Of a stretch of 64,000 nt of DNA, positions 1-64,000 are shown piece after piece. A program made the position numbers and the translations under genes. A model generated the notes under the pieces. It saw only the letters and a list, made by a program, of their open reading frames with translations, searched no databases and was not told the origin of the DNA. Every line of letters starts with the position of its first letter. The stretch's first letter is position 1. Source of the stretch: Bradyrhizobiaceae bacterium (GTDB lineage Bacteria; Pseudomonadota; Alphaproteobacteria; Rhizobiales; Xanthobacteraceae); assembly GCA_947481685.1 (NCBI GenBank), contig CANKHA010000004.1:62001-126000 (forward strand). The letters are read 5' to 3'.

Positions 1-135
1 TTCGGGCCCGACGATCTCGGTCCAGCGCGTCACCAGTTCCGCGGACGCAAAGCCTTGCTGCTTGAACGCGTCCGACAGGCACGCGTTCAGCAACTCGGCG
101 AGCGGGCGGGCCCCGCGTTTGAAAGGCTTGTTCAT
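1..135 (-). CDS. DUF721 / DciA-like protein, N-terminal part
   Basis: Only the first 45 codons lie in the window; the gene continues past position 1. The peptide starts MNKPFKRGARPLAELL and contains a TRWTEIVGPE stretch, the typical opening of DUF721 proteins, which include DciA, an adaptor that helps load the replicative helicase DnaB. It is transcribed divergently from mutY with only 27 bases between the two start codons, an arrangement I recall as common in Hyphomicrobiales. Helicase loading is family knowledge; the fragment itself shows only the conserved N-terminus. Confidence 0.75.
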   Translation of the reverse strand, partial: MNKPFKRGARPLAELLNACLSDAFKQQGFASAELVTRWTEIVGPE

Positions 136-162
136 GGCTGGCGGCTCTGGCAACGATCAGTC

Positions 163-1269
163 ATGACGCTAGCAGGTCAGGCGGCGCGAAAGAAGAAAGC
201 TGCTGCGCCCATATCCGGCGGGCAAGCCTTGGCCGGCAAGGAATTGCTCGCCTGGTACGACCGCCACCGGCGCATCCTGCCGTGGCGGGCGGCACCGCGC
301 GAGACGGCAGACCCTTATCGCGTCTGGCTCTCCGAAGTCATGCTGCAACAGACGACGGTGAAGGCGGTCGCGCCTTATTTCCTGCGCTTCGTTCAGCGCT
401 GGCCCGATGTGCAAGGCCTCGCCGCTTCCCCAATTGAGGATGTGCTGAAAGCCTGGGCCGGCCTCGGCTATTACGCCCGCGCCCGCAATCTGCATGCTTG
501 CGCGCAGGCGGTAGTCAGGGATCACGGCGGTCAATTTCCTTCCGAACAAAAAGCATTGATGACGCTGCCGGGCATCGGCACCTATACCGCGGCCGCGATT
601 GCAGCGATCGCTTTCGATCTCCCGGCTATGCCGGTGGATGCCAATATAGGGCGCATCGTTACGCGCCTGTTTGCGGTCGAAGATGAGCTGCCGGCGGCTA
701 AGCCGAAAATCCAGCAGCTCGCCGAAACGTTGACGCCGCCAAGCCGCGCCGGCGATTTCGCCCAGGCGCTGATGGATCTCGGCTCGAGCATCTGCACGCC
801 GCAGCGGCCGGCCTGCGCGCTCTGCCCGCTGAACGCAGGGTGTGAAGCGCGGCGGCGCCGCGATCCGGAAACATTTCCGGTCAAAGCACCCAAACGCAAA
901 GGAACGCTGCGGCGGGGCGCGGCGTTCTTCGCCTGGCGCGCAGACGGCATGGTGCTGCTGCGCACGCGGCCCTCGAAAGGCCTGCTGGGAGGCATGACTG
1001 AAGTGCCGACGACCGAATGGTCCGCTGATTTTAATCCGAAGTCTGCGCTTTCCTTGGCGCCGTTTCCGCGCGCTTCATGGACAAAGCTGCCCGGCGCGGT
1101 TTTGCATGTCTTCACGCATTTCCCGCTCGAACTGACGATCTATGCCGTGAAGGTACCGGCAAGCACGCGCGCGCCCCGGGGCACGCGATGGGTGCCGGCG
1201 GCCGATCTCGCGGGCGAAGCCTTGCCGAGCGTGATGCGCAAGGTCGTGCTGCATGCGCTGAAGCCATGA
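163..1269 (+). CDS. mutY: A/G-specific adenine glycosylase MutY
   Basis: Removes adenine mispaired with 8-oxoguanine or guanine in base excision repair. The 368-residue protein has the catalytic Glu region (SEVMLQQTTVKAV), the helix-hairpin-helix LPGIGTYTAAAI followed by the catalytic Asp in PVDANIGR, and the four cysteines of the iron-sulfur loop with spacing C-x6-C-x2-C-x5-C. A C-terminal NUDIX-like 8-oxoG recognition domain (SKGLLGGMTEVP) follows. The ATG at 163 is preferred to an upstream in-frame start at 55, because those 36 extra residues lie opposite the divergent DUF721 gene and do not look like MutY. It converges on ccrM. Confidence 0.95.
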   Translation: MTLAGQAARKKKAAAPISGGQALAGKELLAWYDRHRRILPWRAAPRETADPYRVWLSEVMLQQTTVKAVAPYFLRFVQRWPDVQGLAASPIEDVLKAWAGLGYYARARNLHACAQAVVRDHGGQFPSEQKALMTLPGIGTYTAAAIAAIAFDLPAMPVDANIGRIVTRLFAVEDELPAAKPKIQQLAETLTPPSRAGDFAQALMDLGSSICTPQRPACALCPLNAGCEARRRRDPETFPVKAPKRKGTLRRGAAFFAWRADGMVLLRTRPSKGLLGGMTEVPTTEWSADFNPKSALSLAPFPRASWTKLPGAVLHVFTHFPLELTIYAVKVPASTRAPRGTRWVPAADLAGEALPSVMRKVVLHALKP

Positions 1270-1354
1270 GGCGCGCATAGTGAGGCATCGCAAAGAAAAG
1301 CGAAATCTCAGGAGGTTCGGAAAGTTGCCGGGAAAATTGGAAGAAGGATAAGCC

Positions 1355-2509
<1,155 letters not shown>

Positions 2510-2688
2510 AGGAGACGCTGTCGGCGACGCGGGACCTACAACCGACAGTCGGCATACTGGCGTGCTAAGGTAAAAAACGGCTTAATTGTCAGACAGTTTG
2601 ACTAGGCAATAAATGCCGGGAAACTTTATTGATCTGCTAAGGTTGTCCACGCGGCGCGAGCCGCGAATTGCGGGACGAGGGAAGCACA

Positions 2689-3651
2689 ATGCGTTGGGAT
2701 GATTTTCGCCGCAGCGACAATGTTGAAGACGTTCGCGATGAAAGCGGCGGTGGTGGCGGCGACAGCGGTGGTGGCTATGGCGGCGGCGGCGGATTTGGAG
2801 TCGGTCGCGGCGGCCTTGGCATCGGTACGATTGTCGTGCTCGGTATTGTTGGTTGGGCGCTCGGCATCGATCCGCGTTTGCTGATCGGCGGCGCGGAAAT
2901 TCTCAGCGGTGGCGGCCAGTCTCAATACGAAGAACCGATGCGGCCGACATCACGCGCTGATGCGCCAAGGTCGCAGACCGGTGCTCCGACCGATGAAGCC
3001 GGACAATTTGTTGCGGCCGTGCTCGGAAGCACCGAAGACACCTGGCAGGAAGTCTTCAAACAGAGTGGTCAGACCTATCGCGCCCCGAAGCTCGTTCTCT
3101 ATGCCGGCCGGACGAACGGCGGACGCTGCGGCACCGCGCAAGCGCAGATGGGACCGTTCTATTGCCCCCCCGAGCGTATCGTATTTCTGGACACCGCTTT
3201 CTTCAAAGAGATCGAACAGCGTTTCCGCGGCTGCACCGGCAAGGCGTGCAAATTCTCGCAAGCCTATGTGATCGCGCATGAGGTCGGGCATCACGTTCAG
3301 AACCAGCTTGGCATTCTCGACAAGGCGCAGAGTGCTCAGCAAGCAGCTGGTGGACGGGCGCAGGGGAATGCCATCCAGGTGCGTGTTGAATTACAGGCGG
3401 ATTGCTTCGCCGGCATCTGGGCCAATCTCGCCAATAAGAAATACAACTTCCTTGACCCGGGTGACGTCGACGCCGCGTTGCAGACCGCGTCGGCGATTGG
3501 CGACGATACGTTGCAGCGCAAGGCCGAAGGACGCGTGGCGCCGGACTCGTTCACGCACGGCTCGGCTGAGCAGCGAAAGCGCTGGTTCATGACCGGCTTC
3601 CAGCAAGGCAAGGTATCGGCCTGCAACACCTTCGGCGCTGGCCAACCTTGA
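2689..3651 (+). CDS. ypfJ: YpfJ-type neutral zinc metallopeptidase
   Basis: Membrane-anchored zinc peptidase of the YpfJ/KPN_02809 family; its substrate is not known to me. The 320-residue protein opens with MRWDDFRRSDNVEDVRD, typical of the family, followed by a glycine-rich linker and one membrane segment (roughly residues 48-65). The periplasmic catalytic domain carries the zincin motif HEVGHH with further family-conserved blocks after it. Cysteines in the GGRCGTAQ and FRGCTGKACKF regions could form disulfides. The ATG at 2689 is chosen over an in-frame start at 2668 because it has a GAGGGA ribosome site and begins at the family-conserved N-terminus. The 197 bases shared with divergent ccrM hold both promoters. 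Confidence 0.9.
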   Translation: MRWDDFRRSDNVEDVRDESGGGGGDSGGGYGGGGGFGVGRGGLGIGTIVVLGIVGWALGIDPRLLIGGAEILSGGGQSQYEEPMRPTSRADAPRSQTGAPTDEAGQFVAAVLGSTEDTWQEVFKQSGQTYRAPKLVLYAGRTNGGRCGTAQAQMGPFYCPPERIVFLDTAFFKEIEQRFRGCTGKACKFSQAYVIAHEVGHHVQNQLGILDKAQSAQQAAGGRAQGNAIQVRVELQADCFAGIWANLANKKYNFLDPGDVDAALQTASAIGDDTLQRKAEGRVAPDSFTHGSAEQRKRWFMTGFQQGKVSACNTFGAGQP

Positions 3652-3671
3652 TCTGACGCGCTGGAGCGATC

Positions 3672-4229
3672 ATGCCGGGCATCGATGAATCACGGTCGTT
3701 CGTTCCGCTCAAGATCGCGGTGCTGACGATTTCCGATACCCGTTCGCTTGCCGACGACAAATCGGGGACGACCCTGGCGGAGCGCATCGAGCAGGCGGGC
3801 CACATCCTGGCCGACAGGCAGATCGTTCAGGATGACGTCGAGCAAATCCGAACCTGGGTGCGGTCGTGGATCGCCGATCCGGGCGTCGACGTGGTGATCA
3901 CCACCGGAGGCACCGGCTTCACCGGCCGCGACGTGACACCGGAAGCGGTCACGCCGCTGTTTGAAAAGGCGATGGACGGTTTTTCCATCGCCTTCCACAT
4001 GATGAGTTTCGGCAAGATCGGCTCTTCGACGGTCCAGTCGCGTGCCTGCGCGGGCGTGGCAGGTTCGACATTTATTTTCTGCCTGCCGGGCTCCCCGGGC
4101 GCCTGCCGCGACGGCTGGGACGAAATCCTGAAGTACCAGCTCGATTACCGGCACCGGCCCTGCAACTTCGTCGAGATCATGCCGCGGCTGGATGAGCACC
4201 TGAAGCGCGGCAAAGCCCAGGCGAAGTAG
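3672..4229 (+). CDS. moaB: Molybdenum cofactor biosynthesis protein MoaB
   Basis: MoaB/Mog-family protein that adenylates molybdopterin before molybdenum insertion. The 185-residue chain has the family hallmark TTGGTGFTGRDVTPEA and, later, the PGSPGAC loop with downstream helix seen in MoaB-type proteins. Length fits the single-domain form. It lies 20 bases after the ypfJ stop, so co-transcription is likely, though no functional link between the two is obvious. No other molybdenum cofactor genes are in the window. Confidence 0.9.
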   Translation: MPGIDESRSFVPLKIAVLTISDTRSLADDKSGTTLAERIEQAGHILADRQIVQDDVEQIRTWVRSWIADPGVDVVITTGGTGFTGRDVTPEAVTPLFEKAMDGFSIAFHMMSFGKIGSSTVQSRACAGVAGSTFIFCLPGSPGACRDGWDEILKYQLDYRHRPCNFVEIMPRLDEHLKRGKAQAK

Positions 4230-4382
4230 ATCGCCCTCCACGACTTCAAAAGAAGCCTGTGGAAGGCCCGATTCGGCAGGGATCCCGGCGGAACTCCTTC
4301 AATTCGAGTGTGTTGCTCCTACATCCTGTAGAGGCCGCCCCTAAGCCACGATATCCGGCCCATTCTCCCGTACTGCGTATTT

Positions 4383-4397
4383 GTTCTTGTTATGTTC
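4383..4397 (+). promoter_or_regulatory. LexA (SOS) box, alphaproteobacterial type
   Basis: A perfect direct repeat GTTC-N7-GTTC, with halves at 4383-4386 and 4394-4397, ends 24 bases before the radical SAM start codon. This is the established LexA site of Alphaproteobacteria. With eight fixed bases, a chance match in this 191-bp gap is unlikely (under about 1% assuming even base use). Confidence 0.7.
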
Positions 4398-4420
4398 ATG
4401 CGGCAACGCTATGGTGAGAT

Positions 4421-5689
4421 ATGGCTCAGTCTTCAGCCCTGAAACGCCCGCCGGCACTGCTGCACCCCCAGGCGGAGTGGGAAACGGTCCGCCACCCCGA
4501 TCGCGCGTCCCCCAGCGCGCGCACCGGGGCAAAACCGCCTCGCACTCTTGCTGACCGCACAACGGAGCTGCCCTCCGCGCCGGCGGGCGATTTGGCTGAT
4601 CTGGGCTTGCTTGGCGCTGCGGTGGATCGGGAGCGCCGCCGCGGACGCGGGACGCTGTCGAATGCCTCCGGACGCTATGAATCGCTGGCGCGCATCGCCT
4701 TCGACGACGGCTGGCGCAGCCTGGAAGACCTGCCGCCGTTCAAAACCACCGTGACGATCGACTCCACGCGCAAGATCATCACGCGGAATGAGTCTCCCGA
4801 TATTTCCTTCGACCGCTCGATCAATCCGTATCGCGGCTGCGAGCATGGCTGCGTTTATTGCTTTGCGCGGCCGACCCACGCCTATCTCGGATTGTCGCCG
4901 GGGCTGGATTTTGAATCCCATTTGTTCGTGAAGCCGGATGCCGCGGCGCTGCTGGAAAAGGAGCTGTCGGCGAAAAACTATGAGCCGCGCACCATCGCCA
5001 TCGGCACCAATACCGATCCATATCAGCCGATCGAGCGAAAATACCAGGTGATGCGCCAGATCCTGGAAGTGCTGGAGCGCGCCGGTCATCCCGTGGGCAT
5101 CGTCACGAAGTCCGCATTGGTATTGCGCGATATCGATATTCTTTCCCGCATGGCGGAGCGCAATCTGGCCAAGGTTGCAATGTCGGTTACGACGCTCGAC
5201 CCGCAACTGGCCCGCACCATGGAGCCGCGCGCTGCGACGCCGGGCCGCCGTTTGGAAACCTTGCGGCGCCTGTCAGCAGCGGGCATCCCGACCACCGTGA
5301 TGGTCGCGCCGATCATTCCTGCGGTGACCGACCCCGAGATGGAACGCATCCTCGAAGCTGCCGCCACCGCCGGCGTGCAGGGCGCGGGTTATGTGTTGCT
5401 GCGTTTGCCGCTGGAAGTCCGCGATCTGTTCAGGGAATGGCTTGTGGCCAATTTCCCCGACCGTGTTGAGCACGTGTTCAAGCTGATCCGCGATATGCGC
5501 GGCGGCAAGGATTACGACTCTACCTGGGGCAAACGGCAAACGGGTGCGGGTCCCTATGCCTGGATGCTCGGCCGCCGGTTCGAGATTGCCTGCGAAAAGC
5601 TTGGGCTCAACAAGATCAAGCGGCCGATGACGACCGAGCATTTCGATCCGCCGTTCAAGGCCGCGAAGCAATTGAGTTTGTTTGGTTGA
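4421..5689 (+). CDS. PA0069-family (SplB-like) radical SAM protein
   Basis: A 422-residue radical SAM protein of the group often named PA0069 family, distantly related to spore photoproduct lyase. The 4Fe-4S/AdoMet-binding cysteines form C-x3-C-x2-C in GCEHGCVYCFARPTH near residue 143. Following blocks (IAIGTNTDPYQPIE; VAPIIPAVTD) match the group. The N-terminal 100 residues are basic and variable. The reaction is unknown. The SOS box just upstream suggests a DNA-damage role, but that is inference from regulation and the SplB relationship. It overlaps no upstream gene and is followed 2 bases later by the VOC gene, which may be co-transcribed and hence also damage-inducible. Confidence 0.85.
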   Translation: MAQSSALKRPPALLHPQAEWETVRHPDRASPSARTGAKPPRTLADRTTELPSAPAGDLADLGLLGAAVDRERRRGRGTLSNASGRYESLARIAFDDGWRSLEDLPPFKTTVTIDSTRKIITRNESPDISFDRSINPYRGCEHGCVYCFARPTHAYLGLSPGLDFESHLFVKPDAAALLEKELSAKNYEPRTIAIGTNTDPYQPIERKYQVMRQILEVLERAGHPVGIVTKSALVLRDIDILSRMAERNLAKVAMSVTTLDPQLARTMEPRAATPGRRLETLRRLSAAGIPTTVMVAPIIPAVTDPEMERILEAAATAGVQGAGYVLLRLPLEVRDLFREWLVANFPDRVEHVFKLIRDMRGGKDYDSTWGKRQTGAGPYAWMLGRRFEIACEKLGLNKIKRPMTTEHFDPPFKAAKQLSLFG

Positions 5690-5691
5690 GC

Positions 5692-6129
5692 ATGGATCGT
5701 CCTCTGCTCACCGTGGTGACTCTCGGCGTGCGCGACGTCAGCGCGAGCGCAGCCTTCTACGAGCGCCTCGGTTTTGCGCGGAAGGTGCGCGCGACCGGTG
5801 CTGAAATCGCTTTCTTCGACGCCGGCGGGCTGGTGCTGGCATTGTGGGACTGGTCGAAGCTGGGGGAGGACGCGGGTTTGCCGCTGGAGCCTCGCCCGCA
5901 GGCATTCCGCGGTTCGACGCTCGCCTGGAACCGCCGCAATGCGCAGGATGTGGATGAAAGTTATCGGCGGGCGATCGAGGCAGGCGGTACACCTTTACGT
6001 GCCCCCGAACCGACCGACTACGGCGGCTATCGTGGATATTTCGCCGATCCCGACGGCCATGCCTGGGAAGTCGTCACGGCGCCGGGATTCGATTTCACCA
6101 GCGACGGCAGGCTGATCCTTCCGGAATAA
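5692..6129 (+). CDS. VOC (glyoxalase/bleomycin-resistance fold) protein
   Basis: A 145-residue single VOC module pair: beta-alpha-beta-beta-beta units at about residues 5-60 and 68-135, with GVRDVSASAAFYERLGF opening the first and YFADPDGHAWEVV closing the second. The final Glu in AWEV is in the usual metal-ligand position. Substrate cannot be told; close relatives are annotated only as VOC or glyoxalase-like. The ATG at 5692 follows the upstream stop codon by 2 bases; a TTG two codons earlier would overlap that stop and is less likely. Position suggests it is in the transcription unit of the SOS-controlled radical SAM gene. Confidence 0.85.
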   Translation: MDRPLLTVVTLGVRDVSASAAFYERLGFARKVRATGAEIAFFDAGGLVLALWDWSKLGEDAGLPLEPRPQAFRGSTLAWNRRNAQDVDESYRRAIEAGGTPLRAPEPTDYGGYRGYFADPDGHAWEVVTAPGFDFTSDGRLILPE

Positions 6130-6144
6130 ACGTCAGCGCGCGGT

Positions 6145-6645
6145 CTAGTGCCGTGCTGCTTTGCCGTCATCGACCTGCTTTTCCACCGCTACGCTCAGGC
6201 GCTGATAGACGCCAAGCCCCAGCACCAGCAGGATCGCGGCGATCAGCAGGAAGGTCGGATAGAACAGTTGCTCGACGTTCTCCTGGCTGACGCGAAAGAT
6301 CGTCACCAGCGCCTCCAGGAACACCGCGATTGCAATGGTGGAGATGAAGCGCGTGAGGCTGCGGCGCGCCTCCGATGCGACGCGCAATTCGCGCCCGCGC
6401 ACCACTTCTTCCTCAATCAGATATTTTGCGACATCAAAGACGGCGATGGCGACGACCACATAGCCGATGCCATTCAGCGCCGATATTCCGAGATGCTGGC
6501 GCGACCAGGCGGCAACGATGAAGTCGAATACCGCGCTACCGGCCAGTACAAGGGCGAACAGCGCAAGCACCGTGGCGGCTATGCCGAAGATGGCGCGGGA
6601 GATGAAATCGAAACTGCCGTCGGGCGCTCTGGTTTTCATGGCCAT
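6145..6645 (-). CDS. Four-helix membrane protein of unknown function
   Basis: 166 residues with four predicted membrane segments (about 18-42, 55-75, 97-118 and 128-148) and a charged, amphipathic stretch between helices two and three (IEEEVVRGRELRVASEA). The pattern recalls PsiE-like membrane proteins, but I cannot make that assignment firmly. It starts with MAMKTR, so translation could begin at codon 1 or 3. It is convergent with the VOC gene and divergent from rnhB. No function is assigned. Confidence 0.7.
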   Translation of the reverse strand: MAMKTRAPDGSFDFISRAIFGIAATVLALFALVLAGSAVFDFIVAAWSRQHLGISALNGIGYVVVAIAVFDVAKYLIEEEVVRGRELRVASEARRSLTRFISTIAIAVFLEALVTIFRVSQENVEQLFYPTFLLIAAILLVLGLGVYQRLSVAVEKQVDDGKAARH

Positions 6646-6751
6646 GTCCGTGCGAACGGCGCGATTGCCGTTTTCCCCGTTATTAGACGGCGCTATCGTT
6701 CTCTAAGCAATCGCGGTTGTCAGCCCGGGGGGCAATGCGCAACATGGCCGC

Positions 6752-7450
6752 ATGAGTCGTTCCCTCATCCGTGTTCTGCGTTTGCCGCTGTCCGAGGAGG
6801 TCGTTCGTCCGACATTTAATCGGGAGCGGCGCGCCATGAAGCGTGGTGTGTTCCCGGTCGCCGGATGCGACGAGGCGGGCAGGGGTCCGCTCGCCGGTCC
6901 GGTGGTTGCTGCGGCGGTGATCCTCAATCCCGAGCGCATTCCGCGCGGCCTCAACGACTCCAAAAAGCTGACCATGGAAGCGCGCGAGGCGCTCTACGCC
7001 AAGATTTGCGCGACAGCCGAAGTCGCGGTGGCCTTCGGCTCGACCGACCGCATCGATCGCGACAACATCCTGCGCGCCTCGCTGTGGGCGCTGGCGCGTG
7101 CTGTTGATGCCTTGCCGCTGCGCCCGAAACTGGTCTTCGTCGATGGCAACCAGAAAATCGATTGCTGTTGCGATTGCGAAACCGTGGTCAGCGGCGATGC
7201 GCTGGTACTGTCCATTGCGGCCGCCTCCATCGTCGCCAAGGTGACGCGCGACCGGCTGATGATGCGGCTCGGCGCCGCGCACCCGGGCTACGGCTTCGAG
7301 CGCCACATGGGTTACAGCGTGCCGGAGCATTTCGCCGCGTTGACCAGGCTCGGTCCGACCATCCACCATCGTCGTTCCTTCGCGCCGGTCCGGGCCGCCT
7401 GGGGCGTGGCCGACGCCGAGGAAGCCCGCATTCAGACTCTGGCGCTGTAG
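6752..7450 (+). CDS. rnhB: Ribonuclease HII
   Basis: Cleaves RNA in RNA-DNA hybrids, including single ribonucleotides in DNA. The 232-residue protein has the acidic catalytic motif in [15 protein letters not shown] (Asp-Glu pair), the LNDSKKLT block, the second acidic region around VFVDGNQ, and [12 protein letters not shown]. An N-terminal extension precedes the conserved core. An internal ATG at 6836 would also leave a full core, but relatives share the PTFNRER-like stretch before it, so the longer start is kept. It is divergent from the membrane-protein gene. Confidence 0.93.
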
Positions 7451-7503
7451 CTTCTGCTGGGCGTTCCGGCTAATTTGCCGCCGCTTTCACCCGCCGGGCA
7501 CCC

Positions 7504-9021
7504 ATGCTCCACGTTTCCCTGATTCTTGAATCCCTGCGCGCACATCCGCGCCTCATGTTCTGGACAGCTGCGCTGTCGCAGGCGGTGCTGTGGACTCTGC
7601 TTCCGACGCTGTTCTATTCGGCGCCGCCGGGTGAACTCGCGATCACGCTGGCCGTGGGGCACGAATTCCAGCTTGGCAGCGACGGCGGGCCGCCGCTCGC
7701 CTTCTGGCTGGCGGAGGTCGCATATCGCTTTGGCGGCATGGGCGGTGTCTATCTGCTGTCGCAGCTCTGTGTTGTCGCAACCTTGATGGGAATCTTTGCG
7801 CTGGGCCGCGCGATCGTGGGGACGGCGCAAGCGGTTCTTGCTGTGCTGTTGATGGTGGGCGTTGGCTTTTTGTCGGTGCCGACGCCGGAATTCGGTCCAG
7901 CCATTCTCGCGATGCCGATCTGGACGATGATCCTGGTGCATTTCTGGCGCGCCGTCGGCGAGAAGCGCAGCGCATACTGGATCGCGCTCGCTGTCGACAT
8001 GGGCTTGCTGCTACTGACAACCTCGCTCGGCTGGATTTTCTTCCTGCTGCTCGCTGTGTTGGCCGCCTCCACTGCGCGCGGACGTGCGGCATTCCGCAGC
8101 ATCGATCCCTGGCTTTGCACTTTCGTCGCGCTTCTGCTGGCGGCGCCCTATCTCTTCTGGCTGGCGCATGCGGACGATATCTGGAGACCCGCGCTGGTCC
8201 GCCTGCAGCACATCGACTTCCGTGCCGCCGGATATGACTACCTGTTCGTCTTCTGGAATCTGGCTCTCGCGCACGTCGGCATTCTTATCTTTGCAATACT
8301 GGCAAGTCCGTGGGGCGTACGCCGCGGGGTCAGGATTCCTGCGGTCAACCGCTTGCCGATGCCGCCATCCGCGAAATCGATGATCTATTTCTTCGCACTC
8401 GCGCCGATGCTGGTTGCGACGCTCGTGATGGTATTGCTCGGCCAGCGTTGGTCGTGGGCCGTAGCGGGTCCAGTGGTCGTCTGCTCCGGTCTTGCGGTGA
8501 TCGTGCTTGCTGGCAGCAAGATTCCACTCTACCGGCAACGTTTTTTGAGCATGGCGTGGGTCGGCTTCCTCATCGGGCCACCGCTTGCGATGGCTATGTC
8601 GCTTGTCGTGTTGCCCTGGATCGTAGCGCGCGACAGGCAGGTGCTGCGTCCCGCCGACGAGATAGGCCGCTTCTTCACGGAAACCTTTGAGCGGCGTATC
8701 GGTAAACCGTTGACCATTGTTGCAGGGGATTCCGAGATTGCCGCGCTGGTCGCCCTCGATCCCGACACGCGTCCAAGTCTGCTGATGGATGCGCCGGTGC
8801 GTTCACGCTGGGTTAGTGTGGCCGATGCCAAGGCGAATGGCGCAGTGATCGTGTGGCCCGCGACCGATACGCCGGGCACGCCGCCGGCTTCGATCAAGGA
8901 GGCGTTCCCCGATCTGGTGGTGGAAGTGCCGCGCGGCTTTGAACGGAAAGGCCGTTTGCCGCCGCTACGCATCGGCTGGGGGATTGTCCGTCCGCAGGCC
9001 GTGCCTGTGGCGGCTCAGTGA
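7504..9021 (+). CDS. GT39/ArnT-like membrane glycosyltransferase
   Basis: A 505-residue integral membrane protein with many hydrophobic helices and a C-terminal soluble domain from about residue 385. The layout fits the PMT_2/ArnT-like group of polyprenyl-phosphate sugar transferases: an early periplasmic loop (SDGGPPLAFWLAEVAYRFGG) between helices one and two, then a helix ladder. Donor and acceptor cannot be read from sequence; cell-envelope lipid or polysaccharide is the usual target. Its 3' end overlaps the end of convergent cydB by 7 bases. The gap from rnhB is 53 bases, so read-through is possible. Confidence 0.8.
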   Translation: MLHVSLILESLRAHPRLMFWTAALSQAVLWTLLPTLFYSAPPGELAITLAVGHEFQLGSDGGPPLAFWLAEVAYRFGGMGGVYLLSQLCVVATLMGIFALGRAIVGTAQAVLAVLLMVGVGFLSVPTPEFGPAILAMPIWTMILVHFWRAVGEKRSAYWIALAVDMGLLLLTTSLGWIFFLLLAVLAASTARGRAAFRSIDPWLCTFVALLLAAPYLFWLAHADDIWRPALVRLQHIDFRAAGYDYLFVFWNLALAHVGILIFAILASPWGVRRGVRIPAVNRLPMPPSAKSMIYFFALAPMLVATLVMVLLGQRWSWAVAGPVVVCSGLAVIVLAGSKIPLYRQRFLSMAWVGFLIGPPLAMAMSLVVLPWIVARDRQVLRPADEIGRFFTETFERRIGKPLTIVAGDSEIAALVALDPDTRPSLLMDAPVRSRWVSVADAKANGAVIVWPATDTPGTPPASIKEAFPDLVVEVPRGFERKGRLPPLRIGWGIVRPQAVPVAAQ

Positions 9022-10016
9022 TAGCTTTCGCCTTCCGCCACCTTGCCGCGGAATAGCCAGTAGATCAGCACTGTGTAGCCGAGGATGAACGGCAGCAGGA
9101 TCAGCGTGCCTACCAGCATGAACATCTGGCTTACCGGCGCGGCAGCAGCATCCCATACGGTGACCGAAGGCGGCACCAGGTAGGGGAACCAGGAAATCGC
9201 CAGCCCGAGATAGCCGAGCAGGAACAATCCAATGGTTGAAAGGAATGGCATCGCGTCACGTCCCTTCTGCAATCCCACCCAGCCGAGCAGGGCTGTGAGT
9301 CCGGTCAGAAGCGGCACCGGCCAGAGATAGAAAATATTCGGCGTTGAGAACCAGCGTTGCGCGATGCTCGGTATCAGCAGCGGCGTCCACAAGCTCACAA
9401 TCGCCATGAACACCAGAACGGCGGGCAGCAAGGCCTGTGCCTGGCGCCTGGCGCGCTTTGCGATTGCGCCCTCGGTCTTCAGGATCATCCAGGTTGCGCC
9501 AAGAAGCGCATAACCGGTCGCAACGCCGATTGCACAAAGGAAGGAGAACGGCGTTGCCCAATCGAACGCGCTTCCCGCAAAGGCCCCGTTCTCGACCTTC
9601 ACGCCCTGGATCATTCCACCAAGCACAAGGCCCTGGCACAGGGCGGCGAGCGTCGAGCCACCGGCAAATGCCGCATCCCAGGCGCGCTTGCCACCGGCCA
9701 GGCCGCGGAATTCGAATGTGATGCCGCGGAACACCAGCGCGAGCAGCATCAGGATAATTGGAATGTAGAAGGCGGGCATGATGATCGCGTATGCGGTGGG
9801 GAAAGCCACCAGCAATCCGCCGCCACCGAGCACGAGCCAGGTTTCATTGCCGTCCCAGAACGGCTTGACCGAAGCCATCATCTGTTCGCGCTCGCGATCG
9901 TTGGCCGCGAATGGAAACAGGATACCAAGGCCGAGATCGAAACCGTCGAGGATCACATACATCGCGACCGCGACGCCAATCACGCCAGCCCAGATGACCG
10001 GGAGGAACCATTCCAT
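9015..10016 (-). CDS. cydB: Cytochrome bd-type (CIO-like) oxidase subunit II
   Basis: Subunit II of a bd-type ubiquinol oxidase, which reduces oxygen without proton pumping. The 333-residue protein shows the standard opening (LPVIWAGVIGVAVAMYVILD followed by GFDLG), the PFWDGNETWLVLGGGG block, and about eight to nine membrane helices. It looks intact. A GGAGG ribosome site overlaps the stop codon of the cydA fragment (TGA at 10022-10020), so the two were translationally coupled. Because the cydA copy here has lost its N-terminal half, this subunit probably cannot form a normal oxidase from this locus. Confidence 0.93.
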   Translation of the reverse strand: MEWFLPVIWAGVIGVAVAMYVILDGFDLGLGILFPFAANDREREQMMASVKPFWDGNETWLVLGGGGLLVAFPTAYAIIMPAFYIPIILMLLALVFRGITFEFRGLAGGKRAWDAAFAGGSTLAALCQGLVLGGMIQGVKVENGAFAGSAFDWATPFSFLCAIGVATGYALLGATWMILKTEGAIAKRARRQAQALLPAVLVFMAIVSLWTPLLIPSIAQRWFSTPNIFYLWPVPLLTGLTALLGWVGLQKGRDAMPFLSTIGLFLLGYLGLAISWFPYLVPPSVTVWDAAAAPVSQMFMLVGTLILLPFILGYTVLIYWLFRGKVAEGESYH

Positions 10017-10019
10017 TGC

Positions 10020-10772
10020 TCAGCCTCCTTTTCCGGAGACGTCACCGGCACGACCGGCAGCTAATGGGCTGCCCATCGGCATCGGATCGTCAGCGCTCGC
10101 GGGCATGCCCCAAGCCAGCAGGCGGTTGATGTAGTAGATGCCGACCGTGAAGACGATGCCATAGACGATGACGAACAGCGCGAGCGAAAATGCGATGCTT
10201 GAGCCGGGCACCGGCGATATCGCATCGGCGGTGCGCAGGATGCCTTGAATGAGCCAGGGCTGGCGTCCGCTCTCGGTGACGACCCATCCTGCGATCACGG
10301 CGACGAATCCGACCCACCAGCTCTGCGCGACGATGCGCAGGAACCAGCGCGTGTCGAATAGTTTTCCGCGCCACATCAACAAAGCGCCGAACAGAGCGGC
10401 TGCGATCATGAAAAAGCCGACTGCCAGCATGATGCGGAATCCGAAGAACACATTCAGCAGCGGTGGGCGATCCTGTGGCGCAACATCCTTCAGCCCGGGG
10501 AATAGCCCGTTCGGATCGTGGGTGAGGATCAGCGAGGAGCCGCGCGGAATCGAAATTTCAAAATGGTTGGTTTCGCCTTTCGCATCCGGCCACGCGAAGA
10601 TATGAAAATCGCCCGGTTTCGATCCATCCCAATGCGCTTCCATCGCAGCCACTTTCGTCGGCTGGTATTTCAGTGTGTTCAGGCCGTGCTGGTCGCCGAT
10701 GATCAATTGCAGCGGCGCATTTGCGCTCTTTTGAATGCCGAAACAAGCGGCCATCAGGCCGCACGCATGCAA
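10020..10772 (-). pseudogene. cydA: cydA fragment: C-terminal half of bd oxidase subunit I
   Basis: The 250-residue reading frame matches only the second half of subunit I. It starts in the Q-loop region (LIIGDQHGLNTL; KVAAMEAHW), then has FFGFRIMLAVGF, carrying the Met expected as a haem b558 ligand, and the GRQPW block near the last helices. Full subunit I is about 460-520 residues. The first roughly 220, with both haem-ligand histidines and five helices, are absent. The frame begins 2 bases from the end of the uracil-DNA glycosylase gene, so the missing part cannot lie upstream. A short-loop (CIO-type) Q-loop is visible. Deletion or an assembly join are both possible. Confidence 0.85.
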
Positions 10773-10774
10773 CT

Positions 10775-11602
10775 TCAGTTTCCCTGCAGTATCTTCTTTA
10801 TTGCTAAAAAGTCACGCCATGCGAGACGCTTCTGTAACGGACTGCGCAACAGAAATTCCGGATGGAAAGTCGCCATCGCGCGGATTTCGCGCTTGCCGGT
10901 GTTGTAGGTGAGCCAGCGTCCGCGCGCCTTGGTGATGCCGTCGCGGATGCCGAGTAGCGTCTGCGCCGATGGCCCGCCAAGGCAGACAAGAATATCGGGA
11001 TCGACAAGTTCTATCTGCCTTTGGATGAAGGGTAGGCAGATTTGCGATTCCTGTGGCGTAGGCGTGCGGTTTCCCGGCGGACGCCATGGGATGATGTTGG
11101 CGATATAGACGCCGCTGCGGTCGAGGCCGATCGCAGCCAGCATTCGGTCCAGCAATTTTCCCGAACGTCCGACAAACGGAAGCCCCTCGATGTCTTCATC
11201 CCGGCCGGGGGCTTCGCCCACGATCATGAGCTTTGCCTGCGGATTGCCGTCGGCGAACACGAGCTGCGTCGCTGTGCCTTTCAAGGCGCAGCCGTCAAAC
11301 GCATCGAGCGCGGCGCGCAGGTCTTCCAGCGTGGCGATGCCTTTCACCGCCTCGCGTGCGGTCATGGTGGCGGCGTCAGGTGAGGGCGGTGCGTTTATCG
11401 GAAGCGGCGGCGCGCTGGCTCGCAGCTTCTCGGCAGGGCCGCTGCTGGCGGGTTGCGGCGCGCGCGCCGGTTCAACGCTCGGCTTCGCGACCAGGTCATC
11501 GGCAAAGCGGTCCACCGGTTCTTCGCCCACAGCCGCATCGGCGCCCGCCTCGATATAGAAGGCAAGCAGCTCGCGTGCGGCTTTGTCGGTGTCAGGTGTC
11601 AT
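10775..11602 (-). CDS. Family 4-like uracil-DNA glycosylase
   Basis: Removes uracil from DNA. The 275-residue protein has a proline/alanine-rich N-terminal extension of about 75 residues, then the glycosylase fold: VFADGNPQAKLMIVGEAPGR, LPFVGRSGKLLDRML, YIANIIPWRPPGNRTP and, near the end, TFHPEFLLR with the catalytic-site His. Canonical family 4 enzymes carry four iron-sulfur cysteines; here the first pair is reduced to GCALKG and the usual cysteine before RPP is a Trp, so a cluster may be absent. The ATG at 11602 overlaps the stop of the upstream gene as ATGA, arguing for coupling. A TTG at 11617 is a weaker alternative start. Confidence 0.88.
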   Translation of the reverse strand: MTPDTDKAARELLAFYIEAGADAAVGEEPVDRFADDLVAKPSVEPARAPQPASSGPAEKLRASAPPLPINAPPSPDAATMTAREAVKGIATLEDLRAALDAFDGCALKGTATQLVFADGNPQAKLMIVGEAPGRDEDIEGLPFVGRSGKLLDRMLAAIGLDRSGVYIANIIPWRPPGNRTPTPQESQICLPFIQRQIELVDPDILVCLGGPSAQTLLGIRDGITKARGRWLTYNTGKREIRAMATFHPEFLLRSPLQKRLAWRDFLAIKKILQGN

Positions 11603-11913
11603 TGTGTCGGTGAGCAAGGGACTTCATCATAGTTCTTGTTACGATAGGCTTCGAATGTCGCGGAGCCAATCCGCCCACGATCGCAGACATGGGTAATAAT
11701 CCCGCTGCCGTCCGGTTTGCGCATTGAGATCTTGTCCCGGAAGAGGCGCGTCTCCTGCATCTCGTAACCCTCCGCCAGAAGCGAGGCTAGTGTCCTGGTT
11801 TCGGGCGCATTGCCGGCTTGCGCCATGGCGGTGTCCGGGATTGCAATCAGGCCAAAAGCGAGCGTAGCTGCGGAAAAAACGAGGATGGCTGAACTGGTTT
11901 TCATGGTTTGCAT
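11599..11913 (-). CDS. Small secreted protein, unknown function
   Basis: 104 residues with a clear signal peptide (hydrophobic core about residues 8-25, cleavage likely after TAMAQA) and a mature part of about 75 residues. The mature part contains two cysteines (THVCDRG and VPCSP) that could pair, and the stretch LLAEGYEMQETRLFRDK. I recognise the general type as a conserved small exported protein of Hyphomicrobiales but no function. Translation may start at codon 1 or 4. Its stop overlaps the glycosylase ATG, so the two form an operon, an odd pairing of an exported protein and a repair enzyme. Confidence 0.75.
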   Translation of the reverse strand: MQTMKTSSAILVFSAATLAFGLIAIPDTAMAQAGNAPETRTLASLLAEGYEMQETRLFRDKISMRKPDGSGIITHVCDRGRIGSATFEAYRNKNYDEVPCSPTQ

Positions 11914-11979
11914 TGTAGCAGCCTACCCCCACTGCCCGCCACTTGTGGCAAACTGACACAACAGAATCAGAGCCTTTCG

Positions 11980-13662
11980 ATGGACGCACTCTCACCTGAC
12001 GCAGAAGCCATGCCCGCCGAATTGCCGGTGCGCGAAGCGATGGAATTCGACGCCGTGATTGTCGGCGCCGGTCCTGCGGGGCTGGCCGCCGCCATTCGGC
12101 TGAAGCAGATCAGGCCGGAGATTTCCGTCGTCGTGGTGGAGAAGGGCTCGGAAGTCGGCGCGCATATCCTGTCGGGCGCCGTGATGGATCCCATCGGGCT
12201 TGATCGCCTGCTGCCGGGCTGGCGCGATGAAGACAGTCCGATCAAGACACAGGTCAAGGACGACCGTTTCTATTGGTTATCGTCATCGGGCGGGATGCGG
12301 TTGCCGAATGTCATGATGCCGCCGCTGATGAGCAATCACGGCAACTACATCGCCTCGCTTGGGGAGGTCTGCCGCTGGCTGGCGGCGAAGGCGGAAGCTT
12401 TGGGCGTCGAGATCTATCCGGGTTTCGCCGCCGCCGAACTTCTGTACGACGGCAAAGGTGCGGTAGCTGGCATCGTCACCGGCGACATGGGCATCGGCAA
12501 GGATGGAAAACCGACGGCGAGTTTCACCCGCGGCATGGAACTGCGCGCGAAATACACGCTATTCGCGGAAGGCGCGCGCGGCAATCTCACCAAGCTGCTG
12601 CTGGATCGCTATGCGCTTGGTGCCGAGCGCGAGCCGCAGAAATTCGGCATCGGCCTGAAAGAGCTGTGGCAGGTTGCGCCGGAGAAGCACCATCCCGGCC
12701 TGGTGCAGCATTCATTCGGCTGGCCGCTCGACGGGCATACCGGCGGCGGCTCTTTTCTTTATCACTATGGCGACAATCTGGTGTCGGTCGGCTTTGTCGT
12801 TCATCTCAACTACCAGAATCCCTATCTCTCGCCGTTCGAGGAATTCCAGCGTTTCAAAACGCATCCGCTCATTCGCGACATCTTCGCCGGCGGCAAGCGG
12901 GTGTCCTATGGCGCGCGTGCGCTCACCGAGGGCGGTTATCAGTCGGTGCCGAAGCTGAGTTTTCCGGGAGGCGCGCTTGTCGGTTGCGCCGCAGGCTTCA
13001 TGAATCTGCCGCGCATTAAGGGCAGCCACAACGCCATGTTGTCGGGGATACTGGCTGCGGAACATGTCGCCGCCGCGCTGGCGGCGGGCCGCAGCAATGA
13101 CGAACTCGCGGATTACGAACAGGCGTGGCGATCGTCCGATATCGGCCGCGATCTCTGGAAGGTGCGCAACGCCAAGCCGCTGTGGTCGAAGTTCGGCACC
13201 CTTATCGGCATTACGCTCGGCGGCCTCGACATGTGGACCAACACGCTCGGCTTCTCGCTGTTCGGCACACTCAGCCATGGAAAGCCCGATTATGCGTCGC
13301 TGAAACCGGCCGCAGAATCGCAACCGATCGCTTATCCGAAGCCGGACGGCACATTAACCTTCGACCGGCTGTCGTCGGTTTTCATCTCCAATACCAACCA
13401 CGAGGAAGGCCAGCCGGCGCATCTCATCGTGCATGACATGGCGCTGCAGAAGTCATCCGAGCATGACATTTATGACGGACCATCGACCCGCTATTGCCCC
13501 GCGGGGGTTTATGAATGGGTGGAAGAGGGCGGCGTGCCGCGCTTCGTCATCAACGCGCAGAACTGCGTCCATTGTAAAACTTGCGACATCAAGGACCCGA
13601 ATCGAAACATAACTTGGGTTCCGCCGGAGGGCGGTGGGGGCCCCAACTACCCCAATATGTGA
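11980..13662 (+). CDS. Electron transfer flavoprotein-ubiquinone oxidoreductase
   Basis: Passes electrons from electron transfer flavoprotein (fed by acyl-CoA and amino-acid dehydrogenases) to ubiquinone at the inner membrane. The 560-residue protein has an N-terminal FAD-binding motif VIVGAGPAGLAAAIRL, the ubiquinone/membrane region with GGSFLYHYGDNLVSVGF, and a C-terminal 4Fe-4S ferredoxin domain with cysteines in YCPAGVYEW and NCVHCKTCDIKDP, ending GGGGPNYPNM as is standard. The ATG at 11980 is used; another in frame at 12010 also precedes the conserved start. It is divergent from the small secreted-protein gene; no etfAB is nearby. Confidence 0.95.
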   Translation: MDALSPDAEAMPAELPVREAMEFDAVIVGAGPAGLAAAIRLKQIRPEISVVVVEKGSEVGAHILSGAVMDPIGLDRLLPGWRDEDSPIKTQVKDDRFYWLSSSGGMRLPNVMMPPLMSNHGNYIASLGEVCRWLAAKAEALGVEIYPGFAAAELLYDGKGAVAGIVTGDMGIGKDGKPTASFTRGMELRAKYTLFAEGARGNLTKLLLDRYALGAEREPQKFGIGLKELWQVAPEKHHPGLVQHSFGWPLDGHTGGGSFLYHYGDNLVSVGFVVHLNYQNPYLSPFEEFQRFKTHPLIRDIFAGGKRVSYGARALTEGGYQSVPKLSFPGGALVGCAAGFMNLPRIKGSHNAMLSGILAAEHVAAALAAGRSNDELADYEQAWRSSDIGRDLWKVRNAKPLWSKFGTLIGITLGGLDMWTNTLGFSLFGTLSHGKPDYASLKPAAESQPIAYPKPDGTLTFDRLSSVFISNTNHEEGQPAHLIVHDMALQKSSEHDIYDGPSTRYCPAGVYEWVEEGGVPRFVINAQNCVHCKTCDIKDPNRNITWVPPEGGGGPNYPNM

Positions 13663-13838
13663 GATAATTGTCCTTCTGGCCACGATGCTGCCATACCGAC
13701 GCTTTCAAGCTGCCGGATGGTCAAAAGCGCGCCGTCTTCTTGCGGCGCACATCTAAAAGCGCCATTCTCGGCATTCGGCCGCCGGGGCCACCGTCATCTC
13801 GCCTTTTCGTCAGATTGTTCGATGGAGACCATTGCTCC

Positions 13839-15584
13839 GTGACTGCCTCCCTGTTCCGACATATCGCTTTCGCGTTCATCGCCCTTGGCTTGTTGCTGCC
13901 GCACCCGGCCTCTGCGCAGGTTCCCACGCAGCAGGAGCTGTCGCGTCTCGCGCCGCTCGGGGCTTACCTCGCCGGCCGCCAGGCGCTTATCGGCCGGGAT
14001 TTCACCGCCGCCGCGGCCTACTACCGTGCGGCACTGCGGGCGGATCCGAATAACAAGGAATTGCTCGAAAGCACCCTGGTCGCTCTGCTGGTTGGCGGCG
14101 ATGTCGAGGAAGCGGCGAAACTCGCCGAAAAGGCCGTCCAGTCAGACAAGAGTCACCGGCTTGCGCGTTTGACCCTTGGCGTTCGCGCGCTGAAGCAAAA
14201 GCAATATCAAACCGCGCGCCAGCATTTTTCGTTGACGGGCCAGCGCGTCGATTTCGATCTCATCGCGGGCTTGCTGTCCGGCTGGGCTGCGTATGGCGCC
14301 GGCGACACGCGCGCCGCCATCGACACCATCGATAAGCTGTCCGGACCGGAACAATTGTTTCCGCTGTTCAAGAATCTGCACGCCGGCCTGATCCTCGAGC
14401 TCGCCGGCAGCAAGAAGGAAGCCGGCAAGCGTTTCGAGAAGGCCTACAGTCTTGATCCGAACGATATGCGCGTGGTGGAGGGCTATGCCGGATGGGCCGT
14501 GCGCAATGGCTCGAAAGACGATGCGCTGAAGGTGGTCGATGCGTTTCGCAAGGCCGCGCCCCGCAATCCCTTTATCAATGCATTGAGCGACACCATCAAG
14601 CGCGGCGACAAGCCGGCGATGTTGTTCGCGTCGCCGCAAGAGGGCGCGGCGGAAGTTCTCTTCGGGGTCAGCAGCTGGCTTAGCCGCAAGGGCCAGGATG
14701 ACCTGGGTCCTATCAGTCTGCAACTCGCGCTCTATCTTCAACCGTCGCACCCACTCGCGCTGCTGGCGCTTGCGGACCTTTATACGGCGGTGAAGAAGCC
14801 GGAGCTGGCGATCAAATTGTACGAGCGTATTCCAGCGACGTCGCCGATGCGGCGCAGCGCCAGTATCCAGATGGCCGTCGATCTCGACGGGCTGGAGCGT
14901 CCCGACGAAGCGCGCAAGATCCTGGACAAGCTGATTGCCGAACAGCCCAAGGACGTCGACGCCTATTACGCGCTCGCAGCTCTTCTGCGCAGCCGGAAGA
15001 AATATGAGGAATGCACCGACGTCTATAACAAGATCGTGCCGACGATCGAGAACCCGCAGAAGTCGGACTGGGTAGTGTTTTATTATCGTGGCATCTGCCA
15101 GGAGCGTTCACGCCAATGGGACAAGGCGGAGGCCGATCTGAAGAAGGCGCTCGACCTGTTTCCCGAGCAGCCGCAAGTGCTGAACTATCTCGGATATTCG
15201 TGGGTCGATCAGGGCGTGAACCTGGACGAAGGCATGAAGATGATCCGTCGTGCCGTCGAACAGCGCCCGGAAGACGGCTACATCATCGACTCGCTCGGCT
15301 GGGCCTACTACCGGCTTGGCCAATACGATGAGGCGGTCAAACATCTCGAGGAAGCCGTTTCGCGCAAGCCCGAAGATCCGACGATCAATGACCACCTTGG
15401 GGATGCCTATTGGAAAGTCGGCCGGGAGCCGGAAGCCCGGTTCCAGTGGTCTCATGCCAAGGACCTGAAGCCCGAGCCGGAAGATCTTCCGAAAATCGAG
15501 GAGAAGCTCAAGTCAGGCTTGTCGGACACGCCGTCCCCGGCGGCGGAAGCTGAACGCATCAAAAAGTCCGGCAGCGGCGGCTAG
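13839..15584 (+). CDS. Exported tetratricopeptide-repeat protein
   Basis: A 581-residue exported protein. The GTG at 13839 is chosen because it opens a good signal peptide (core about residues 8-24, cleavage after ASA) and lies after a GGAG site; the open frame extends further upstream but that part is not protein-like. The mature protein is a chain of tetratricopeptide repeats, clearest at about residues 40-130, 350-430 and 470-545, the last with YIIDSLGWAYYRLGQYDEAV. Such proteins are scaffolds in the periplasm or outer membrane; the partner is unknown. It precedes ispE by 8 bases, so the two are probably co-transcribed. Confidence 0.85.
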   Translation: MTASLFRHIAFAFIALGLLLPHPASAQVPTQQELSRLAPLGAYLAGRQALIGRDFTAAAAYYRAALRADPNNKELLESTLVALLVGGDVEEAAKLAEKAVQSDKSHRLARLTLGVRALKQKQYQTARQHFSLTGQRVDFDLIAGLLSGWAAYGAGDTRAAIDTIDKLSGPEQLFPLFKNLHAGLILELAGSKKEAGKRFEKAYSLDPNDMRVVEGYAGWAVRNGSKDDALKVVDAFRKAAPRNPFINALSDTIKRGDKPAMLFASPQEGAAEVLFGVSSWLSRKGQDDLGPISLQLALYLQPSHPLALLALADLYTAVKKPELAIKLYERIPATSPMRRSASIQMAVDLDGLERPDEARKILDKLIAEQPKDVDAYYALAALLRSRKKYEECTDVYNKIVPTIENPQKSDWVVFYYRGICQERSRQWDKAEADLKKALDLFPEQPQVLNYLGYSWVDQGVNLDEGMKMIRRAVEQRPEDGYIIDSLGWAYYRLGQYDEAVKHLEEAVSRKPEDPTINDHLGDAYWKVGREPEARFQWSHAKDLKPEPEDLPKIEEKLKSGLSDTPSPAAEAERIKKSGSGG

Positions 15585-15592
15585 TCTGCTGC

Positions 15593-16462
15593 ATGGCCCC
15601 CCTCGTTGCCCGCGCACCCGCCAAGGTCAATCTGACGCTTCGCGTGGCGGGGCGCCGCGGGGATGGCCTGCATGAGCTCGACAGTCTCGTCGTCTTCTCC
15701 AACATCACCGATGAACTGAGCCTCGATTCGTTGCGGCCGCGCGGATTGGAGCTGCATGGTCCGCGCCGGGCCGACTGCGGGCCAGCCTCCGATAATCTGG
15801 TGCTGAAAGCGGCGGGCGCATTGGCGGCGCGCGTGTTCGATCTGACGATCGGCCATTTCACCTTGATCAAGCGCATCCCGGTTGCGGCCGGTCTGGGCGG
15901 TGGCTCAGCCGATGCCGCCGCTGCATTGCGCCTGCTGGCAGAAGCCAATGGCATTTCGCTGGAAGACCCTCGCGTACAGGATGCGGCGCGCACCACCGGC
16001 GCCGATGTGCCGGTCTGTCTTGACCCAAAGCCCCGCATCATGCGCGGGGCGGGCGAGACGTTGTCAGATCCGCTGAAATTGCCGCCGCTGGCGGCTGTGC
16101 TGGTCAACCCCGGCGTGGCGCTGCCGACCGGGGATGTCTTTGCTGCTTACGCCGCATCGGGCGTGGCGCAGCCTCCTGCGGCCGGGCCGCTATTATTCAA
16201 CACACGCGACGAGCTTCTGGCATGTCTGCGCACGCAGCCGAACGACCTTGAGACCCCTGCGATTTCGCTGCGGCCCGCGATCGGCGACGTACTGTCCACA
16301 TTGGGCAATCTGGATAGCTGCCGCCTCGCCCGCATGTCGGGCTCGGGGGCAACGTGCTTTGGCCTGTTCGATGACGACGAAGCGGCATCGGCTGCCGCGC
16401 AACGGTTGCGAATCTCTCATCCGGATTGGTGGATCGAAGAGACTGTTCTTGGCGCTGGTTAG
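15593..16462 (+). CDS. ispE: 4-diphosphocytidyl-2-C-methyl-D-erythritol kinase
   Basis: GHMP-family kinase that phosphorylates CDP-methylerythritol in the non-mevalonate isoprenoid pathway. In 289 residues it has the N-terminal PAKVNLTLRV motif with the catalytic Lys, the ATP-binding glycine loop PVAAGLGGGSADAAAAL, and the C-terminal MSGSGATCFGLF motif. Length is typical. It follows the TPR gene by 8 bases and converges on the polyprenyl diphosphate synthase gene 8 bases away, placing two steps of isoprenoid metabolism side by side on opposite strands. Confidence 0.95.
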   Translation: MAPLVARAPAKVNLTLRVAGRRGDGLHELDSLVVFSNITDELSLDSLRPRGLELHGPRRADCGPASDNLVLKAAGALAARVFDLTIGHFTLIKRIPVAAGLGGGSADAAAALRLLAEANGISLEDPRVQDAARTTGADVPVCLDPKPRIMRGAGETLSDPLKLPPLAAVLVNPGVALPTGDVFAAYAASGVAQPPAAGPLLFNTRDELLACLRTQPNDLETPAISLRPAIGDVLSTLGNLDSCRLARMSGSGATCFGLFDDDEAASAAAQRLRISHPDWWIEETVLGAG

Positions 16463-16470
16463 CGGAAGGA

Positions 16471-17481
16471 TTAGTGCGCCCGCGCGATGCAGAATTCCAC
16501 CGCCTCTTCCAGCGCGCGTTTCATTTCCGACGCCGGGAACAACGCCAGCGCATCCTTTGCCATGGCGCCGTAATGATGCGCGCGCTTGATGGTGTCTTCC
16601 AGCGCCCGATGCTTGGTCATCAGGCCGATGGCGTGATCGAGATCGGCATCGCTGGATTCATTGTCTTCCAGTGTCCGTTTCCAGAATGCCCGTTCCTCGT
16701 CATTGCCGCGGCGGAATGACAGCACCACCGGCAAAGTGATCTTTCCCTCACGGAAATCATCGCCGACGTTCTTCCCGAGCTTCGCTGCCTTGCCGCCGTA
16801 GTCGAGGGCATCGTCCACAAGCTGGAACGCTATCCCGAGATTCATGCCGAAGGAACGGCAGGCGGCCTGTTCGTCCTTGGGCCGCTGGGCGATCGCAGGT
16901 CCAACCTCGCAGGCCGCGGCAAACAACTCCGCGGTTTTGGCGCGGATCACCGAGAGATATTCATCCTCGGTTGTGGCGGTATTCTTCGCCACAGCGAGCT
17001 GCATCACTTCGCCTTCGGCAATGACGGCGGCGGCGCCGGCGAGAATTTCCAGCGCGCGCAAAGAGCCCACTTCCACCATCATCTTGAAAGCCTGGCCTAG
17101 CAGGAAATCGCCGACCAGCACGCTCGCCTCATTGCCCCAGAGCATCCGGGCGGCGGCCTTGCCGCGGCGCAGCTCGCTTTCATCGACGACATCATCGTGC
17201 AGCAGCGTGGCGGTGTGCATGAACTCGACCGAGGCGGCGAGCTTGATATGGCCGTTGCCGGAATAACCGGTGATGTCCGCCATCGCCAGCGTCAGCATGG
17301 GGCGCAGCCGCTTGCCGCCCGACGAGATCAGGTGGTTGGCGACCTCCGGGATCATCGTCACGTCCGAACCGGTGCGTGACAGGATGGTGGTATTCACCCG
17401 GTCCAGGTCCGCCGCCACCAGCTCGACCAGACGATCGACCGATGCGGACGGGTGGCTTTCGAAGGGGACGATGACAGCCAA
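16471..17481 (-). CDS. Polyprenyl (octa/decaprenyl) diphosphate synthase
   Basis: Trans-prenyltransferase making the long isoprenoid tail, most likely of ubiquinone. The 336-residue protein has the first Asp-rich motif in LLHDDVVDES and the second in LVDDALDYGG, plus GGKRLRPMLTL near the N-terminus. The frame is open well upstream, but the start is taken as TTG at 17481 (protein opens LAVIVPFES, read as Met), because a GGAG ribosome site lies just before it and relatives begin at this point. Chain length (C40 or C50) cannot be judged. It is divergent from the glycosyltransferase gene. Confidence 0.93.
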   Translation of the reverse strand: MAVIVPFESHPSASVDRLVELVAADLDRVNTTILSRTGSDVTMIPEVANHLISSGGKRLRPMLTLAMADITGYSGNGHIKLAASVEFMHTATLLHDDVVDESELRRGKAAARMLWGNEASVLVGDFLLGQAFKMMVEVGSLRALEILAGAAAVIAEGEVMQLAVAKNTATTEDEYLSVIRAKTAELFAAACEVGPAIAQRPKDEQAACRSFGMNLGIAFQLVDDALDYGGKAAKLGKNVGDDFREGKITLPVVLSFRRGNDEERAFWKRTLEDNESSDADLDHAIGLMTKHRALEDTIKRAHHYGAMAKDALALFPASEMKRALEEAVEFCIARAH

Positions 17482-17594
17482 GGAACTTCTCCAGTACGAG
17501 GACGGGGCAGCATAGAAACGGTATGCTGTGCGGGCAAGTGCGCCGTGAGTCTCAGACCTGCGGATCAATAGGGGCGATAGCGGCCGTGGAAGCG

Positions 17595-18580
17595 ATGCTA
17601 GGCGGAAAAGTCGAAGGCAACCTCCTGGAGCCCCCTCGCGTCGAGCCCCCCCGCGTCGCCATTCTTGTCCCCTGCTACAACGAAGAAACGTCCATTGCCA
17701 AAGTGATCGCGGATTTCCGCGCCGCTTTGCCGCATGCATCGATCTATGTCTATGACAACAACTCGACCGACCGGACGATCGAGGTTGCGACCCAGGCCGA
17801 GGCGGTGGTGCGTCGGGAATCGCACCAGGGCAAGGGCCACGTCGTACGCCGGATGTTCGCCGACGTGGAAGCCGACATTTACGTCCTGGTCGATGGCGAT
17901 GCGACCTACGATGCCCCAAGCGCGCGTGTGATGATCGGGCGCCTGCTTGAAGAAAGGCTCGATATGGTGGTGGCGGCGCGGGTCGATCAGGAGCAGGCCG
18001 CCTACCGCCGCGGCCATCGCGCCGGCAACTGGTTGCTGACGCGTTTCGTCGCGCTGGTATTCTGCCGCACCTTTTCCGACATCCTTTCGGGTTACCGGGT
18101 ATTTTCGCGGCGCTTTGTGAAATCCTTTCCGGTACTGGCGCGCGGTTTCGAGATCGAGACCGAACTCACCATCCACGCGCTGGCGCTTGAACTGCCAGTG
18201 GCCGAGATGGAGACGCCCTACTACGCCCGTTCCGGGGCTCCGCTTCCAAGCTTAATACCTGGGCGGACGGCTTCCGCATCCTGTGGACCATCATGCGGCT
18301 GTATCGTTCCGAGCGCCCATTCCCGTTTTTTTCCATTATCGCCGTCTGGCTCGCCGCTATCTCGATCCACATTATGATCCCTGTTATCGGCACTTTCATG
18401 CAGACAGGTCTCGTGCCGCGCTTTCCGACAGCCATTCTGGCGACCGGCCTCATGCTATCGGCAATCCTTTCATTCATGTCAGGGCTTATTCTTGATACCG
18501 TGACGCGTGGACGGCGCGAATTGAAGCTGCTGGCCTATCTGTCGCATCGCGCGCCCGGCGATGACCGACGCAAGAGCTAA
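17595..18580 (+). pseudogene. Family 2 glycosyltransferase, frameshifted
   Basis: A GT2 protein of about 328 residues resembling polyprenyl-phosphate sugar synthases, broken by one frameshift. The first frame (from ATG 17595) holds the catalytic domain: VAILVPCYNEET, YDNNSTDRT, LVDGDATYD and the FSDILSGYRVFSRR region. After YYAR at about 18230 the reading moves to the next frame and continues sensibly as SASKLNTWADGFRILWTI, two C-terminal membrane helices and a charged end at 18580. Adding one base to the GGGG run at 18234-18237 would restore the frame. A real mutation, slippage at the G run and a sequencing error cannot be separated here. Confidence 0.8.
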
Positions 18581-18591
18581 GCGAGGACACA

Positions 18592-18828
18592 TTGCGCGAA
18601 CTCGTTCGCACCAACGACATGGTTCTGGTTTCAGCCGTCGTCGCGCTGCTCGACGGCGCCGAGATCCAACACATGGTTCTGGATCAGAACATGAGCGTGC
18701 TGGACGGCTCGCTCGGAATCTTGCCATGGCGTATCGTTGTTCCCGAAGATCGCCTTTCCACGGCGCGGCGGTTGCTTGAGGATGCCGGCCTCGGCCATGA
18801 ATTGCGCCCCGATGCCGGAAAGGCTTAG
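18592..18828 (+). CDS. DUF2007 domain protein
   Basis: A 78-residue protein that is essentially one DUF2007 (putative signal-transducing) domain, a small ACT-like fold: MRELVRTNDMVLVSAVVALL, then PWRIVVPEDRLSTARRLLED. Start is TTG at 18592 with a GAGG site. It sits 11 bases after the glycosyltransferase and its end overlaps the methyltransferase start by 17 bases. The same DUF2007-methyltransferase pairing is one I recall from other Hyphomicrobiales. Role unknown. Confidence 0.82.
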   Translation: MRELVRTNDMVLVSAVVALLDGAEIQHMVLDQNMSVLDGSLGILPWRIVVPEDRLSTARRLLEDAGLGHELRPDAGKA

Positions 18829-19585
18829 CGCCATCACCGACGATGCGGTGCTGGATGGCCGGCTGCGCCTATGGCAACCCGCCAAAGGCCATCGTGTCGG
18901 TCACGACGCGATCCTGCTGGCGGCAGCTACGACCGCAAAGAAAGGCGAGCATGCGGTCGATCTCGGCGCCGGCGTCGGCGCAGCGGGGCTCGCGCTGGCA
19001 AGCCGCGTCGCAGGCCTGCATGTCACGCTCGTTGAGATCGATGCAACGCTCTGCAAGCTCGCTGCGGAAAACGCTGAGCGCAATGCGCTGTCGTCACGCG
19101 TCGATGCCGTGACACTCGATGTGGCAGCGACAGCGCGTGCCTTCGCGGCGGCGGGCTTGAAGCCTGGGTTGGCCGATCGCGTGCTGATGAATCCGCCGTT
19201 TCACGACATCGGCCGGCAAAAGCCTTCGCCGCATGCCGGCAGGAAACTGGCCCATGCCGCTTTGCCGGATGTGCTGCCCACCTGGATCGGCGCGGCGTCG
19301 CGACTTTTGTCCGCGCGTGGCGTGCTGACGCTAATCTGGCGGGCCGACGGTTTGCCGGATGTGCTGGCCGCGCTCAAGCGCGGCTTCGGTGGCGTGGCTG
19401 TGCTGCCGTTGCATCCCAAGCCGGGCGCACCTGCCATCCGCGTACTGGTGCGGGCCGTGAAGCAAAGCCGCGCGCCACTGACGATCTATCCGGGACTGAT
19501 ACTCAACGAAGCGAACGGCACGCTCACTGCTTTGACGGATGCCGTTCTACGCGGCACATCGACCTTGCCTCTTGCCGATTTATGA
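18812..19585 (+). CDS. TrmN6-like (small-domain) N6-adenine methyltransferase
   Basis: AdoMet-dependent methyltransferase of the TrmN6/YfiC group, which methylates A37 of tRNA1(Val) in E. coli. The 257-residue chain has KGHRVGHDAILLAAA near the N-terminus, typical of the group, the AdoMet loop VDLGAGVGAAGLALA, and the catalytic tetrapeptide NPPF (LMNPPFHD) of N6-adenine enzymes. The ATG at 18812 overlaps the DUF2007 gene; an earlier in-frame start at 18737 would run deep into that gene and is rejected. The exact nucleic acid target is inferred from family only. Confidence 0.85.
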   Translation: MPERLSAITDDAVLDGRLRLWQPAKGHRVGHDAILLAAATTAKKGEHAVDLGAGVGAAGLALASRVAGLHVTLVEIDATLCKLAAENAERNALSSRVDAVTLDVAATARAFAAAGLKPGLADRVLMNPPFHDIGRQKPSPHAGRKLAHAALPDVLPTWIGAASRLLSARGVLTLIWRADGLPDVLAALKRGFGGVAVLPLHPKPGAPAIRVLVRAVKQSRAPLTIYPGLILNEANGTLTALTDAVLRGTSTLPLADL

Positions 19586-19619
19586 GGCGTGGCCAGGCCA
19601 CTGAAATACTGCCTAAATC

Positions 19620-19757
19620 TTAGGCCTGACTGGTGACGTCGTTCTTATGCGTCCGCGCAAATCGCGACTTTCTCGCGTATTCACGCAGGTTTTCCGAAAA
19701 GGCAGTGGCAATGACGATGCTGAAAAGAGCAAACAGCAAGTAGAGTTTGGGATCCAT
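19620..19757 (-). CDS. Candidate 45-residue membrane protein
   Basis: A short reading frame beginning MDPKLYLLFALFSIVIATAF: one membrane segment (residues 5-20) and then a basic tail ending VTSQA. The ATG at 19757 has a GGTGAAG-like ribosome site 7 bases upstream. The layout (short N-terminus, one helix, basic cytoplasmic tail) is typical of real small membrane proteins. The stop lies in a short inverted repeat (GCCTAA / TTAGGC, 19611-19625). It is divergent from the S49 peptidase and shares its upstream repeats. No function is known to me. Confidence 0.5.
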   Translation of the reverse strand: MDPKLYLLFALFSIVIATAFSENLREYARKSRFARTHKNDVTSQA

Positions 19758-19809
19758 TTTTCTTCACCTGTTTTCGCCGCTTCGTTGCGGCTGGCCCAAT
19801 CACTGCAAG

Positions 19810-19868
19810 AAGCGTTCCAGAGGTTAAAGAAGCGTTACACCGGTTAATAAAGCGTAACTTGGCCGGTT
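19810..19868. repeat. Three 20-bp tandem repeats upstream of the S49 peptidase
   Basis: AAGCGTT occurs at 19810 and 19830 and AAGCGTA at 19850, exactly 20 bp apart. GGTTAA follows the first two copies at 19822 and 19842; the third is degenerate (CGGTT at 19864). A period of about two helical turns between divergent start codons suggests cooperative regulator binding. This is inferred from spacing only. Confidence 0.5.
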
Positions 19869-19893
19869 CAGCCCCTTCGTTTAAGGACAATCC

Positions 19894-20799
19894 ATGAGCG
19901 ACCCCACTGTTCCCGCGCCGTCCCTTTCCACCCGGATTTTTGGCGCCATCAAGCCGATCCTGCCACGCCGGATGCGCGGCGATATTCCGATCGTGCCGGT
20001 CGTTCGGCTCGCGGGGACAATCGGCTTTTCAACGCCGTTGAAGCCGGGTCTCAGTCTGGCTGGCGTCGCCAAATCTCTGGAGAAGGCTTTTTCCACGCGT
20101 CATGCGCGCGCGGTTGCACTCTCGATCAATTCGCCCGGAGGTTCTCCGGTACAGTCGCATTTGATCTTCCGCCGCATCCGGCAGTTGTCCGAGGAGAAGG
20201 GGCTGCCCGTCATTGCCTTCGTGGAGGATGTCGGCGCTTCCGGCGGCTACATGATTGCCTGCGCGGCGGACGAGATCGTCTGCGACATGTCGTCCATCAT
20301 CGGTTCGATTGGCGTGGTCGGCGGTACCTTCGGCTTCGACAAGCTGATGGAGAAGATCGGCATCGAGCGCCGCCTCTACACTTCCGGCGATAACAAGGCG
20401 ATGCTCGATCCTTTTCTCCCGGAGAAGCCGGAAGACGTGAAGCGGCTGAAGCAGATCCAGACCGAGATTCACCAGTCTTTCATCGCTCTGGTGAAGGACC
20501 GCCGCGGGGCGAAATTGGCCGGTCCAGAAAAAACCTTGTTCTCTGGCGAATATTGGACAGGTCCGACCGCGGTTGAATACGGCGTTGCCGACTCCATTGG
20601 CGATATGCGTTCATTCCTGCGGGAACGTTATGGCGAGGAAGTGATGACGCCTGTCGTTGCGCCTGAACGAGGTTTTCTGGCCCGCCGTTTGCGCGGTTCG
20701 GATTCCATGCTCAACCTGTTGGGTGGAAATTCCAGCTGGGCCGAGGACATGGTTTCGGCGCTGGAAGCGCGTGCGCTCTGGTCGCGTTTCGGACTATAA
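19894..20799 (+). CDS. S49-family membrane-associated serine peptidase (SohB/SppA-like)
   Basis: Signal-peptide-peptidase-like protease of the short S49 type. In 301 residues it shows SINSPGGSPVQSHLIF, the nucleophile Ser in VGASGGYMIACAADE, and the general-base Lys region TSGDNKAMLDPFLPE, which together form the Ser-Lys dyad. There is no strong N-terminal membrane helix; the amphipathic N-terminus may hold it at the membrane. A short protein with one helix follows 28 bases downstream. Physiological substrates are unknown; the family degrades cleaved signal peptides or other membrane peptides. Confidence 0.9.
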   Translation: MSDPTVPAPSLSTRIFGAIKPILPRRMRGDIPIVPVVRLAGTIGFSTPLKPGLSLAGVAKSLEKAFSTRHARAVALSINSPGGSPVQSHLIFRRIRQLSEEKGLPVIAFVEDVGASGGYMIACAADEIVCDMSSIIGSIGVVGGTFGFDKLMEKIGIERRLYTSGDNKAMLDPFLPEKPEDVKRLKQIQTEIHQSFIALVKDRRGAKLAGPEKTLFSGEYWTGPTAVEYGVADSIGDMRSFLRERYGEEVMTPVVAPERGFLARRLRGSDSMLNLLGGNSSWAEDMVSALEARALWSRFGL

Positions 20800-20827
20800 T
20801 CAAGCCGGATTTGAGGAGGGATTTCCC

Positions 20828-21031
20828 ATGACCGAATTTATGGTTTCGCCGCTCGTCAAATGGACGCTGGGTGCCATCGGCGCCGCAGTCGCCGTGCGTT
20901 GGGTGGTGAAGGAAGTGCGCCGGATCAACGAAGAGCTCGATCAGGCCAAGGTGCGTGTGCGCGTGACAGACCGAAAGGCCTATCCGACGCTGCGGCGCGA
21001 CCCGAATACCGGCGAATATCGGGTGCGTTAG
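20828..21031 (+). CDS. 67-residue membrane-anchored protein
   Basis: A small protein with one N-terminal membrane segment (about residues 8-26) followed by a charged, probably helical stretch (VVKEVRRINEELDQAKVRVR) and a basic end. The ATG at 20828 has a strong GAGGAGGG ribosome site. The frame is open upstream inside the S49 gene, but that extension is out of frame with it and not credible. Its position 28 bases after the S49 gene suggests one transcript. Function unknown. Confidence 0.7.
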   Translation: MTEFMVSPLVKWTLGAIGAAVAVRWVVKEVRRINEELDQAKVRVRVTDRKAYPTLRRDPNTGEYRVR

Positions 21032-21126
21032 CGCCCGTTTTGCTGGCTGACGACGTCGCGGCCCGACAGCAGCGGGACGAGGACGAGCAGCAGTAGGATA
21101 ATGCCGACAACCTGAAATACGAACAT
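21028..21126 (-). CDS. Candidate 32-residue hydrophobic peptide
   Basis: A 32-residue frame, MFVFQVVGIILLLLVLVPLL and a polar tail GRDVVSQQNGR, consisting almost wholly of one membrane helix. The ATG at 21126 has an AGAGG site about 8 bases upstream. Its stop overlaps the stop of the convergent small protein. Such tiny helices are easily missed but also arise by chance in hydrophobic-coding sequence, so support is modest. Confidence 0.4.
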   Translation of the reverse strand: MFVFQVVGIILLLLVLVPLLSGRDVVSQQNGR

Positions 21127-21345
21127 GACAAGCCTCTTTTCTCGCAAGAGGACGAGGCTAGGATCCCGCCGGCCAAAATCCGGTAAACGACCGCTTGCCG
21201 CAGACAATACAAATGACAAAAACCGGAAAACCGCTTGTCATCCCTAATATTTCGTATCGGCAGCCGCCATTGAGTGGAGCACCGGCCTGCGACAACGGAC
21301 ACCGCTCCGCTTGACCCCCATCCGGGCCGCCGATAGACCGGCGCC

Positions 21346-22299
21346 ATGAGCGCCGCCGCCGACCCATCCGCTTCCCAACAGCAAGCCCATATGGACCCCC
21401 GGCGCTCTTTCCAGGGTCTTATCCTGACACTTCAGCGTTTCTGGGCGGATTACGGCTGCGTTATCCTGCAGCCCTACGATATGGAGGTCGGCGCCGGCAC
21501 CTTCCACCCCGCGACGCTGCGGGCGCTCGGGCCGAAACCCTGGAACGCCGCCTTCGTGCAGCCCTCGCGCCGGCCCAAGGATGGCCGCTATGGCGAGAAC
21601 CCCAACAGGTTGCAGCACTACTACCAGTTCCAGGTGATGCTCAAGCCGTCGCCGCCCGACCTGCAGGATCTCTATTTGCAATCACTGCAGGCCATCGGCA
21701 TCGACACCAGGCTGCACGACATCCGCTTCGTGGAGGACGACTGGGAATCGCCGACGCTCGGCGCCTGGGGCCTCGGTTGGGAATGCTGGTGCGATGGCAT
21801 GGAAGTGTCGCAGTTTACCTATTTCCAGCAATTCGCGGGCATCGAATGCGCGCCGGTCGCGGGCGAACTGACCTACGGCCTCGAGCGCCTCGCCTGCTAT
21901 TTGCAAAACGTCGAATGCATCATGGACCTGAACTTCAACGGCCGCGACGGCGCCGACAAGGTGACCTACGGCGACGTCTTCCTGCAGGCCGAGCAGGAAT
22001 ATTCGCGGCACAATTTCGAGCACTCGGACGTCGAGATGCTGTTTGCGCAGTTCAAGATGGCGGAAGCAGCGTGCCAAAAATATCTCGAAGCGGGTTGGGA
22101 AGGCGAGAAGAAGCGCCACCTGATGGCGCTGCCGGCCTATGACCAGTGCATCAAGGCGAGCCACGTCTTCAATTTGCTCGACGCGCGCGGCGTGATCTCC
22201 GTCACCGAGCGGCAGAGCTATATTTTTCGCGTGCGTGAACTGGCGAAGGCGTGCGGCGAGGCTTGGCTCGCGACCGAAGGCGGAGGAGCAGGCACATGA
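21346..22299 (+). CDS. glyQ: Glycyl-tRNA synthetase alpha subunit
   Basis: Catalytic subunit of the two-subunit bacterial glycyl-tRNA synthetase. The 317-residue protein has [36 protein letters not shown], then [21 protein letters not shown]-type sequence (here FVQPSRRP and [15 protein letters not shown]), all standard. Start at 21346 gives a slightly long N-terminus; an ATG at 21391 is an alternative. It overlaps the CDGSH gene by ATGA, and glyS follows that gene, so all three are one operon. Confidence 0.95.
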
Positions 22300-22541
22300 G
22301 TGAACTTCCGGAAATTGGCGGCCGCGGGCCGATCGAAGTTTCGGTGGAAGCAGGCAAGTCCTACTGGTGGTGCGCTTGCGGACGTTCCAAGGCGCAACCC
22401 TTCTGCGATGGCTCGCACAAGGGCACGCCATTTTCGCCGCAGGAATGGAAAGCCACGAAGACCGAACAAGCATGGTTCTGCGCCTGCAAGCGCTCGACAC
22501 ATCAGCCGTTGTGCGACGGCAGCCATAAAAAGCTGGGATAA
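22296..22541 (+). CDS. CDGSH iron-sulfur domain protein (two motifs)
   Basis: An 81-residue protein with two CDGSH motifs, each C-x-C-x9-C-x3-[17 protein letters not shown] at about 26-41 and [16 protein letters not shown] at about 60-75. Each motif should bind a 2Fe-2S cluster with three Cys and one His, as in mitoNEET relatives of the small bacterial type. The role, possibly redox sensing or cluster transfer, is not established. It sits between glyQ and glyS, overlapping the first by 4 bases (ATGA) and the second by 1 (TAATG), so translation is coupled to the synthetase subunits. Confidence 0.9.
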
Positions 22542-24766
22542 TGCCGGACCTTTTGCTCGAGCTGTTCTCCGAGGAAATTCCCGCGCGCATGCAGGCGCGG
22601 GCGGCGGAGGATTTGCGCAAGCTCGTCACCGACAAGCTGGTGGCGGCGGGTCTGGTTTATGAAGGCGCCAAGGCTTTTGTCACACCGCGGCGGCTGGCGC
22701 TGACCGTGCAGGGTATTCCGGCGAAGCAGCCGGATGTGAAGGAAGAGAAGAAGGGCCCGCGCGTCGGCGCGCCCGAAGGCGCCATTGCCGGATTTCTGAA
22801 AAGCGCGGGTCTGACATCGATCGAGCAGGCGAAGGTCCAGCAGGACAAGAAGGGCGACTTCTATCTGGCGGTGGTCGAGAAGCCGGGCCGCAGCGCCATA
22901 GAAGTCATCGCGGAAATCGTGCCGGAAGTCGTCCGCACCTTTCCCTGGCCGAAACAGATGCGCTGGGGCTCCGGCCGTCTGACCTGGGTGCGTCCGCTGC
23001 ATGCGATCGTTGCGACCTTCGGTCCCGAGACCGAAGAGCCGGAGATCGTGACGTTCTCCATCGACGGCATTGAAGCGGGCAACGTCACGCAGGGGCATCG
23101 CTTTCTGGCGCCGCAAGCGTTCAAGGTGCGCCGGTTCGACGACTATGTGCAGAATCTCGAGAAGGCCAAGGTGGTCCTCGATTCCGCGCGCCGCGCGGAA
23201 ATCATTCTGGCCGATGCCAAGAACCTTGCCTTCGCACAGGGTCTCGAACTGGTTGAGGACGCCGGCCTGCTGGCGGAGGTTGCTGGCCTTGTGGAATCGC
23301 CGGTTGTGCTGATGGGCAGTTTCGACGAAGCCTTCCTGCAGATTCCGCCGGAAGTGATCCGCACCACCATTCGCGCAAACCAGAAATGCTTCGTGTTGCG
23401 GGATACGAAGAAAGACAAGTTGGCAGCGAAATTCATCCTCGTCTCCAACATCGAAGCCACCGATGGCGGCAAGGCAATCGTCGCCGGCAACGAGCGCGTC
23501 ATCCGCGCGCGTTTGTCTGACGCCAAATTCTTCTACGAAACCGACCTGAAGACCAAACTGGAAGATCGCTTGCCGAAGCTGTCCGGCATCGTTTTTCATG
23601 AAAAGCTTGGTAGCCAGGTCGAGCGCATCGAACGCATCGAGCGGCTGGCGCGTGAGCTGGCGCCGATCGTTGGTGCCGATGCCGCCAAAGCCGAGCGCGC
23701 GGCGATGCTGGCCAAGACCGATCTGGTCAGCGAAATGGTTGGCGAGTTCCCCGAGCTGCAAGGCGTGATGGGACGCTATTACGCGCAGGCCCAGGGCGAG
23801 GACGACAGCGTCGCCCGCGCAGCCGAAGATCATTACAAGCCGCAGGGTCCCTCGGATCGCGCGCCGTCCGAGCCGGTCTCAATGGCTGTCGCCCTGGCTG
23901 ACAAGTTCGACACGCTTGCAGGCTTCTGGGCGATCGACGAGAAACCCACCGGCTCCAAGGATCCCTATGCGCTGCGCCGCGCCGCGCTCGGCATCATCCG
24001 CATCGTCCTCGAGAACAAGCTGCGCCTGCATATCGCCAAAGTGGCGGAATCCGCCACGCGGCCGATCCTGGCGCGGCGTCATCATATTTCGCTCGGCAAG
24101 GATGAAACCGAGGTCGATACCATCACGTCGCGTCTTATCGCCGACGTATTGCACCGCTGGACCGATAGGATCGCAAACACGGCGAAGCGCGACGCTCATA
24201 GCCATGTGCCTGACATCGACGCCGCGAGCCGTGAATTGGCCACTGATATGCTTGGCTTCTTCGCCGACCGTCTGAAGGTGCATTTGCGCGAGGGCGGGGC
24301 ACGGCACGATCTGGTCGATGCGGTGTTTTCACTCGAAAATCAGGACGACCTTTTTATGATCGTGCGCCGGGTCGAGGCGCTGGCGAAATTCCTTGAAACC
24401 GAAGACGGCAAGAATCTTCTGGCCGGCTACAAGCGCGCAACCAATATCCTGCGCATCGAGGAAAAGAAGGACAACAAAAGCTACACCGGCGCGCCGGATC
24501 CCAGGGGCTATCAGCAGGACGAAGAACGCGCGCTGGCGGATGTAAGCACTGTGGCGAAGACCGAAGCCGCGGCTGCGGTCAAAGCGGAAGATTTTGCAGC
24601 CGCCATGGCAGCGGTCGCCAAGCTCCGGCCCATGGTCGATGCCTTCTTCGACAAGGTGACGGTCAATGTGGAAGACGCGAAGCTGCGCGAGAACCGCCTC
24701 AAGTTGCTGAACGAAATCCGCGAGGCGACCGCGGCGGTAGCGGATTTCTCGAAAATCGGCGGCTAG
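22541..24766 (+). CDS. glyS: Glycyl-tRNA synthetase beta subunit
   Basis: tRNA-binding subunit of the two-subunit glycyl-tRNA synthetase. The 741-residue protein opens [18 protein letters not shown], followed by [11 protein letters not shown] and [11 protein letters not shown], all typical; mid-protein HD-like sequence and the anticodon-binding C-terminus ([15 protein letters not shown]) are present. Length is slightly above the usual 690-700. Its ATG overlaps the stop of the CDGSH gene by one base. The large open frame opposite it is a codon-bias shadow. Confidence 0.95.
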
Positions 24767-24799
24767 CAAGCCAGCATCTTGACCCGCGGTTATCCTGCG

Positions 24800-24824
24800 G
24801 GAACACTCTGCGCTCTGGATGGTT
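24800..24824 (+). promoter_or_regulatory. Candidate EcfG-type (general stress) promoter
   Basis: GGAAC at 24800-24804 is followed 16 bases later by GGTT (24821-24824). This is one mismatch from the established alphaproteobacterial EcfG pattern GGAAC-N16/17-CGTT. It ends 27 bases before the DUF3096 start codon, a sensible promoter distance. Seen by eye only. Confidence 0.4.
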
Positions 24825-24851
24825 TTCTCTCATTCCAAAGGAGATAATTTC

Positions 24852-24995
24852 ATGACGATAGCTATGGGCAACATTCCGGCAATTCTTGCTCTTCTTGTAG
24901 GCATCCTGATCCTGATTGTGCCGCGCTTTTTGAACTATTTTGTTGCCATCTATCTCATCGTCGTCGGACTATTCGGTCTCGGCATTCTGCGCTGA
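24852..24995 (+). CDS. DUF3096 small membrane protein
   Basis: A 47-residue protein with two hydrophobic segments (about 8-23 and 28-45) around VPRFLNYFVAIYLIVVGLFG, the DUF3096 signature as I recall it. The ATG at 24852 has an excellent AAGGAG ribosome site. A possible stress-sigma promoter lies upstream and a hairpin (25024-25043) separates it from ppdK. Function of the family is unknown; its size and hydrophobicity suggest a membrane-stress or accessory role, which is inference. Confidence 0.8.
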   Translation: MTIAMGNIPAILALLVGILILIVPRFLNYFVAIYLIVVGLFGLGILR

Positions 24996-25023
24996 TTTTC
25001 CGTGCCGTGCGTGGATCGCGACA

Positions 25024-25043
25024 ACACCGGTTAAAGCCGGTGT
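25024..25043 (+). other. Leader hairpin before ppdK
   Basis: Inverted repeat ACACCGG / CCGGTGT with a 6-base loop, ending 20 bases before the ppdK start codon. No T run follows, so it is not a classic terminator. It could affect translation or message stability of ppdK. Confidence 0.35.
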
Positions 25044-25063
25044 CAGAAGTATTGGATTGAGTA

Positions 25064-27744
<2,681 letters not shown>

Positions 27745-27745
<1 letters not shown>

Positions 27746-28053
27746 TGCCTCCCGCTTCTCCTAAGCGTAAGCCGATGCCGCGCGCGCAAGTCTTTTGGTA
27801 CGGCGCGATGATCCTTGGTGGTCTCGGCTTCGGGTTGATCGGAGAGCGACGCCCATTCGGAAACGACATCTTCGCGCATCCGATGGTTCTGTTCTTCATG
27901 GCAGCGATGATCGGACTGCTTGTGGTCCGCGCTGTGCTTGCGCGCCCGGTGCCTGAAGTGATTCCAGAACGGCCGCTGGTTGTCGGCTGCTTCGTTGGCA
28001 TTGCGGCTTTCCTCGCCGGTAACTGGATAGCCGCGCACGTGCTCGTCGGCTGA
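27745..28053 (+). CDS. Small three-helix membrane protein
   Basis: 102 residues with a basic, proline-rich N-terminus (MPPASPKRKPMPR) and three membrane segments at about 15-36, 47-65 and 80-99. Its ATG overlaps the ppdK stop as TGATG, so translation is coupled to ppdK. I do not recognise the family. The tight coupling suggests co-expression with the dikinase but gives no mechanism. Confidence 0.75.
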
Positions 28054-28058
28054 TCCTG

Positions 28059-28073
28059 TTAACGAACGCTTAG
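28059..28073 (+). promoter_or_regulatory. CtrA-like site upstream of the SleB-type hydrolase
   Basis: TTAA-N7-TTAG, one base off the established CtrA consensus TTAA-N7-TTAA. A GANTC site (GAATC, 28142-28146) lies between it and the gene. The pair would fit cell-cycle control of a wall hydrolase, but such near matches are common in AT-rich gaps. Confidence 0.25.
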
Positions 28074-28189
28074 GCATTGGCGTCCGGAAACCCGCGTCAA
28101 TCCGCAATTAACAAGATCGCAACGTTAATAGCGCAATAAATGAATCTGTCGCATTCGAGCCATCGCGCTCGGCGACACTGTGTTGTCGC

Positions 28190-29611
28190 ATGAGTGGCGT
28201 AGCGTTGCGTGAGCGTAAAATGAAATTGCGGAATGGGAAGCCGAAGGGTGGATTAGCTGCGCCCTTCGGCTTTTCCGTTTTCATTTTTGCTTTGGTGCCG
28301 ACCCAGATCGGTTACCAGGACGTTGCCGCGCTGATCGCGCGGCAGCCCGCCGTTACCACAACCTGGCGCCAGCACATCCGCGCTTCCGCTTTCGGCACCA
28401 TTCATGCCGCGACTTTCAGTTTTTCGCTTCCTGTCGGCACAGCTGCGCCGCAGCCGCTACGCTACAAGCTGGCAAGCATCGATCCTCGCGCGATCACGTT
28501 GGGGACCTGGGACGACGTTGACGATCCGCAACTGCAGTTCCCGACAGTCGATCGCAGCGCCAAGGGTGACCGTCAGCCGGTTCTGAAGCCTCAGCCGGAA
28601 GCTTCCAAGTCTTCCAAAGAGAAGTCTTCCAAAGAGAAGGCTTCTGAAGAGAAATCTGCCGCCGCGCCTGCGCAGCAAAGCACCGAGCCTGCCGTGCCGG
28701 ACGTCAAGAAAAATGATGGCGCGGAAACGCCGCCGTCGGATAAGCCGGTTACGTCGGAAACTGTGACCAAACCTGAGACCGAAACTGCCGAGCTATCCGA
28801 TCGCGATATTCCCGATCCGATTGATGAGTTCACCATTGCGGATGCCGATGATTTCGTTCCGCCGGAGCCGGTTGCACCGGTGATGGAGATGGCGCGGCTG
28901 TATTTCGGCAACCAGCCGATGGGCGATGCGCCGGGCGCGATCCAGAAATGGGCGCCGGGAGAAGAACCTGAGATCGTGACGCCTGCAGCGCCTGCTGATC
29001 CGGATATCAAGCTGTCCGCGCTCGATCCCAAGCAGCCCGACGATACCAGGGGCGGCGAAAGCATCGCGCCCAAGGGTGAAGTCACCGGCGAAGGCAAGCG
29101 TCCGCAGACACCCGCCGAACGTCTGAACCTTGAAGGTAAGAACCGCACCAAGGCTGAGAAGTGCCTCGCCGATGCCGTCTATTTTGAAGCTCGCGGCGAG
29201 CCGGTGCGGGGACAGATCGCGGTCGCTCAGGTGGTGATGAACCGCGTGTTCTCGGGCTTCTATCCGCGCAGCGTTTGCGGGACGGTCTACCAGAACTCGC
29301 ATCGGCGCCTGGCCTGCCAGTTCACCTTCGCTTGTGACGGCATTCCCGACGTCATCACCGAGCCGCAGGCCTGGGTGCGCGCCACGCGCATCGCGCGCGA
29401 TGTGCTCGATGGCAAATACTGGCTGCCTGAAGTCAACCGCGCCACGCACTATCATGCCTACTGGGTCAGGCCGTCCTGGGTGCGGGAGATGAAGCGGCTC
29501 TACAAGTTCGGCGTTCACACCTTCTACCGGCCGAAGCGCTGGGGCGATGGCGATGACGTGCCGGCGTGGGGCACGGCCGCGGCGACCAGCGAAGCCATCG
29601 CCAAGCTGTAA
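28190..29611 (+). CDS. SleB/CwlJ-type cell wall hydrolase
   Basis: A 473-residue envelope protein. One membrane or signal segment lies near residues 25-42, followed by about 260 residues of low-complexity, acidic and Ser/Lys-rich sequence that includes a 15-base tandem repeat coding KSSKE units (28607-28651). The C-terminal Hydrolase_2 domain (about 325-450) has CLADAVYFEARGEP with the catalytic Glu, QVVMNRVFSGFYP, and CQFTFACDG, typical of SleB-like lytic enzymes. The target is peptidoglycan. Start could be ATG 28190 or ATG 28220; the shorter gives a more normal signal sequence. It converges on nadC. Confidence 0.85.
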   Translation: MSGVALRERKMKLRNGKPKGGLAAPFGFSVFIFALVPTQIGYQDVAALIARQPAVTTTWRQHIRASAFGTIHAATFSFSLPVGTAAPQPLRYKLASIDPRAITLGTWDDVDDPQLQFPTVDRSAKGDRQPVLKPQPEASKSSKEKSSKEKASEEKSAAAPAQQSTEPAVPDVKKNDGAETPPSDKPVTSETVTKPETETAELSDRDIPDPIDEFTIADADDFVPPEPVAPVMEMARLYFGNQPMGDAPGAIQKWAPGEEPEIVTPAAPADPDIKLSALDPKQPDDTRGGESIAPKGEVTGEGKRPQTPAERLNLEGKNRTKAEKCLADAVYFEARGEPVRGQIAVAQVVMNRVFSGFYPRSVCGTVYQNSHRRLACQFTFACDGIPDVITEPQAWVRATRIARDVLDGKYWLPEVNRATHYHAYWVRPSWVREMKRLYKFGVHTFYRPKRWGDGDDVPAWGTAAATSEAIAKL

Positions 29612-29614
29612 CGC

Positions 29615-30487
29615 TCACATCTCGATATCGAGGCCGATATCGAGATTGATCACGGAATGCGTCAACGCGCCGGATGAAACGTAATCGACTCCGGTCTCGG
29701 CGATAGCGCCGACCGTCTCCAGCGTGATGCCGCCGGAAGCTTCGGTCACCAGCTTGCCCTTCACCATCGCCACGGCTTCGCGCAGGCGCGGCACGTCGAA
29801 ATTGTCGAGCAGCACCACGTCGGCTAGGCCGGTATCCAGCACCTCGCGCAACTGCTCGAGTGAATCCACCTCGATCTCGATTTTCACCAGGTGACCGATC
29901 ATGCCGCGGGCGCGTTCCAGCACGGGACGGATGCCGCCCGCGACGGCGACATGGTTGTCCTTGATCAGCACCGCGTCATCGAGGCCAAAGCGGTGATTGA
30001 AGCCGCCGCCGCAGCGAACCGCGTATTTCTGCAGCGCCCGCATGCCCGGAATGGTTTTACGCGTGCAGGTCACGCGCGTTTTCGTATGCGCGACACGGCG
30101 GACATATTCCGATGTGGCCGTCGCAACGCCCGACAGATGCCCGATGAAATTCAGTGCGACGCGTTCGGAGCCAAGCATCGCACGGGCAGGGCCGGTGACG
30201 GTGATCAACGATGTATTCGCAACCACGGCGTCGCCGTCGCGAGCATGCGCCTTGATGTCCATGTCGGGCGCGAGCTTGCGAAAGGCGGCTTCCACCAACG
30301 GCAGCCCGGCAACGCGTCCGGCCTTGCGCGCGGCAACCACGGCGCGTCCCTGGGTGCCTTCCGGAACGGTCGCAATCGAGGTGACATCGCCGGCGCGGCC
30401 AAGATCCTCCGCCAGCGCGCGCGTGACGGCTTCTTCGATCTCAAGGGGTGAGAGAAATGCGGCGGGGCAGAGCAGGGAGCTTGTCAT
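29615..30487 (-). CDS. nadC: Nicotinate-nucleotide pyrophosphorylase
   Basis: Third enzyme of de novo NAD synthesis: converts quinolinate and phosphoribosyl pyrophosphate to nicotinate mononucleotide. The 290-residue protein contains [54 protein letters not shown] and the C-terminal barrel sequence [10 protein letters not shown], all characteristic. ATG 30487 is preferred over ATG 30493 because the AAGGA ribosome site is then 5 bases upstream. It starts 8 bases after the nadB stop, as last gene of nadA-nadB-nadC. Confidence 0.96.
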
Positions 30488-30495
30488 AATCATCC

Positions 30496-32058
30496 TTAGA
30501 GCACGGGCAAGGCGGCTGCCATCGGCGCAGTGGCAGTACGGGCATCAATCGCCCGCGCGTCGTCGAGCGTGAGGAATGTGCGCTTTGCTTGCGCCGGGTC
30601 GGTTTCCGGATAGTCGGAGCGGTAATGCCCGCCGCGGCTCTCGTGGCGGTTCCAGGCGGCAGCCGTAATCAGCAAGGCGGTGGTCGCCATGTTGCGGAGG
30701 GCACGCGAGGTTGCCGTCCGCTCGATGCGGGCAATGTCCGTCAGCGCACGCGCGAGTCCCTCGGCGTCACGAATGACGCCAACATGCCGCGCCATGATTT
30801 GGCGCAACTCTTCGTCCTGCACGGGCTGCGTCGCGGCTGCCGCGAAATCCTTTTTTCCTGGCGTGATGGGAGCCTTCAGACGCAAGGCTCGAATATCCTC
30901 GGCAACGCGTGCGCCGAATACCACAGCTTCCAGCAATGAGTTCGAAGCCAGCCGGTTGGCGCCATGCACACCGGTGCAGGCGACTTCGCCGGCGGCCCAC
31001 AGGTTCGGGATCGAGGTGCGGCCGCGCTCATCCACCGCCACGCCGCCCATGTGATAGTGCTGCGCCGGCGCGATCGGAATAAGATCGCGCGCCGGATCGA
31101 TGCCGGCCGCCATGCAGCTCGCGTAGACGGTGGGAAAGCGCGTCATGAAGGACGCGCCGATAGCTTCACGCGCATCGAGGAAAGCGCCGCGGCCTGCCGC
31201 GATCTCGGCAAAGACGCCACGGGCGACAACATCGCGCGGCGCGAGATCGCCGTCGGGATGCAGCTTGCTCATGAAACGCTCGCCCTTGCTATTGACGAGC
31301 AATGCGCCATCGCCGCGCAAGGCTTCGGTAGCAAGCGGCGCCGGGTCTTGGCCGATGTCGATGGCGGTCGGATGGAATTGCACGAATTCGGTATCGGCCA
31401 GCAGCGCGCCCACGCGCGCCGCCATGGCGAGCCCGATGCCGCGCGCTTCCGGAGGATTGGTCGTCACCGCGTAGAGATGGCCGATGCCGCCGGTCGCGAG
31501 TACGACGGCGCTGGCGGGCAGGGTGACAAGCCGTCCTGCAGCGTCACGCGCCTTCGCGCCCATCACCGCCCCCTGGGCGACGATCAACTCTTCCGCCACT
31601 AAACCTTCCCGCACTTGAATCGATGGCGTCTTGCGCACGGCCTCGTTAAGCGCGGCCATGATGGCGTGGCCCGCCATGTCGCCCTGCGCGCGGACGATGC
31701 GCCGCGCTGAATGCGCGGCTTCACGGGACACCTGCAGCCGGCCCTCGAGATCCTTGTCGAACGGCACGCCGTAGGAGAGCAGGTCGCGCACGCGCTCGCC
31801 GGCTTCCTCCGCCATATGCAGCGCCGCGTCTTCATCGACGATGCCGGCGCCGGCGGCAACGGTGTCGCGCGCATGGGCTTCCGCCGTGTCGCCTTCCGCA
31901 ACTGCCGCAGCGATGCCACCCTGCGCCCAGGCGCTCGACGCGCCTTCTCCGAGCGGTGCCGAGGCAAGCACGATGACGGGGCGCGGCGCGAGCTTCAGGG
32001 CGGTGAACAGGCCTGCGAGCCCGCCGCCGATGATCAGGATGTTGGGTTGCTCGGACAT
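30496..32058 (-). CDS. nadB: L-aspartate oxidase
   Basis: Oxidises aspartate to iminoaspartate, the substrate of NadA; FAD-dependent. The 520-residue protein has the FAD-binding N-terminus [17 protein letters not shown], the [12 protein letters not shown] block, and the active-site region [20 protein letters not shown] shared with fumarate reductase/succinate dehydrogenase flavoproteins. The C-terminal helical domain with [14 protein letters not shown] is complete. It lies 44 bases after nadA and immediately before nadC. Confidence 0.96.
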
Positions 32059-32102
32059 CTACGCACCCCTTCGCCCTCTCCACCGGTAGCGGAGAACGAG
32101 CA

Positions 32103-33194
32103 TCAGCTCTTCAAGTTCACCATGCGCTCAACGGCACGGCGTGCCTTTGCGGCGATGGCGGGATCCACCCAGACCTCTTCCTGCATGTAGACCAGGCTGT
32201 CGAGGATCTTCGGCAACGTGATCCGTTTCATGTGCGGGCAGAGATTGCACGGACGCACGAATTCCACGTTCGGCAATTCCGCCGAGACGTTGTCCGCCAT
32301 CGAGCACTCGGTGACCAGCACCACGCGTTTCGGCTGGTGCTCTCGCACATAGCTAATCATGCCGGAAGTCGAGCCGGTGTAGTCCGACGCGGCAATCACG
32401 TCGGGCGGGCATTCCGGATGCGCGATGATCTGCACGGACGGATCGCTCTCGCGCAGGCGGCGCAGTTCGTCGCCGGTGAAGCGCTCGTGCACTTCGCAGG
32501 AGCCCTTCCAGGCAATGATCTTCACTTTGCTCTGCGACGCCACGTAGGAGGCGAGATACTGGTCCGGCAGGAAGATGACCTTGTCCACGCCCAGGCTCTC
32601 CACCACCTGCACGGCGTTGCCCGAAGTGCAGCAGATGTCGCTCTCGGCTTTCACTTCCGCCGAGGTGTTGACATAGGTAACAACCGGCACGCCGGGAAAG
32701 CGCTCGCGCAGCAGCCGGACGTCTTCGCCAGTGATGGATTCCGCCAGCGAGCAGCCGGCTTTCATGTCCGGGATCAGCACGACTTTGTCGGGATTCAGGA
32801 TCTTCGCCGTTTCGGCCATGAAGTGCACGCCGCATTGCACGATCACGTCGGCTTTCACCTTGGCCGCCTCGCGGGCGAGCTGAAGCGAGTCGCCAACAAC
32901 GTCGGCGACGCAATGGAAGATTTCCGGCGTCTGGTAGTTGTGCGCCAGGATGACGGCGTTGCGCTCCTTCTTGAGGCGGTTGATCGCGCTCACATAAGGC
33001 GCGAAGAACGGCCACTCGACCGAAGGCACGACATTTTTGATGCGCTCGTAGAGATGCGCGGTCTCGCGCTCCACGTCCGGGTTCCATTCGAGCACCGGCA
33101 TGGGCAGGATCGGAAAGCGCGACGGTGCGCGCCGCGCCTGAGGCGCGGGCATTGCGTATCTGGCCTGTGGGCCAAGCGTTTCAATGATCGGCAT
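32103..33194 (-). CDS. nadA: Quinolinate synthase
   Basis: Condenses iminoaspartate with dihydroxyacetone phosphate to quinolinate, using a 4Fe-4S cluster held by three cysteines. The 363-residue protein carries candidates at [25 protein letters not shown] and the C-terminal [12 protein letters not shown], plus [12 protein letters not shown] and AHPECPPDV. The frame opens further upstream, but ATG 33194 is selected: a GGGGGT ribosome site precedes it and the palindromic operator at 33209-33229 would otherwise be inside the gene. First gene of the operon. Confidence 0.95.
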
Positions 33195-33208
33195 GTTCAC
33201 CCCCATGT

Positions 33209-33229
33209 ATATGCTCTCTTTGAGCATAT
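33209..33229 (-). promoter_or_regulatory. Palindromic operator of nadABC (candidate NadQ site)
   Basis: Perfect inverted repeat, arms ATATGCTC and GAGCATAT with a 5-base spacer, ending 15 bases before the nadA start. I recall this form as the predicted NadQ operator of alphaproteobacterial NAD genes. A NadQ-like gene lies about 3 kb away in this window. Confidence 0.7.
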
Positions 33230-33438
33230 CTCGGGACCAAAAATACCCGGCTGACAGCAACCGGCTTTTCCTCACTTCGAGCAAATTCTATATAGCACTT
33301 CCCGGCGGCCATCGCCATACCCTGCATACCGATCAGGCATGTGGCGAGGTGACCTCTTCTGAGCCCGCGTATGGTTGGGCATGGCGGCTGGAAGTTCTAT
33401 GGTCCCCGCCCGCGCGATTCTGACGCACCGAGGTTCCT

Positions 33439-34674
33439 ATGCTTGCTCCATCGTCGAAGTTCATGACCTGGCGCACGCCAGCGGTCGTCCTGATCTGCGG
33501 TGCCATGATTGCGGCGCTCGGCTTCGGTCCGCGTTCGACGCTCGGGCTTTTCCTGACGCCGATGACGCAGGGGCAGGGCTGGGGCCGCGAAGTTTTCGCG
33601 CTGGCCCTCGCGCTGCAGATGCTGCTCTGGGGCGCTGGAACGCCAATCGCAGGCGCGATCGCCGACCGCTATGGCGCGGCACGCGTGCTGATCGTTGGCG
33701 CGGTGCTTTACGTGGCGGGACTGTTGTTGATGGCCTACGGCGGCACCTCCTCGGGCATGTTTTACCTTAGTGCCGGCGTGCTGGTGGGTTTCGGTCTGTC
33801 CGGCTCGTCGTTTCAGGTGGTGCTCGGTGCCTTTGCGAAATTGATGCCGCCGGAATGGCGCTCGTTTTCGTTCGGCGTCGGCACTGCGGCCGGTTCGTTC
33901 GGACAATTCCTGTTCTCGCCGCTGGCGATTGGTTTGCTCAACGGTTTCGGCTGGCAAATTGCGCTGGTGTTTTTTGCAGGGCTGGTGACCTTGATCATCC
34001 CGCTCGCCTTCGCCTTGTCGACGCCAACGATGGAGCCGGCCAAGCTTGGCGCTGAACGGCAGCAATCGGTGAGACAGTCGCTGGCCGAGGCGCTGGCCCA
34101 CCGCAGCTACGTGCTGCTGGTGATCGGGTTCTTTACCTGCGGCTTCCAGCTGTTCTTCATCACAGTGCATTTGCCGGCCTATCTGGTCGACCGCGGGCTG
34201 ACGGTTGCAGACGGCGCCTGGACGCTCGCGGCCATCGGACTCTTCAACATCATCGGCTCGCTCCTCGCCGGCTGGCTGAGCGACAAGATGCCGAAGCGCT
34301 ATATCCTCTCCACCATTTACTTCGCGCGCTCGATCGCCATCGTTGCATTCATCACACTTCCGGCCAGTCTGCCGTCGACCATCATCTTCGGTGCGACTAT
34401 GGGCCTGCTGTGGCTCTCCACGGTGCCTCCGACCAACGGCATCATCGCCATCATGTTCGGCACCCGCTGGCTGACCATGCTCGCCGGGCTTGCCTTCTTC
34501 TCCCACCAGGTCGGCGGTTTCCTCGGCGTTTGGCTCGGCGGCGTGCTGTACGAGCGCACGGGCTCGTATGACGTTGTGTGGTGGGGCGCGATCCTGCTCG
34601 GCATGATCTCGGCGCTGGTGAATCTGCCGATCATCGAAAAGCCGGTGGCGCGTATGGCGGCGGCTGCCGCGTAA
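33439..34674 (+). CDS. MFS transporter, OFA/monocarboxylate-like
   Basis: A 411-residue transporter with about twelve membrane helices. The loop between helices two and three ([16 protein letters not shown]) has the major-facilitator signature, repeated as [13 protein letters not shown] in the second half. The overall form resembles oxalate/formate or monocarboxylate antiporters, but the substrate cannot be fixed. Its stop overlaps the start of the AcuI-like reductase by one base (TAATG), so the pair are co-translated, hinting that the cargo feeds an acyl-CoA or short organic acid route. Confidence 0.88.
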
Positions 34675-35660
34675 TGCAGATCTTTAAAGCCATCGTCATC
34701 GAGAAGACCGGCGACGGCCAGAAAGCCGGCCTGACCGATTTCGATGAGAAGGACCTGATGGAGGGCGACGTCACCGTTCGGATCGAATGGTCGACGGTGA
34801 ATTACAAGGACGGCCTCGCCATCACCGGCAAGTCGCCGGTGGTGCGCCGCTTTCCCATGATCCCGGGCGTCGATTTTTCCGGCACGGTCGAAGCATCGTC
34901 GCACCCCGACTGGAAGCCGGGCGACAAGGTGATCTGCAACGGCTGGGGCATCGGTGAAACTCATCTCGGCGCTTATGCGGAAAAGGCGCGCGTGAAGGGC
35001 GATTGGCTGGTACCGCTTCCGCCTTCCATCAGTGCGCGCGAGGCGATGGCGATCGGCACTGCGGGTTACACTGCGATGTTGGCGGTGATGGCGCTCGAGC
35101 GTCACGGGCTCACGCCCGCCCATGGACCTGCGATCGTCACCGGCGCTGCGGGCGGCGTCGGCTCGGTTGCGGTTGCGATCCTTGCCAGGCTCGGATGGCA
35201 TGTCATCGCCTCAACCGGTCGCTCGCAAGAGGCCGATTATCTCAAAAGTCTTGGCGCGAGCGAGATCATCGAACGCAAGGAGCTTTCCGCTCCGGGCAAA
35301 CCGCTGGCGAAAGAACGCTGGGCCGCCGGTATCGATAGCGTCGGTTCGACCACGCTTGCGAATGTGCTGTCGATGACGCGCCAGCGCGGCGCCATCGCCG
35401 CTTGCGGCCTGGCGGGTGGCATGGACCTGCCGACAACGGTCGCGCCCTTCATTCTGCGCGGCGTGGCGCTTCTCGGCATTGACTCGGTGATGTGTCCGCT
35501 GGAAAGACGCCGCGAGGCTTGGAAGCGGCTGGAGAGCGATCTGGACCGCGCCAAGCTTGCCGCGATGACCCACGAGATCGGCCTCGCCGATGTCCTCACC
35601 GTTGCGCCCCATATTCTGGATGGCCAAGTGCGTGGCCGGCTGGTGGTGAAGGTTAGCTAA
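34674..35660 (+). CDS. acuI: AcuI/YhdH-like acrylyl-CoA reductase (MDR family)
   Basis: Zinc-free medium-chain reductase; AcuI reduces acrylyl-CoA to propionyl-CoA with NADPH. In 328 residues it has [17 protein letters not shown] at the start, [20 protein letters not shown] and PGVDFSGTV, the nucleotide loop [16 protein letters not shown] and the C-terminal GRLVVKVS end, all typical of the AcuI/YhdH group. Start overlaps the transporter stop. A good terminator follows. Substrate is inferred from group membership; other 2-enoyl-CoA or quinone substrates are possible. Confidence 0.88.
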
Positions 35661-35700
35661 GCATCTGAATCACAAGGAAATTCGATGCTTTTTTTGCTTT
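35659..35700 (+). terminator. Rho-independent terminator after acuI
   Basis: AAGCATC at 35659-35665 pairs with GATGCTT at 35684-35690, and inside it GAAT pairs with ATTC after a one-base bulge, giving an 11-bp stem. A run of T bases (35691-35695, then TTT) follows directly. Confidence 0.75.
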
Positions 35701-35772
35701 TCGGGTCATGGTAAGGTTTGTATTAAGAAAAACCCGGTAGGGTCTGTGCTGTATCGAGTAGGGGTTGGGCTG

Positions 35773-36228
35773 ATGTACATGCGTTTGGCGGTTGTGGTGC
35801 TGGGGCTTGTCGCAAGCGTTCCGGCTTTTTCCGAAGAGCTCAGGCCCGAAGAAGCCAAGCGGTTCATCGCCGGCAAGATTTTCGCGTTCAACTGCTTCGA
35901 AGGCACCCGCGGTGCGGGCCGCATCAATGCAGACGGCTCGGTCGCAGGCTCCATCCAGATTGGCGGCAGCGGCCCGGTTCGTCAGGTCCGGCTTCCCGCC
36001 GGCACCTTGCAGGTGAAAACCGAAGCGGTGTGCGCTTCCATGAAGGGCCTCCCGTTCCAGCCCTGCTTCAATCTGCAAAAGACCGATCAGGCGAGCTTCC
36101 GCGGTTCGATCTCCGGCCTCGGCTTCGCCTATTGCGACTTCAATCGTAAATCCGGCCGTGTGGATCTCGCTTCCAGCGTGACGCGTTCACGCACGACAAC
36201 GGCAGCGGCGAGCAACAACAACAACTGA
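35773..36228 (+). CDS. Secreted four-cysteine protein, unknown function
   Basis: 151 residues: signal peptide (core about 5-17, cleavage near AFSEE) and a mature domain with four cysteines in FNCFEGTRG, VCASMKG, PCFNLQ and YCDFN, likely two disulfides. The mature part has a beta-rich look with GRINADGSVAGSIQIGG. The tail is low complexity, ending in a run of Asn. The ATG at 35773 is chosen because the reading frame upstream lacks signal-peptide character. It is convergent with nadQ. I recall similar exported proteins in Bradyrhizobiaceae but no function. Confidence 0.75.
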   Translation: MYMRLAVVVLGLVASVPAFSEELRPEEAKRFIAGKIFAFNCFEGTRGAGRINADGSVAGSIQIGGSGPVRQVRLPAGTLQVKTEAVCASMKGLPFQPCFNLQKTDQASFRGSISGLGFAYCDFNRKSGRVDLASSVTRSRTTTAAASNNNN

Positions 36229-36244
36229 TCCAAGTTTTGCGGTG

Positions 36245-37228
36245 TTAGCCGCGTCCGCCGAGTCGCAAGCCCGGAGACGGGCGTTCCTGCATGACTTCCC
36301 GCCGGAATCGGAAGCGGGCGGCAGGCCGTCCGCCCGTCGATGTCGACATTTCTCCCGTAGGCTCCACCAGCGCGCCGGTTTCCACCAGCCTTCGGAAATT
36401 TTGCTTGTGCAGATGACGGCCTGAGATGGCCTCCACCGTCACCTGGAGTTCGGTCAGCGTGAACTCCGACGCCATCAACTCGAAGATCACCGGGCGATAT
36501 TTCAGCTTGGCGCGCAACCGCGCGATGGCGGTTGCCAGAATGCGGCGGTGGTCGAAGCGCATGCTTTCGCCCAGCGCCGGGAAAGGATTGCGCGCGAGCG
36601 CAGCTTCGCGGCCGTCGCGTTTAGCTTCTTCGACCAGCCCCGCTTCGTAGATCAATTCGTAGCGGTCGAGCACCTTCTCCTCGTCCCAGGGACTGCCGCC
36701 GATGCCGAAGCAAAGCCGCATCCGTTCCTGACGACCCACCATGCGGCCGGCTTCCGGCTCCTGTTTGCTGTCAGCCCACTGCTTCAGCAATGGCAGAATG
36801 GTCGTATCGAGAATTTCGGGCCGCCCCTGGCGCCAGTCTTCCCATGGAAAGAAACGGTACCAAGGTTCGAAGCCCGCAGCGGACGTGCGGAGGCTTGCGA
36901 CATTATCCGGCATGCGGCTCAGCGCGAGATAACCGACCGAGACCACGTGTGGTTCGGTGGCCTGTCCCACATGGCGGCCGCGGTCGCCGAATGTGTAAAG
37001 CTGTTCGACATAACCCACACGCAAGCCGGTCTGCGCTTCAACCCAGGTGCGCAATCCGATTTCAAACGTGCGGTGATAAAGCGGATCGAACGGGCCCGAT
37101 GGCAATCCCGCCCGCACATCGCCTTTTTCGGCGCCGGATGCGATCAGGATCGTGGGATTGTCGTTCTCGACCGCGACGATGGCCGCCGTGAGTCCGATCT
37201 CGATCGGCATCAGTTTTGTTTCGGCCAT
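36245..37228 (-). CDS. nadQ: NadQ-like regulator of NAD biosynthesis
   Basis: A 327-residue protein of the COG4111 type, called NadQ from comparative genomics of Alphaproteobacteria: a NUDIX-like effector domain (about 1-190, without an intact Nudix box) joined to an NrtR-like winged helix at the C-terminus (FTLTELQVTVEAISG; HKQNFRRLVETGALV). It is thought to repress nadABC when NAD is ample. Support here is the domain order plus the palindrome upstream of nadA about 3 kb away. ATG 37228 is preferred to GTG 37234. It is last in the five-gene train that starts with ygfZ. Confidence 0.75.
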   Translation of the reverse strand: MAETKLMPIEIGLTAAIVAVENDNPTILIASGAEKGDVRAGLPSGPFDPLYHRTFEIGLRTWVEAQTGLRVGYVEQLYTFGDRGRHVGQATEPHVVSVGYLALSRMPDNVASLRTSAAGFEPWYRFFPWEDWRQGRPEILDTTILPLLKQWADSKQEPEAGRMVGRQERMRLCFGIGGSPWDEEKVLDRYELIYEAGLVEEAKRDGREAALARNPFPALGESMRFDHRRILATAIARLRAKLKYRPVIFELMASEFTLTELQVTVEAISGRHLHKQNFRRLVETGALVEPTGEMSTSTGGRPAARFRFRREVMQERPSPGLRLGGRG

Positions 37229-37235
37229 CGTCACG

Positions 37236-37742
37236 CTACTTCAGATCGAGTGAAAACGGATCGGCTTCGGACGCCATGTCGCCGGGGCCGATGGATTCGA
37301 TCGCGGCGATCATCCGGCCCTGGCGTCCAAGAATATTGTCGGCAAGCGATACGATCAGCGGATTGGGCATGGCCGTGCGTGACGCGCGGCGCATGTCGTG
37401 CGCGATCTCCATTTCGTCGCGGTTTGGATTAAGCGCACAAGCTGCCGCGTAGGCGCCGGCGGTGGAACGGCTGATGCCGGCATAGCAATGGATGACCATC
37501 GGTGCCGCGCGATCCCAACGGGTGACGAAACGCATCAGGTCCGCGACATGGTCCTCGCAGGGGTGACGGTAACCATCGACCGCACAGGCGATGTCGTCCA
37601 TTTCCAGATGCAGGTGGTTTCTGGCTTCGACGCTGGCCGGCCGCTCGACCTTCGAGATGTGCTTCATCAGCGTAACGATATGGCGGGCGCCGGTCTCTTC
37701 GACGGTCTGGTGCAGGCGTGCCAGGGAACAGACGTGGATCAT
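37236..37742 (-). CDS. Protein tyrosine phosphatase-like protein
   Basis: A 168-residue single-domain cysteine phosphatase. The P-loop HCYAGISRSTAG has the C-x5-R motif with the downstream Ser. An Asp general acid may lie in the ARNHLHLEMDDIACAVDG segment. Relatives are annotated as tyrosine or dual-specificity phosphatases; the substrate is unknown. It ends 7 bases before nadQ and follows the HD gene by 44 bases, so it is in the same transcription unit. Confidence 0.85.
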   Translation of the reverse strand: MIHVCSLARLHQTVEETGARHIVTLMKHISKVERPASVEARNHLHLEMDDIACAVDGYRHPCEDHVADLMRFVTRWDRAAPMVIHCYAGISRSTAGAYAAACALNPNRDEMEIAHDMRRASRTAMPNPLIVSLADNILGRQGRMIAAIESIGPGDMASEADPFSLDLK

Positions 37743-37786
37743 TGCCGATTTTAGGGCCCGGGGTTTGGCTTATGTGTGGCGCGGGG

Positions 37787-38428
37787 TTATTCCCGCGCGA
37801 GCGCCGTCAGCCTTTCGCGGTAACGTTCCTGCGCGACTTCTGCCGGCCACGGATTGAGGTAGTCCCGTTCCAACGCGGGCGAAAACACTGGCGGTTTTCC
37901 GAAGAAGCGCCGCGCCTCAGCCGCATCGAACCCGGCCAACCGCGTGGCCTCGAAATAGGCGGCGCCGAGGTCGGCTGCCTTGACCATGCGGATAACATCG
38001 TCCGGCATTTCCGGCGGCAGGCCGAAGCGAAGATGGATCGCCGCGAGGAGCCGCTTCTCAACCGCTTTGTACGAGTCTCCGATCACCACCTTGAACGGAG
38101 AGATCATGTCGCCGATCACGTATTCCGGCGCGTCATGCAGCACAAGTGCAAGTCGCTGTGTGCGATCAAGCCTCGGTGTCTTTGCCCGGGCGACGGCTTC
38201 CACCAGCAGGGTATGCTGCGCGACCGAAAAGATATTTGTGCCTTTGGTCTGGCCATTCCAGCGCGCAACGCGCGCCAGCCCATGCGCGATATCGTCGATC
38301 TCGACATCGAGTGGGGAGGGATCGAGCAGATCGAGCCTGCGTCCCGACAACATGCGTTGCCACGCGCGCGGCGCGATTTGACGCGAAAGCTTGGGCGCAG
38401 GCGGAGGAGATTTTTTCTTTTGCGGCAC
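37787..38428 (-). CDS. YfbR-like HD-domain hydrolase
   Basis: A 213-residue HD-superfamily protein. Metal ligands are visible as FSVAQHTLLVE, then ALVLHDAPEYVIGDM with the His-Asp pair. The opening APRAWQRMLSGRRLDLLDP is typical of this alphaproteobacterial group, near YfbR-type 5'-nucleotidases. Start is GTG 38428, 5 bases after the tag stop; extending upstream would overlap tag. Nucleotide hydrolysis is inferred from family. Confidence 0.82.
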   Translation of the reverse strand: MPQKKKSPPPAPKLSRQIAPRAWQRMLSGRRLDLLDPSPLDVEIDDIAHGLARVARWNGQTKGTNIFSVAQHTLLVEAVARAKTPRLDRTQRLALVLHDAPEYVIGDMISPFKVVIGDSYKAVEKRLLAAIHLRFGLPPEMPDDVIRMVKAADLGAAYFEATRLAGFDAAEARRFFGKPPVFSPALERDYLNPWPAEVAQERYRERLTALARE

Positions 38429-38433
38429 GGCGT

Positions 38434-39033
38434 CTATTTCGCAAGCTTCGCGCAGGCTTCGTGGCGATGGCATGTTACGAGATGATCGTTGACCATTCCG
38501 ACCGCCTGCATGAAGGCATAAACGATAGTGGGTCCGCAGAATTTGAATCCGCGCAGTTTGAGTTCCTTTGACATCATGCGGGAGACATCGGTTTCCGTCG
38601 GAACCTGCTTGAATGTCCGCAAGCCGCCGTCCTTCGGCTTGCCACCGGCCATGTCCCACAGCAGCGCGGAGAAGCCCGGGCCTTTCTCCATCGCCTCGAG
38701 CCATCCCCGCGCTGAAAGCACGGCGCCTTCGATCTTGGCGCGGTTGCGCACGATGCCGGCATCGAGCATCAGCTTCTCGATTTTCGCCGGTTTATAACGC
38801 GCAATCTTTTCCGGGACGAAGTCATCGAAGGCGCGGCGGAAATTGTCGCGCTTGCGCAGGATCGTGATCCACGACAGTCCTGCCTGGAAACCGTCGAGCA
38901 CGAGCTTTTCGTAGAGCGCGCGATCGTCGTATTCCGGCACGCCCCATTCCTCGTCGTGGTAGGCGACGTAGAGCGGATCTTCGCCCGGCCAGGGGCAGCG
39001 GATCGGCTCTTTTGATGTACGAAGCGCGGTCAT
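38434..39033 (-). CDS. tag: DNA-3-methyladenine glycosylase I
   Basis: Removes 3-methyladenine from alkylated DNA. In 199 residues it has RCPWPGEDPLYVAYHDEEWG with the zinc-binding Cys/His, LDGFQAGLSWITILRKR, the FKFCGPTIVYAFMQAVGMVN active-site stretch and the C-terminal HLVTCHRHEAC zinc ligands. All are typical. Start ATG 39033 overlaps the ygfZ stop as ATGA, so the two are translationally coupled. Confidence 0.95.
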   Translation of the reverse strand: MTALRTSKEPIRCPWPGEDPLYVAYHDEEWGVPEYDDRALYEKLVLDGFQAGLSWITILRKRDNFRRAFDDFVPEKIARYKPAKIEKLMLDAGIVRNRAKIEGAVLSARGWLEAMEKGPGFSALLWDMAGGKPKDGGLRTFKQVPTETDVSRMMSKELKLRGFKFCGPTIVYAFMQAVGMVNDHLVTCHRHEACAKLAK

Positions 39034-39920
39034 TCGGCGGCCTTGGTCTCTCCGGGAAATGCAAACCTTGCCCACTCTGGCTTTATGATACGTAGCGCTA
39101 CACCGCCGGCCATCAATGGCGTGCCGGATGCCAGAGCATCCTCCGCGCGGTCCAGCCTCAGCATGGCAACGCCGCGTCCCTCGGCAGTGGAACCAAGCAT
39201 GCCGACGGTCTTTTCACCTGCGGTCACCGCCATTCCTGCTTCCGGTGCGAATCCCTCATAAGCCACGGGAACGATACGCGTGCGCGCGGTGCCGCGGTGT
39301 TCGATGCGCGACACCACTTCCTGCCCGATGTAGCAGCCCTTCTTGAAATCCACGCCGCCGAGCTGGTCCATGTCGGTATCGTGCGGAAAGGCGTCGCCGT
39401 AGATGAAATCCTGTCCACCGCGCGGCACACCCAATGCGATGCGATGCGATTCATATGCGGCAGCGTCGGTCAGCACCGCTCCAAGTTCCGCAGCAGCATC
39501 GCTAGCGAGATCGGGCGGCAGGATGCAGCGCAGGCCGAGCGCAAGCAACCGCGGATCGGTAAACAGCAGGCCGCATTCGGTTGCGCCCGTTCCGTCCCAT
39601 ACCGCCATCACGGCCAGCGTGTCGGACAAATCCTCGATCGTGATCCTGGCACGCAGGCGATAGAGGGTGAGCTTCTGCACCAGCGTCTGGGCGAGGGCCC
39701 GCGGACAATCGAGGAAGAAGCCGCCGCCATCGGCCGCTTCAGCTTCGGCAATGATGAAGTCCGCGATGATCTTGCCCTGCGGCGTCAGCAGCGCGGCGAA
39801 GCGCGCCTCGCCCGGCGCGAGGGTGCTCACGTCGGCCGTGACGAGGCCGTGCAGGAAACGGCGCGCATCGTCGCCCGCTACCTTGACCACGCCGCGATCG
39901 GGGAGGAGTGCCGCTTTCAT
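39030..39920 (-). CDS. ygfZ: YgfZ/GcvT-like folate-binding protein
   Basis: Tetrahydrofolate-binding protein needed for some iron-sulfur enzymes. The 296-residue chain has the family motif KGCYIGQEVVSRIEHRG and an N-terminal DDARRFLHGLVTADV stretch. It heads the train ygfZ-tag-HD-phosphatase-nadQ. It is divergent from the dihydroorotase-like gene, with 189 bases between. YgfZ is known to support radical SAM and other iron-sulfur enzymes, such as NadA; that connection to NAD synthesis in this window is suggestive only. Confidence 0.93.
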   Translation of the reverse strand: MKAALLPDRGVVKVAGDDARRFLHGLVTADVSTLAPGEARFAALLTPQGKIIADFIIAEAEAADGGGFFLDCPRALAQTLVQKLTLYRLRARITIEDLSDTLAVMAVWDGTGATECGLLFTDPRLLALGLRCILPPDLASDAAAELGAVLTDAAAYESHRIALGVPRGGQDFIYGDAFPHDTDMDQLGGVDFKKGCYIGQEVVSRIEHRGTARTRIVPVAYEGFAPEAGMAVTAGEKTVGMLGSTAEGRGVAMLRLDRAEDALASGTPLMAGGVALRIIKPEWARFAFPGETKAAE

Positions 39921-40109
39921 GAACCGCCGGTTCGTCAGGATTGGCCGCGCCGAGACTCACGCGACTTTCTACAATTGGACCCGGCGGGTCGGCATCGCAA
40001 GCCCGCCGGACGCGGGGATGGCGCGACGAATTTCCCCCGCATTATGAAGCGAATAGCGGCCTTTGACCCCTTGTGCGACCGGCGCACCGTGTATTACGCC
40101 TAATGCCGC

Positions 40110-41450
40110 ATGGCAGAAACGTATGATCTGATCCTCAAGGGCGGAACCGTCGTCAATCACGATGGCGAAGGTGTCCGCGATCTCGCCATCCGTGGCGGGA
40201 AGATCGTGGCGATCGGGGATGTGCCCGGCACTGCCGCTGAAACGGTCGATTGCCGCGGGTTGCATGTCCTTCCGGGCGTGATCGATACCCAGGTGCATTT
40301 CCGCGAACCCGGCCCGATGCACAAGGAAGACCTGGAATCCGGCTCGCTCGGCGCGGTGATGGGTGGCGTCACCGGCGTGTTCGAGATGCCCAACACCGAC
40401 CCGAACACGACCAGCGCCGAGACCCTGGCCGACAAGGTGAGGCGCGGGCATCACCGGATGCACTGCGATTTCGCATTCTATGTCGGCGGCACGCACGAGA
40501 ACCACAAGGATTTGCCCGAGCTCGAAAAACTTCCCGGCTGCTGCGGCGTGAAAGTGTTCATGGGCTCATCCACCGGCAACCTGCTGGTGGAAGACGACGG
40601 CGGTGTGCGGGATATTCTCAAGCTCATCCATCGCCGCGCCGCCTTCCATTCCGAAGACGAATACCGCCTGCGCGAACGGCAAGGTTTGCGCATCCCGGGC
40701 GATCCGCGGTCGCATCCGGTCTGGCGCGACGTCGATACTGCGCTGATATGCACGCAGCGGCTGGTGCGGCTGGCTCACGAGACCGGCAAGCGCATCCACG
40801 TGCTGCATGTCTCGACGGCGCAGGAGATGGAATTCCTCGCCGCACACAAGGACGTCGCCTCGGTCGAAACCACGCCGCACCATCTCACGCTGGAAGCACC
40901 CGATTGCTACGATCGTCTCGGCACTTTCGCGCAGATGAATCCGCCGGTGCGTGATGCTTCGCACCGTGCCGGCATCTGGCGCGGATTGGCGCAGGGCGTG
41001 GTCGATGTGCTTGGCTCCGATCACGCGCCGCATACCCGCGAAGAAAAGGCCAAGGTCTATCCCGCCAGTCCATCCGGTATGACAGGCGTACAAACTCTGG
41101 TTCCGCTCATGCTGGACCACGTCAACGCGGGACGGCTCTCGCTCCAGCGTTTCGTCGATCTCACCAGTGCAGGACCGGCGCGTTTGTTCGGAATCGCTAC
41201 AAAGGGACGTATCGCGGCTGGATACGATGCCGATTTCACCGTGGTCGATCTGCGGCGGCGTGAAACCATTATTGATAGCTGGATCAAATCCAGAGCAGGT
41301 TGGACGCCTTATAACGGCGTCACTGTGACCGGCTGGCCGATTGGAACGTTTATCCGTGGCCGTAAGGTGATGTGGGAAGGCGAATTGACGGGCGCCTCAC
41401 AAGGCGAAGCCATTGTCTTCTCCGAAACACTGGCGCCTCTGGCGCATTAA
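40110..41450 (+). CDS. Dihydroorotase-like amidohydrolase with Q-x-H metal motif
   Basis: A 446-residue class I dihydroorotase/allantoinase-type protein. The first metal motif reads IDTQVHFREPG, where canonical enzymes have H-x-H, so the first His is Gln. Others are present: GVKVFMGSS with the carboxylated Lys, AAFHSEDEYRL, IHVLHVST, and the catalytic Asp in GSDHAPHTREEK. The pattern seems shared by an alphaproteobacterial subgroup. It may be a single-metal dihydroorotase or use another cyclic amide. No other pyrimidine gene is nearby. ATG 40110 is used. Confidence 0.85.
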   Translation: MAETYDLILKGGTVVNHDGEGVRDLAIRGGKIVAIGDVPGTAAETVDCRGLHVLPGVIDTQVHFREPGPMHKEDLESGSLGAVMGGVTGVFEMPNTDPNTTSAETLADKVRRGHHRMHCDFAFYVGGTHENHKDLPELEKLPGCCGVKVFMGSSTGNLLVEDDGGVRDILKLIHRRAAFHSEDEYRLRERQGLRIPGDPRSHPVWRDVDTALICTQRLVRLAHETGKRIHVLHVSTAQEMEFLAAHKDVASVETTPHHLTLEAPDCYDRLGTFAQMNPPVRDASHRAGIWRGLAQGVVDVLGSDHAPHTREEKAKVYPASPSGMTGVQTLVPLMLDHVNAGRLSLQRFVDLTSAGPARLFGIATKGRIAAGYDADFTVVDLRRRETIIDSWIKSRAGWTPYNGVTVTGWPIGTFIRGRKVMWEGELTGASQGEAIVFSETLAPLAH

Positions 41451-41482
41451 ATTGCAACGGCTTGGTGACGTGGCTGCAATTT
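41449..41482 (+). terminator. Hairpin after the dihydroorotase-like gene
   Basis: AAATTGCA at 41449-41456 pairs with TGCAATTT at 41475-41482, and inner ACG/CGT can also pair. The following T run is weak, so termination is only possible. Confidence 0.35.
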
Positions 41483-41615
41483 GAGCACCACCGCGCCTTA
41501 TCTTTTATATCTAGATACTCCTGTTCTTTTCCTCTGGCTGGCCACGAATATTTGCTGTTGGCTGGTGTTTCAACATTGGCTGCACAGGCCGCAGCCTTTG
41601 GTTTCTTAAGCCTCC

Positions 41616-42365
41616 ATGAATTCCGATCTTATTTCCTACCGCGTCCTGCTCGCCGTGCCGTCTGCATCGCTGCGCGGGTTATTGCGCCAAGGCGCCGGTC
41701 AGGCCTCGGTGTCGGCCGAGATCGCCGAAGCAGACAGTGCGGCGGTAGCGGAGGCTTTGCTCGCGCGGGGCGGCATCGATCTCGTGTTGCTGGATGGCGG
41801 CCTATCACCGGACGACAAGACGCGCATCTGTAAGGCGGCCCAGGCAACCAGGGAGCAGCCTCTTGTCATCGCTCTCGGCAAGCATGGCGAGGAAGGCGAT
41901 GCCGACGGGTGCGTGCGCAAGCCCGGTAGTGCTGATGACGCTCAAAAAACCATCGATGGCTGTATTCGCGCTGGACTGCCAACACGGGCGCTGGTGGTCG
42001 ATGACTCATCGACCATGCGCGGTATTGTTCGGAAGATCCTCTCGGCAAGCAAATTTCCGGTAGAGGTGGGGGACACCGATGACGCCGGCAAGGCAGTTGA
42101 GGAGGTCGAAACCGGAAATTTCGATATTGTCTTGCTAGACTGCGACATGCCGGGAGTGGATGGGCTCGCGATCCTTACAGAGATAAGACGTCTGGCGCCT
42201 CACGTAACAGTCGTGATCATGACGTCCACCGACGACCACAGTGTCACCGATCGCGCGCGTCTTGCCGGGGCGACCGAGTTTCTCAAAAAGCCGTTCTATC
42301 CGGCTGATGTCGATGCGGTGCTTTACCGCTTCCATCAAATAGAAGCGCCAGCCCGCAAGAGCTGA
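41616..42365 (+). CDS. Pseudo-receiver + receiver response regulator
   Basis: 249 residues in two CheY-like halves. The N-terminal half (about 1-115) has receiver-like secondary structure (VLLAVPSASLRGLL, DLVLLDGGLS) but lacks a clear acidic pair and phospho-site. The C-terminal half is a full receiver: ALVVDDSSTMRGIV with the acidic pair, phospho-Asp in VLLDCDMPG, MTST and FLKKPF. There is no output domain. It probably acts by protein contact, as in chemotaxis or cell-cycle phosphorelays. The cognate kinase is not in the window. A 10-bp palindrome TATCTAGATA lies at 41508-41517 in the upstream gap. Confidence 0.85.
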   Translation: MNSDLISYRVLLAVPSASLRGLLRQGAGQASVSAEIAEADSAAVAEALLARGGIDLVLLDGGLSPDDKTRICKAAQATREQPLVIALGKHGEEGDADGCVRKPGSADDAQKTIDGCIRAGLPTRALVVDDSSTMRGIVRKILSASKFPVEVGDTDDAGKAVEEVETGNFDIVLLDCDMPGVDGLAILTEIRRLAPHVTVVIMTSTDDHSVTDRARLAGATEFLKKPFYPADVDAVLYRFHQIEAPARKS

Positions 42366-42400
42366 CGGGCTTCAACGATCAGCGAAATGAAAAGGGCGTG

Positions 42401-42667
42401 TTACTGGCGCGCCAGATCGAGGGAGAATTCGCCGTTCCGGATGCGACTGGCGAGACCTGCCGCATATTCCGCGGTGGCTTCTTCGCCGTAGGTCGTCACA
42501 AGTTCTGCGAGGGCGGCGAACAGGCAGCTCTGCGCCAGGCAGTCTCCATCGACGCCATCGAGGCGGGCTTCCGCCCATGCTTCCTGCAAATAGCCGAGCG
42601 CGACCTTTTTCTGCTCGAGATCCTGGATCGGATTCTGAGCAGTATGTTCGCGCGTTGAAGAGCTCAT
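42401..42667 (-). CDS. Small conserved protein, unknown function
   Basis: 88 residues, mainly helical, with ALGYLQEAWAEARLDGVDGD and a second helix (FAALAELVTTYGEEATAEYAAG). The ATG at 42667 (MSSSTREH) is chosen over an earlier start at 42697. No membrane segment or signal. It looks like a short conserved protein of Hyphomicrobiales but I cannot name a function. It is convergent with the receiver gene, 35 bases away. Confidence 0.65.
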   Translation of the reverse strand: MSSSTREHTAQNPIQDLEQKKVALGYLQEAWAEARLDGVDGDCLAQSCLFAALAELVTTYGEEATAEYAAGLASRIRNGEFSLDLARQ

Positions 42668-42783
42668 GGCCGTCCCCGAGGCTATCGGTAGCCCCAACTA
42701 TCGTTTGTCCTGAGCGAGACGTTAGCACGCGCCCTCCGGGGGAGAAGGGCACAGTTTTAGGAAAGGTTAATTCGCCTGAGGCG

Positions 42784-43161
42784 TTAATTCGCGTAGCGGG
42801 CCGTAATTTCCCGAGAGATTTTAGAGCCTTCTTCCAGATAGCGGCGGATCGCGACATCGGCCGCGGGCGTGCAGGTCCGATAGGTCTGTTGAAAACTGCG
42901 GTAGCCGCGGTTGAAGCTCGCGACAATCCGCGCCCGGCGGTCTCCGGCCGATGTTTCAGCCTCCATCAGCGCCTGCATTTCGTTGCGCCAGCGCTGGCCT
43001 TCCTTGGCGCCGCACAAGCCGCGCAAATAATGCAGTGCGCCGAGGATTTCCGACAACCGCTGCAGGTCGCCGTCAAACGGCGCTGCGCCGGTTTGCGCGC
43101 GCGCGGGCGCAGCCGGTATCGCCAGCACCACAGCCATTAGTATTAAAAGTGCTTTCAGCAT
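42784..43161 (-). CDS. TIGR02301-family secreted protein
   Basis: A 125-residue protein with an N-terminal signal peptide (cleavage after ARA) and a helical mature part containing LHYLRGLCGAKEGQRWRNEM and ASFNRGYRSFQQTYRTC, the signature of the alphaproteobacterial family TIGR02301. Two conserved cysteines (LCG and RTC) may pair. Start at ATG 43161 is set by the signal peptide; an upstream extension is not credible. Function unknown. Confidence 0.82.
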   Translation of the reverse strand: MLKALLILMAVVLAIPAAPARAQTGAAPFDGDLQRLSEILGALHYLRGLCGAKEGQRWRNEMQALMEAETSAGDRRARIVASFNRGYRSFQQTYRTCTPAADVAIRRYLEEGSKISREITARYAN

Positions 43162-43246
43162 GTCCGACCGAGCTATGCCCCGATGCGCGAGGGGCGGCAA
43201 GCCGGTTTTTATATCGTGGTTGAGGTGGCGCTTAATTATGGCGCCG

Positions 43247-43684
43247 TCAGGACGCGTGCTTCTCAAAGGCGGCCGCGACGATTTCGGCCAATCCTTCGGT
43301 CGTGGAGAGGCCACCCAGGCCGGCGGGCTCGATCCAGCGCGCCTCGGAAAGCTCTTCGTTTAACCGGGGCTCCCCCCCGGTCCAGCGGGCGGCAAAGGCC
43401 AGGATGACGAAATGGCGCTGGATCCGGTTGCCGTCGTCCCGGCTGATCACTTCGCGGGTGCCCGCCAGTGCTACTGGCTCGATGCAAAGGCCGGTCTCTT
43501 CGCGCACCTCGCGTTTGATCGCATCGGTCAGGCTTTCACCCGCCTCGACCACGCCACCGGGCAGCGTGAACAATCCTTGCATCGGCGGACGCGCGCGCCG
43601 CACCAGCAGGAATTCATCGTTGCGAATAATAACGGCGCTGACGGCGAGGACAGGGCGGTCGGGATAGTGTCTGGGGTCGCTCAC
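43247..43684 (-). CDS. NUDIX hydrolase
   Basis: A 145-residue NUDIX enzyme with a complete Nudix box, GGVVEAGESLTDAIKREV followed by REETGL, which fits G-x5-E-x7-REUxEExGU. Such enzymes hydrolyse nucleoside diphosphate-linked compounds; the close group is often ADP-ribose pyrophosphatase or a MutT-like enzyme, but substrate cannot be set. It begins 3 bases after the stop of the upstream hypothetical gene, implying an operon. Confidence 0.9.
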   Translation of the reverse strand: MSDPRHYPDRPVLAVSAVIIRNDEFLLVRRARPPMQGLFTLPGGVVEAGESLTDAIKREVREETGLCIEPVALAGTREVISRDDGNRIQRHFVILAFAARWTGGEPRLNEELSEARWIEPAGLGGLSTTEGLAEIVAAAFEKHAS

Positions 43685-43687
43685 CGG

Positions 43688-44173
43688 TCAGCGCGCCATC
43701 ACCGCATCGACCGCTATTTGCGGCGCGGCGTCTTGTCCCGATTCGCTTTGCGCAGTTTCGGTTCCATTGATGACGGCGCCGGCACGGGCAACCAGCGGCT
43801 TGATCCAGCGCACCGCGACATTGGCCACCGTCATTGCGGCGCGGTCGGACAGATTGTCCTGACGCATCACGTTGCGTGTCGCCATCAGGATCTCGTTCAT
43901 GGAGGTTGCGACCGTATCGAGCAGGTTGCGCAACGCCGGATCGGCTTCGTTATAGGCGGCGATGGCGACATCGCGGTGTTTCGATTGCGATGCGGCGAAA
44001 TGCTCGGTGTATTTCTTCGGACTCCAGGCAAAGAAATCTTCCCGGCACTCCGGCAGCTCGGCAAACAGTTCGAGCAGCATGATCGCTTCGTTGAAATGGT
44101 TGAGATAGTCCGTGGCCAATCCTGTGCGCGGATTGACGTTGGCCTCGATCAGACGGGCGTCGTTGGCGGACAT
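43688..44173 (-). CDS. Conserved hypothetical protein
   Basis: 161 residues, probably all-helical, with YLNHFNEAIMLLELFAELPE and the stretch SPKKYTEHFAASQSKHRD. There is no signal or membrane helix. The C-terminal 25 residues are variable. I recognise it only as the kind of protein conserved in Hyphomicrobiales without function. It is directly upstream of the NUDIX gene (3 bases) and divergent from the SRAP gene. Confidence 0.65.
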   Translation of the reverse strand: MSANDARLIEANVNPRTGLATDYLNHFNEAIMLLELFAELPECREDFFAWSPKKYTEHFAASQSKHRDVAIAAYNEADPALRNLLDTVATSMNEILMATRNVMRQDNLSDRAAMTVANVAVRWIKPLVARAGAVINGTETAQSESGQDAAPQIAVDAVMAR

Positions 44174-44265
44174 GGGTTCTGAGAGCCAGTGTGGTAACGA
44201 AATACTCTGGACATGTGGAATTAATGCATTGTTAAGCGCGCATTTGAAGCCGCATATATTCTTCC

Positions 44266-45015
44266 ATGTGTGGCCGTTTTCTTCTCATCTCCCCGCCGGC
44301 AATCATCAAGATGCTGTTTCGCTACAAGGAGCAGCCGAATTTTCCTGCGCGCTTCAATATCGCGCCGACGCAGCCGATTGCGGCGGTGCGGTTCTTCGAA
44401 GGCGAGCGGCAATTTGCGCTGCTGCGGTGGGGACTGATCCCTGGCTGGGTGAAAGATCCGCGCACATTTCCCCTTGTTTTCAATGCGCGCGGCGAATCCG
44501 TTCTGGAGAAGCCGGCTTTCAAGTCAGCGATGCGTTACCGGCGATGTCTGATTCCGGCCGACGGCTTTTACGAATGGAAGCAGGCCGGCAAGCGCAGGCA
44601 ACCGCATCTTATTCGTCCGCGCGACGGTGGCCCGATGGCCTTTGCCGGTTTGTGGGAAAGCTGGATGGGACCGAACGGCGAAGAAATGGAAACCGCGGCA
44701 ATTGTCACCACAACGGCGAATGCGCAACTCACGCCATTGCATCACCGTATGCCGGTGATCGTGCCGCCGGAGGCTTTCGATTTCTGGCTCGACCACCGCA
44801 ACGTGGATGCGGAGCAAGCGATGAAGCTGGTCAGGCCCGCGCGCGACGGTTTGCTTGATATTTACCCGGTAAGCGATGCGGTGGGTCGCGTCGCGAACGA
44901 CAGCGCGGAACTCATCGAGCCGGTGGCTGAACTCACCGAAGCTGAAGCGGTTGCGCCAAAGCCACGGAAATCCGCCAAGGCCAAGATAGACAACGGCCAG
45001 GCGTCGCTGTTTTAA
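44266..45015 (+). CDS. SRAP (YedK/HMCES) abasic-site protein
   Basis: Binds abasic sites in single-stranded DNA through a covalent thiazolidine link to Cys2. The 249-residue protein starts MCGRF (Cys2 exposed after Met removal), followed by RFNIAPTQ, catalytic Glu in ADGFYEWK and the His in LHHRMPVI. All active-site residues are present. A lysine-rich C-terminal tail is added. It is divergent from the hypothetical/NUDIX pair. I see no SOS box in the 92-base gap, despite the family's 'SOS response-associated' name. Confidence 0.93.
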   Translation: MCGRFLLISPPAIIKMLFRYKEQPNFPARFNIAPTQPIAAVRFFEGERQFALLRWGLIPGWVKDPRTFPLVFNARGESVLEKPAFKSAMRYRRCLIPADGFYEWKQAGKRRQPHLIRPRDGGPMAFAGLWESWMGPNGEEMETAAIVTTTANAQLTPLHHRMPVIVPPEAFDFWLDHRNVDAEQAMKLVRPARDGLLDIYPVSDAVGRVANDSAELIEPVAELTEAEAVAPKPRKSAKAKIDNGQASLF

Positions 45016-45016
45016 T

Positions 45017-46441
45017 TCACAGCACCTTGCCGGGGTTGAGGATGCCCTTCGGATCAAGCGTCTGCTTGAGCGCGCGCATCATCTCCAGGGCAACCGGGTC
45101 TTTCACACCCGGCAACAGGTCGCGTTTCAAACGGCCGATGCCATGTTCGGCTGAAATCGAGCCGCCGAATTTTGCGGCGATGGCATGCACTACCGCGTTC
45201 ATTTCCTCCCAGCGACCGAGATAGGCTGCCTTGTCGGCGCCTTCCGGCTGCGTGACGTTGAAATGCACATTACCGTCGCCGAGATGGCCAAACGGGACAG
45301 GCCGCGCGCCGGGGACAAGCTTGATGACGGCGGCGGAGGCCTCGGCGACGAAATCCGGCACCGATGCGACCGGCACCGAGATGTCGTGCTTGATCGAGCC
45401 GCCGGGAAATTTCTGCACTTCGACGATGCCTTCCCGCAGGCGCCAGAACGATCGGGCCTGCTCCAGGCTTGTGGCGACGACCACGTTTTCAACGAAACCG
45501 CGTTCGATGGCTTTTCCTAACAGCTCCTGCATTGCTTCCGGCAGGCCTCCGCTTGCCTGCGACGACAATTCGATCAGCACATACCAGGCGTGAGGCGTGG
45601 GCAGCGGATCGCGCAGCTCCCGCAGATGCTCGCGCATGAAATCGAAGCCGATGCGTGGCATGAATTCAAAACTGGTGATGCTGTCGCCGGCGAGTTCATT
45701 GGCGAGATTGAACAGGCCGAGCGCCGCGGCAGGCGAGGGCAGGCCCGCGAGCGCCGTTTCCACGCTGCGCGGGCGCGGAAACAGTTTCAGCACGGCGGTT
45801 GTGATGATTCCGAGCGTGCCTTCGGCACCGATGAAAAGATTTTTGAGATCGTACCCGGTGTTGTCTTTCTTCAGCTTGTTGAGGCCGTGCCAGATACGGC
45901 CATCGGCGAGGACCACCTCGAGGCCAAGCGCGAGATCGCGCGTCACGCCATAGGCCAGCGCGCCGGTGCCGCCGGCATTGGTAGAGAGATTGCCGCCGAT
46001 GGTGCAGCTTCCTTCCGCACCGAGCGACAGCGGGAACAGGCGGTTGACCTCTGCCGCCGCGTCCTGTGCTTTCGCCAGGATCACCCCGGCTTCGCAGGTC
46101 ATCGTGTTTGAGCTCGGATCGATGTCGCGGATGCGGTCGAGCCGCGTCAGCGACAGCAAAATTTCTGCGCCGCTTTCGGATGGCGTTTGCCCGCCGACAA
46201 GGCCGGTATTTCCGCCTTGCGGCACAATCGGCGTGCCGGTTTCGTTGGCGAGTTTGAGGATGGCGGCGACTTCCGCCGTTGAGCCGGGACGCAATATCGC
46301 CGGGGTGCGGCCGCGATAGAGCCCGCGGTTTTCGATCAGGTAGCCTTCCTGTTCGGCAGCGTTGATGATCGCATATTTTTCGCCGACGATTGCGACGAAG
46401 CGCGACAGCAATTCGGATGACGGGGCTTTGCGCTCGGACAT
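45017..46441 (-). CDS. FAD-linked oxidase (GlcD/D-2-hydroxyacid dehydrogenase type)
   Basis: A 474-residue flavoprotein with a PCMH-type FAD domain (PQGGNTGLVGGQTP; LGAEGSCTIGGNLSTNAGG) and a C-terminal domain ending AEHGIGRLKRDLL then LDPKGILNPGKVL, as in D-lactate, D-2-hydroxyglutarate and glycolate dehydrogenases. The substrate is a D-2-hydroxy acid, but which one is uncertain. ATG 46441 is used, 5 bases after the threonylcarbamoyl-AMP synthase stop; a TTG at 46450 would overlap it. Convergent with SRAP. Confidence 0.88.
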   Translation of the reverse strand: MSERKAPSSELLSRFVAIVGEKYAIINAAEQEGYLIENRGLYRGRTPAILRPGSTAEVAAILKLANETGTPIVPQGGNTGLVGGQTPSESGAEILLSLTRLDRIRDIDPSSNTMTCEAGVILAKAQDAAAEVNRLFPLSLGAEGSCTIGGNLSTNAGGTGALAYGVTRDLALGLEVVLADGRIWHGLNKLKKDNTGYDLKNLFIGAEGTLGIITTAVLKLFPRPRSVETALAGLPSPAAALGLFNLANELAGDSITSFEFMPRIGFDFMREHLRELRDPLPTPHAWYVLIELSSQASGGLPEAMQELLGKAIERGFVENVVVATSLEQARSFWRLREGIVEVQKFPGGSIKHDISVPVASVPDFVAEASAAVIKLVPGARPVPFGHLGDGNVHFNVTQPEGADKAAYLGRWEEMNAVVHAIAAKFGGSISAEHGIGRLKRDLLPGVKDPVALEMMRALKQTLDPKGILNPGKVL

Positions 46442-46446
46442 AGCCT

Positions 46447-47433
46447 TCAACCTTCCCGTGGGGCAGCAGCCCGCCGCAGCCGGTCGTTGATCGCTTCACC
46501 TAGTCCTTCTTCGGGCACCGGCATCACCGCAATCGACGCTGCGCCGGAAGCATCGAGCGCGCGCAGATGCGAGAACAGATTGGCTGCAGCTTCCACCAGG
46601 TCGCCGCGCAACGACAAATTGAGCATGGCCGCGGAATGCTCGAACACAGGCCCAAAAGCAAGCAGTGCTTCGCTCGCGCCGACGGATGTGGCGCCGAGCC
46701 GCAAATGTGCCTTCGGCGCATAATGCGAAGCCAGCATGCCGGGCGCGAGCGGGGCTTCGTTATCATCCACGGCTTCCATCATTGACGCTTCGGCGAGCGG
46801 ATGGCCGAGAAGCCTGGTGATGTCTTCGCGTGCCAGTCCGCCGGGCCGTAACAGCGTCGGCTCGTCGAGACAGGCAATGATGGTCGATTCCACGCCAACG
46901 GTTGTCGCGCCGCCATCGACCAGCAGATCGATCTGGCCGCGTAGGTCCGCCAGCACATGGGCTGCGGTGGTGGGAGAGACATGACCCGAGCGGTTGGCCG
47001 AAGGCGCCACCACCGGTTTGCCGAACGCGGCAATCAATGCCCGCGCCACCGGATGGTCCGGCACGCGCACCGCAATGCTGTCGAGACCGGCGGTTGCGAG
47101 ATCGGATACGGGGCAGTCCGGCGTCTTTGGCAACACCAGCGTCAGCGGGCCCGGCCAGAAAGCTTCGGCAAGACGCATGGCGGTTTCGTCGAACCGCGCA
47201 AGCCGCTTCGCCGCTGCGAGATCGGCGACATGGGCGATCAACGGGTTGAAGGAAGGCCTGCCCTTGGCTGCGTAGATGCGCGCCACGGCATTGCCGTTGG
47301 TTGCATCGGCGCCGAGGCCATAAACCGTTTCGGTGGGGAAGGCGACGAGCCCGCCCACAGCGAGGCATTGCGCGGCAGCTTTCACCGCCTCGCTGCCCGC
47401 CTCGATCACGCGCGTGGAAAGTTCAGCCGACAT
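46447..47433 (-). CDS. Threonylcarbamoyl-AMP synthase (Sua5 type)
   Basis: Makes threonylcarbamoyl-AMP for t6A modification of tRNA position 37. The 328-residue protein has a YrdC domain (GGLVAFPTETVYGLGADA; KGRPSFNPLIAH; SANRSGHVSPT) and a separate C-terminal Sua5 domain starting near PGMLASHYAP. Start ATG 47433 is where the family's N-terminus begins; longer open sequence upstream belongs to antisense of the next gene. It is followed closely by the FAD-linked oxidase gene. Confidence 0.92.
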   Translation of the reverse strand: MSAELSTRVIEAGSEAVKAAAQCLAVGGLVAFPTETVYGLGADATNGNAVARIYAAKGRPSFNPLIAHVADLAAAKRLARFDETAMRLAEAFWPGPLTLVLPKTPDCPVSDLATAGLDSIAVRVPDHPVARALIAAFGKPVVAPSANRSGHVSPTTAAHVLADLRGQIDLLVDGGATTVGVESTIIACLDEPTLLRPGGLAREDITRLLGHPLAEASMMEAVDDNEAPLAPGMLASHYAPKAHLRLGATSVGASEALLAFGPVFEHSAAMLNLSLRGDLVEAAANLFSHLRALDASGAASIAVMPVPEEGLGEAINDRLRRAAAPREG

Positions 47434-47476
47434 GCGCCGTCGATATGATTGGAAGGTGCATGTCGGTCCGTCAGTC

Positions 47477-48841
47477 TCAGCGCGCGGATGCGCGGGTTGA
47501 ATGGGATAGGCGCCAGATCGTGCCGTTGCCGTCTTCCGAGAACAGCAAGGCGCCGTCTTTCGCCGTTGTGATGCCAACGGGCCGTCCCCAGACGCTCTTG
47601 TCATCGACCACGAAGCCGGTGACGAAATCCTCGTATTCGCCTGTAGGCACGCCGTCCTTGGTGATGGCGCGGACGATCTTGTAGCCGCGGCGGGTCGCCC
47701 GGTTCCAGGAGCCGTGCAGCGGCGCGAAAATCTGGCCTTTGTATTCCGCCGGAAATTGCCCGCCGTCATAGACGACCAGTTGCAGCGGCGCCACATGGGG
47801 CTGCAGCAGTACATCCGGCACCGTCACTTTGTCTTTCAGGTCTGGCCGCGCGTTTTTATGGCGCGGGTCTTCGTTGCCGCCGATGTAATACCAGGGCCAG
47901 CCATAGAAGCCGCCTTGCTTCACGCGCGTCAGGTAGTCCGGGGGTAGATCGTCACCGAGCAGATCGCGCTCGTTGGTGGCACACCACAGATCGCCGTTCG
48001 CCTGATTCACGGTCATGCCAGAGCAATTGCGAATGCCGCTTGCGAAAATGCGCCGGTTCTTGCCGTCGGGCGAGAAAGCGAGCACCACCGCGCGCTCTTC
48101 CTCGGCTGCCCAGGCGGCGCCGAGCGGATGGTCTGCGATCCATGTCTTCAGCGCAGCGTCATCGAGCTTCGGCATGTCCTGCGCCACATTGGTGGCGGAA
48201 CCGACCGAAACGAACATCGTCGCGCCGTCCTTGGAAAAGACCACGTCGCGTGTCCAGTGCCCGCGGTCGGCGGCCGGCAATTTCTCTACGATGGTCTCGG
48301 GCTTGCCGGTCGCCGTGAGATCGTCATTGCGATAGGGGAAGCGGACAACGGAATCCGTATTGGCAATATAAACCCATTCCGGATTGTCGTTCGCGGGATA
48401 GAACGCGATGCCGAATGGACGGTTCAATCCGGTGGCAAAGGTCTCCATTTCATCGACGCTTGAACCGTTTGCGCTCGGGCGCAGCACGCGAATGCGGCCG
48501 GCTCTGCTTTCAGCGACAAAAATATCGCCGTTCGGCGCGGTGCGGATGAGACGCGGATTGTCCAGACCCTTGGCGAAGAGTTTGACCTCAAACCCCGGCA
48601 GGGTCTTGAGCTGCTGGCTCGCGCGTTCGACCACCACCTGGGCGTTGTTGCGGTTGGATTCGGTTGCGAACGGGGCGGGCAGATCTTCGGGTTTGATCAG
48701 CCGCCGCGCGCCGGCTGTTTCGGTCTGCCAGTCGCCGTAGGCGGCCTTGCCGGTCAGTATGCCGCTCGATTGAGCATACGCGAATGCAGGAAACAGGGTG
48801 GCAGCCAAAGCCGCAGCGCCCAAAAGGCGAAATTGGTTCAT
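47477..48841 (-). CDS. PQQ-type soluble sugar (sorbosone) dehydrogenase
   Basis: A 454-residue periplasmic protein with signal peptide (cleavage after AYA) and a six-bladed propeller of the soluble glucose/sorbosone dehydrogenase type: FAKGLDNPRLIRTAPNGDIF, RPFGIAFYPANDNPEWVYIA, FGWPWYY-like region (GGFYGWPWYYIGGNED) and a closing HGSWNRATRRGYK. PQQ dependence is family knowledge. ATG 48841 has an AGGAGT ribosome site. It is divergent from the tRNA-Pro and the cytochrome/propeller gene. Confidence 0.88.
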   Translation of the reverse strand: MNQFRLLGAAALAATLFPAFAYAQSSGILTGKAAYGDWQTETAGARRLIKPEDLPAPFATESNRNNAQVVVERASQQLKTLPGFEVKLFAKGLDNPRLIRTAPNGDIFVAESRAGRIRVLRPSANGSSVDEMETFATGLNRPFGIAFYPANDNPEWVYIANTDSVVRFPYRNDDLTATGKPETIVEKLPAADRGHWTRDVVFSKDGATMFVSVGSATNVAQDMPKLDDAALKTWIADHPLGAAWAAEEERAVVLAFSPDGKNRRIFASGIRNCSGMTVNQANGDLWCATNERDLLGDDLPPDYLTRVKQGGFYGWPWYYIGGNEDPRHKNARPDLKDKVTVPDVLLQPHVAPLQLVVYDGGQFPAEYKGQIFAPLHGSWNRATRRGYKIVRAITKDGVPTGEYEDFVTGFVVDDKSVWGRPVGITTAKDGALLFSEDGNGTIWRLSHSTRASAR

Positions 48842-49007
48842 GATCGTTACTCCTGGGCCCGGCGGGCCCCCGGCACGAAGGGGCATTCTATGCTTCCGGC
48901 CCGATGCTGTCCAAAGCGCAGAAATGGCTGGAAAAATCCCGTATCTCTGGCGGAAGAGGCCCTGCTTGCGGCTTCGGAATGTCGCCGCTATAAGTCCGGC
49001 CTTCAGT

Positions 49008-49084
49008 CGGAGTGTAGCGCAGTCTGGTAGCGCACCACGTTCGGGACGTGGGGGTCGCAGGTTCAAATCCTGCCACTCCGACCA
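49008..49084 (+). tRNA. tRNA-Pro (anticodon CGG)
   Basis: The 77-base gene folds as a normal cloverleaf: acceptor stem CGGAGTG/CACTCCG, an anticodon stem CCACG/CGTGG around loop TTCGGGA with anticodon CGG, and T loop GTTCAAATC. The 3' CCA is encoded (49082-49084). No integrated element abuts it. Confidence 0.97.
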
Positions 49085-49250
49085 TCGCTTCCCGCCCGCG
49101 TCCTGCGGTGCCTTTTCCCGAAAATCACAACCAACGCGATAATTGCCGTAGCGGCCCCCGCGTGCGGCGATATAGACTGCGCCATCGCGCCGCGGTCCCC
49201 TTGACGGGATTAGGCATTTGAGATCGTGGCCGGGGTTATTTCCCCGGTCG

Positions 49251-49279
49251 AAAACAAAAAACAAAAAACAAAACAACAG
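49251..49279 (+). repeat. A-rich tandem repeat in the leader of the cytochrome gene
   Basis: Several CAAAAAA-like units at 49251-49279, just after a stable hairpin (CCGGGG/CCCCGG, 49230-49247). The A-rich, unstructured leader ends at a GGGAGG ribosome site before ATG 49298. It may act as a ribosome standby region. Confidence 0.4.
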
Positions 49280-49297
49280 AGCCACAGGGAGGCGACC

Positions 49298-50947
49298 ATG
49301 AAATTCAACAAGCTAATGCTATTAGTCGGCGTCAGTGCCGTGCCGTTTTTGCTGCAACCGGCGCATGCACAGCTGAGCGGACAGGTTTCATCGGCGGACG
49401 AAGCCGCGATGGAAGGTGTCGTGGTCAGCGCGAAGAAAGACGGATCGAACATCACCATTTCGGTAGTGAGCGATGACAAGGGCAAATACAGCTTCCCGGC
49501 CGACAGACTGACGCCGGGCCAATACAAGATTGGCATCCGTGCGACCGGCTACGTGCTGGACGGTGCGAAGCCCGTTGACGTCGCTGCCGGCGCGCCCGTC
49601 ACCGCCGATCTCAAGCTCGGCAAGACAAAAAATCTGACAGCGCAGTTGTCCAGCGCCGAATGGCTGATTAGCGCGCCTGGCGAGGACAAGCAGAAGACAT
49701 TCCTCGACGGCTGCGTCGGTTGTCACACGCTCGAGCGCGTTTTCAAGACGAGCTATGATCCGGAACAGCTCCGCGAACTGTTCACGCGGATGGCGCTCTA
49801 TTCTCCTGGCAGTACGCCGCAGCGTCCGCAACTTCTGCAAACCGGCGGATTGCGCGGCGAGCGGACCCGTGTCCGTCCAGAAGTCGCGAAGGTCGCTTCG
49901 GAATGGCTGGCCAGCGTCAACCTGAGTCAGTCGGAAAACCGCACCTGGCCGCTGAAGACGCTGCCGCGTCCGAAGGGCGCTGCCACCAAGGTCATTTACA
50001 CCGAATACGACATCCCGCGGAAGGAAGCACAGCCGCATGACGTCGTGCTCGATCCGGATGGCAACGCCTGGTATTCGGATTTCGGTTCGCAGTTTGTCGG
50101 TGAAGTCGATATCAAAACCGGCAAGGTGACGGAATATCCGATCCCGGTTGTGCGCCCCGATGCACCGAAGGGCTCGCTCAACATCGCGCTCGACAAGAAG
50201 GGCGATGTCTGGCTGTCGATGATGTATCAGGCCAGCATCGTGAAGGTCGATCGCAAGACCAAGGAAGTCAGCCAGTATCCATTCCCGAAAGAATGGACCA
50301 CGGTGAGCACGCAGGCCTCCATGATCTCGCCGCAGAATTCCCATGTGGACGGCAAGGTCTGGACCAACAACCAGGAAACGCATTCCGTCTATCGGTTCGA
50401 TACTGCCACCGGCACCTTTGAAAACAAGGGCGTCGCCACCGACCCGAGCGGCAAGCATATCAGCGGCTATGGCATGCCGACGGATTCCCAGAACAATGTC
50501 TGGCTGCTGGAATTCGGCGGTACCCGCATCGGCAAGGTGGATGCCAAAACTAACGTGGCGACCATCTGGGATACGCCGACGCCCGGCTCACGTCCGCGCC
50601 GCGGCCGGTTCGACGACGAAGGCCGTCTTACCTTTGCAGAATATGCCGCGAACAAGGTCGGTATGTTCGATCCCAAGACCGAGAAATTCACGGAGTGGAA
50701 GATTCCGACCCCGTGGAGCGCACCTTACGACGCCCAGATGGACAAGGCCGGCTATGCCTGGACAGGGTCGATGATCAACGACCACGTCTCACGCATCAAC
50801 TCGAAGACCGGTGAGGTCGTCGATTACCTGCTGCCGCGGTCGACCAACATCCGCCGCGTGTTCACCGACAACACCACCAACCCGCCGTCGCTGTGGGTCG
50901 GTGGCAACCACACCGCCTCGATCGTCAAGGTTGAGATGCGCGAGTAA
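49298..50947 (+). CDS. Secreted haem c / Vgb-type beta-propeller protein
   Basis: A 549-residue exported protein of three parts. Residues 1-24 are a signal peptide (cleavage after AHA). Residues 25-110 form a carboxypeptidase regulatory-like domain (GQVSSADEAAMEGVVVSAKK). A single c-type haem site CVGCH is at 139-143 in a short cytochrome segment. From about 215 to the end there is a Vgb/SMP-30-like propeller with repeats such as GNAWYSDFGS and GDVWLSMMY. It likely works in the periplasm as a redox protein or enzyme with unknown substrate. The true start is ATG 49298 with a GGGAGG site; the preceding frame lacks a signal peptide. Confidence 0.82.
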   Translation: MKFNKLMLLVGVSAVPFLLQPAHAQLSGQVSSADEAAMEGVVVSAKKDGSNITISVVSDDKGKYSFPADRLTPGQYKIGIRATGYVLDGAKPVDVAAGAPVTADLKLGKTKNLTAQLSSAEWLISAPGEDKQKTFLDGCVGCHTLERVFKTSYDPEQLRELFTRMALYSPGSTPQRPQLLQTGGLRGERTRVRPEVAKVASEWLASVNLSQSENRTWPLKTLPRPKGAATKVIYTEYDIPRKEAQPHDVVLDPDGNAWYSDFGSQFVGEVDIKTGKVTEYPIPVVRPDAPKGSLNIALDKKGDVWLSMMYQASIVKVDRKTKEVSQYPFPKEWTTVSTQASMISPQNSHVDGKVWTNNQETHSVYRFDTATGTFENKGVATDPSGKHISGYGMPTDSQNNVWLLEFGGTRIGKVDAKTNVATIWDTPTPGSRPRRGRFDDEGRLTFAEYAANKVGMFDPKTEKFTEWKIPTPWSAPYDAQMDKAGYAWTGSMINDHVSRINSKTGEVVDYLLPRSTNIRRVFTDNTTNPPSLWVGGNHTASIVKVEMRE

Positions 50948-50984
50948 CAGCGCTCTTCTCCCGGTCGTAAACCGGTATTAAATA

Positions 50985-51022
50985 CGTGGCCGCCGATTGA
51001 CTTAGGCGGCCACGTTTTGTTT
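50985..51022 (+). terminator. Rho-independent terminator
   Basis: Perfect 10-bp stem, CGTGGCCGCC (50985-50994) with GGCGGCCACG (51005-51014), 10-base loop, then TTTTGTTT. It separates the cytochrome gene from the MBL gene 12 bases on. Confidence 0.88.
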
Positions 51023-51033
51023 GGAAGGCCAGC

Positions 51034-51942
51034 ATGGACGACATCCGCTTCGACAAGAATTTTCCGCTCGTTCCCGGCGAGGTCGAACAGGTTGCGCCTG
51101 GCGTGCGGCGCCTGCTGGCAGGCAATGCGGGTCCGTTCACTTTCACCGGCACGGTGAGCTACATCGTCGGGCAAGGGCAGGTCGTGATCATCGATCCGGG
51201 CCCGGCGGATCAGCCTCATATCGATGCCTTGCTCCATGCGGTGCGCGGCGAGACCGTGACGCATATTCTGGTGACGCATACCCATCGCGATCACTCGCCT
51301 GCGGCTGCCGCAGTCAAGCAGGCGACCGGCGCGAAGACCTATGCCGAAGGACCGCATCGCGCGGCGCGTCCGCTTCATATCGGCGACATCAAGCGTGGCG
51401 AAGGCGGCGACAAGGATTTCATTCCGGATCTGTTGCTGAAAGACGGTGAAGTGATCGTCGGCAAGGACTGGAGGCTGGAAGCCATCGCGACGCCCGGCCA
51501 CACGGCAAACCACATGGTCTTCGCGCTCGGCGGAAGCGACTTGCTGTTCTCCGGCGATCACGTGATGGCCTGGTCAACAACCATCGTGGCGCCGCCAGAC
51601 GGTGCGATGAACGATTATATGAATTCGCTTGCCAAACTCGGGCAACGGCAGGAGCAAACTTATTTTCCGGGTCATGGTGATGCCGTGAAGGATGCGCCGC
51701 GCTTTGTCGCGCAACTCACCCGGCACCGGTTAGGGCGCGAGGCTTCGATCCTTGCGCGGTTGGCAAAAGGGCCGGCCGATATCCCGACCCTGGTGCGTGT
51801 GCTCTATATCGGCCTCGATCCGCGCCTGGTTGGTGGGGCAGGGCTGTCGGTATTGGCGCACCTGGAGGATCTGGTGGCGCGCAACATCGTCGCCACCGAG
51901 GGGGTGCCCTCTGTGGGAGTGACGTATCGTTTGGTTGGCTAG
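51034..51942 (+). CDS. MBL-fold hydrolase (LACTB2-like)
   Basis: A 302-residue metallo-beta-lactamase-fold hydrolase. The metal motif HTHRDHSPAA fits H-x-H-x-D-H; further ligands are in ATPGHTANHMVF, LFSGDHVMAW and YFPGHGDAV. The C-terminal helical domain is of the type in LACTB2 and other small-thioester or nuclease relatives. Substrate unknown. ATG 51034 is 12 bases after the terminator, so it must be transcribed from a promoter overlapping it or by read-through. Confidence 0.88.
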   Translation: MDDIRFDKNFPLVPGEVEQVAPGVRRLLAGNAGPFTFTGTVSYIVGQGQVVIIDPGPADQPHIDALLHAVRGETVTHILVTHTHRDHSPAAAAVKQATGAKTYAEGPHRAARPLHIGDIKRGEGGDKDFIPDLLLKDGEVIVGKDWRLEAIATPGHTANHMVFALGGSDLLFSGDHVMAWSTTIVAPPDGAMNDYMNSLAKLGQRQEQTYFPGHGDAVKDAPRFVAQLTRHRLGREASILARLAKGPADIPTLVRVLYIGLDPRLVGGAGLSVLAHLEDLVARNIVATEGVPSVGVTYRLVG

Positions 51943-52050
51943 TCCGCCATTGACCACGGCTCTCTTAATCATTCAGCAAAGCAGCGGCTTTTAATCACAA
52001 AGCAGCATGCTATGAGAGCCAAATTTTCAAATAGGGGGGAGGGAGCGCAC

Positions 52051-52551
52051 ATGCCGGTGACACGAAGAATTTCTGTCGGTTTTGGTTTGCTGCTGGCTCT
52101 TGCAACCACCGCCTCGGCTCAAACCGCCAAGCCTGCATCTTCAGGCGGGGGAAGCGCGACGATCTATTTCATGCGCCCGATGCCGGTCCTGGGTTGGGAC
52201 AATCGCCCTGATGTCAGGCTGGACGGCAAGCGCGTGGTCGAATTACCGGTCGGAAGCTATTTCGCGGTTAACACCGCCCGCGGCGCGCACAAGATTGAGG
52301 TTCAGGGCGGCGGTCTCGATGGTGGCACCGATATGCAGTTGCAGGTCGAGCCGGGAAAATCCTATTTCGTCGAGATCGGCCCCAAGGGACAGCAAGCGCC
52401 GGGAGCGCAGCTGATCGGCCGGCTGATCTCGGGCAATTCGTTGTCGTCGCAGCAGCAAGGCAGAGGTTTCTTCGGCGCCTACGCTTTTTATATGCTCGAC
52501 CCCGGAGAAGGCCGCGCGCGGCTCGCAAAGCTGAAAAAGATCGGACGCTAG
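52051..52551 (+). CDS. DUF2846-like secreted protein
   Basis: A 166-residue exported protein: signal peptide ending AQT around residue 22, then a beta-rich domain with ATIYFMRPMPVLGW, VRLDGKRVVELPVGSYF and PGKSYFVEIGPKG, a DUF2846-like arrangement. No lipobox cysteine is present, so it is not an obvious lipoprotein. ATG 52051 is set by the strong GGGGGAGGGAG ribosome site; an in-frame ATG at 52012 would precede it. Function unknown. Confidence 0.75.
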   Translation: MPVTRRISVGFGLLLALATTASAQTAKPASSGGGSATIYFMRPMPVLGWDNRPDVRLDGKRVVELPVGSYFAVNTARGAHKIEVQGGGLDGGTDMQLQVEPGKSYFVEIGPKGQQAPGAQLIGRLISGNSLSSQQQGRGFFGAYAFYMLDPGEGRARLAKLKKIGR

Positions 52552-52611
52552 GCCCGCGGCATTGGGCAAGGCGCGTCATGCGCCAAGCCTGCGTTCTCCA
52601 TGAAATTTATT

Positions 52612-53448
52612 CTACCGCTTGGCTGGCGTGGGCTTGGCCGGCTGAGGACGCTTTGGCGTTGACTTCCTTTTTTCCTCCTGGGTGCCCAGGGTCTCGTCGA
52701 TCTCTTCCAGCAATTTCGTGATGCGGGAAGCATTGCCGCCGAGATCATGCGGCCCGTAACGCGTCGCCGAGCGCATATCGATTCTTGCACCTTCACCATC
52801 GGCGCGCACGCGCAACACCACGTCTTCGCCGAAGCCCATGATCGGAGTACGCGCGACAGCCTCAATATGCCCCTCGCGCCGAGCCTGGGGTTTGCGATCG
52901 ACAATGATTCTCCATCGTCGTTTGGTGATGATCGCGATGGCGGTGTCGTAGGCCTGCTGGGGCGTTGAAGTGACGACCAGCGGTTCAACATCGGGATAAG
53001 CCATCCGCTGCTTTTCGGCGAAAGCCTGGCCCGGGTAGGCGACCGGATTGGCGTCGCGTGTACGCAATTGCGCAACGGTCTCGAACCGCGGCGGGTCGTC
53101 GGGATCGGTGACCACATCGGTGATCGCCGGCAGCCGATAAGCCTGAAGCGCAAGGTAGGCTGGGTACAGGAGCAACGCCGAGCCGATGAACAGTGCAAGC
53201 AACGCAGATCCAAATCCATCAATGCCCTGGCGCCAGATCACGATAAAAGCTGCGAAGGCGAGCAGGATCGCCATGGCGGCGAAAGCAAGCGCTCCGACAA
53301 AGGTTGCCATCGCAGGCCTGATCTCGAGCAGACCCGAGCGAACGATCATGATCGACAGGATCGAGGCCACCAGAGCGAACAGCGCCATGCGGCGCGCCCA
53401 CAGCGCCACCTGCGACATTGGTTCTTCTGCTATGCGCCGTCGCGCCAT
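52612..53448 (-). CDS. DUF1499 membrane protein
   Basis: 278 residues. Three membrane helices occupy about 15-120, and a C-terminal DUF1499 domain runs from about residue 150, with YPDVEPLVVTSTPQQAYDTA and FGEDVVLRVRADGEGARIDMR. A basic, low-complexity tail closes the protein. Function is unknown; DUF1499 proteins are widespread in Alphaproteobacteria. It follows the M48 gene by 4 bases and is last in the DUF898-M48-DUF1499 block. Confidence 0.82.
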   Translation of the reverse strand: MARRRIAEEPMSQVALWARRMALFALVASILSIMIVRSGLLEIRPAMATFVGALAFAAMAILLAFAAFIVIWRQGIDGFGSALLALFIGSALLLYPAYLALQAYRLPAITDVVTDPDDPPRFETVAQLRTRDANPVAYPGQAFAEKQRMAYPDVEPLVVTSTPQQAYDTAIAIITKRRWRIIVDRKPQARREGHIEAVARTPIMGFGEDVVLRVRADGEGARIDMRSATRYGPHDLGGNASRITKLLEEIDETLGTQEEKRKSTPKRPQPAKPTPAKR

Positions 53449-53452
53449 GACT

Positions 53453-54577
53453 TCAGTGTTCCACGCAGATGTTTTTCAGCGCTGTCCATTGCGCGCTGTC
53501 GAGCAGCGGACGGCCGGAGCCAGGTTTCGCCAGGGACCGGATCGCGACGACGCGGGTGGCGGTCTCCGGATGATCGCGTAACAGGGAGGCCCCCTTGCCA
53601 TGCAGGTCGTCGATGCGCGCGAGCAGAGCGCCCAGAGCTTCCGCATTGCCGCCGATCATGTTCATCAACGCAACTCCATAAGCGTCGGACGCCGTTTCCG
53701 CATCGCGTGAATAGGATGACTGAAGCACCGTTTTCGCCGCCACCACAATAGCACCTCCGCCCACGAAATCGCCAAACACCATGCCGAACAGGAACGACAG
53801 GCCCGCGGTCTCGAGCACCGACTTGACGCCGTCACGGCGGGCGACATGCCCGATCTCATGGGCGATGACGCCGGCCAGTTCGTCCGGCGTCTCGGCTTTG
53901 GCGATCAGGCCTTCAAAGACGTAAATCTGTCCGCCGGGGAGCGCAATGGCATTGGCTTCCGCGCGTCGCAGGACTCCCGCGCGTAACGGCACGGGTAACG
54001 ACGCTGCGGCCTCAAGCCGTCCGATTAGCAAGGAAAGCGCCGCCCGTCCCGCCTTTGCATTTTCCGCTTCGCCGCATTCCAGCGGCGTGTTGGCGGCGCG
54101 GGAGCGAAGCGAATTGCGCAACTGCGCATCCACTGCCTGACCCAGCTTGCGCTCGATCGCAAACGGCATCAGCGGCGTCAGCCGTGTTGCGAGCGCGGGG
54201 AGGGCGAAGAGCGCCATTGCTCCGATTGACGCCACAGCAACGACAAGTAGCACTGCGACCTTCGTGCGTAAACGGTTTTGCACCGTCCCGGTGTGGTCGA
54301 TGGTGAGCGCCATCTCGTCGATTGCAGTGGCAAAGGCGTGATCGCGAATCTCAAGCCGCGCCAGCGAGCCTCGGCGGCTCAGCCGCAGGATCTGATCGGG
54401 CGATTCCGCCTGGTCAAGCTCGCCATAAGGCCATTGTGCCAGTTGTTCGCCCTCGCGACTTCGGACGACCAGGGTTGTAGCTTGCAGTTCGACAGTCACG
54501 TCCTGCCGGGCGCTGCTGTTGCCGTCAAAGAAGATGCCGGTGCCGGATGTCATTGCGTTCTCAAAAGCCTCCGACAT
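53453..54577 (-). CDS. M48-family membrane metallopeptidase
   Basis: A 374-residue zinc protease. The N-terminal 90 residues form a beta-rich domain (TVELQATTLVVRSREGEQLA) of the kind found before some alphaproteobacterial M48 domains, followed by one membrane helix (about 105-128). The catalytic domain has the motif VIAHEIGHVARRDG and a downstream DAETASDAYG. Relatives are tied to envelope protein quality control. The start at 54577 overlaps the DUF898 stop by 17 bases; an alternative ATG is at 54553. Confidence 0.88.
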   Translation of the reverse strand: MSEAFENAMTSGTGIFFDGNSSARQDVTVELQATTLVVRSREGEQLAQWPYGELDQAESPDQILRLSRRGSLARLEIRDHAFATAIDEMALTIDHTGTVQNRLRTKVAVLLVVAVASIGAMALFALPALATRLTPLMPFAIERKLGQAVDAQLRNSLRSRAANTPLECGEAENAKAGRAALSLLIGRLEAAASLPVPLRAGVLRRAEANAIALPGGQIYVFEGLIAKAETPDELAGVIAHEIGHVARRDGVKSVLETAGLSFLFGMVFGDFVGGGAIVVAAKTVLQSSYSRDAETASDAYGVALMNMIGGNAEALGALLARIDDLHGKGASLLRDHPETATRVVAIRSLAKPGSGRPLLDSAQWTALKNICVEH

Positions 54578-55838
54578 TCAGGGCGTCGGCGAGACCTTCC
54601 CCCACCGACGACGCCGGGCGGCCCCCCGCCTTGACGTGGTCAAGCACAGCGATGCCGGAAATCTCCGCCGACTCCATGCCAACCCGCCAGAGCGTGAGTT
54701 TCACGGTTGCCTGATAGATGGTCGAGTAACCCAGCATCAGGATCATGTAACCGATCATGACGCTTGCTGCGCCGATCAGCTCATCGGCTTCCGTCAGATT
54801 GAACCTCACCTTCACCGCGTCGATGACGCCAAGCAGGATGCCTCCGGCGATGGCGCAGCCGGTGGCGAAGACCAGCCCGTAGAGGAGAAAGCGGAAATAG
54901 GCGCGATAGAGATGCCCAATACGCAGATGCGAAATCACGGTGAGATCGCCAAAACGAATGCCTGAAATCCACCAGCGCAGGATCATTCCCTGGAAAGCCG
55001 GATAAAATGCCGCCGCCGCAACCGCCGACCAGGCCGCTGCGCCGATCAGGAAGATGATCGCGTTGACGTATCCGGGATTGGTGGCTTCGATGCGTTCGGC
55101 CAGTCCGCTGCCACCCGCATTGACGGCTTCCGCCAGCGGCGGCCAGTCGATGGCATAGATCGCCGCGGCGATCCCGCCGAACTGAGGACCAACGGAGAAC
55201 AGCCACAGCGGGAAGCCGCGCAGAAACAGCGCCAGCGCCGAGGCTTCAAAATGTCCGGTCAGGTTGCCGTAATGGGTGTGCCGCATCTTGAAGCGCTCGA
55301 GGCTTTTCTGCATCCAGGGATAAACGAGTCCGAGCGTCAGCGCGGTGAGCGTCCACCACATCAAGGCATAGAGCGCAAAGACCGAGGCGGAGCCGGTCTG
55401 ATAGAAACGTACGCTGCGAAAAACCGTGCGGCTCAGCCGGTAGCGGCGCGCACGATAGATCGCAAATTGACCGAGCAGAGCCAGCAGGCCAAAGGCAATC
55501 GCGCCGGACAACTGGCCGATCAATCCGAGATCGAGCGCTGCGAGGAATAGCATAATGTTGATAGGCAGCAGGATCGCGATGGCGATCAGGAAGCCGATCA
55601 GAATTTCTGTTGCGGTGCCGGTATATTCGAGATGGTCGCCCGCGATCCCGGTATTGCCCCAGAGAAAACGGCGGACGTCGGTCGCCAGCCAGAAGCGATA
55701 GATGCCCAGCGTAAGGATAAGCAGCAGCGCGCCGCGGCTGAGCAGGCGCCAATAGATCCCATCCTGGCCGAGGAACTGAACCTTGCCCGGGGCGGGAGCG
55801 GGATTCGCGACTGCCGCCACCGCCTCATACAAGCTCAT
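54561..55838 (-). CDS. DUF898 (YjgN-like) membrane protein
   Basis: A 425-residue membrane protein with about ten hydrophobic segments. DUF898 features are LTLGIYRFWLATDVRRFLWG and the repeated LGLVYPWMQKSLERFKMRHT later in the chain; a third related segment is ILRWWISGIRFGDLTV. These repeats suggest an internal triplication of a two-helix unit. Function is unknown, but I recall DUF898 genes next to M48 peptidases elsewhere. It heads the three-gene block and its end overlaps the protease start. Confidence 0.85.
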   Translation of the reverse strand: MSLYEAVAAVANPAPAPGKVQFLGQDGIYWRLLSRGALLLILTLGIYRFWLATDVRRFLWGNTGIAGDHLEYTGTATEILIGFLIAIAILLPINIMLFLAALDLGLIGQLSGAIAFGLLALLGQFAIYRARRYRLSRTVFRSVRFYQTGSASVFALYALMWWTLTALTLGLVYPWMQKSLERFKMRHTHYGNLTGHFEASALALFLRGFPLWLFSVGPQFGGIAAAIYAIDWPPLAEAVNAGGSGLAERIEATNPGYVNAIIFLIGAAAWSAVAAAAFYPAFQGMILRWWISGIRFGDLTVISHLRIGHLYRAYFRFLLYGLVFATGCAIAGGILLGVIDAVKVRFNLTEADELIGAASVMIGYMILMLGYSTIYQATVKLTLWRVGMESAEISGIAVLDHVKAGGRPASSVGEGLADALNVGGF

Positions 55839-55904
55839 GACGCCCTCCGCTCCTGCACCTCTCCGGGATAAAGGCTGGCAGGCTTGGCGGCAATATCTTT
55901 CGGG

Positions 55905-56852
55905 TTAAGGCCGCAGATCGATGGCTTTCGTCGTTAAGCGCGGAGCGTTTTTGCCTTTGAGCCGCCTCGGTTCCTTGACGGCAACCGGTTTGGCGAGGTG
56001 CGGAGCCAGAATTTCGATCAGCGCATTCAGCTTGGGTGAACGCGCGCCCTTGCGCCAGACCAGCCAGGTGATCTCCTTGTTCACCTTGGCCGGCAGCGCA
56101 TGGATGCTCAGCCGCTTCCGCTCCGGAAAGGAACTGACCACTATACGCGGCAACATCGAGATGCCCATGCCGATCACGGCGCAGCCGAGCATGGCTTGAT
56201 AGGACGACATCTCGATCATGCGTTCGGGCATTTCACCTTTCAGGGCGAACCATTCTTCCAGCCGCTTGCGATAGGGACACCCGTGTTCGAAGACGAGGAC
56301 CGTGCGCGAGACCGCATCGCGCGGCGATTTCACCGGCGGATGATTTGCGGTAGTAACGATCACCATCTCTTCCTCATAGATCGCCAGCTTCTCGAACGGG
56401 CCGTCGGGAATGACGCCGGCAGTTAGCGCAGCGTCGATTTCACCGCGCAGAAGAAGGCCGGTCAGATTGTAGGAATGCGCGGTGCGCAGTTCGAACTGCA
56501 CGTCCGGATAGAGCCGGCAATATTCGCTCAGCGGCGCAGGCAAGCGCACCGATGCGGTGCTTTCCATCGATCCAAGCCGGAACACTCCGCGGGGCCGCGT
56601 GTCATGCACGGATTCGCGCGCTTCGGTGGCGAGATCGAGCAAACGATCGGCGTAACCGAGCAGCACCTTGCCGGCGGGGGAGAGATGCAGCTTCTTGCCC
56701 GAGCGGATGAACAGCGCAACGCCGAGTTGCTCTTCCAGTTGCCGGATGCGGGTCGAGACGTTGGATTGAACGCGGTTGAGCTTCTCGGCTGCGCGGGTGA
56801 TGCCGCCAGCCTGCACCACGGTGCGGAACACGGTCAGGTCGGACAGCTCCAT
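55905..56852 (-). CDS. LysR-type regulator, PtrR (YneJ)-like
   Basis: A 315-residue LysR regulator with N-terminal winged helix (ELSDLTVFRTVVQAGGITRA) and an effector domain. The effector region (LGSMESTASVRLPAPLSEY; FEHGCPYRKRLEEWF; MLGCAVIGMGISMLPR) resembles E. coli PtrR/YneJ, which controls putrescine use, as I recall that sequence. The target here is unknown. ATG 56852 with GGAGAG site is preferred to upstream alternatives. It is divergent from the DUF1127 gene, with an inverted repeat between, and a possible putrescine-type aminotransferase lies 1.3 kb away. Confidence 0.88.
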   Translation of the reverse strand: MELSDLTVFRTVVQAGGITRAAEKLNRVQSNVSTRIRQLEEQLGVALFIRSGKKLHLSPAGKVLLGYADRLLDLATEARESVHDTRPRGVFRLGSMESTASVRLPAPLSEYCRLYPDVQFELRTAHSYNLTGLLLRGEIDAALTAGVIPDGPFEKLAIYEEEMVIVTTANHPPVKSPRDAVSRTVLVFEHGCPYRKRLEEWFALKGEMPERMIEMSSYQAMLGCAVIGMGISMLPRIVVSSFPERKRLSIHALPAKVNKEITWLVWRKGARSPKLNALIEILAPHLAKPVAVKEPRRLKGKNAPRLTTKAIDLRP

Positions 56853-56880
56853 CGTTCTCTCCAATCGTTCTCTAAAAGAG

Positions 56881-56900
56881 ATTATAACCATCAGGATAAT
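56881..56900. promoter_or_regulatory. Candidate LysR operator between LysR and DUF1127 genes
   Basis: ATTAT at 56881-56885 and ATAAT at 56896-56900 form a 5-bp inverted repeat with a 10-base spacer in the shared gap, the general layout of LysR-regulator sites. The match is short, so it is only a candidate. Confidence 0.3.
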
Positions 56901-56959
56901 TCATTTTACGTGATAAGGAACCTGCCGTAAAGCTCTCCCAACACATGAAGGAGGGCGTT

Positions 56960-57289
56960 ATGCCCAGTCACGAAACTGAAGTTCCCATATTGCAATTCCG
57001 GCCGCGGACCCGCGCCGGCCAAGGTTTTCCGGCGCAGACGATCCGCCAGCAGGTCAATATCCTGCGCGCCGCCTATTTTCGCGACCTCTGGCGTCAGCTT
57101 GTGGCCTGGTATCAGGCCCGGGAAGCCGTGGCACAGCTGCGCTCCCTGGACGATGCCGCGCTGAAGGATATCGGCCTGCACCGCAGCGGGATTGAAGCTG
57201 CTGTTTCGAAGGTGCCTGCGAAGCCCGTGCCCCTGCAGGCACAGGCTTTCCACGACAAGCCGCATTTGATACTGCAACGAGCTGGATGA
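56960..57289 (+). CDS. DUF1127 protein
   Basis: A 109-residue protein with a DUF1127 (YjiS-like) domain near the middle: WYQAREAVAQLRSLDDAALKD followed by IGLHRSGIE. DUF1127 proteins are small basic factors; some rhizobial members bind RNA or control phosphate and carbon use, as I recall. Here the domain is flanked by longer variable ends than usual. ATG 56960 has a GAGGG site; an upstream in-frame ATG at 56945 is weaker. Its end overlaps the extensin-like gene by ATGA. Confidence 0.85.
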   Translation: MPSHETEVPILQFRPRTRAGQGFPAQTIRQQVNILRAAYFRDLWRQLVAWYQAREAVAQLRSLDDAALKDIGLHRSGIEAAVSKVPAKPVPLQAQAFHDKPHLILQRAG

Positions 57290-58140
57290 GATGGTTCTGC
57301 ATCGTTGCAATGCTTTCGGTTTGGGCTGGCGGGGCGATAGCGGAAACGATTCCGCTGCCGCGTCCTCGCCCGCCTGAAATTGGCGGCCCCGCTGCGCCTG
57401 ACGAACCCGAGCCGGCCGCGGATAACAAGAAATCCGAACCGCCGCCGCTCTCGGCATGCTTCGTTCGCCTGAAAGAGCTCGCCGTCATCAAGCAATTGCC
57501 CAACATCAATCAGGCTGGCGGATGCATTGCCGGCGACGTGGTGCAGCTCGAAGCCGTGATCATGCCCGACAACAGCAAGGTCGCGATTGAGCCCGCTGAG
57601 ACGGCCCGCTGCGAAATGGCGGCTGCCGTGGCCGACTGGATTCGTGACGAGCTTGCGGCGGCAGTTGCCGCCAAGCTCGGTTCGCCGCTGCGCGCGGTGG
57701 AGAATTACGATTCCTTTACCTGCCGCGGGCGCAACAACATCGCGGGCGCCTTGCTGAGCGAGCATGGCAAAGCCAATGCGCTCGATATCCGGTCGTTCAA
57801 GCTGGTGAACGGGACCTCGGCGCAGCCCACCGACCCGAATGTCATGAAGGAATTCCGCGACGGCATGCGCAAGAGCGCCTGTGAGCGGTTCAAGACTGTG
57901 CTCGGTCCCGGATCCGACGGCTATCACGAGGATCATATCCACGTCGATCTGGCGGAGCGGCGCAATGACTATCGCATTTGCCAGTGGGAAGTGCGGCAGC
58001 CGATCTACCGCGTGCTGCCGTCGCCGCACATCGTCAGCGAGACGGCGCCGTCGCATGTGGCGCCCGCAAGTCTGCCGGTTTCGCCGGTGGTTGCCGTGGT
58101 GGAAGAAAAATCGCGCCGGGCGCCGCCACGCAGGCTTTGA
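57286..58140 (+). CDS. Extensin-like C-terminal domain protein (M15-type fold)
   Basis: A 284-residue exported protein: signal peptide (about 1-20), a proline-rich linker (PLPRPRPPEIGGPAAPD), and an extensin-like domain from about residue 55. The domain has FTCRGRNNIAGALLSEH, NALDIRSFKL and the metal motif YHEDHIHVDLAERR, which fits the peptidase M15-like fold. Paired cysteines are present. A wall-modifying activity is likely by fold but unproven. Its start overlaps the DUF1127 stop, so they are translationally coupled. Confidence 0.85.
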   Translation: MRWFCIVAMLSVWAGGAIAETIPLPRPRPPEIGGPAAPDEPEPAADNKKSEPPPLSACFVRLKELAVIKQLPNINQAGGCIAGDVVQLEAVIMPDNSKVAIEPAETARCEMAAAVADWIRDELAAAVAAKLGSPLRAVENYDSFTCRGRNNIAGALLSEHGKANALDIRSFKLVNGTSAQPTDPNVMKEFRDGMRKSACERFKTVLGPGSDGYHEDHIHVDLAERRNDYRICQWEVRQPIYRVLPSPHIVSETAPSHVAPASLPVSPVVAVVEEKSRRAPPRRL

Positions 58141-58193
58141 CCCGCACCGCCAGTGCGCCCACAATGCGCGGGCATTCAGCGAAGGATTATTCC

Positions 58194-59576
58194 GTGCTCA
58201 GCAATCTCGCCGCCCGCGACATCGAAACCGTCGTTCATCCCTATACCAACCTCGCCACCCTGCGGGACGTCGGCCCGCTGGTGATCGAGCGGGGCCAGGG
58301 CATCTGGCTCTACGACAATGAGGGCAAGCCTTACATGGACAGCATGGCCGGGCTGTGGTGCACGGCGCTCGGTTACGGAAACGAGGAACTGGTCGAGGCC
58401 GCAAGCGCCCAGATGCGCAAGCTGTCCTTCGGTCATCTGTTTGCCTTCAAGAGTCACGACCCGGCGATTGAGCTTGCCGAAAAACTGAAAGAGATCGCGC
58501 CGCTGCCGGTCTCCAAGGTTTTCTTCTGTGCCTCGGGTTCGGAAGCCAACGACACCCAGGTCAAGCTGGTGCGTTACATGAACAATGCGCTCGGGCGGCC
58601 GAAGAAAAAGAAATTCATCGCGCGGCAAAAGGCCTATCACGGCGTTACGGTTGCCAGCGCCTCGCTCAGCGGGTTGCCGCACAATCACATGGACTTCGAT
58701 CTCCCACTCGAAGGTTTCCTGCACACCACCTGTCCGCATCACTATCGCTTCGCGCAGGACGGCGAGAGTGAGGAAGCCTTTGCGACCCGGCTGGCTGCCG
58801 ATCTCGAACAGATGATTGAGCGCGAAGGTCCGGAAACAATCGCCGCCTTTATCGCCGAGCCGCTGATGGGGGCGGGCGGCGTGATCGTTCCGCCGAAAAC
58901 CTACTTCGAGAAAATTTCGCAGGTTTGCGCCAAGCATGACATCTACATGATCTCCGACGAAGTGATCTGCGGTTTCGGCCGGCTGGGCACGGCGTTCGGA
59001 ATGCAGGCGTTGGGTTTCAAGGCTGACAGCATGTCGATGGCCAAGGCGCTGTCCTCGGCCTACCTGCCGATCGCGGCGGTTACGGTGCCGGAAAAGATGT
59101 ATGGCGCACTGGTGGATCAGAGCAAAAAACTTGGCACCTTCGGCCACGGCTTCACCTATGGCGGTCATCCGGTCTCGGCAGCGGTGGCGCTGAAGACTCT
59201 TGAGATTTATGCGCGCGATCGGATCTTCGAGCAGGTTGCGAAAAAGGCGCCGCATTTCCAGGCGCGGTTACACAAGCTCGCCGATCATCCGATGGTGGGC
59301 GAGGCTCGCGGCATGGGGCTGGTGGGCGGCGTCGAACTTGTCGCGGACAACAAGACCAAGCAGAACTTCGATCCGAAGCGCGGCGTCGGCGTGCGCGCGG
59401 TTGGTTTTGCGCAGGAGGAAGGCATCATTTCGCGGGCACTCGGCGGCGATACGGTTTCGATCTGCCCGCCGCTGGTCATCACCGAAAGCGAGATCGATGA
59501 GATGTTCGACCGGATTGGCCGCGCGCTTGATCGCACGCATGACTGGGCGCGCACCGAAGGCTTGATGGCCGGATAA
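58194..59576 (+). CDS. Class III omega-aminotransferase (putrescine/beta-alanine type)
   Basis: A 460-residue PLP enzyme. It has MDSMAGLWCTALGYGNEELV, SGSEANDTQVKLVRY, AFIAEPLMGAGGVIVPP, SDEVICGFGRLGT with the PLP Asp, and the Schiff-base Lys in SMAKALSSAYLP. These resemble SpuC-type putrescine-pyruvate and related enzymes. The amine substrate is inferred, supported weakly by the nearby PtrR-like regulator. Start is GTG 58194 with a GAAGGA site, matching the family N-terminus; ATG 58164 is an alternative. Confidence 0.88.
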   Translation: MLSNLAARDIETVVHPYTNLATLRDVGPLVIERGQGIWLYDNEGKPYMDSMAGLWCTALGYGNEELVEAASAQMRKLSFGHLFAFKSHDPAIELAEKLKEIAPLPVSKVFFCASGSEANDTQVKLVRYMNNALGRPKKKKFIARQKAYHGVTVASASLSGLPHNHMDFDLPLEGFLHTTCPHHYRFAQDGESEEAFATRLAADLEQMIEREGPETIAAFIAEPLMGAGGVIVPPKTYFEKISQVCAKHDIYMISDEVICGFGRLGTAFGMQALGFKADSMSMAKALSSAYLPIAAVTVPEKMYGALVDQSKKLGTFGHGFTYGGHPVSAAVALKTLEIYARDRIFEQVAKKAPHFQARLHKLADHPMVGEARGMGLVGGVELVADNKTKQNFDPKRGVGVRAVGFAQEEGIISRALGGDTVSICPPLVITESEIDEMFDRIGRALDRTHDWARTEGLMAG

Positions 59577-59641
59577 CCGCCTTAATTGCGGTTCTCTGCT
59601 TCGCAACGCTCTCTTTATCTCGCCGCGCTACCAATCGGATC

Positions 59642-60592
59642 ATGAACTCGCAGCCTTCCGGAGATTCCAGCAACGTCGTGCCGATCCCGCTGGAAAAGCG
59701 GAGGATGACGCGCCGTCGCTTTTTGGCGAGCGGGCTCGGCATTGCCACAGCCACGGGCGGCGCCACCGGCGGTTATTCTTATTTTGAAGCGAGCCAGCGG
59801 CTTGTGGTGACGCCCTATCGGATCGTTTCACCGCGCTGGACCGCGGGCCGGAAACTGAGCATCACTGTGATTGCCGATCTGCATGCCGGCGGTCCCAACA
59901 TGGGTGTGGAGAGGATCCGCACCATCGTCGATACCGCCAACGGACTGAATGCCGATATCGTCGTTCTGCTCGGCGATTATTTCGCCACCCATCGCTTTGT
60001 GCATCCGGTCGTGCCGCCTGCGGTGTGGGCCGCGGAATTGAAGCGGCTGCATGCGCCGTTCGGCGTCTGGGCTATCCTTGGCAATCACGACTGGTGGTTT
60101 GATGTCGCTGGCACGCGCAAGGCCCTGAAGGATGTCGGCATACCGCTCCTCGAAAATCAGGCGGTGCCGCTGGGTGAAGCGGGCAACCGTTTCTGGATCG
60201 CCGGCCTGGGCGATCAGATCGCGCACCAGCTCAGTCACGGCCAATTCCGCGGCGAGGATGATCTCCCCGGCACGCTGGCCCAAATTCGCACCGGCGATCC
60301 CGTGATCCTGCTTGCGCACGAACCGGATATCTTTCCCAAGGTACCGGACACTGTTGCGCTCACGCTCGCCGGGCATACCCATGGCGGACAGATCAGGATC
60401 CCGTTTATCTGGCCGTCGTTCGTGCCGTCGGCCTATGGCGCGCGCTATGCCTATGGCCACATTGTTGAAGACCATCGCCAGATGATCGTGTCAGGTGGGC
60501 TTGGGACCAGCTTCGTGCCGCTGCGGCTCGGCGTGCCGCCCGAGATCGTGCATGTGGAAATACGCGGTCCAAATGCAAACGGCGGGAGTTAA
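59642..60592 (+). CDS. Tat-exported metallophosphoesterase (YkuE-like)
   Basis: A 316-residue calcineurin-fold phosphoesterase. A twin-arginine signal (MTRRRFLASGLGIATATGG) indicates folded export through Tat. Metal motifs are complete: IADLHAGG, LLGDYFATH, GNHDWW, LAHEPDIFP and AGHTHGGQIRIP. Relatives act on phospholipid-linked or UDP-linked envelope substrates, but the actual one is unknown. The stop codon lies in the loop of a hairpin that probably ends transcription. Confidence 0.9.
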   Translation: MNSQPSGDSSNVVPIPLEKRRMTRRRFLASGLGIATATGGATGGYSYFEASQRLVVTPYRIVSPRWTAGRKLSITVIADLHAGGPNMGVERIRTIVDTANGLNADIVVLLGDYFATHRFVHPVVPPAVWAAELKRLHAPFGVWAILGNHDWWFDVAGTRKALKDVGIPLLENQAVPLGEAGNRFWIAGLGDQIAHQLSHGQFRGEDDLPGTLAQIRTGDPVILLAHEPDIFPKVPDTVALTLAGHTHGGQIRIPFIWPSFVPSAYGARYAYGHIVEDHRQMIVSGGLGTSFVPLRLGVPPEIVHVEIRGPNANGGS

Positions 60593-60603
60593 ATCCCGCC
60601 GTT
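60578..60603. terminator. Hairpin terminator between convergent genes
   Basis: Perfect 10-bp stem (AACGGCGGGA, 60578-60587; TCCCGCCGTT, 60594-60603) with the phosphoesterase stop codon overlapping the loop. T runs are weak on both sides, but its position between convergent genes fits a bidirectional terminator. Confidence 0.55.
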
Positions 60604-60631
60604 GTAACGTTAGCCGCTGTTGAAGCGACTG

Positions 60632-61297
60632 TTAGTCCCCCCCGAAAATGTTGGCCATCTGCTGCGGATTCGTGGGCGAGTCACCCTGCTTGGGCGCAAG
60701 CACAACCGCCATCGAGCCAATCTTGACGCGGTTGTAGAGGTCAATCGCATCCTCATTGGTCATGCGGATGCAGCCGGATGAAATGGCGCTGCCGATATAT
60801 TCCGGCTGGTTGGTGCCGTGAATGCGATAGAGCGTGTCACGGCCGTTGTCGAACAGATACAGGGCGCGGGCTCCCATGGGATTATGCGGGCCGGGGCCGA
60901 CAAAGCTCGGCACGTCCAGGCGCTTCTTGATGTCCGCGGTGGGTGTCCAGGTAGGCCATTCCATTTTGCTGCCGATCTTGGCAACGCCGGACCAGGACAG
61001 CGCTTCTTCGCCCACGGTCACGCCGTAGCGGATCGCCTGGCCTTCCGGCAGCACGAAATAGAGGAAGCGGGCATCGGAATCGACCACGACCGTGCCGGGC
61101 GCTTCCTTGCGGTGATAGGTGACGATATGGCGCTTGTAGAACTCAGGAATGGAGGCTTGCGCATAGGGTGCGTTGGCCAGCAGCTTCTTGTCGCGCGCGT
61201 TGAATTGGGTCTCAGCGACCGGCGACAGCGTTGATGACTGCATACAGCCACCAAGTGCCAAGCCAAGAAAAAGAACCGCTAGCCCCCGACCCGCCAT
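60632..61297 (-). CDS. L,D-transpeptidase (YkuD-type) lipoprotein
   Basis: Crosslinks peptidoglycan or attaches proteins to it. The 221-residue protein is a lipoprotein: hydrophobic N-terminus ending in lipobox LGGC near residue 18. The YkuD domain has the active site in YRIHGTNQP and AISSGCIRMTNEDAID, with the catalytic His and Cys in the usual H-x(n)-S-x-G-C-R arrangement. Specific activity (3-3 or protein anchoring) is not clear. It converges on the phosphoesterase gene. Confidence 0.92.
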   Translation of the reverse strand: MAGRGLAVLFLGLALGGCMQSSTLSPVAETQFNARDKKLLANAPYAQASIPEFYKRHIVTYHRKEAPGTVVVDSDARFLYFVLPEGQAIRYGVTVGEEALSWSGVAKIGSKMEWPTWTPTADIKKRLDVPSFVGPGPHNPMGARALYLFDNGRDTLYRIHGTNQPEYIGSAISSGCIRMTNEDAIDLYNRVKIGSMAVVLAPKQGDSPTNPQQMANIFGGD

Positions 61298-62061
61298 AAT
61301 TCCCGCCGTCCATTCCAGCCACGATGTGTTTTTCTCGACTCATATCTTAACCAAGAAAACCGCGAATCTCCTAGGTCTCTCAGGCCTTGCTCCCCATTGT
61401 CCTGTGCAGCTGTTTCTCGAAAGACGCACCCTCCGAAGGGTTCGGTAGCGGATTTCCGCCGCAATGCCTGCTTTGGAGGCGAGGGAGCCAAGCTTTCAGC
61501 AGCATGCCATGGCAATCGTTAAGACTTCGTACACCATCTTAATATTTACAATCATTGAAGAAATTCGGCCATTACGCTGGCTGAAAATGTCACTCAAAGG
61601 CGCGGTTTGGCGCCCATTTCGGCCCCCTTCGGATGAGAGGGTACGGATGTCATTGAAGGGGACAAGAAAATGAGCGAGCGAAACGCACCAACGGGCCAGA
61701 CCGGAAGCCAGCGACATCAGCAGCGAACGCGGTCTCGATCGTCAGTATCGAAAGATCGGAATTTCCGCCGTGGCAGCGGCTCTGCCTTACAGCGGCAGGT
61801 CCAAAAGCGCGCCTAACGGGTCGGGGCAGTCGGAAGACGCTCTCCGCCGTAAGCGCTCGGTGCTCGCGCTCTAAAGCCTCCTGCTATCCCCCGTTTGCCA
61901 CAACCGGCATTTGCCGGCTGCAATCAGGCGTTTCTTTCCCCCGCCGGATTAACTGCAAGCTGTTTATGACCTTGCGGGAATCGTGCGCGCGGAGCCATGA
62001 CTGACTCGCGCGGATGCGTGAGGTGGCCGGTAGGCGACGGCCAGGCGTACGGGGAATGCCA
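61298..62061. other. Gene-poor region of 0.76 kb
   Basis: No well-supported gene. It contains two GANTC sites (61336 and 61364), a short basic open frame with a fair ribosome site (61670-61816), and a small CCGGC/GCCGG hairpin at about 61903-61916. The region is less strictly codon-periodic than its neighbours. An RNA gene is possible, but I recognise none of tmRNA, SRP RNA or RNase P RNA. Confidence 0.5.
61670..61816 (+). CDS. Candidate 48-residue basic protein
   Basis: The short frame begins MSERNAPTGQTGSQRHQQRT and ends SALQRQVQKRA; it is rich in Arg, Gln and Ser with hardly any hydrophobic residues. A GAAGGGGA site lies about 6 bases before ATG 61670. Such composition could bind nucleic acid, but it also looks like chance translation of non-coding sequence. 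Support is weak. Confidence 0.25.
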   Translation: MSERNAPTGQTGSQRHQQRTRSRSSVSKDRNFRRGSGSALQRQVQKRA

Positions 62062-63045
62062 ATGCTTTCAGTCTATGTGCCGCACGGCGGCAGCCTGGAA
62101 CGGCAAAGCGTCGAAGGCGATGCACCGCTGCCCGATGCCGCGGTCTGGATCGACATGATCAGCCCCTCCCAGGGCGAAGACAAGCTGGTCGAAAAATTCC
62201 TCGGTATTGCGGTTCCCACCCGCGAAGAAATGCAGGAGATCGAGGTCTCGAGCCGCCTCTATGTCGAAAATGGTGCGCGCTACATGACCGCGACCCTGAT
62301 GTGCCAGTCGGAAACCGACACGCCGCGCACGACGCCGGTGACGTTCATTCTGGCCGGCGCCCGCCTGGTGACGGTGCGATACGACGATCCCAAGCCGTTT
62401 TCGCTGATCAGCAACAAGTTCGGCCGCGCTTGTCCGGCGCATGTCACGGGTCCAATGATCTTCATGGATCTGCTGGATGCGGTAATCGACCGTTCGGCCG
62501 ACATTCTTGAGCGCATCGGCGCCGACGTCGATCAGCTCTCCCACGATATCTTCGAGCCACCCCGTTCGACGCGCAAACAAGGCCGGCAGAATGTCTACAA
62601 CAGGGTGCTGCGGACCATCGGTCGCACCGGCGACCTGACCTCGAAAGTGCGCGAAAGCCTGGTCTCGGTCGGGCGGCTGTTATTGTTCCTCGCCAACGAG
62701 GCGGAAGGGATGCGCTGGGCCAAGGATATCCGCGCGCAATTGCAGTCCATGCAGCGCGACATCCATTCGCTGTCGGATCACTCCAGCTACATCACCAACA
62801 AGATCACCTTCCTGCTCGATGCGCTGCTCGGCGTGGTCAGTCTGGAACAGAACGACATCATCAAGCTGTTCTCGGTGATGGCCGTGGTGCTGATGCCGCC
62901 GACGCTGATAGCATCGATTTACGGCATGAATTTCGGGCATATGCCGGAACTGAGCTGGCAGTTCGGCTATCCTCTGGCCCTCCTGCTGATGATCGTCGCA
63001 GGCGCGTTGCCGTATTTCTTCTTCAAGTGGAAGCGCTGGCTGTAG
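62062..63045 (+). CDS. corA: CorA-family magnesium/divalent-cation transporter
   Basis: A 327-residue pentameric channel-type transporter. The soluble N-terminal domain is followed by a long helix (about 160-265) and two C-terminal membrane helices; the signature GMN is in IASIYGMNFGHMPELSW. ATG 62062 is chosen, as a GGGGA site is 7 bases upstream; the ATG at 62056 would be too close to it. Ion selectivity (Mg, Co or Ni) cannot be read. A small membrane protein follows 13 bases later. Confidence 0.92.
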   Translation: MLSVYVPHGGSLERQSVEGDAPLPDAAVWIDMISPSQGEDKLVEKFLGIAVPTREEMQEIEVSSRLYVENGARYMTATLMCQSETDTPRTTPVTFILAGARLVTVRYDDPKPFSLISNKFGRACPAHVTGPMIFMDLLDAVIDRSADILERIGADVDQLSHDIFEPPRSTRKQGRQNVYNRVLRTIGRTGDLTSKVRESLVSVGRLLLFLANEAEGMRWAKDIRAQLQSMQRDIHSLSDHSSYITNKITFLLDALLGVVSLEQNDIIKLFSVMAVVLMPPTLIASIYGMNFGHMPELSWQFGYPLALLLMIVAGALPYFFFKWKRWL

Positions 63046-63058
63046 GCTGGAGGCCTGT

Positions 63059-63346
63059 ATGCAGGTCATTGCCGAACTGATCATTAGTTCAATGGTAAGC
63101 GTGGCTTTTTACATCACCTATCACACTGCCAGAATCGTGTTGCGGATTTTTTCGTTCGGGCTAATCCGTGTGCAAGGATCTTTGGTCGCTTATCCGGACG
63201 AGCCTGAATTCGCCTGGCATAACGTCATCTGGAAATGGGACGGCAAATTTAGCTGGCTGTCCGACCAGTTCGCGCTTTATTTCGGGTTCTTTCTTTGGTG
63301 TGCCGCGTTGACCGCTCTGGTCTATTACTGGCACTTCTTCGGCTAA
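63059..63346 (+). CDS. Small two-helix membrane protein next to corA
   Basis: 95 residues with hydrophobic segments at about 5-35 and 70-93 around an aromatic-rich loop (FAWHNVIWKWDGKFSWLSDQ). I do not recognise the family. Its position 13 bases after corA suggests co-expression; it might be an accessory of the transporter, but this is inference. Its stop overlaps the SDR stop by 3 bases on the other strand. Confidence 0.7.
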   Translation: MQVIAELIISSMVSVAFYITYHTARIVLRIFSFGLIRVQGSLVAYPDEPEFAWHNVIWKWDGKFSWLSDQFALYFGFFLWCAALTALVYYWHFFG

Positions 63347-64000
63347 ACGTGCTGGCCGCCGTTGATGTGGATTTCCGCGCCGTTGACGTAGGAGGCGGTG
63401 TCCGTGCACAGCACATAGATGATCTTCGCGACTTCATCGGGCGTGCCGAGCCGATGCAGCGGGATCTGCTGTTCCACGATCTTGTCCGTGCCCGGCGACA
63501 GGATGGATGTATCGATCTCGCCCGGTGCGATGGCGTTGACGCGCACGCCGACCGGACCGAAGTCTGCCGCCATTTCGCGGGTCAACGAAGCCAGCGCCGC
63601 CTTTGAGGTGGCATAGGCTGCACCGGCGAAGGGATGCACGCGCGAACCGGCGATCGAGGTGACGTTCACCACCGAGCCCTTGGCTGCCTTCAGCTCATCA
63701 AGCAGGCCGCGCGCCAGCATGATCGGGGCGAAGAAATTGACCTGGAAGATCTTGTGCCAGTCCTCGCGCGACGTTGCGATGGAGCTGAGCCGCTTGCCGC
63801 CTTCCGCCTTGGGTGAAATGGCGGCGTTATTCACCAGCGCATCGAGCTGTCCATCGGGCAACCGGCGCTTGATCTCGGCGATGGCTTCATCGGTGCTTTT
63901 TGCGTCCGCAAGATCGACCTGGACATGATCCTCCGGGCCCGCTTCCCAGGGGCAGTTTTCCGGGAAGGCGTGGCGGGAACAACTGATGACGCGCCATCCG
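63343..64000 (-). CDS. SDR-family oxidoreductase, C-terminal part
   Basis: A short-chain dehydrogenase/reductase cut by the window end; about 219 codons are present. Visible are DALVNNAAISP, the catalytic Ser in VTSIAGSRVHP, the YxxxK motif in GAAYATSKAALASLT and the closing INGGQHV. The N-terminal TGxxxGIG nucleotide loop lies beyond position 64000. A further VISCSR-like stretch is at the visible upstream end. Substrate unknown. An internal start at 63861 is not the real one, because coding continues upstream to the edge. Confidence 0.9.
   Translation of the reverse strand, partial: GWRVISCSRHAFPENCPWEAGPEDHVQVDLADAKSTDEAIAEIKRRLPDGQLDALVNNAAISPKAEGGKRLSSIATSREDWHKIFQVNFFAPIMLARGLLDELKAAKGSVVNVTSIAGSRVHPFAGAAYATSKAALASLTREMAADFGPVGVRVNAIAPGEIDTSILSPGTDKIVEQQIPLHRLGTPDEVAKIIYVLCTDTASYVNGAEIHINGGQHV

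Follow-up and report, generated by a model that had tools for sequence, protein, structure and literature searches.

We find that a radical SAM enzyme of the PA0069 family is encoded directly downstream of a conserved LexA box and is very likely under SOS control. The enzyme resembles spore photoproduct lyase in its predicted fold, but the residues with which the lyase completes its reaction are not conserved. On balance we read the gene as specifying an SOS-induced radical SAM enzyme that probably acts on DNA damage or on a product of it.

Within the window (the whole 64-kb stretch of DNA that was analysed), an exact match to the alphaproteobacterial LexA (SOS) box GTTC-N7-GTTC, GTTCTTGTTATGTTC, occupies positions 4383–4397 of the forward strand, and 23 bases separate its end from the ATG of the radical SAM gene (4421–5689, forward strand; 422 aa). 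The gene for a VOC (glyoxalase-like) protein follows on the same strand (5692–6129; 145 aa), with its ATG two bases past the radical SAM stop at 5689. Thus, both the perfect box just 5′ of the radical SAM gene and the spacing of the VOC gene were as the original prediction had stated. Given the two-base gap, the VOC gene is probably carried on the same transcript. Beyond it lie a reverse-strand ORF (6145–6645) and a forward-strand ORF (6752–7450) that we take to be rnhB, encoding RNase HII; in this genome rnhB is probably outside the control of the box at 4383–4397.

The radical SAM ORF scored 558 bits against NF033668 (rSAM_PA0069; cut-off 360) and covered model positions 1–348 of 348, which confirmed the family proposed for it; it also matches the Pfam family Radical_SAM (PF04055). 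The VOC ORF matches Glyoxalase (PF00903) in Pfam, its nearest solved relative, 3bqx, is named only as a ‘glyoxalase-related enzyme’, and residues D119, D121, H123, W125 and E126 are conserved in 42 copies. Neither protein was matched by PADLOC. The radical SAM gene, which encodes an iron-sulphur radical enzyme, is widespread in bacteria, and the present copy is unremarkable.

Taken alone, the LexA box is not significant: shuffles predict 1.85 exact matches to GTTC-N7-GTTC in the window, where one is present, and the genome contains 65 matches, fewer than the 72 obtained when the pattern is reversed. The genome count was rejected as evidence for LexA control, as it shows no excess. The box acquires significance through its conservation. 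It is present in exact form at all 30 of the nearest loci, the window's own among them, mostly 23–25 bases before the likely start, and at 97 of 100 loci spanning the order and the class. In the full set of distinct homologue loci, which is nearly all alphaproteobacterial with a few members labelled otherwise, the 400 bases preceding the match contain an exact box at 184 of 196 loci, compared with 8 of 3095 control stretches (0.26%). The controls were equally long pieces of these loci, so that surrounding sequence serves as the control for loci that share descent and are not independent draws. The spacer of the box is conserved as well, giving the consensus GTTCTTGTTTTGTTC in this set. Several of the 12 loci without an exact box carry one with a single mismatch, and loci L193, L205 and L207 are titled as non-alphaproteobacterial. 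The search upstream of homologues that had been proposed as a check therefore places the gene, with a GTTC-N7-GTTC promoter box conserved among its orthologues, in the alphaproteobacterial LexA regulon. Separately, a record titled Mycobacterium sp. KBS0706 (L209; NZ_VCCH02000001.1) was seen to contain an alphaproteobacterial-type PA0069 gene together with an alphaproteobacterial LexA box; this record is probably misnamed or mixed.

The genome from which the window derives contains lexA, and exact boxes precede recA, lexA, ssb/uvrA, imuA and recN; a weaker candidate box precedes parC. Among the proteins identified here, ImuA did not reach its curated cut-off, and the scores of RecN and UvrA come from ORFs truncated at the locus end. 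By hand count, LexA is present in about 138 of the 143 genomes of the class that carry the radical SAM gene. A Caulobacter genome included as a control also gave a match to the family. Three further consensus-like LexA boxes in the genome adjoin no recognised SOS gene: GTTCCTGTTATGTTC, GTTCTTGTATTGTTC and GTTCTTATTCTGTTC, located at G000:C11:4138–4152 (L029), G000:C79:4204–4218 (L287) and G000:C2:546–560 (L006), respectively. The last of these lies 43 bases 5′ of a 255-aa ORF that has no NCBIfam match at 1e-10.

Outside the Alphaproteobacteria the gene is preceded by a different motif. Among 39 loci from other Pseudomonadota, CTGT-N8-ACAG was found upstream at 29 (against 1 of 567 controls) and the alphaproteobacterial box at none. 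CTGT-N8-ACAG corresponds to the published betaproteobacterial SOS box (PMC6595937). At one of the ten loci lacking it (L242; G557:C1:77664–80916), the PA0069-family gene is preceded by the motif TTAG-N6-TACTA, as TTAGTAATAATACTA. That motif is presumably the LexA box of Xanthomonadaceae. A second locus from the same genus (L240) was observed to be without TTAGTAATAATACTA. Regarding individual homologues, those of Sinorhizobium meliloti and Paracoccus denitrificans are preceded by the alphaproteobacterial box, that of Aeromonas caviae has a box of the CTGT-N8-ACAG type (CTGTATATATAAACAG), and that of Legionella adelaidensis has neither of the two. The box changes together with LexA specificity, which points to continued LexA control and would otherwise be hard to explain. 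Because the box is conserved, because the motif switches outside the class and because the genome holds both lexA and further regulon boxes, we regard SOS control of the radical SAM gene as very likely on comparative sequence evidence, and LexA control as originally predicted is strongly supported.

SOS control of this gene is not new, having been predicted in print in 2012, when the differing motifs of alpha- and betaproteobacteria were used to argue that splB is under LexA control in both classes (PMC3323433). SplB of COG1533 has since been described as SOS-regulated in several groups and species, Bacteroidetes among them (PMC8565304), and a radical SAM protein has been assigned to the Gram-positive core SOS regulon and to that of Balneolaeota (PMC7739468). 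LexA also binds a Streptomyces venezuelae gene, matched to ours by its radical SAM description only, and mitomycin C induces that gene (PMC9380542). The splB, SplB and radical SAM genes of these reports were equated with the PA0069 family by description rather than gene by gene. Papers naming PA0069 or Rv2578c did not address function. PA0069 itself is probably a member of the Pseudomonas aeruginosa LexA regulon and Rv2578c probably has an SOS box, but neither point entered the evidence weighed here. Since the regulatory link is already published, the locus itself is ordinary. Its wider interest is that the gene has been kept under LexA control through changes of the LexA motif and occurs in most of the larger alphaproteobacterial genomes sampled.

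The cluster motif CX3CX2C is found at C140, C144 and C147 and is invariant in 239 of 239 sequences. Together with the PF04055 match and a structural model, this identifies the protein as a member of the radical SAM superfamily, characterized by CX3CX2C in a partial TIM barrel. The AlphaFold2 model, built from 64 homologues (mean pLDDT 82, pTM 0.79), is confident outside approximately the first 110 residues. When the model was compared with the whole PDB, the best six fold matches were all structures of spore photoproduct lyase, with E values of about 1e-9 to 2e-8, 17–18% identity and TM 0.58–0.60 by target length, which indicates a fold relationship to the lyase. The next match was SkfB at 4e-7, and NifB likewise appeared in the second tier. 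Searching PDB sequences with the protein or its alignment returned no convincing relative, and the lyase was found by fold comparison alone; a profile comparison with the lyase aligned 60 columns at 49% probability.

Neighbouring genes were counted by searching the loci with the window's own proteins. At 43 of 204 loci the VOC gene directly follows the radical SAM gene, always on the same strand and with gaps of 0–289 bases, and these loci belong to Xanthobacteraceae and some other Hyphomicrobiales. At 152 of 207 loci the radical SAM gene is followed, on its own strand, by an rnhB homologue, which makes rnhB the most conserved downstream neighbour in Alphaproteobacteria, and where both genes occur the VOC gene sits between the radical SAM gene and rnhB. 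The common gene order also includes moaB upstream (60 loci) and ccrM further downstream (48 loci), counts for which many loci have too little flank. At the 39 loci from other Pseudomonadota, a search of the 1500 bases downstream of the radical SAM gene detected no homologue of either rnhB or the VOC gene. The VOC gene is thus a lineage-limited neighbour rather than an operon partner adjacent in most loci, and rnhB is the more conserved of the two. The partnership suggested for the VOC protein looks weak, given that its gene adjoins in only a few Hyphomicrobiales families and, where rnhB is also present, separates rnhB from the radical SAM gene, and we consider it unlikely that it is an essential partner.

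From the likely SOS regulation of the gene and the predicted lyase-like fold of its product, it is a reasonable inference, and a plausible one, that the enzyme may repair or modify a DNA lesion. A direct role on damaged DNA seems to us somewhat probable. Counted against a lyase-like DNA role are the low sequence identity, the short profile alignment and the missing hydrogen-donor cysteine (see below), and SOS genes are not all repair enzymes, which counts against the repair reading. The enzyme could instead be an SOS-induced radical SAM protein with a substrate other than DNA, for example RNA, a small molecule, a protein or a species of the nucleotide pool; in lineages that have the VOC protein, the product would be passed on to it. 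Radical SAM enzymes are very diverse, the second-tier fold matches SkfB and NifB are peptide and cofactor enzymes, and a glyoxalase-fold gene does adjoin directly at a minority of loci; however, the first-tier matches are all a DNA repair enzyme, the VOC gene is absent at most loci, and the neighbours include rnhB and often ccrM, although this arrangement may be plain synteny. We regard a non-DNA substrate as possible but fairly unlikely.

The conserved position of rnhB raises the further possibility that the functional unit is the radical SAM enzyme with RNase HII, acting on ribonucleotide-containing or related lesions, and that the VOC protein is a passenger. This would fit the frequency of rnhB downstream on the same strand, the gaps between the two genes, which are mostly below about 350 bases where the VOC gene is absent, and the placement of the VOC gene between them when it is present. 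However, the gaps range from −44 to over 1000 bases, rnhB went undetected at the 39 loci from other Pseudomonadota even though 29 of these have an SOS box, and in the window a reverse-strand ORF intervenes. We judge such a unit to be improbable.

In spore photoproduct lyase, a fourth cysteine donates a hydrogen to the thymine radical and a tyrosine passes the radical on (PMC3742179, PMC5368176), and both residues are required for normal turnover (PMC3742179). The reference for residue comparison was the sequence of 4FHC (Geobacillus), which was matched over its full length by the B. subtilis lyase as query; because the profile comparison aligned only 60 columns, the register rests on spacing and motifs rather than on coordinate superposition. 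In the Geobacillus enzyme 34 positions separate C140 from K174, the lysine of the TK motif, and the same spacing is found here between T196 and K230. Of 194 mainly alphaproteobacterial sequences, 170 have threonine at the position of T196, which varies elsewhere. A fourth cysteine (C141 in B. subtilis, C140 in Geobacillus, or the clostridial alternative C74) is not conserved, the conserved cysteines being the three of the cluster only; the clostridial position is not used either, because no fourth cysteine is conserved anywhere. The position of the relay tyrosine (Y98 in Geobacillus, Y99 in B. subtilis) is phenylalanine in this protein; the same 194 sequences divide into 171 with phenylalanine and 23 with tyrosine, and elsewhere the two residues are about equally frequent. 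The SAM-contacting tyrosine, Y96 of the Geobacillus enzyme, corresponds to the invariant Y146.

Lacking a conserved fourth cysteine and usually having phenylalanine for the relay tyrosine, the PA0069 family would not be spore photoproduct lyase by mechanism and would be lyase-like at most in the first reaction step. Judged from its sequences and the model, it is lyase-like in fold and is not spore photoproduct lyase of the known mechanism. Of the kinship to the lyase that had been suggested, the fold therefore stood, while the hydrogen donor was absent and the relay tyrosine mostly so. A true spore photoproduct lyase or close equivalent, splitting 5-thyminyl-5,6-dihydrothymine through a Cys–Tyr relay as the name splB implies, would accord with the best structural match, the invariant CX3CX2C and Y146, and the TK and EP motifs held in common; set against this, both relay residues are mostly replaced and the lesion is typical of spores, and we find this very improbable. 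Weakest of all, and scarcely credible, is an explanation in which the box matches by chance and LexA does not control the gene; in its favour are the box numbers in the window and the genome, and against it are the conservation among homologues and the motif switch outside Alphaproteobacteria.

According to the reading that we prefer, of an SOS-induced enzyme acting on DNA damage or its product, LexA bound to the box at 4383–4397 would in the undamaged cell repress the radical SAM gene and, by read-through, the VOC gene. RecA filaments would bring about cleavage of LexA, followed by synthesis of both proteins, as the comparative evidence on regulation suggests. A [4Fe-4S] cluster held by C140, C144 and C147 would cleave SAM to generate a 5′-deoxyadenosyl radical, which would then be used on a substrate bound in the spore photoproduct lyase-like barrel. 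This substrate would most likely be a DNA base or dinucleotide carrying damage, or a damage product, the hydrogen donor would be other than the cysteine of the lyase, and the VOC protein would be a lineage-limited accessory and not a required part. We suggest only tentatively, and with some doubt, that the PA0069 family could represent a second, distinct kind of light-independent radical SAM DNA repair enzyme, SOS-induced and with the lyase fold, that reverses or marks a lesion without a Cys–Tyr relay and in growing cells rather than spores.

Compared with known systems, the protein is a full-length match to the PA0069 family of NF033668, differing at most in the variable, low-confidence N-terminal 60–70 residues or so. 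The Rv2578c family (NF038135) is related, scoring 235 bits, far under its cut-off of 430, and its QP and EPR signature residues differ from those of this protein. Three actinobacterial Rv2578c-like relatives were examined, and upstream of two of them, from Nonomuraea (L281; CTCGAACTGCTGTTCTAA) and Arthrobacter (L282; TTCGAACATACATTCGAA), we observed palindromes resembling actinobacterial SOS boxes, whereas the Tsukamurella relative (L280) had no such palindrome upstream. Spore photoproduct lyase of Bacillus and Geobacillus (4FHC and mutants) shares the fold, the CX3CX2C motif, the Y96-equivalent tyrosine and the TK and EP motifs; at about 17% identity, the PA0069 family differs from it in the fourth cysteine and the Y98 position, and occurs in non-spore-forming organisms under LexA. 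The ‘splB’ of the 2012 study, described as a spore photoproduct lyase homologue, has a class-specific LexA box upstream, as found here (PMC3323433). It was called a photolyase and the trait was said to be unseen in gammaproteobacteria, whereas here the gammaproteobacterium A. caviae has the box, and the lyase residues are not conserved in the PA0069 family. The residue comparison calls for caution with the name photolyase, under which the enzyme is often listed.
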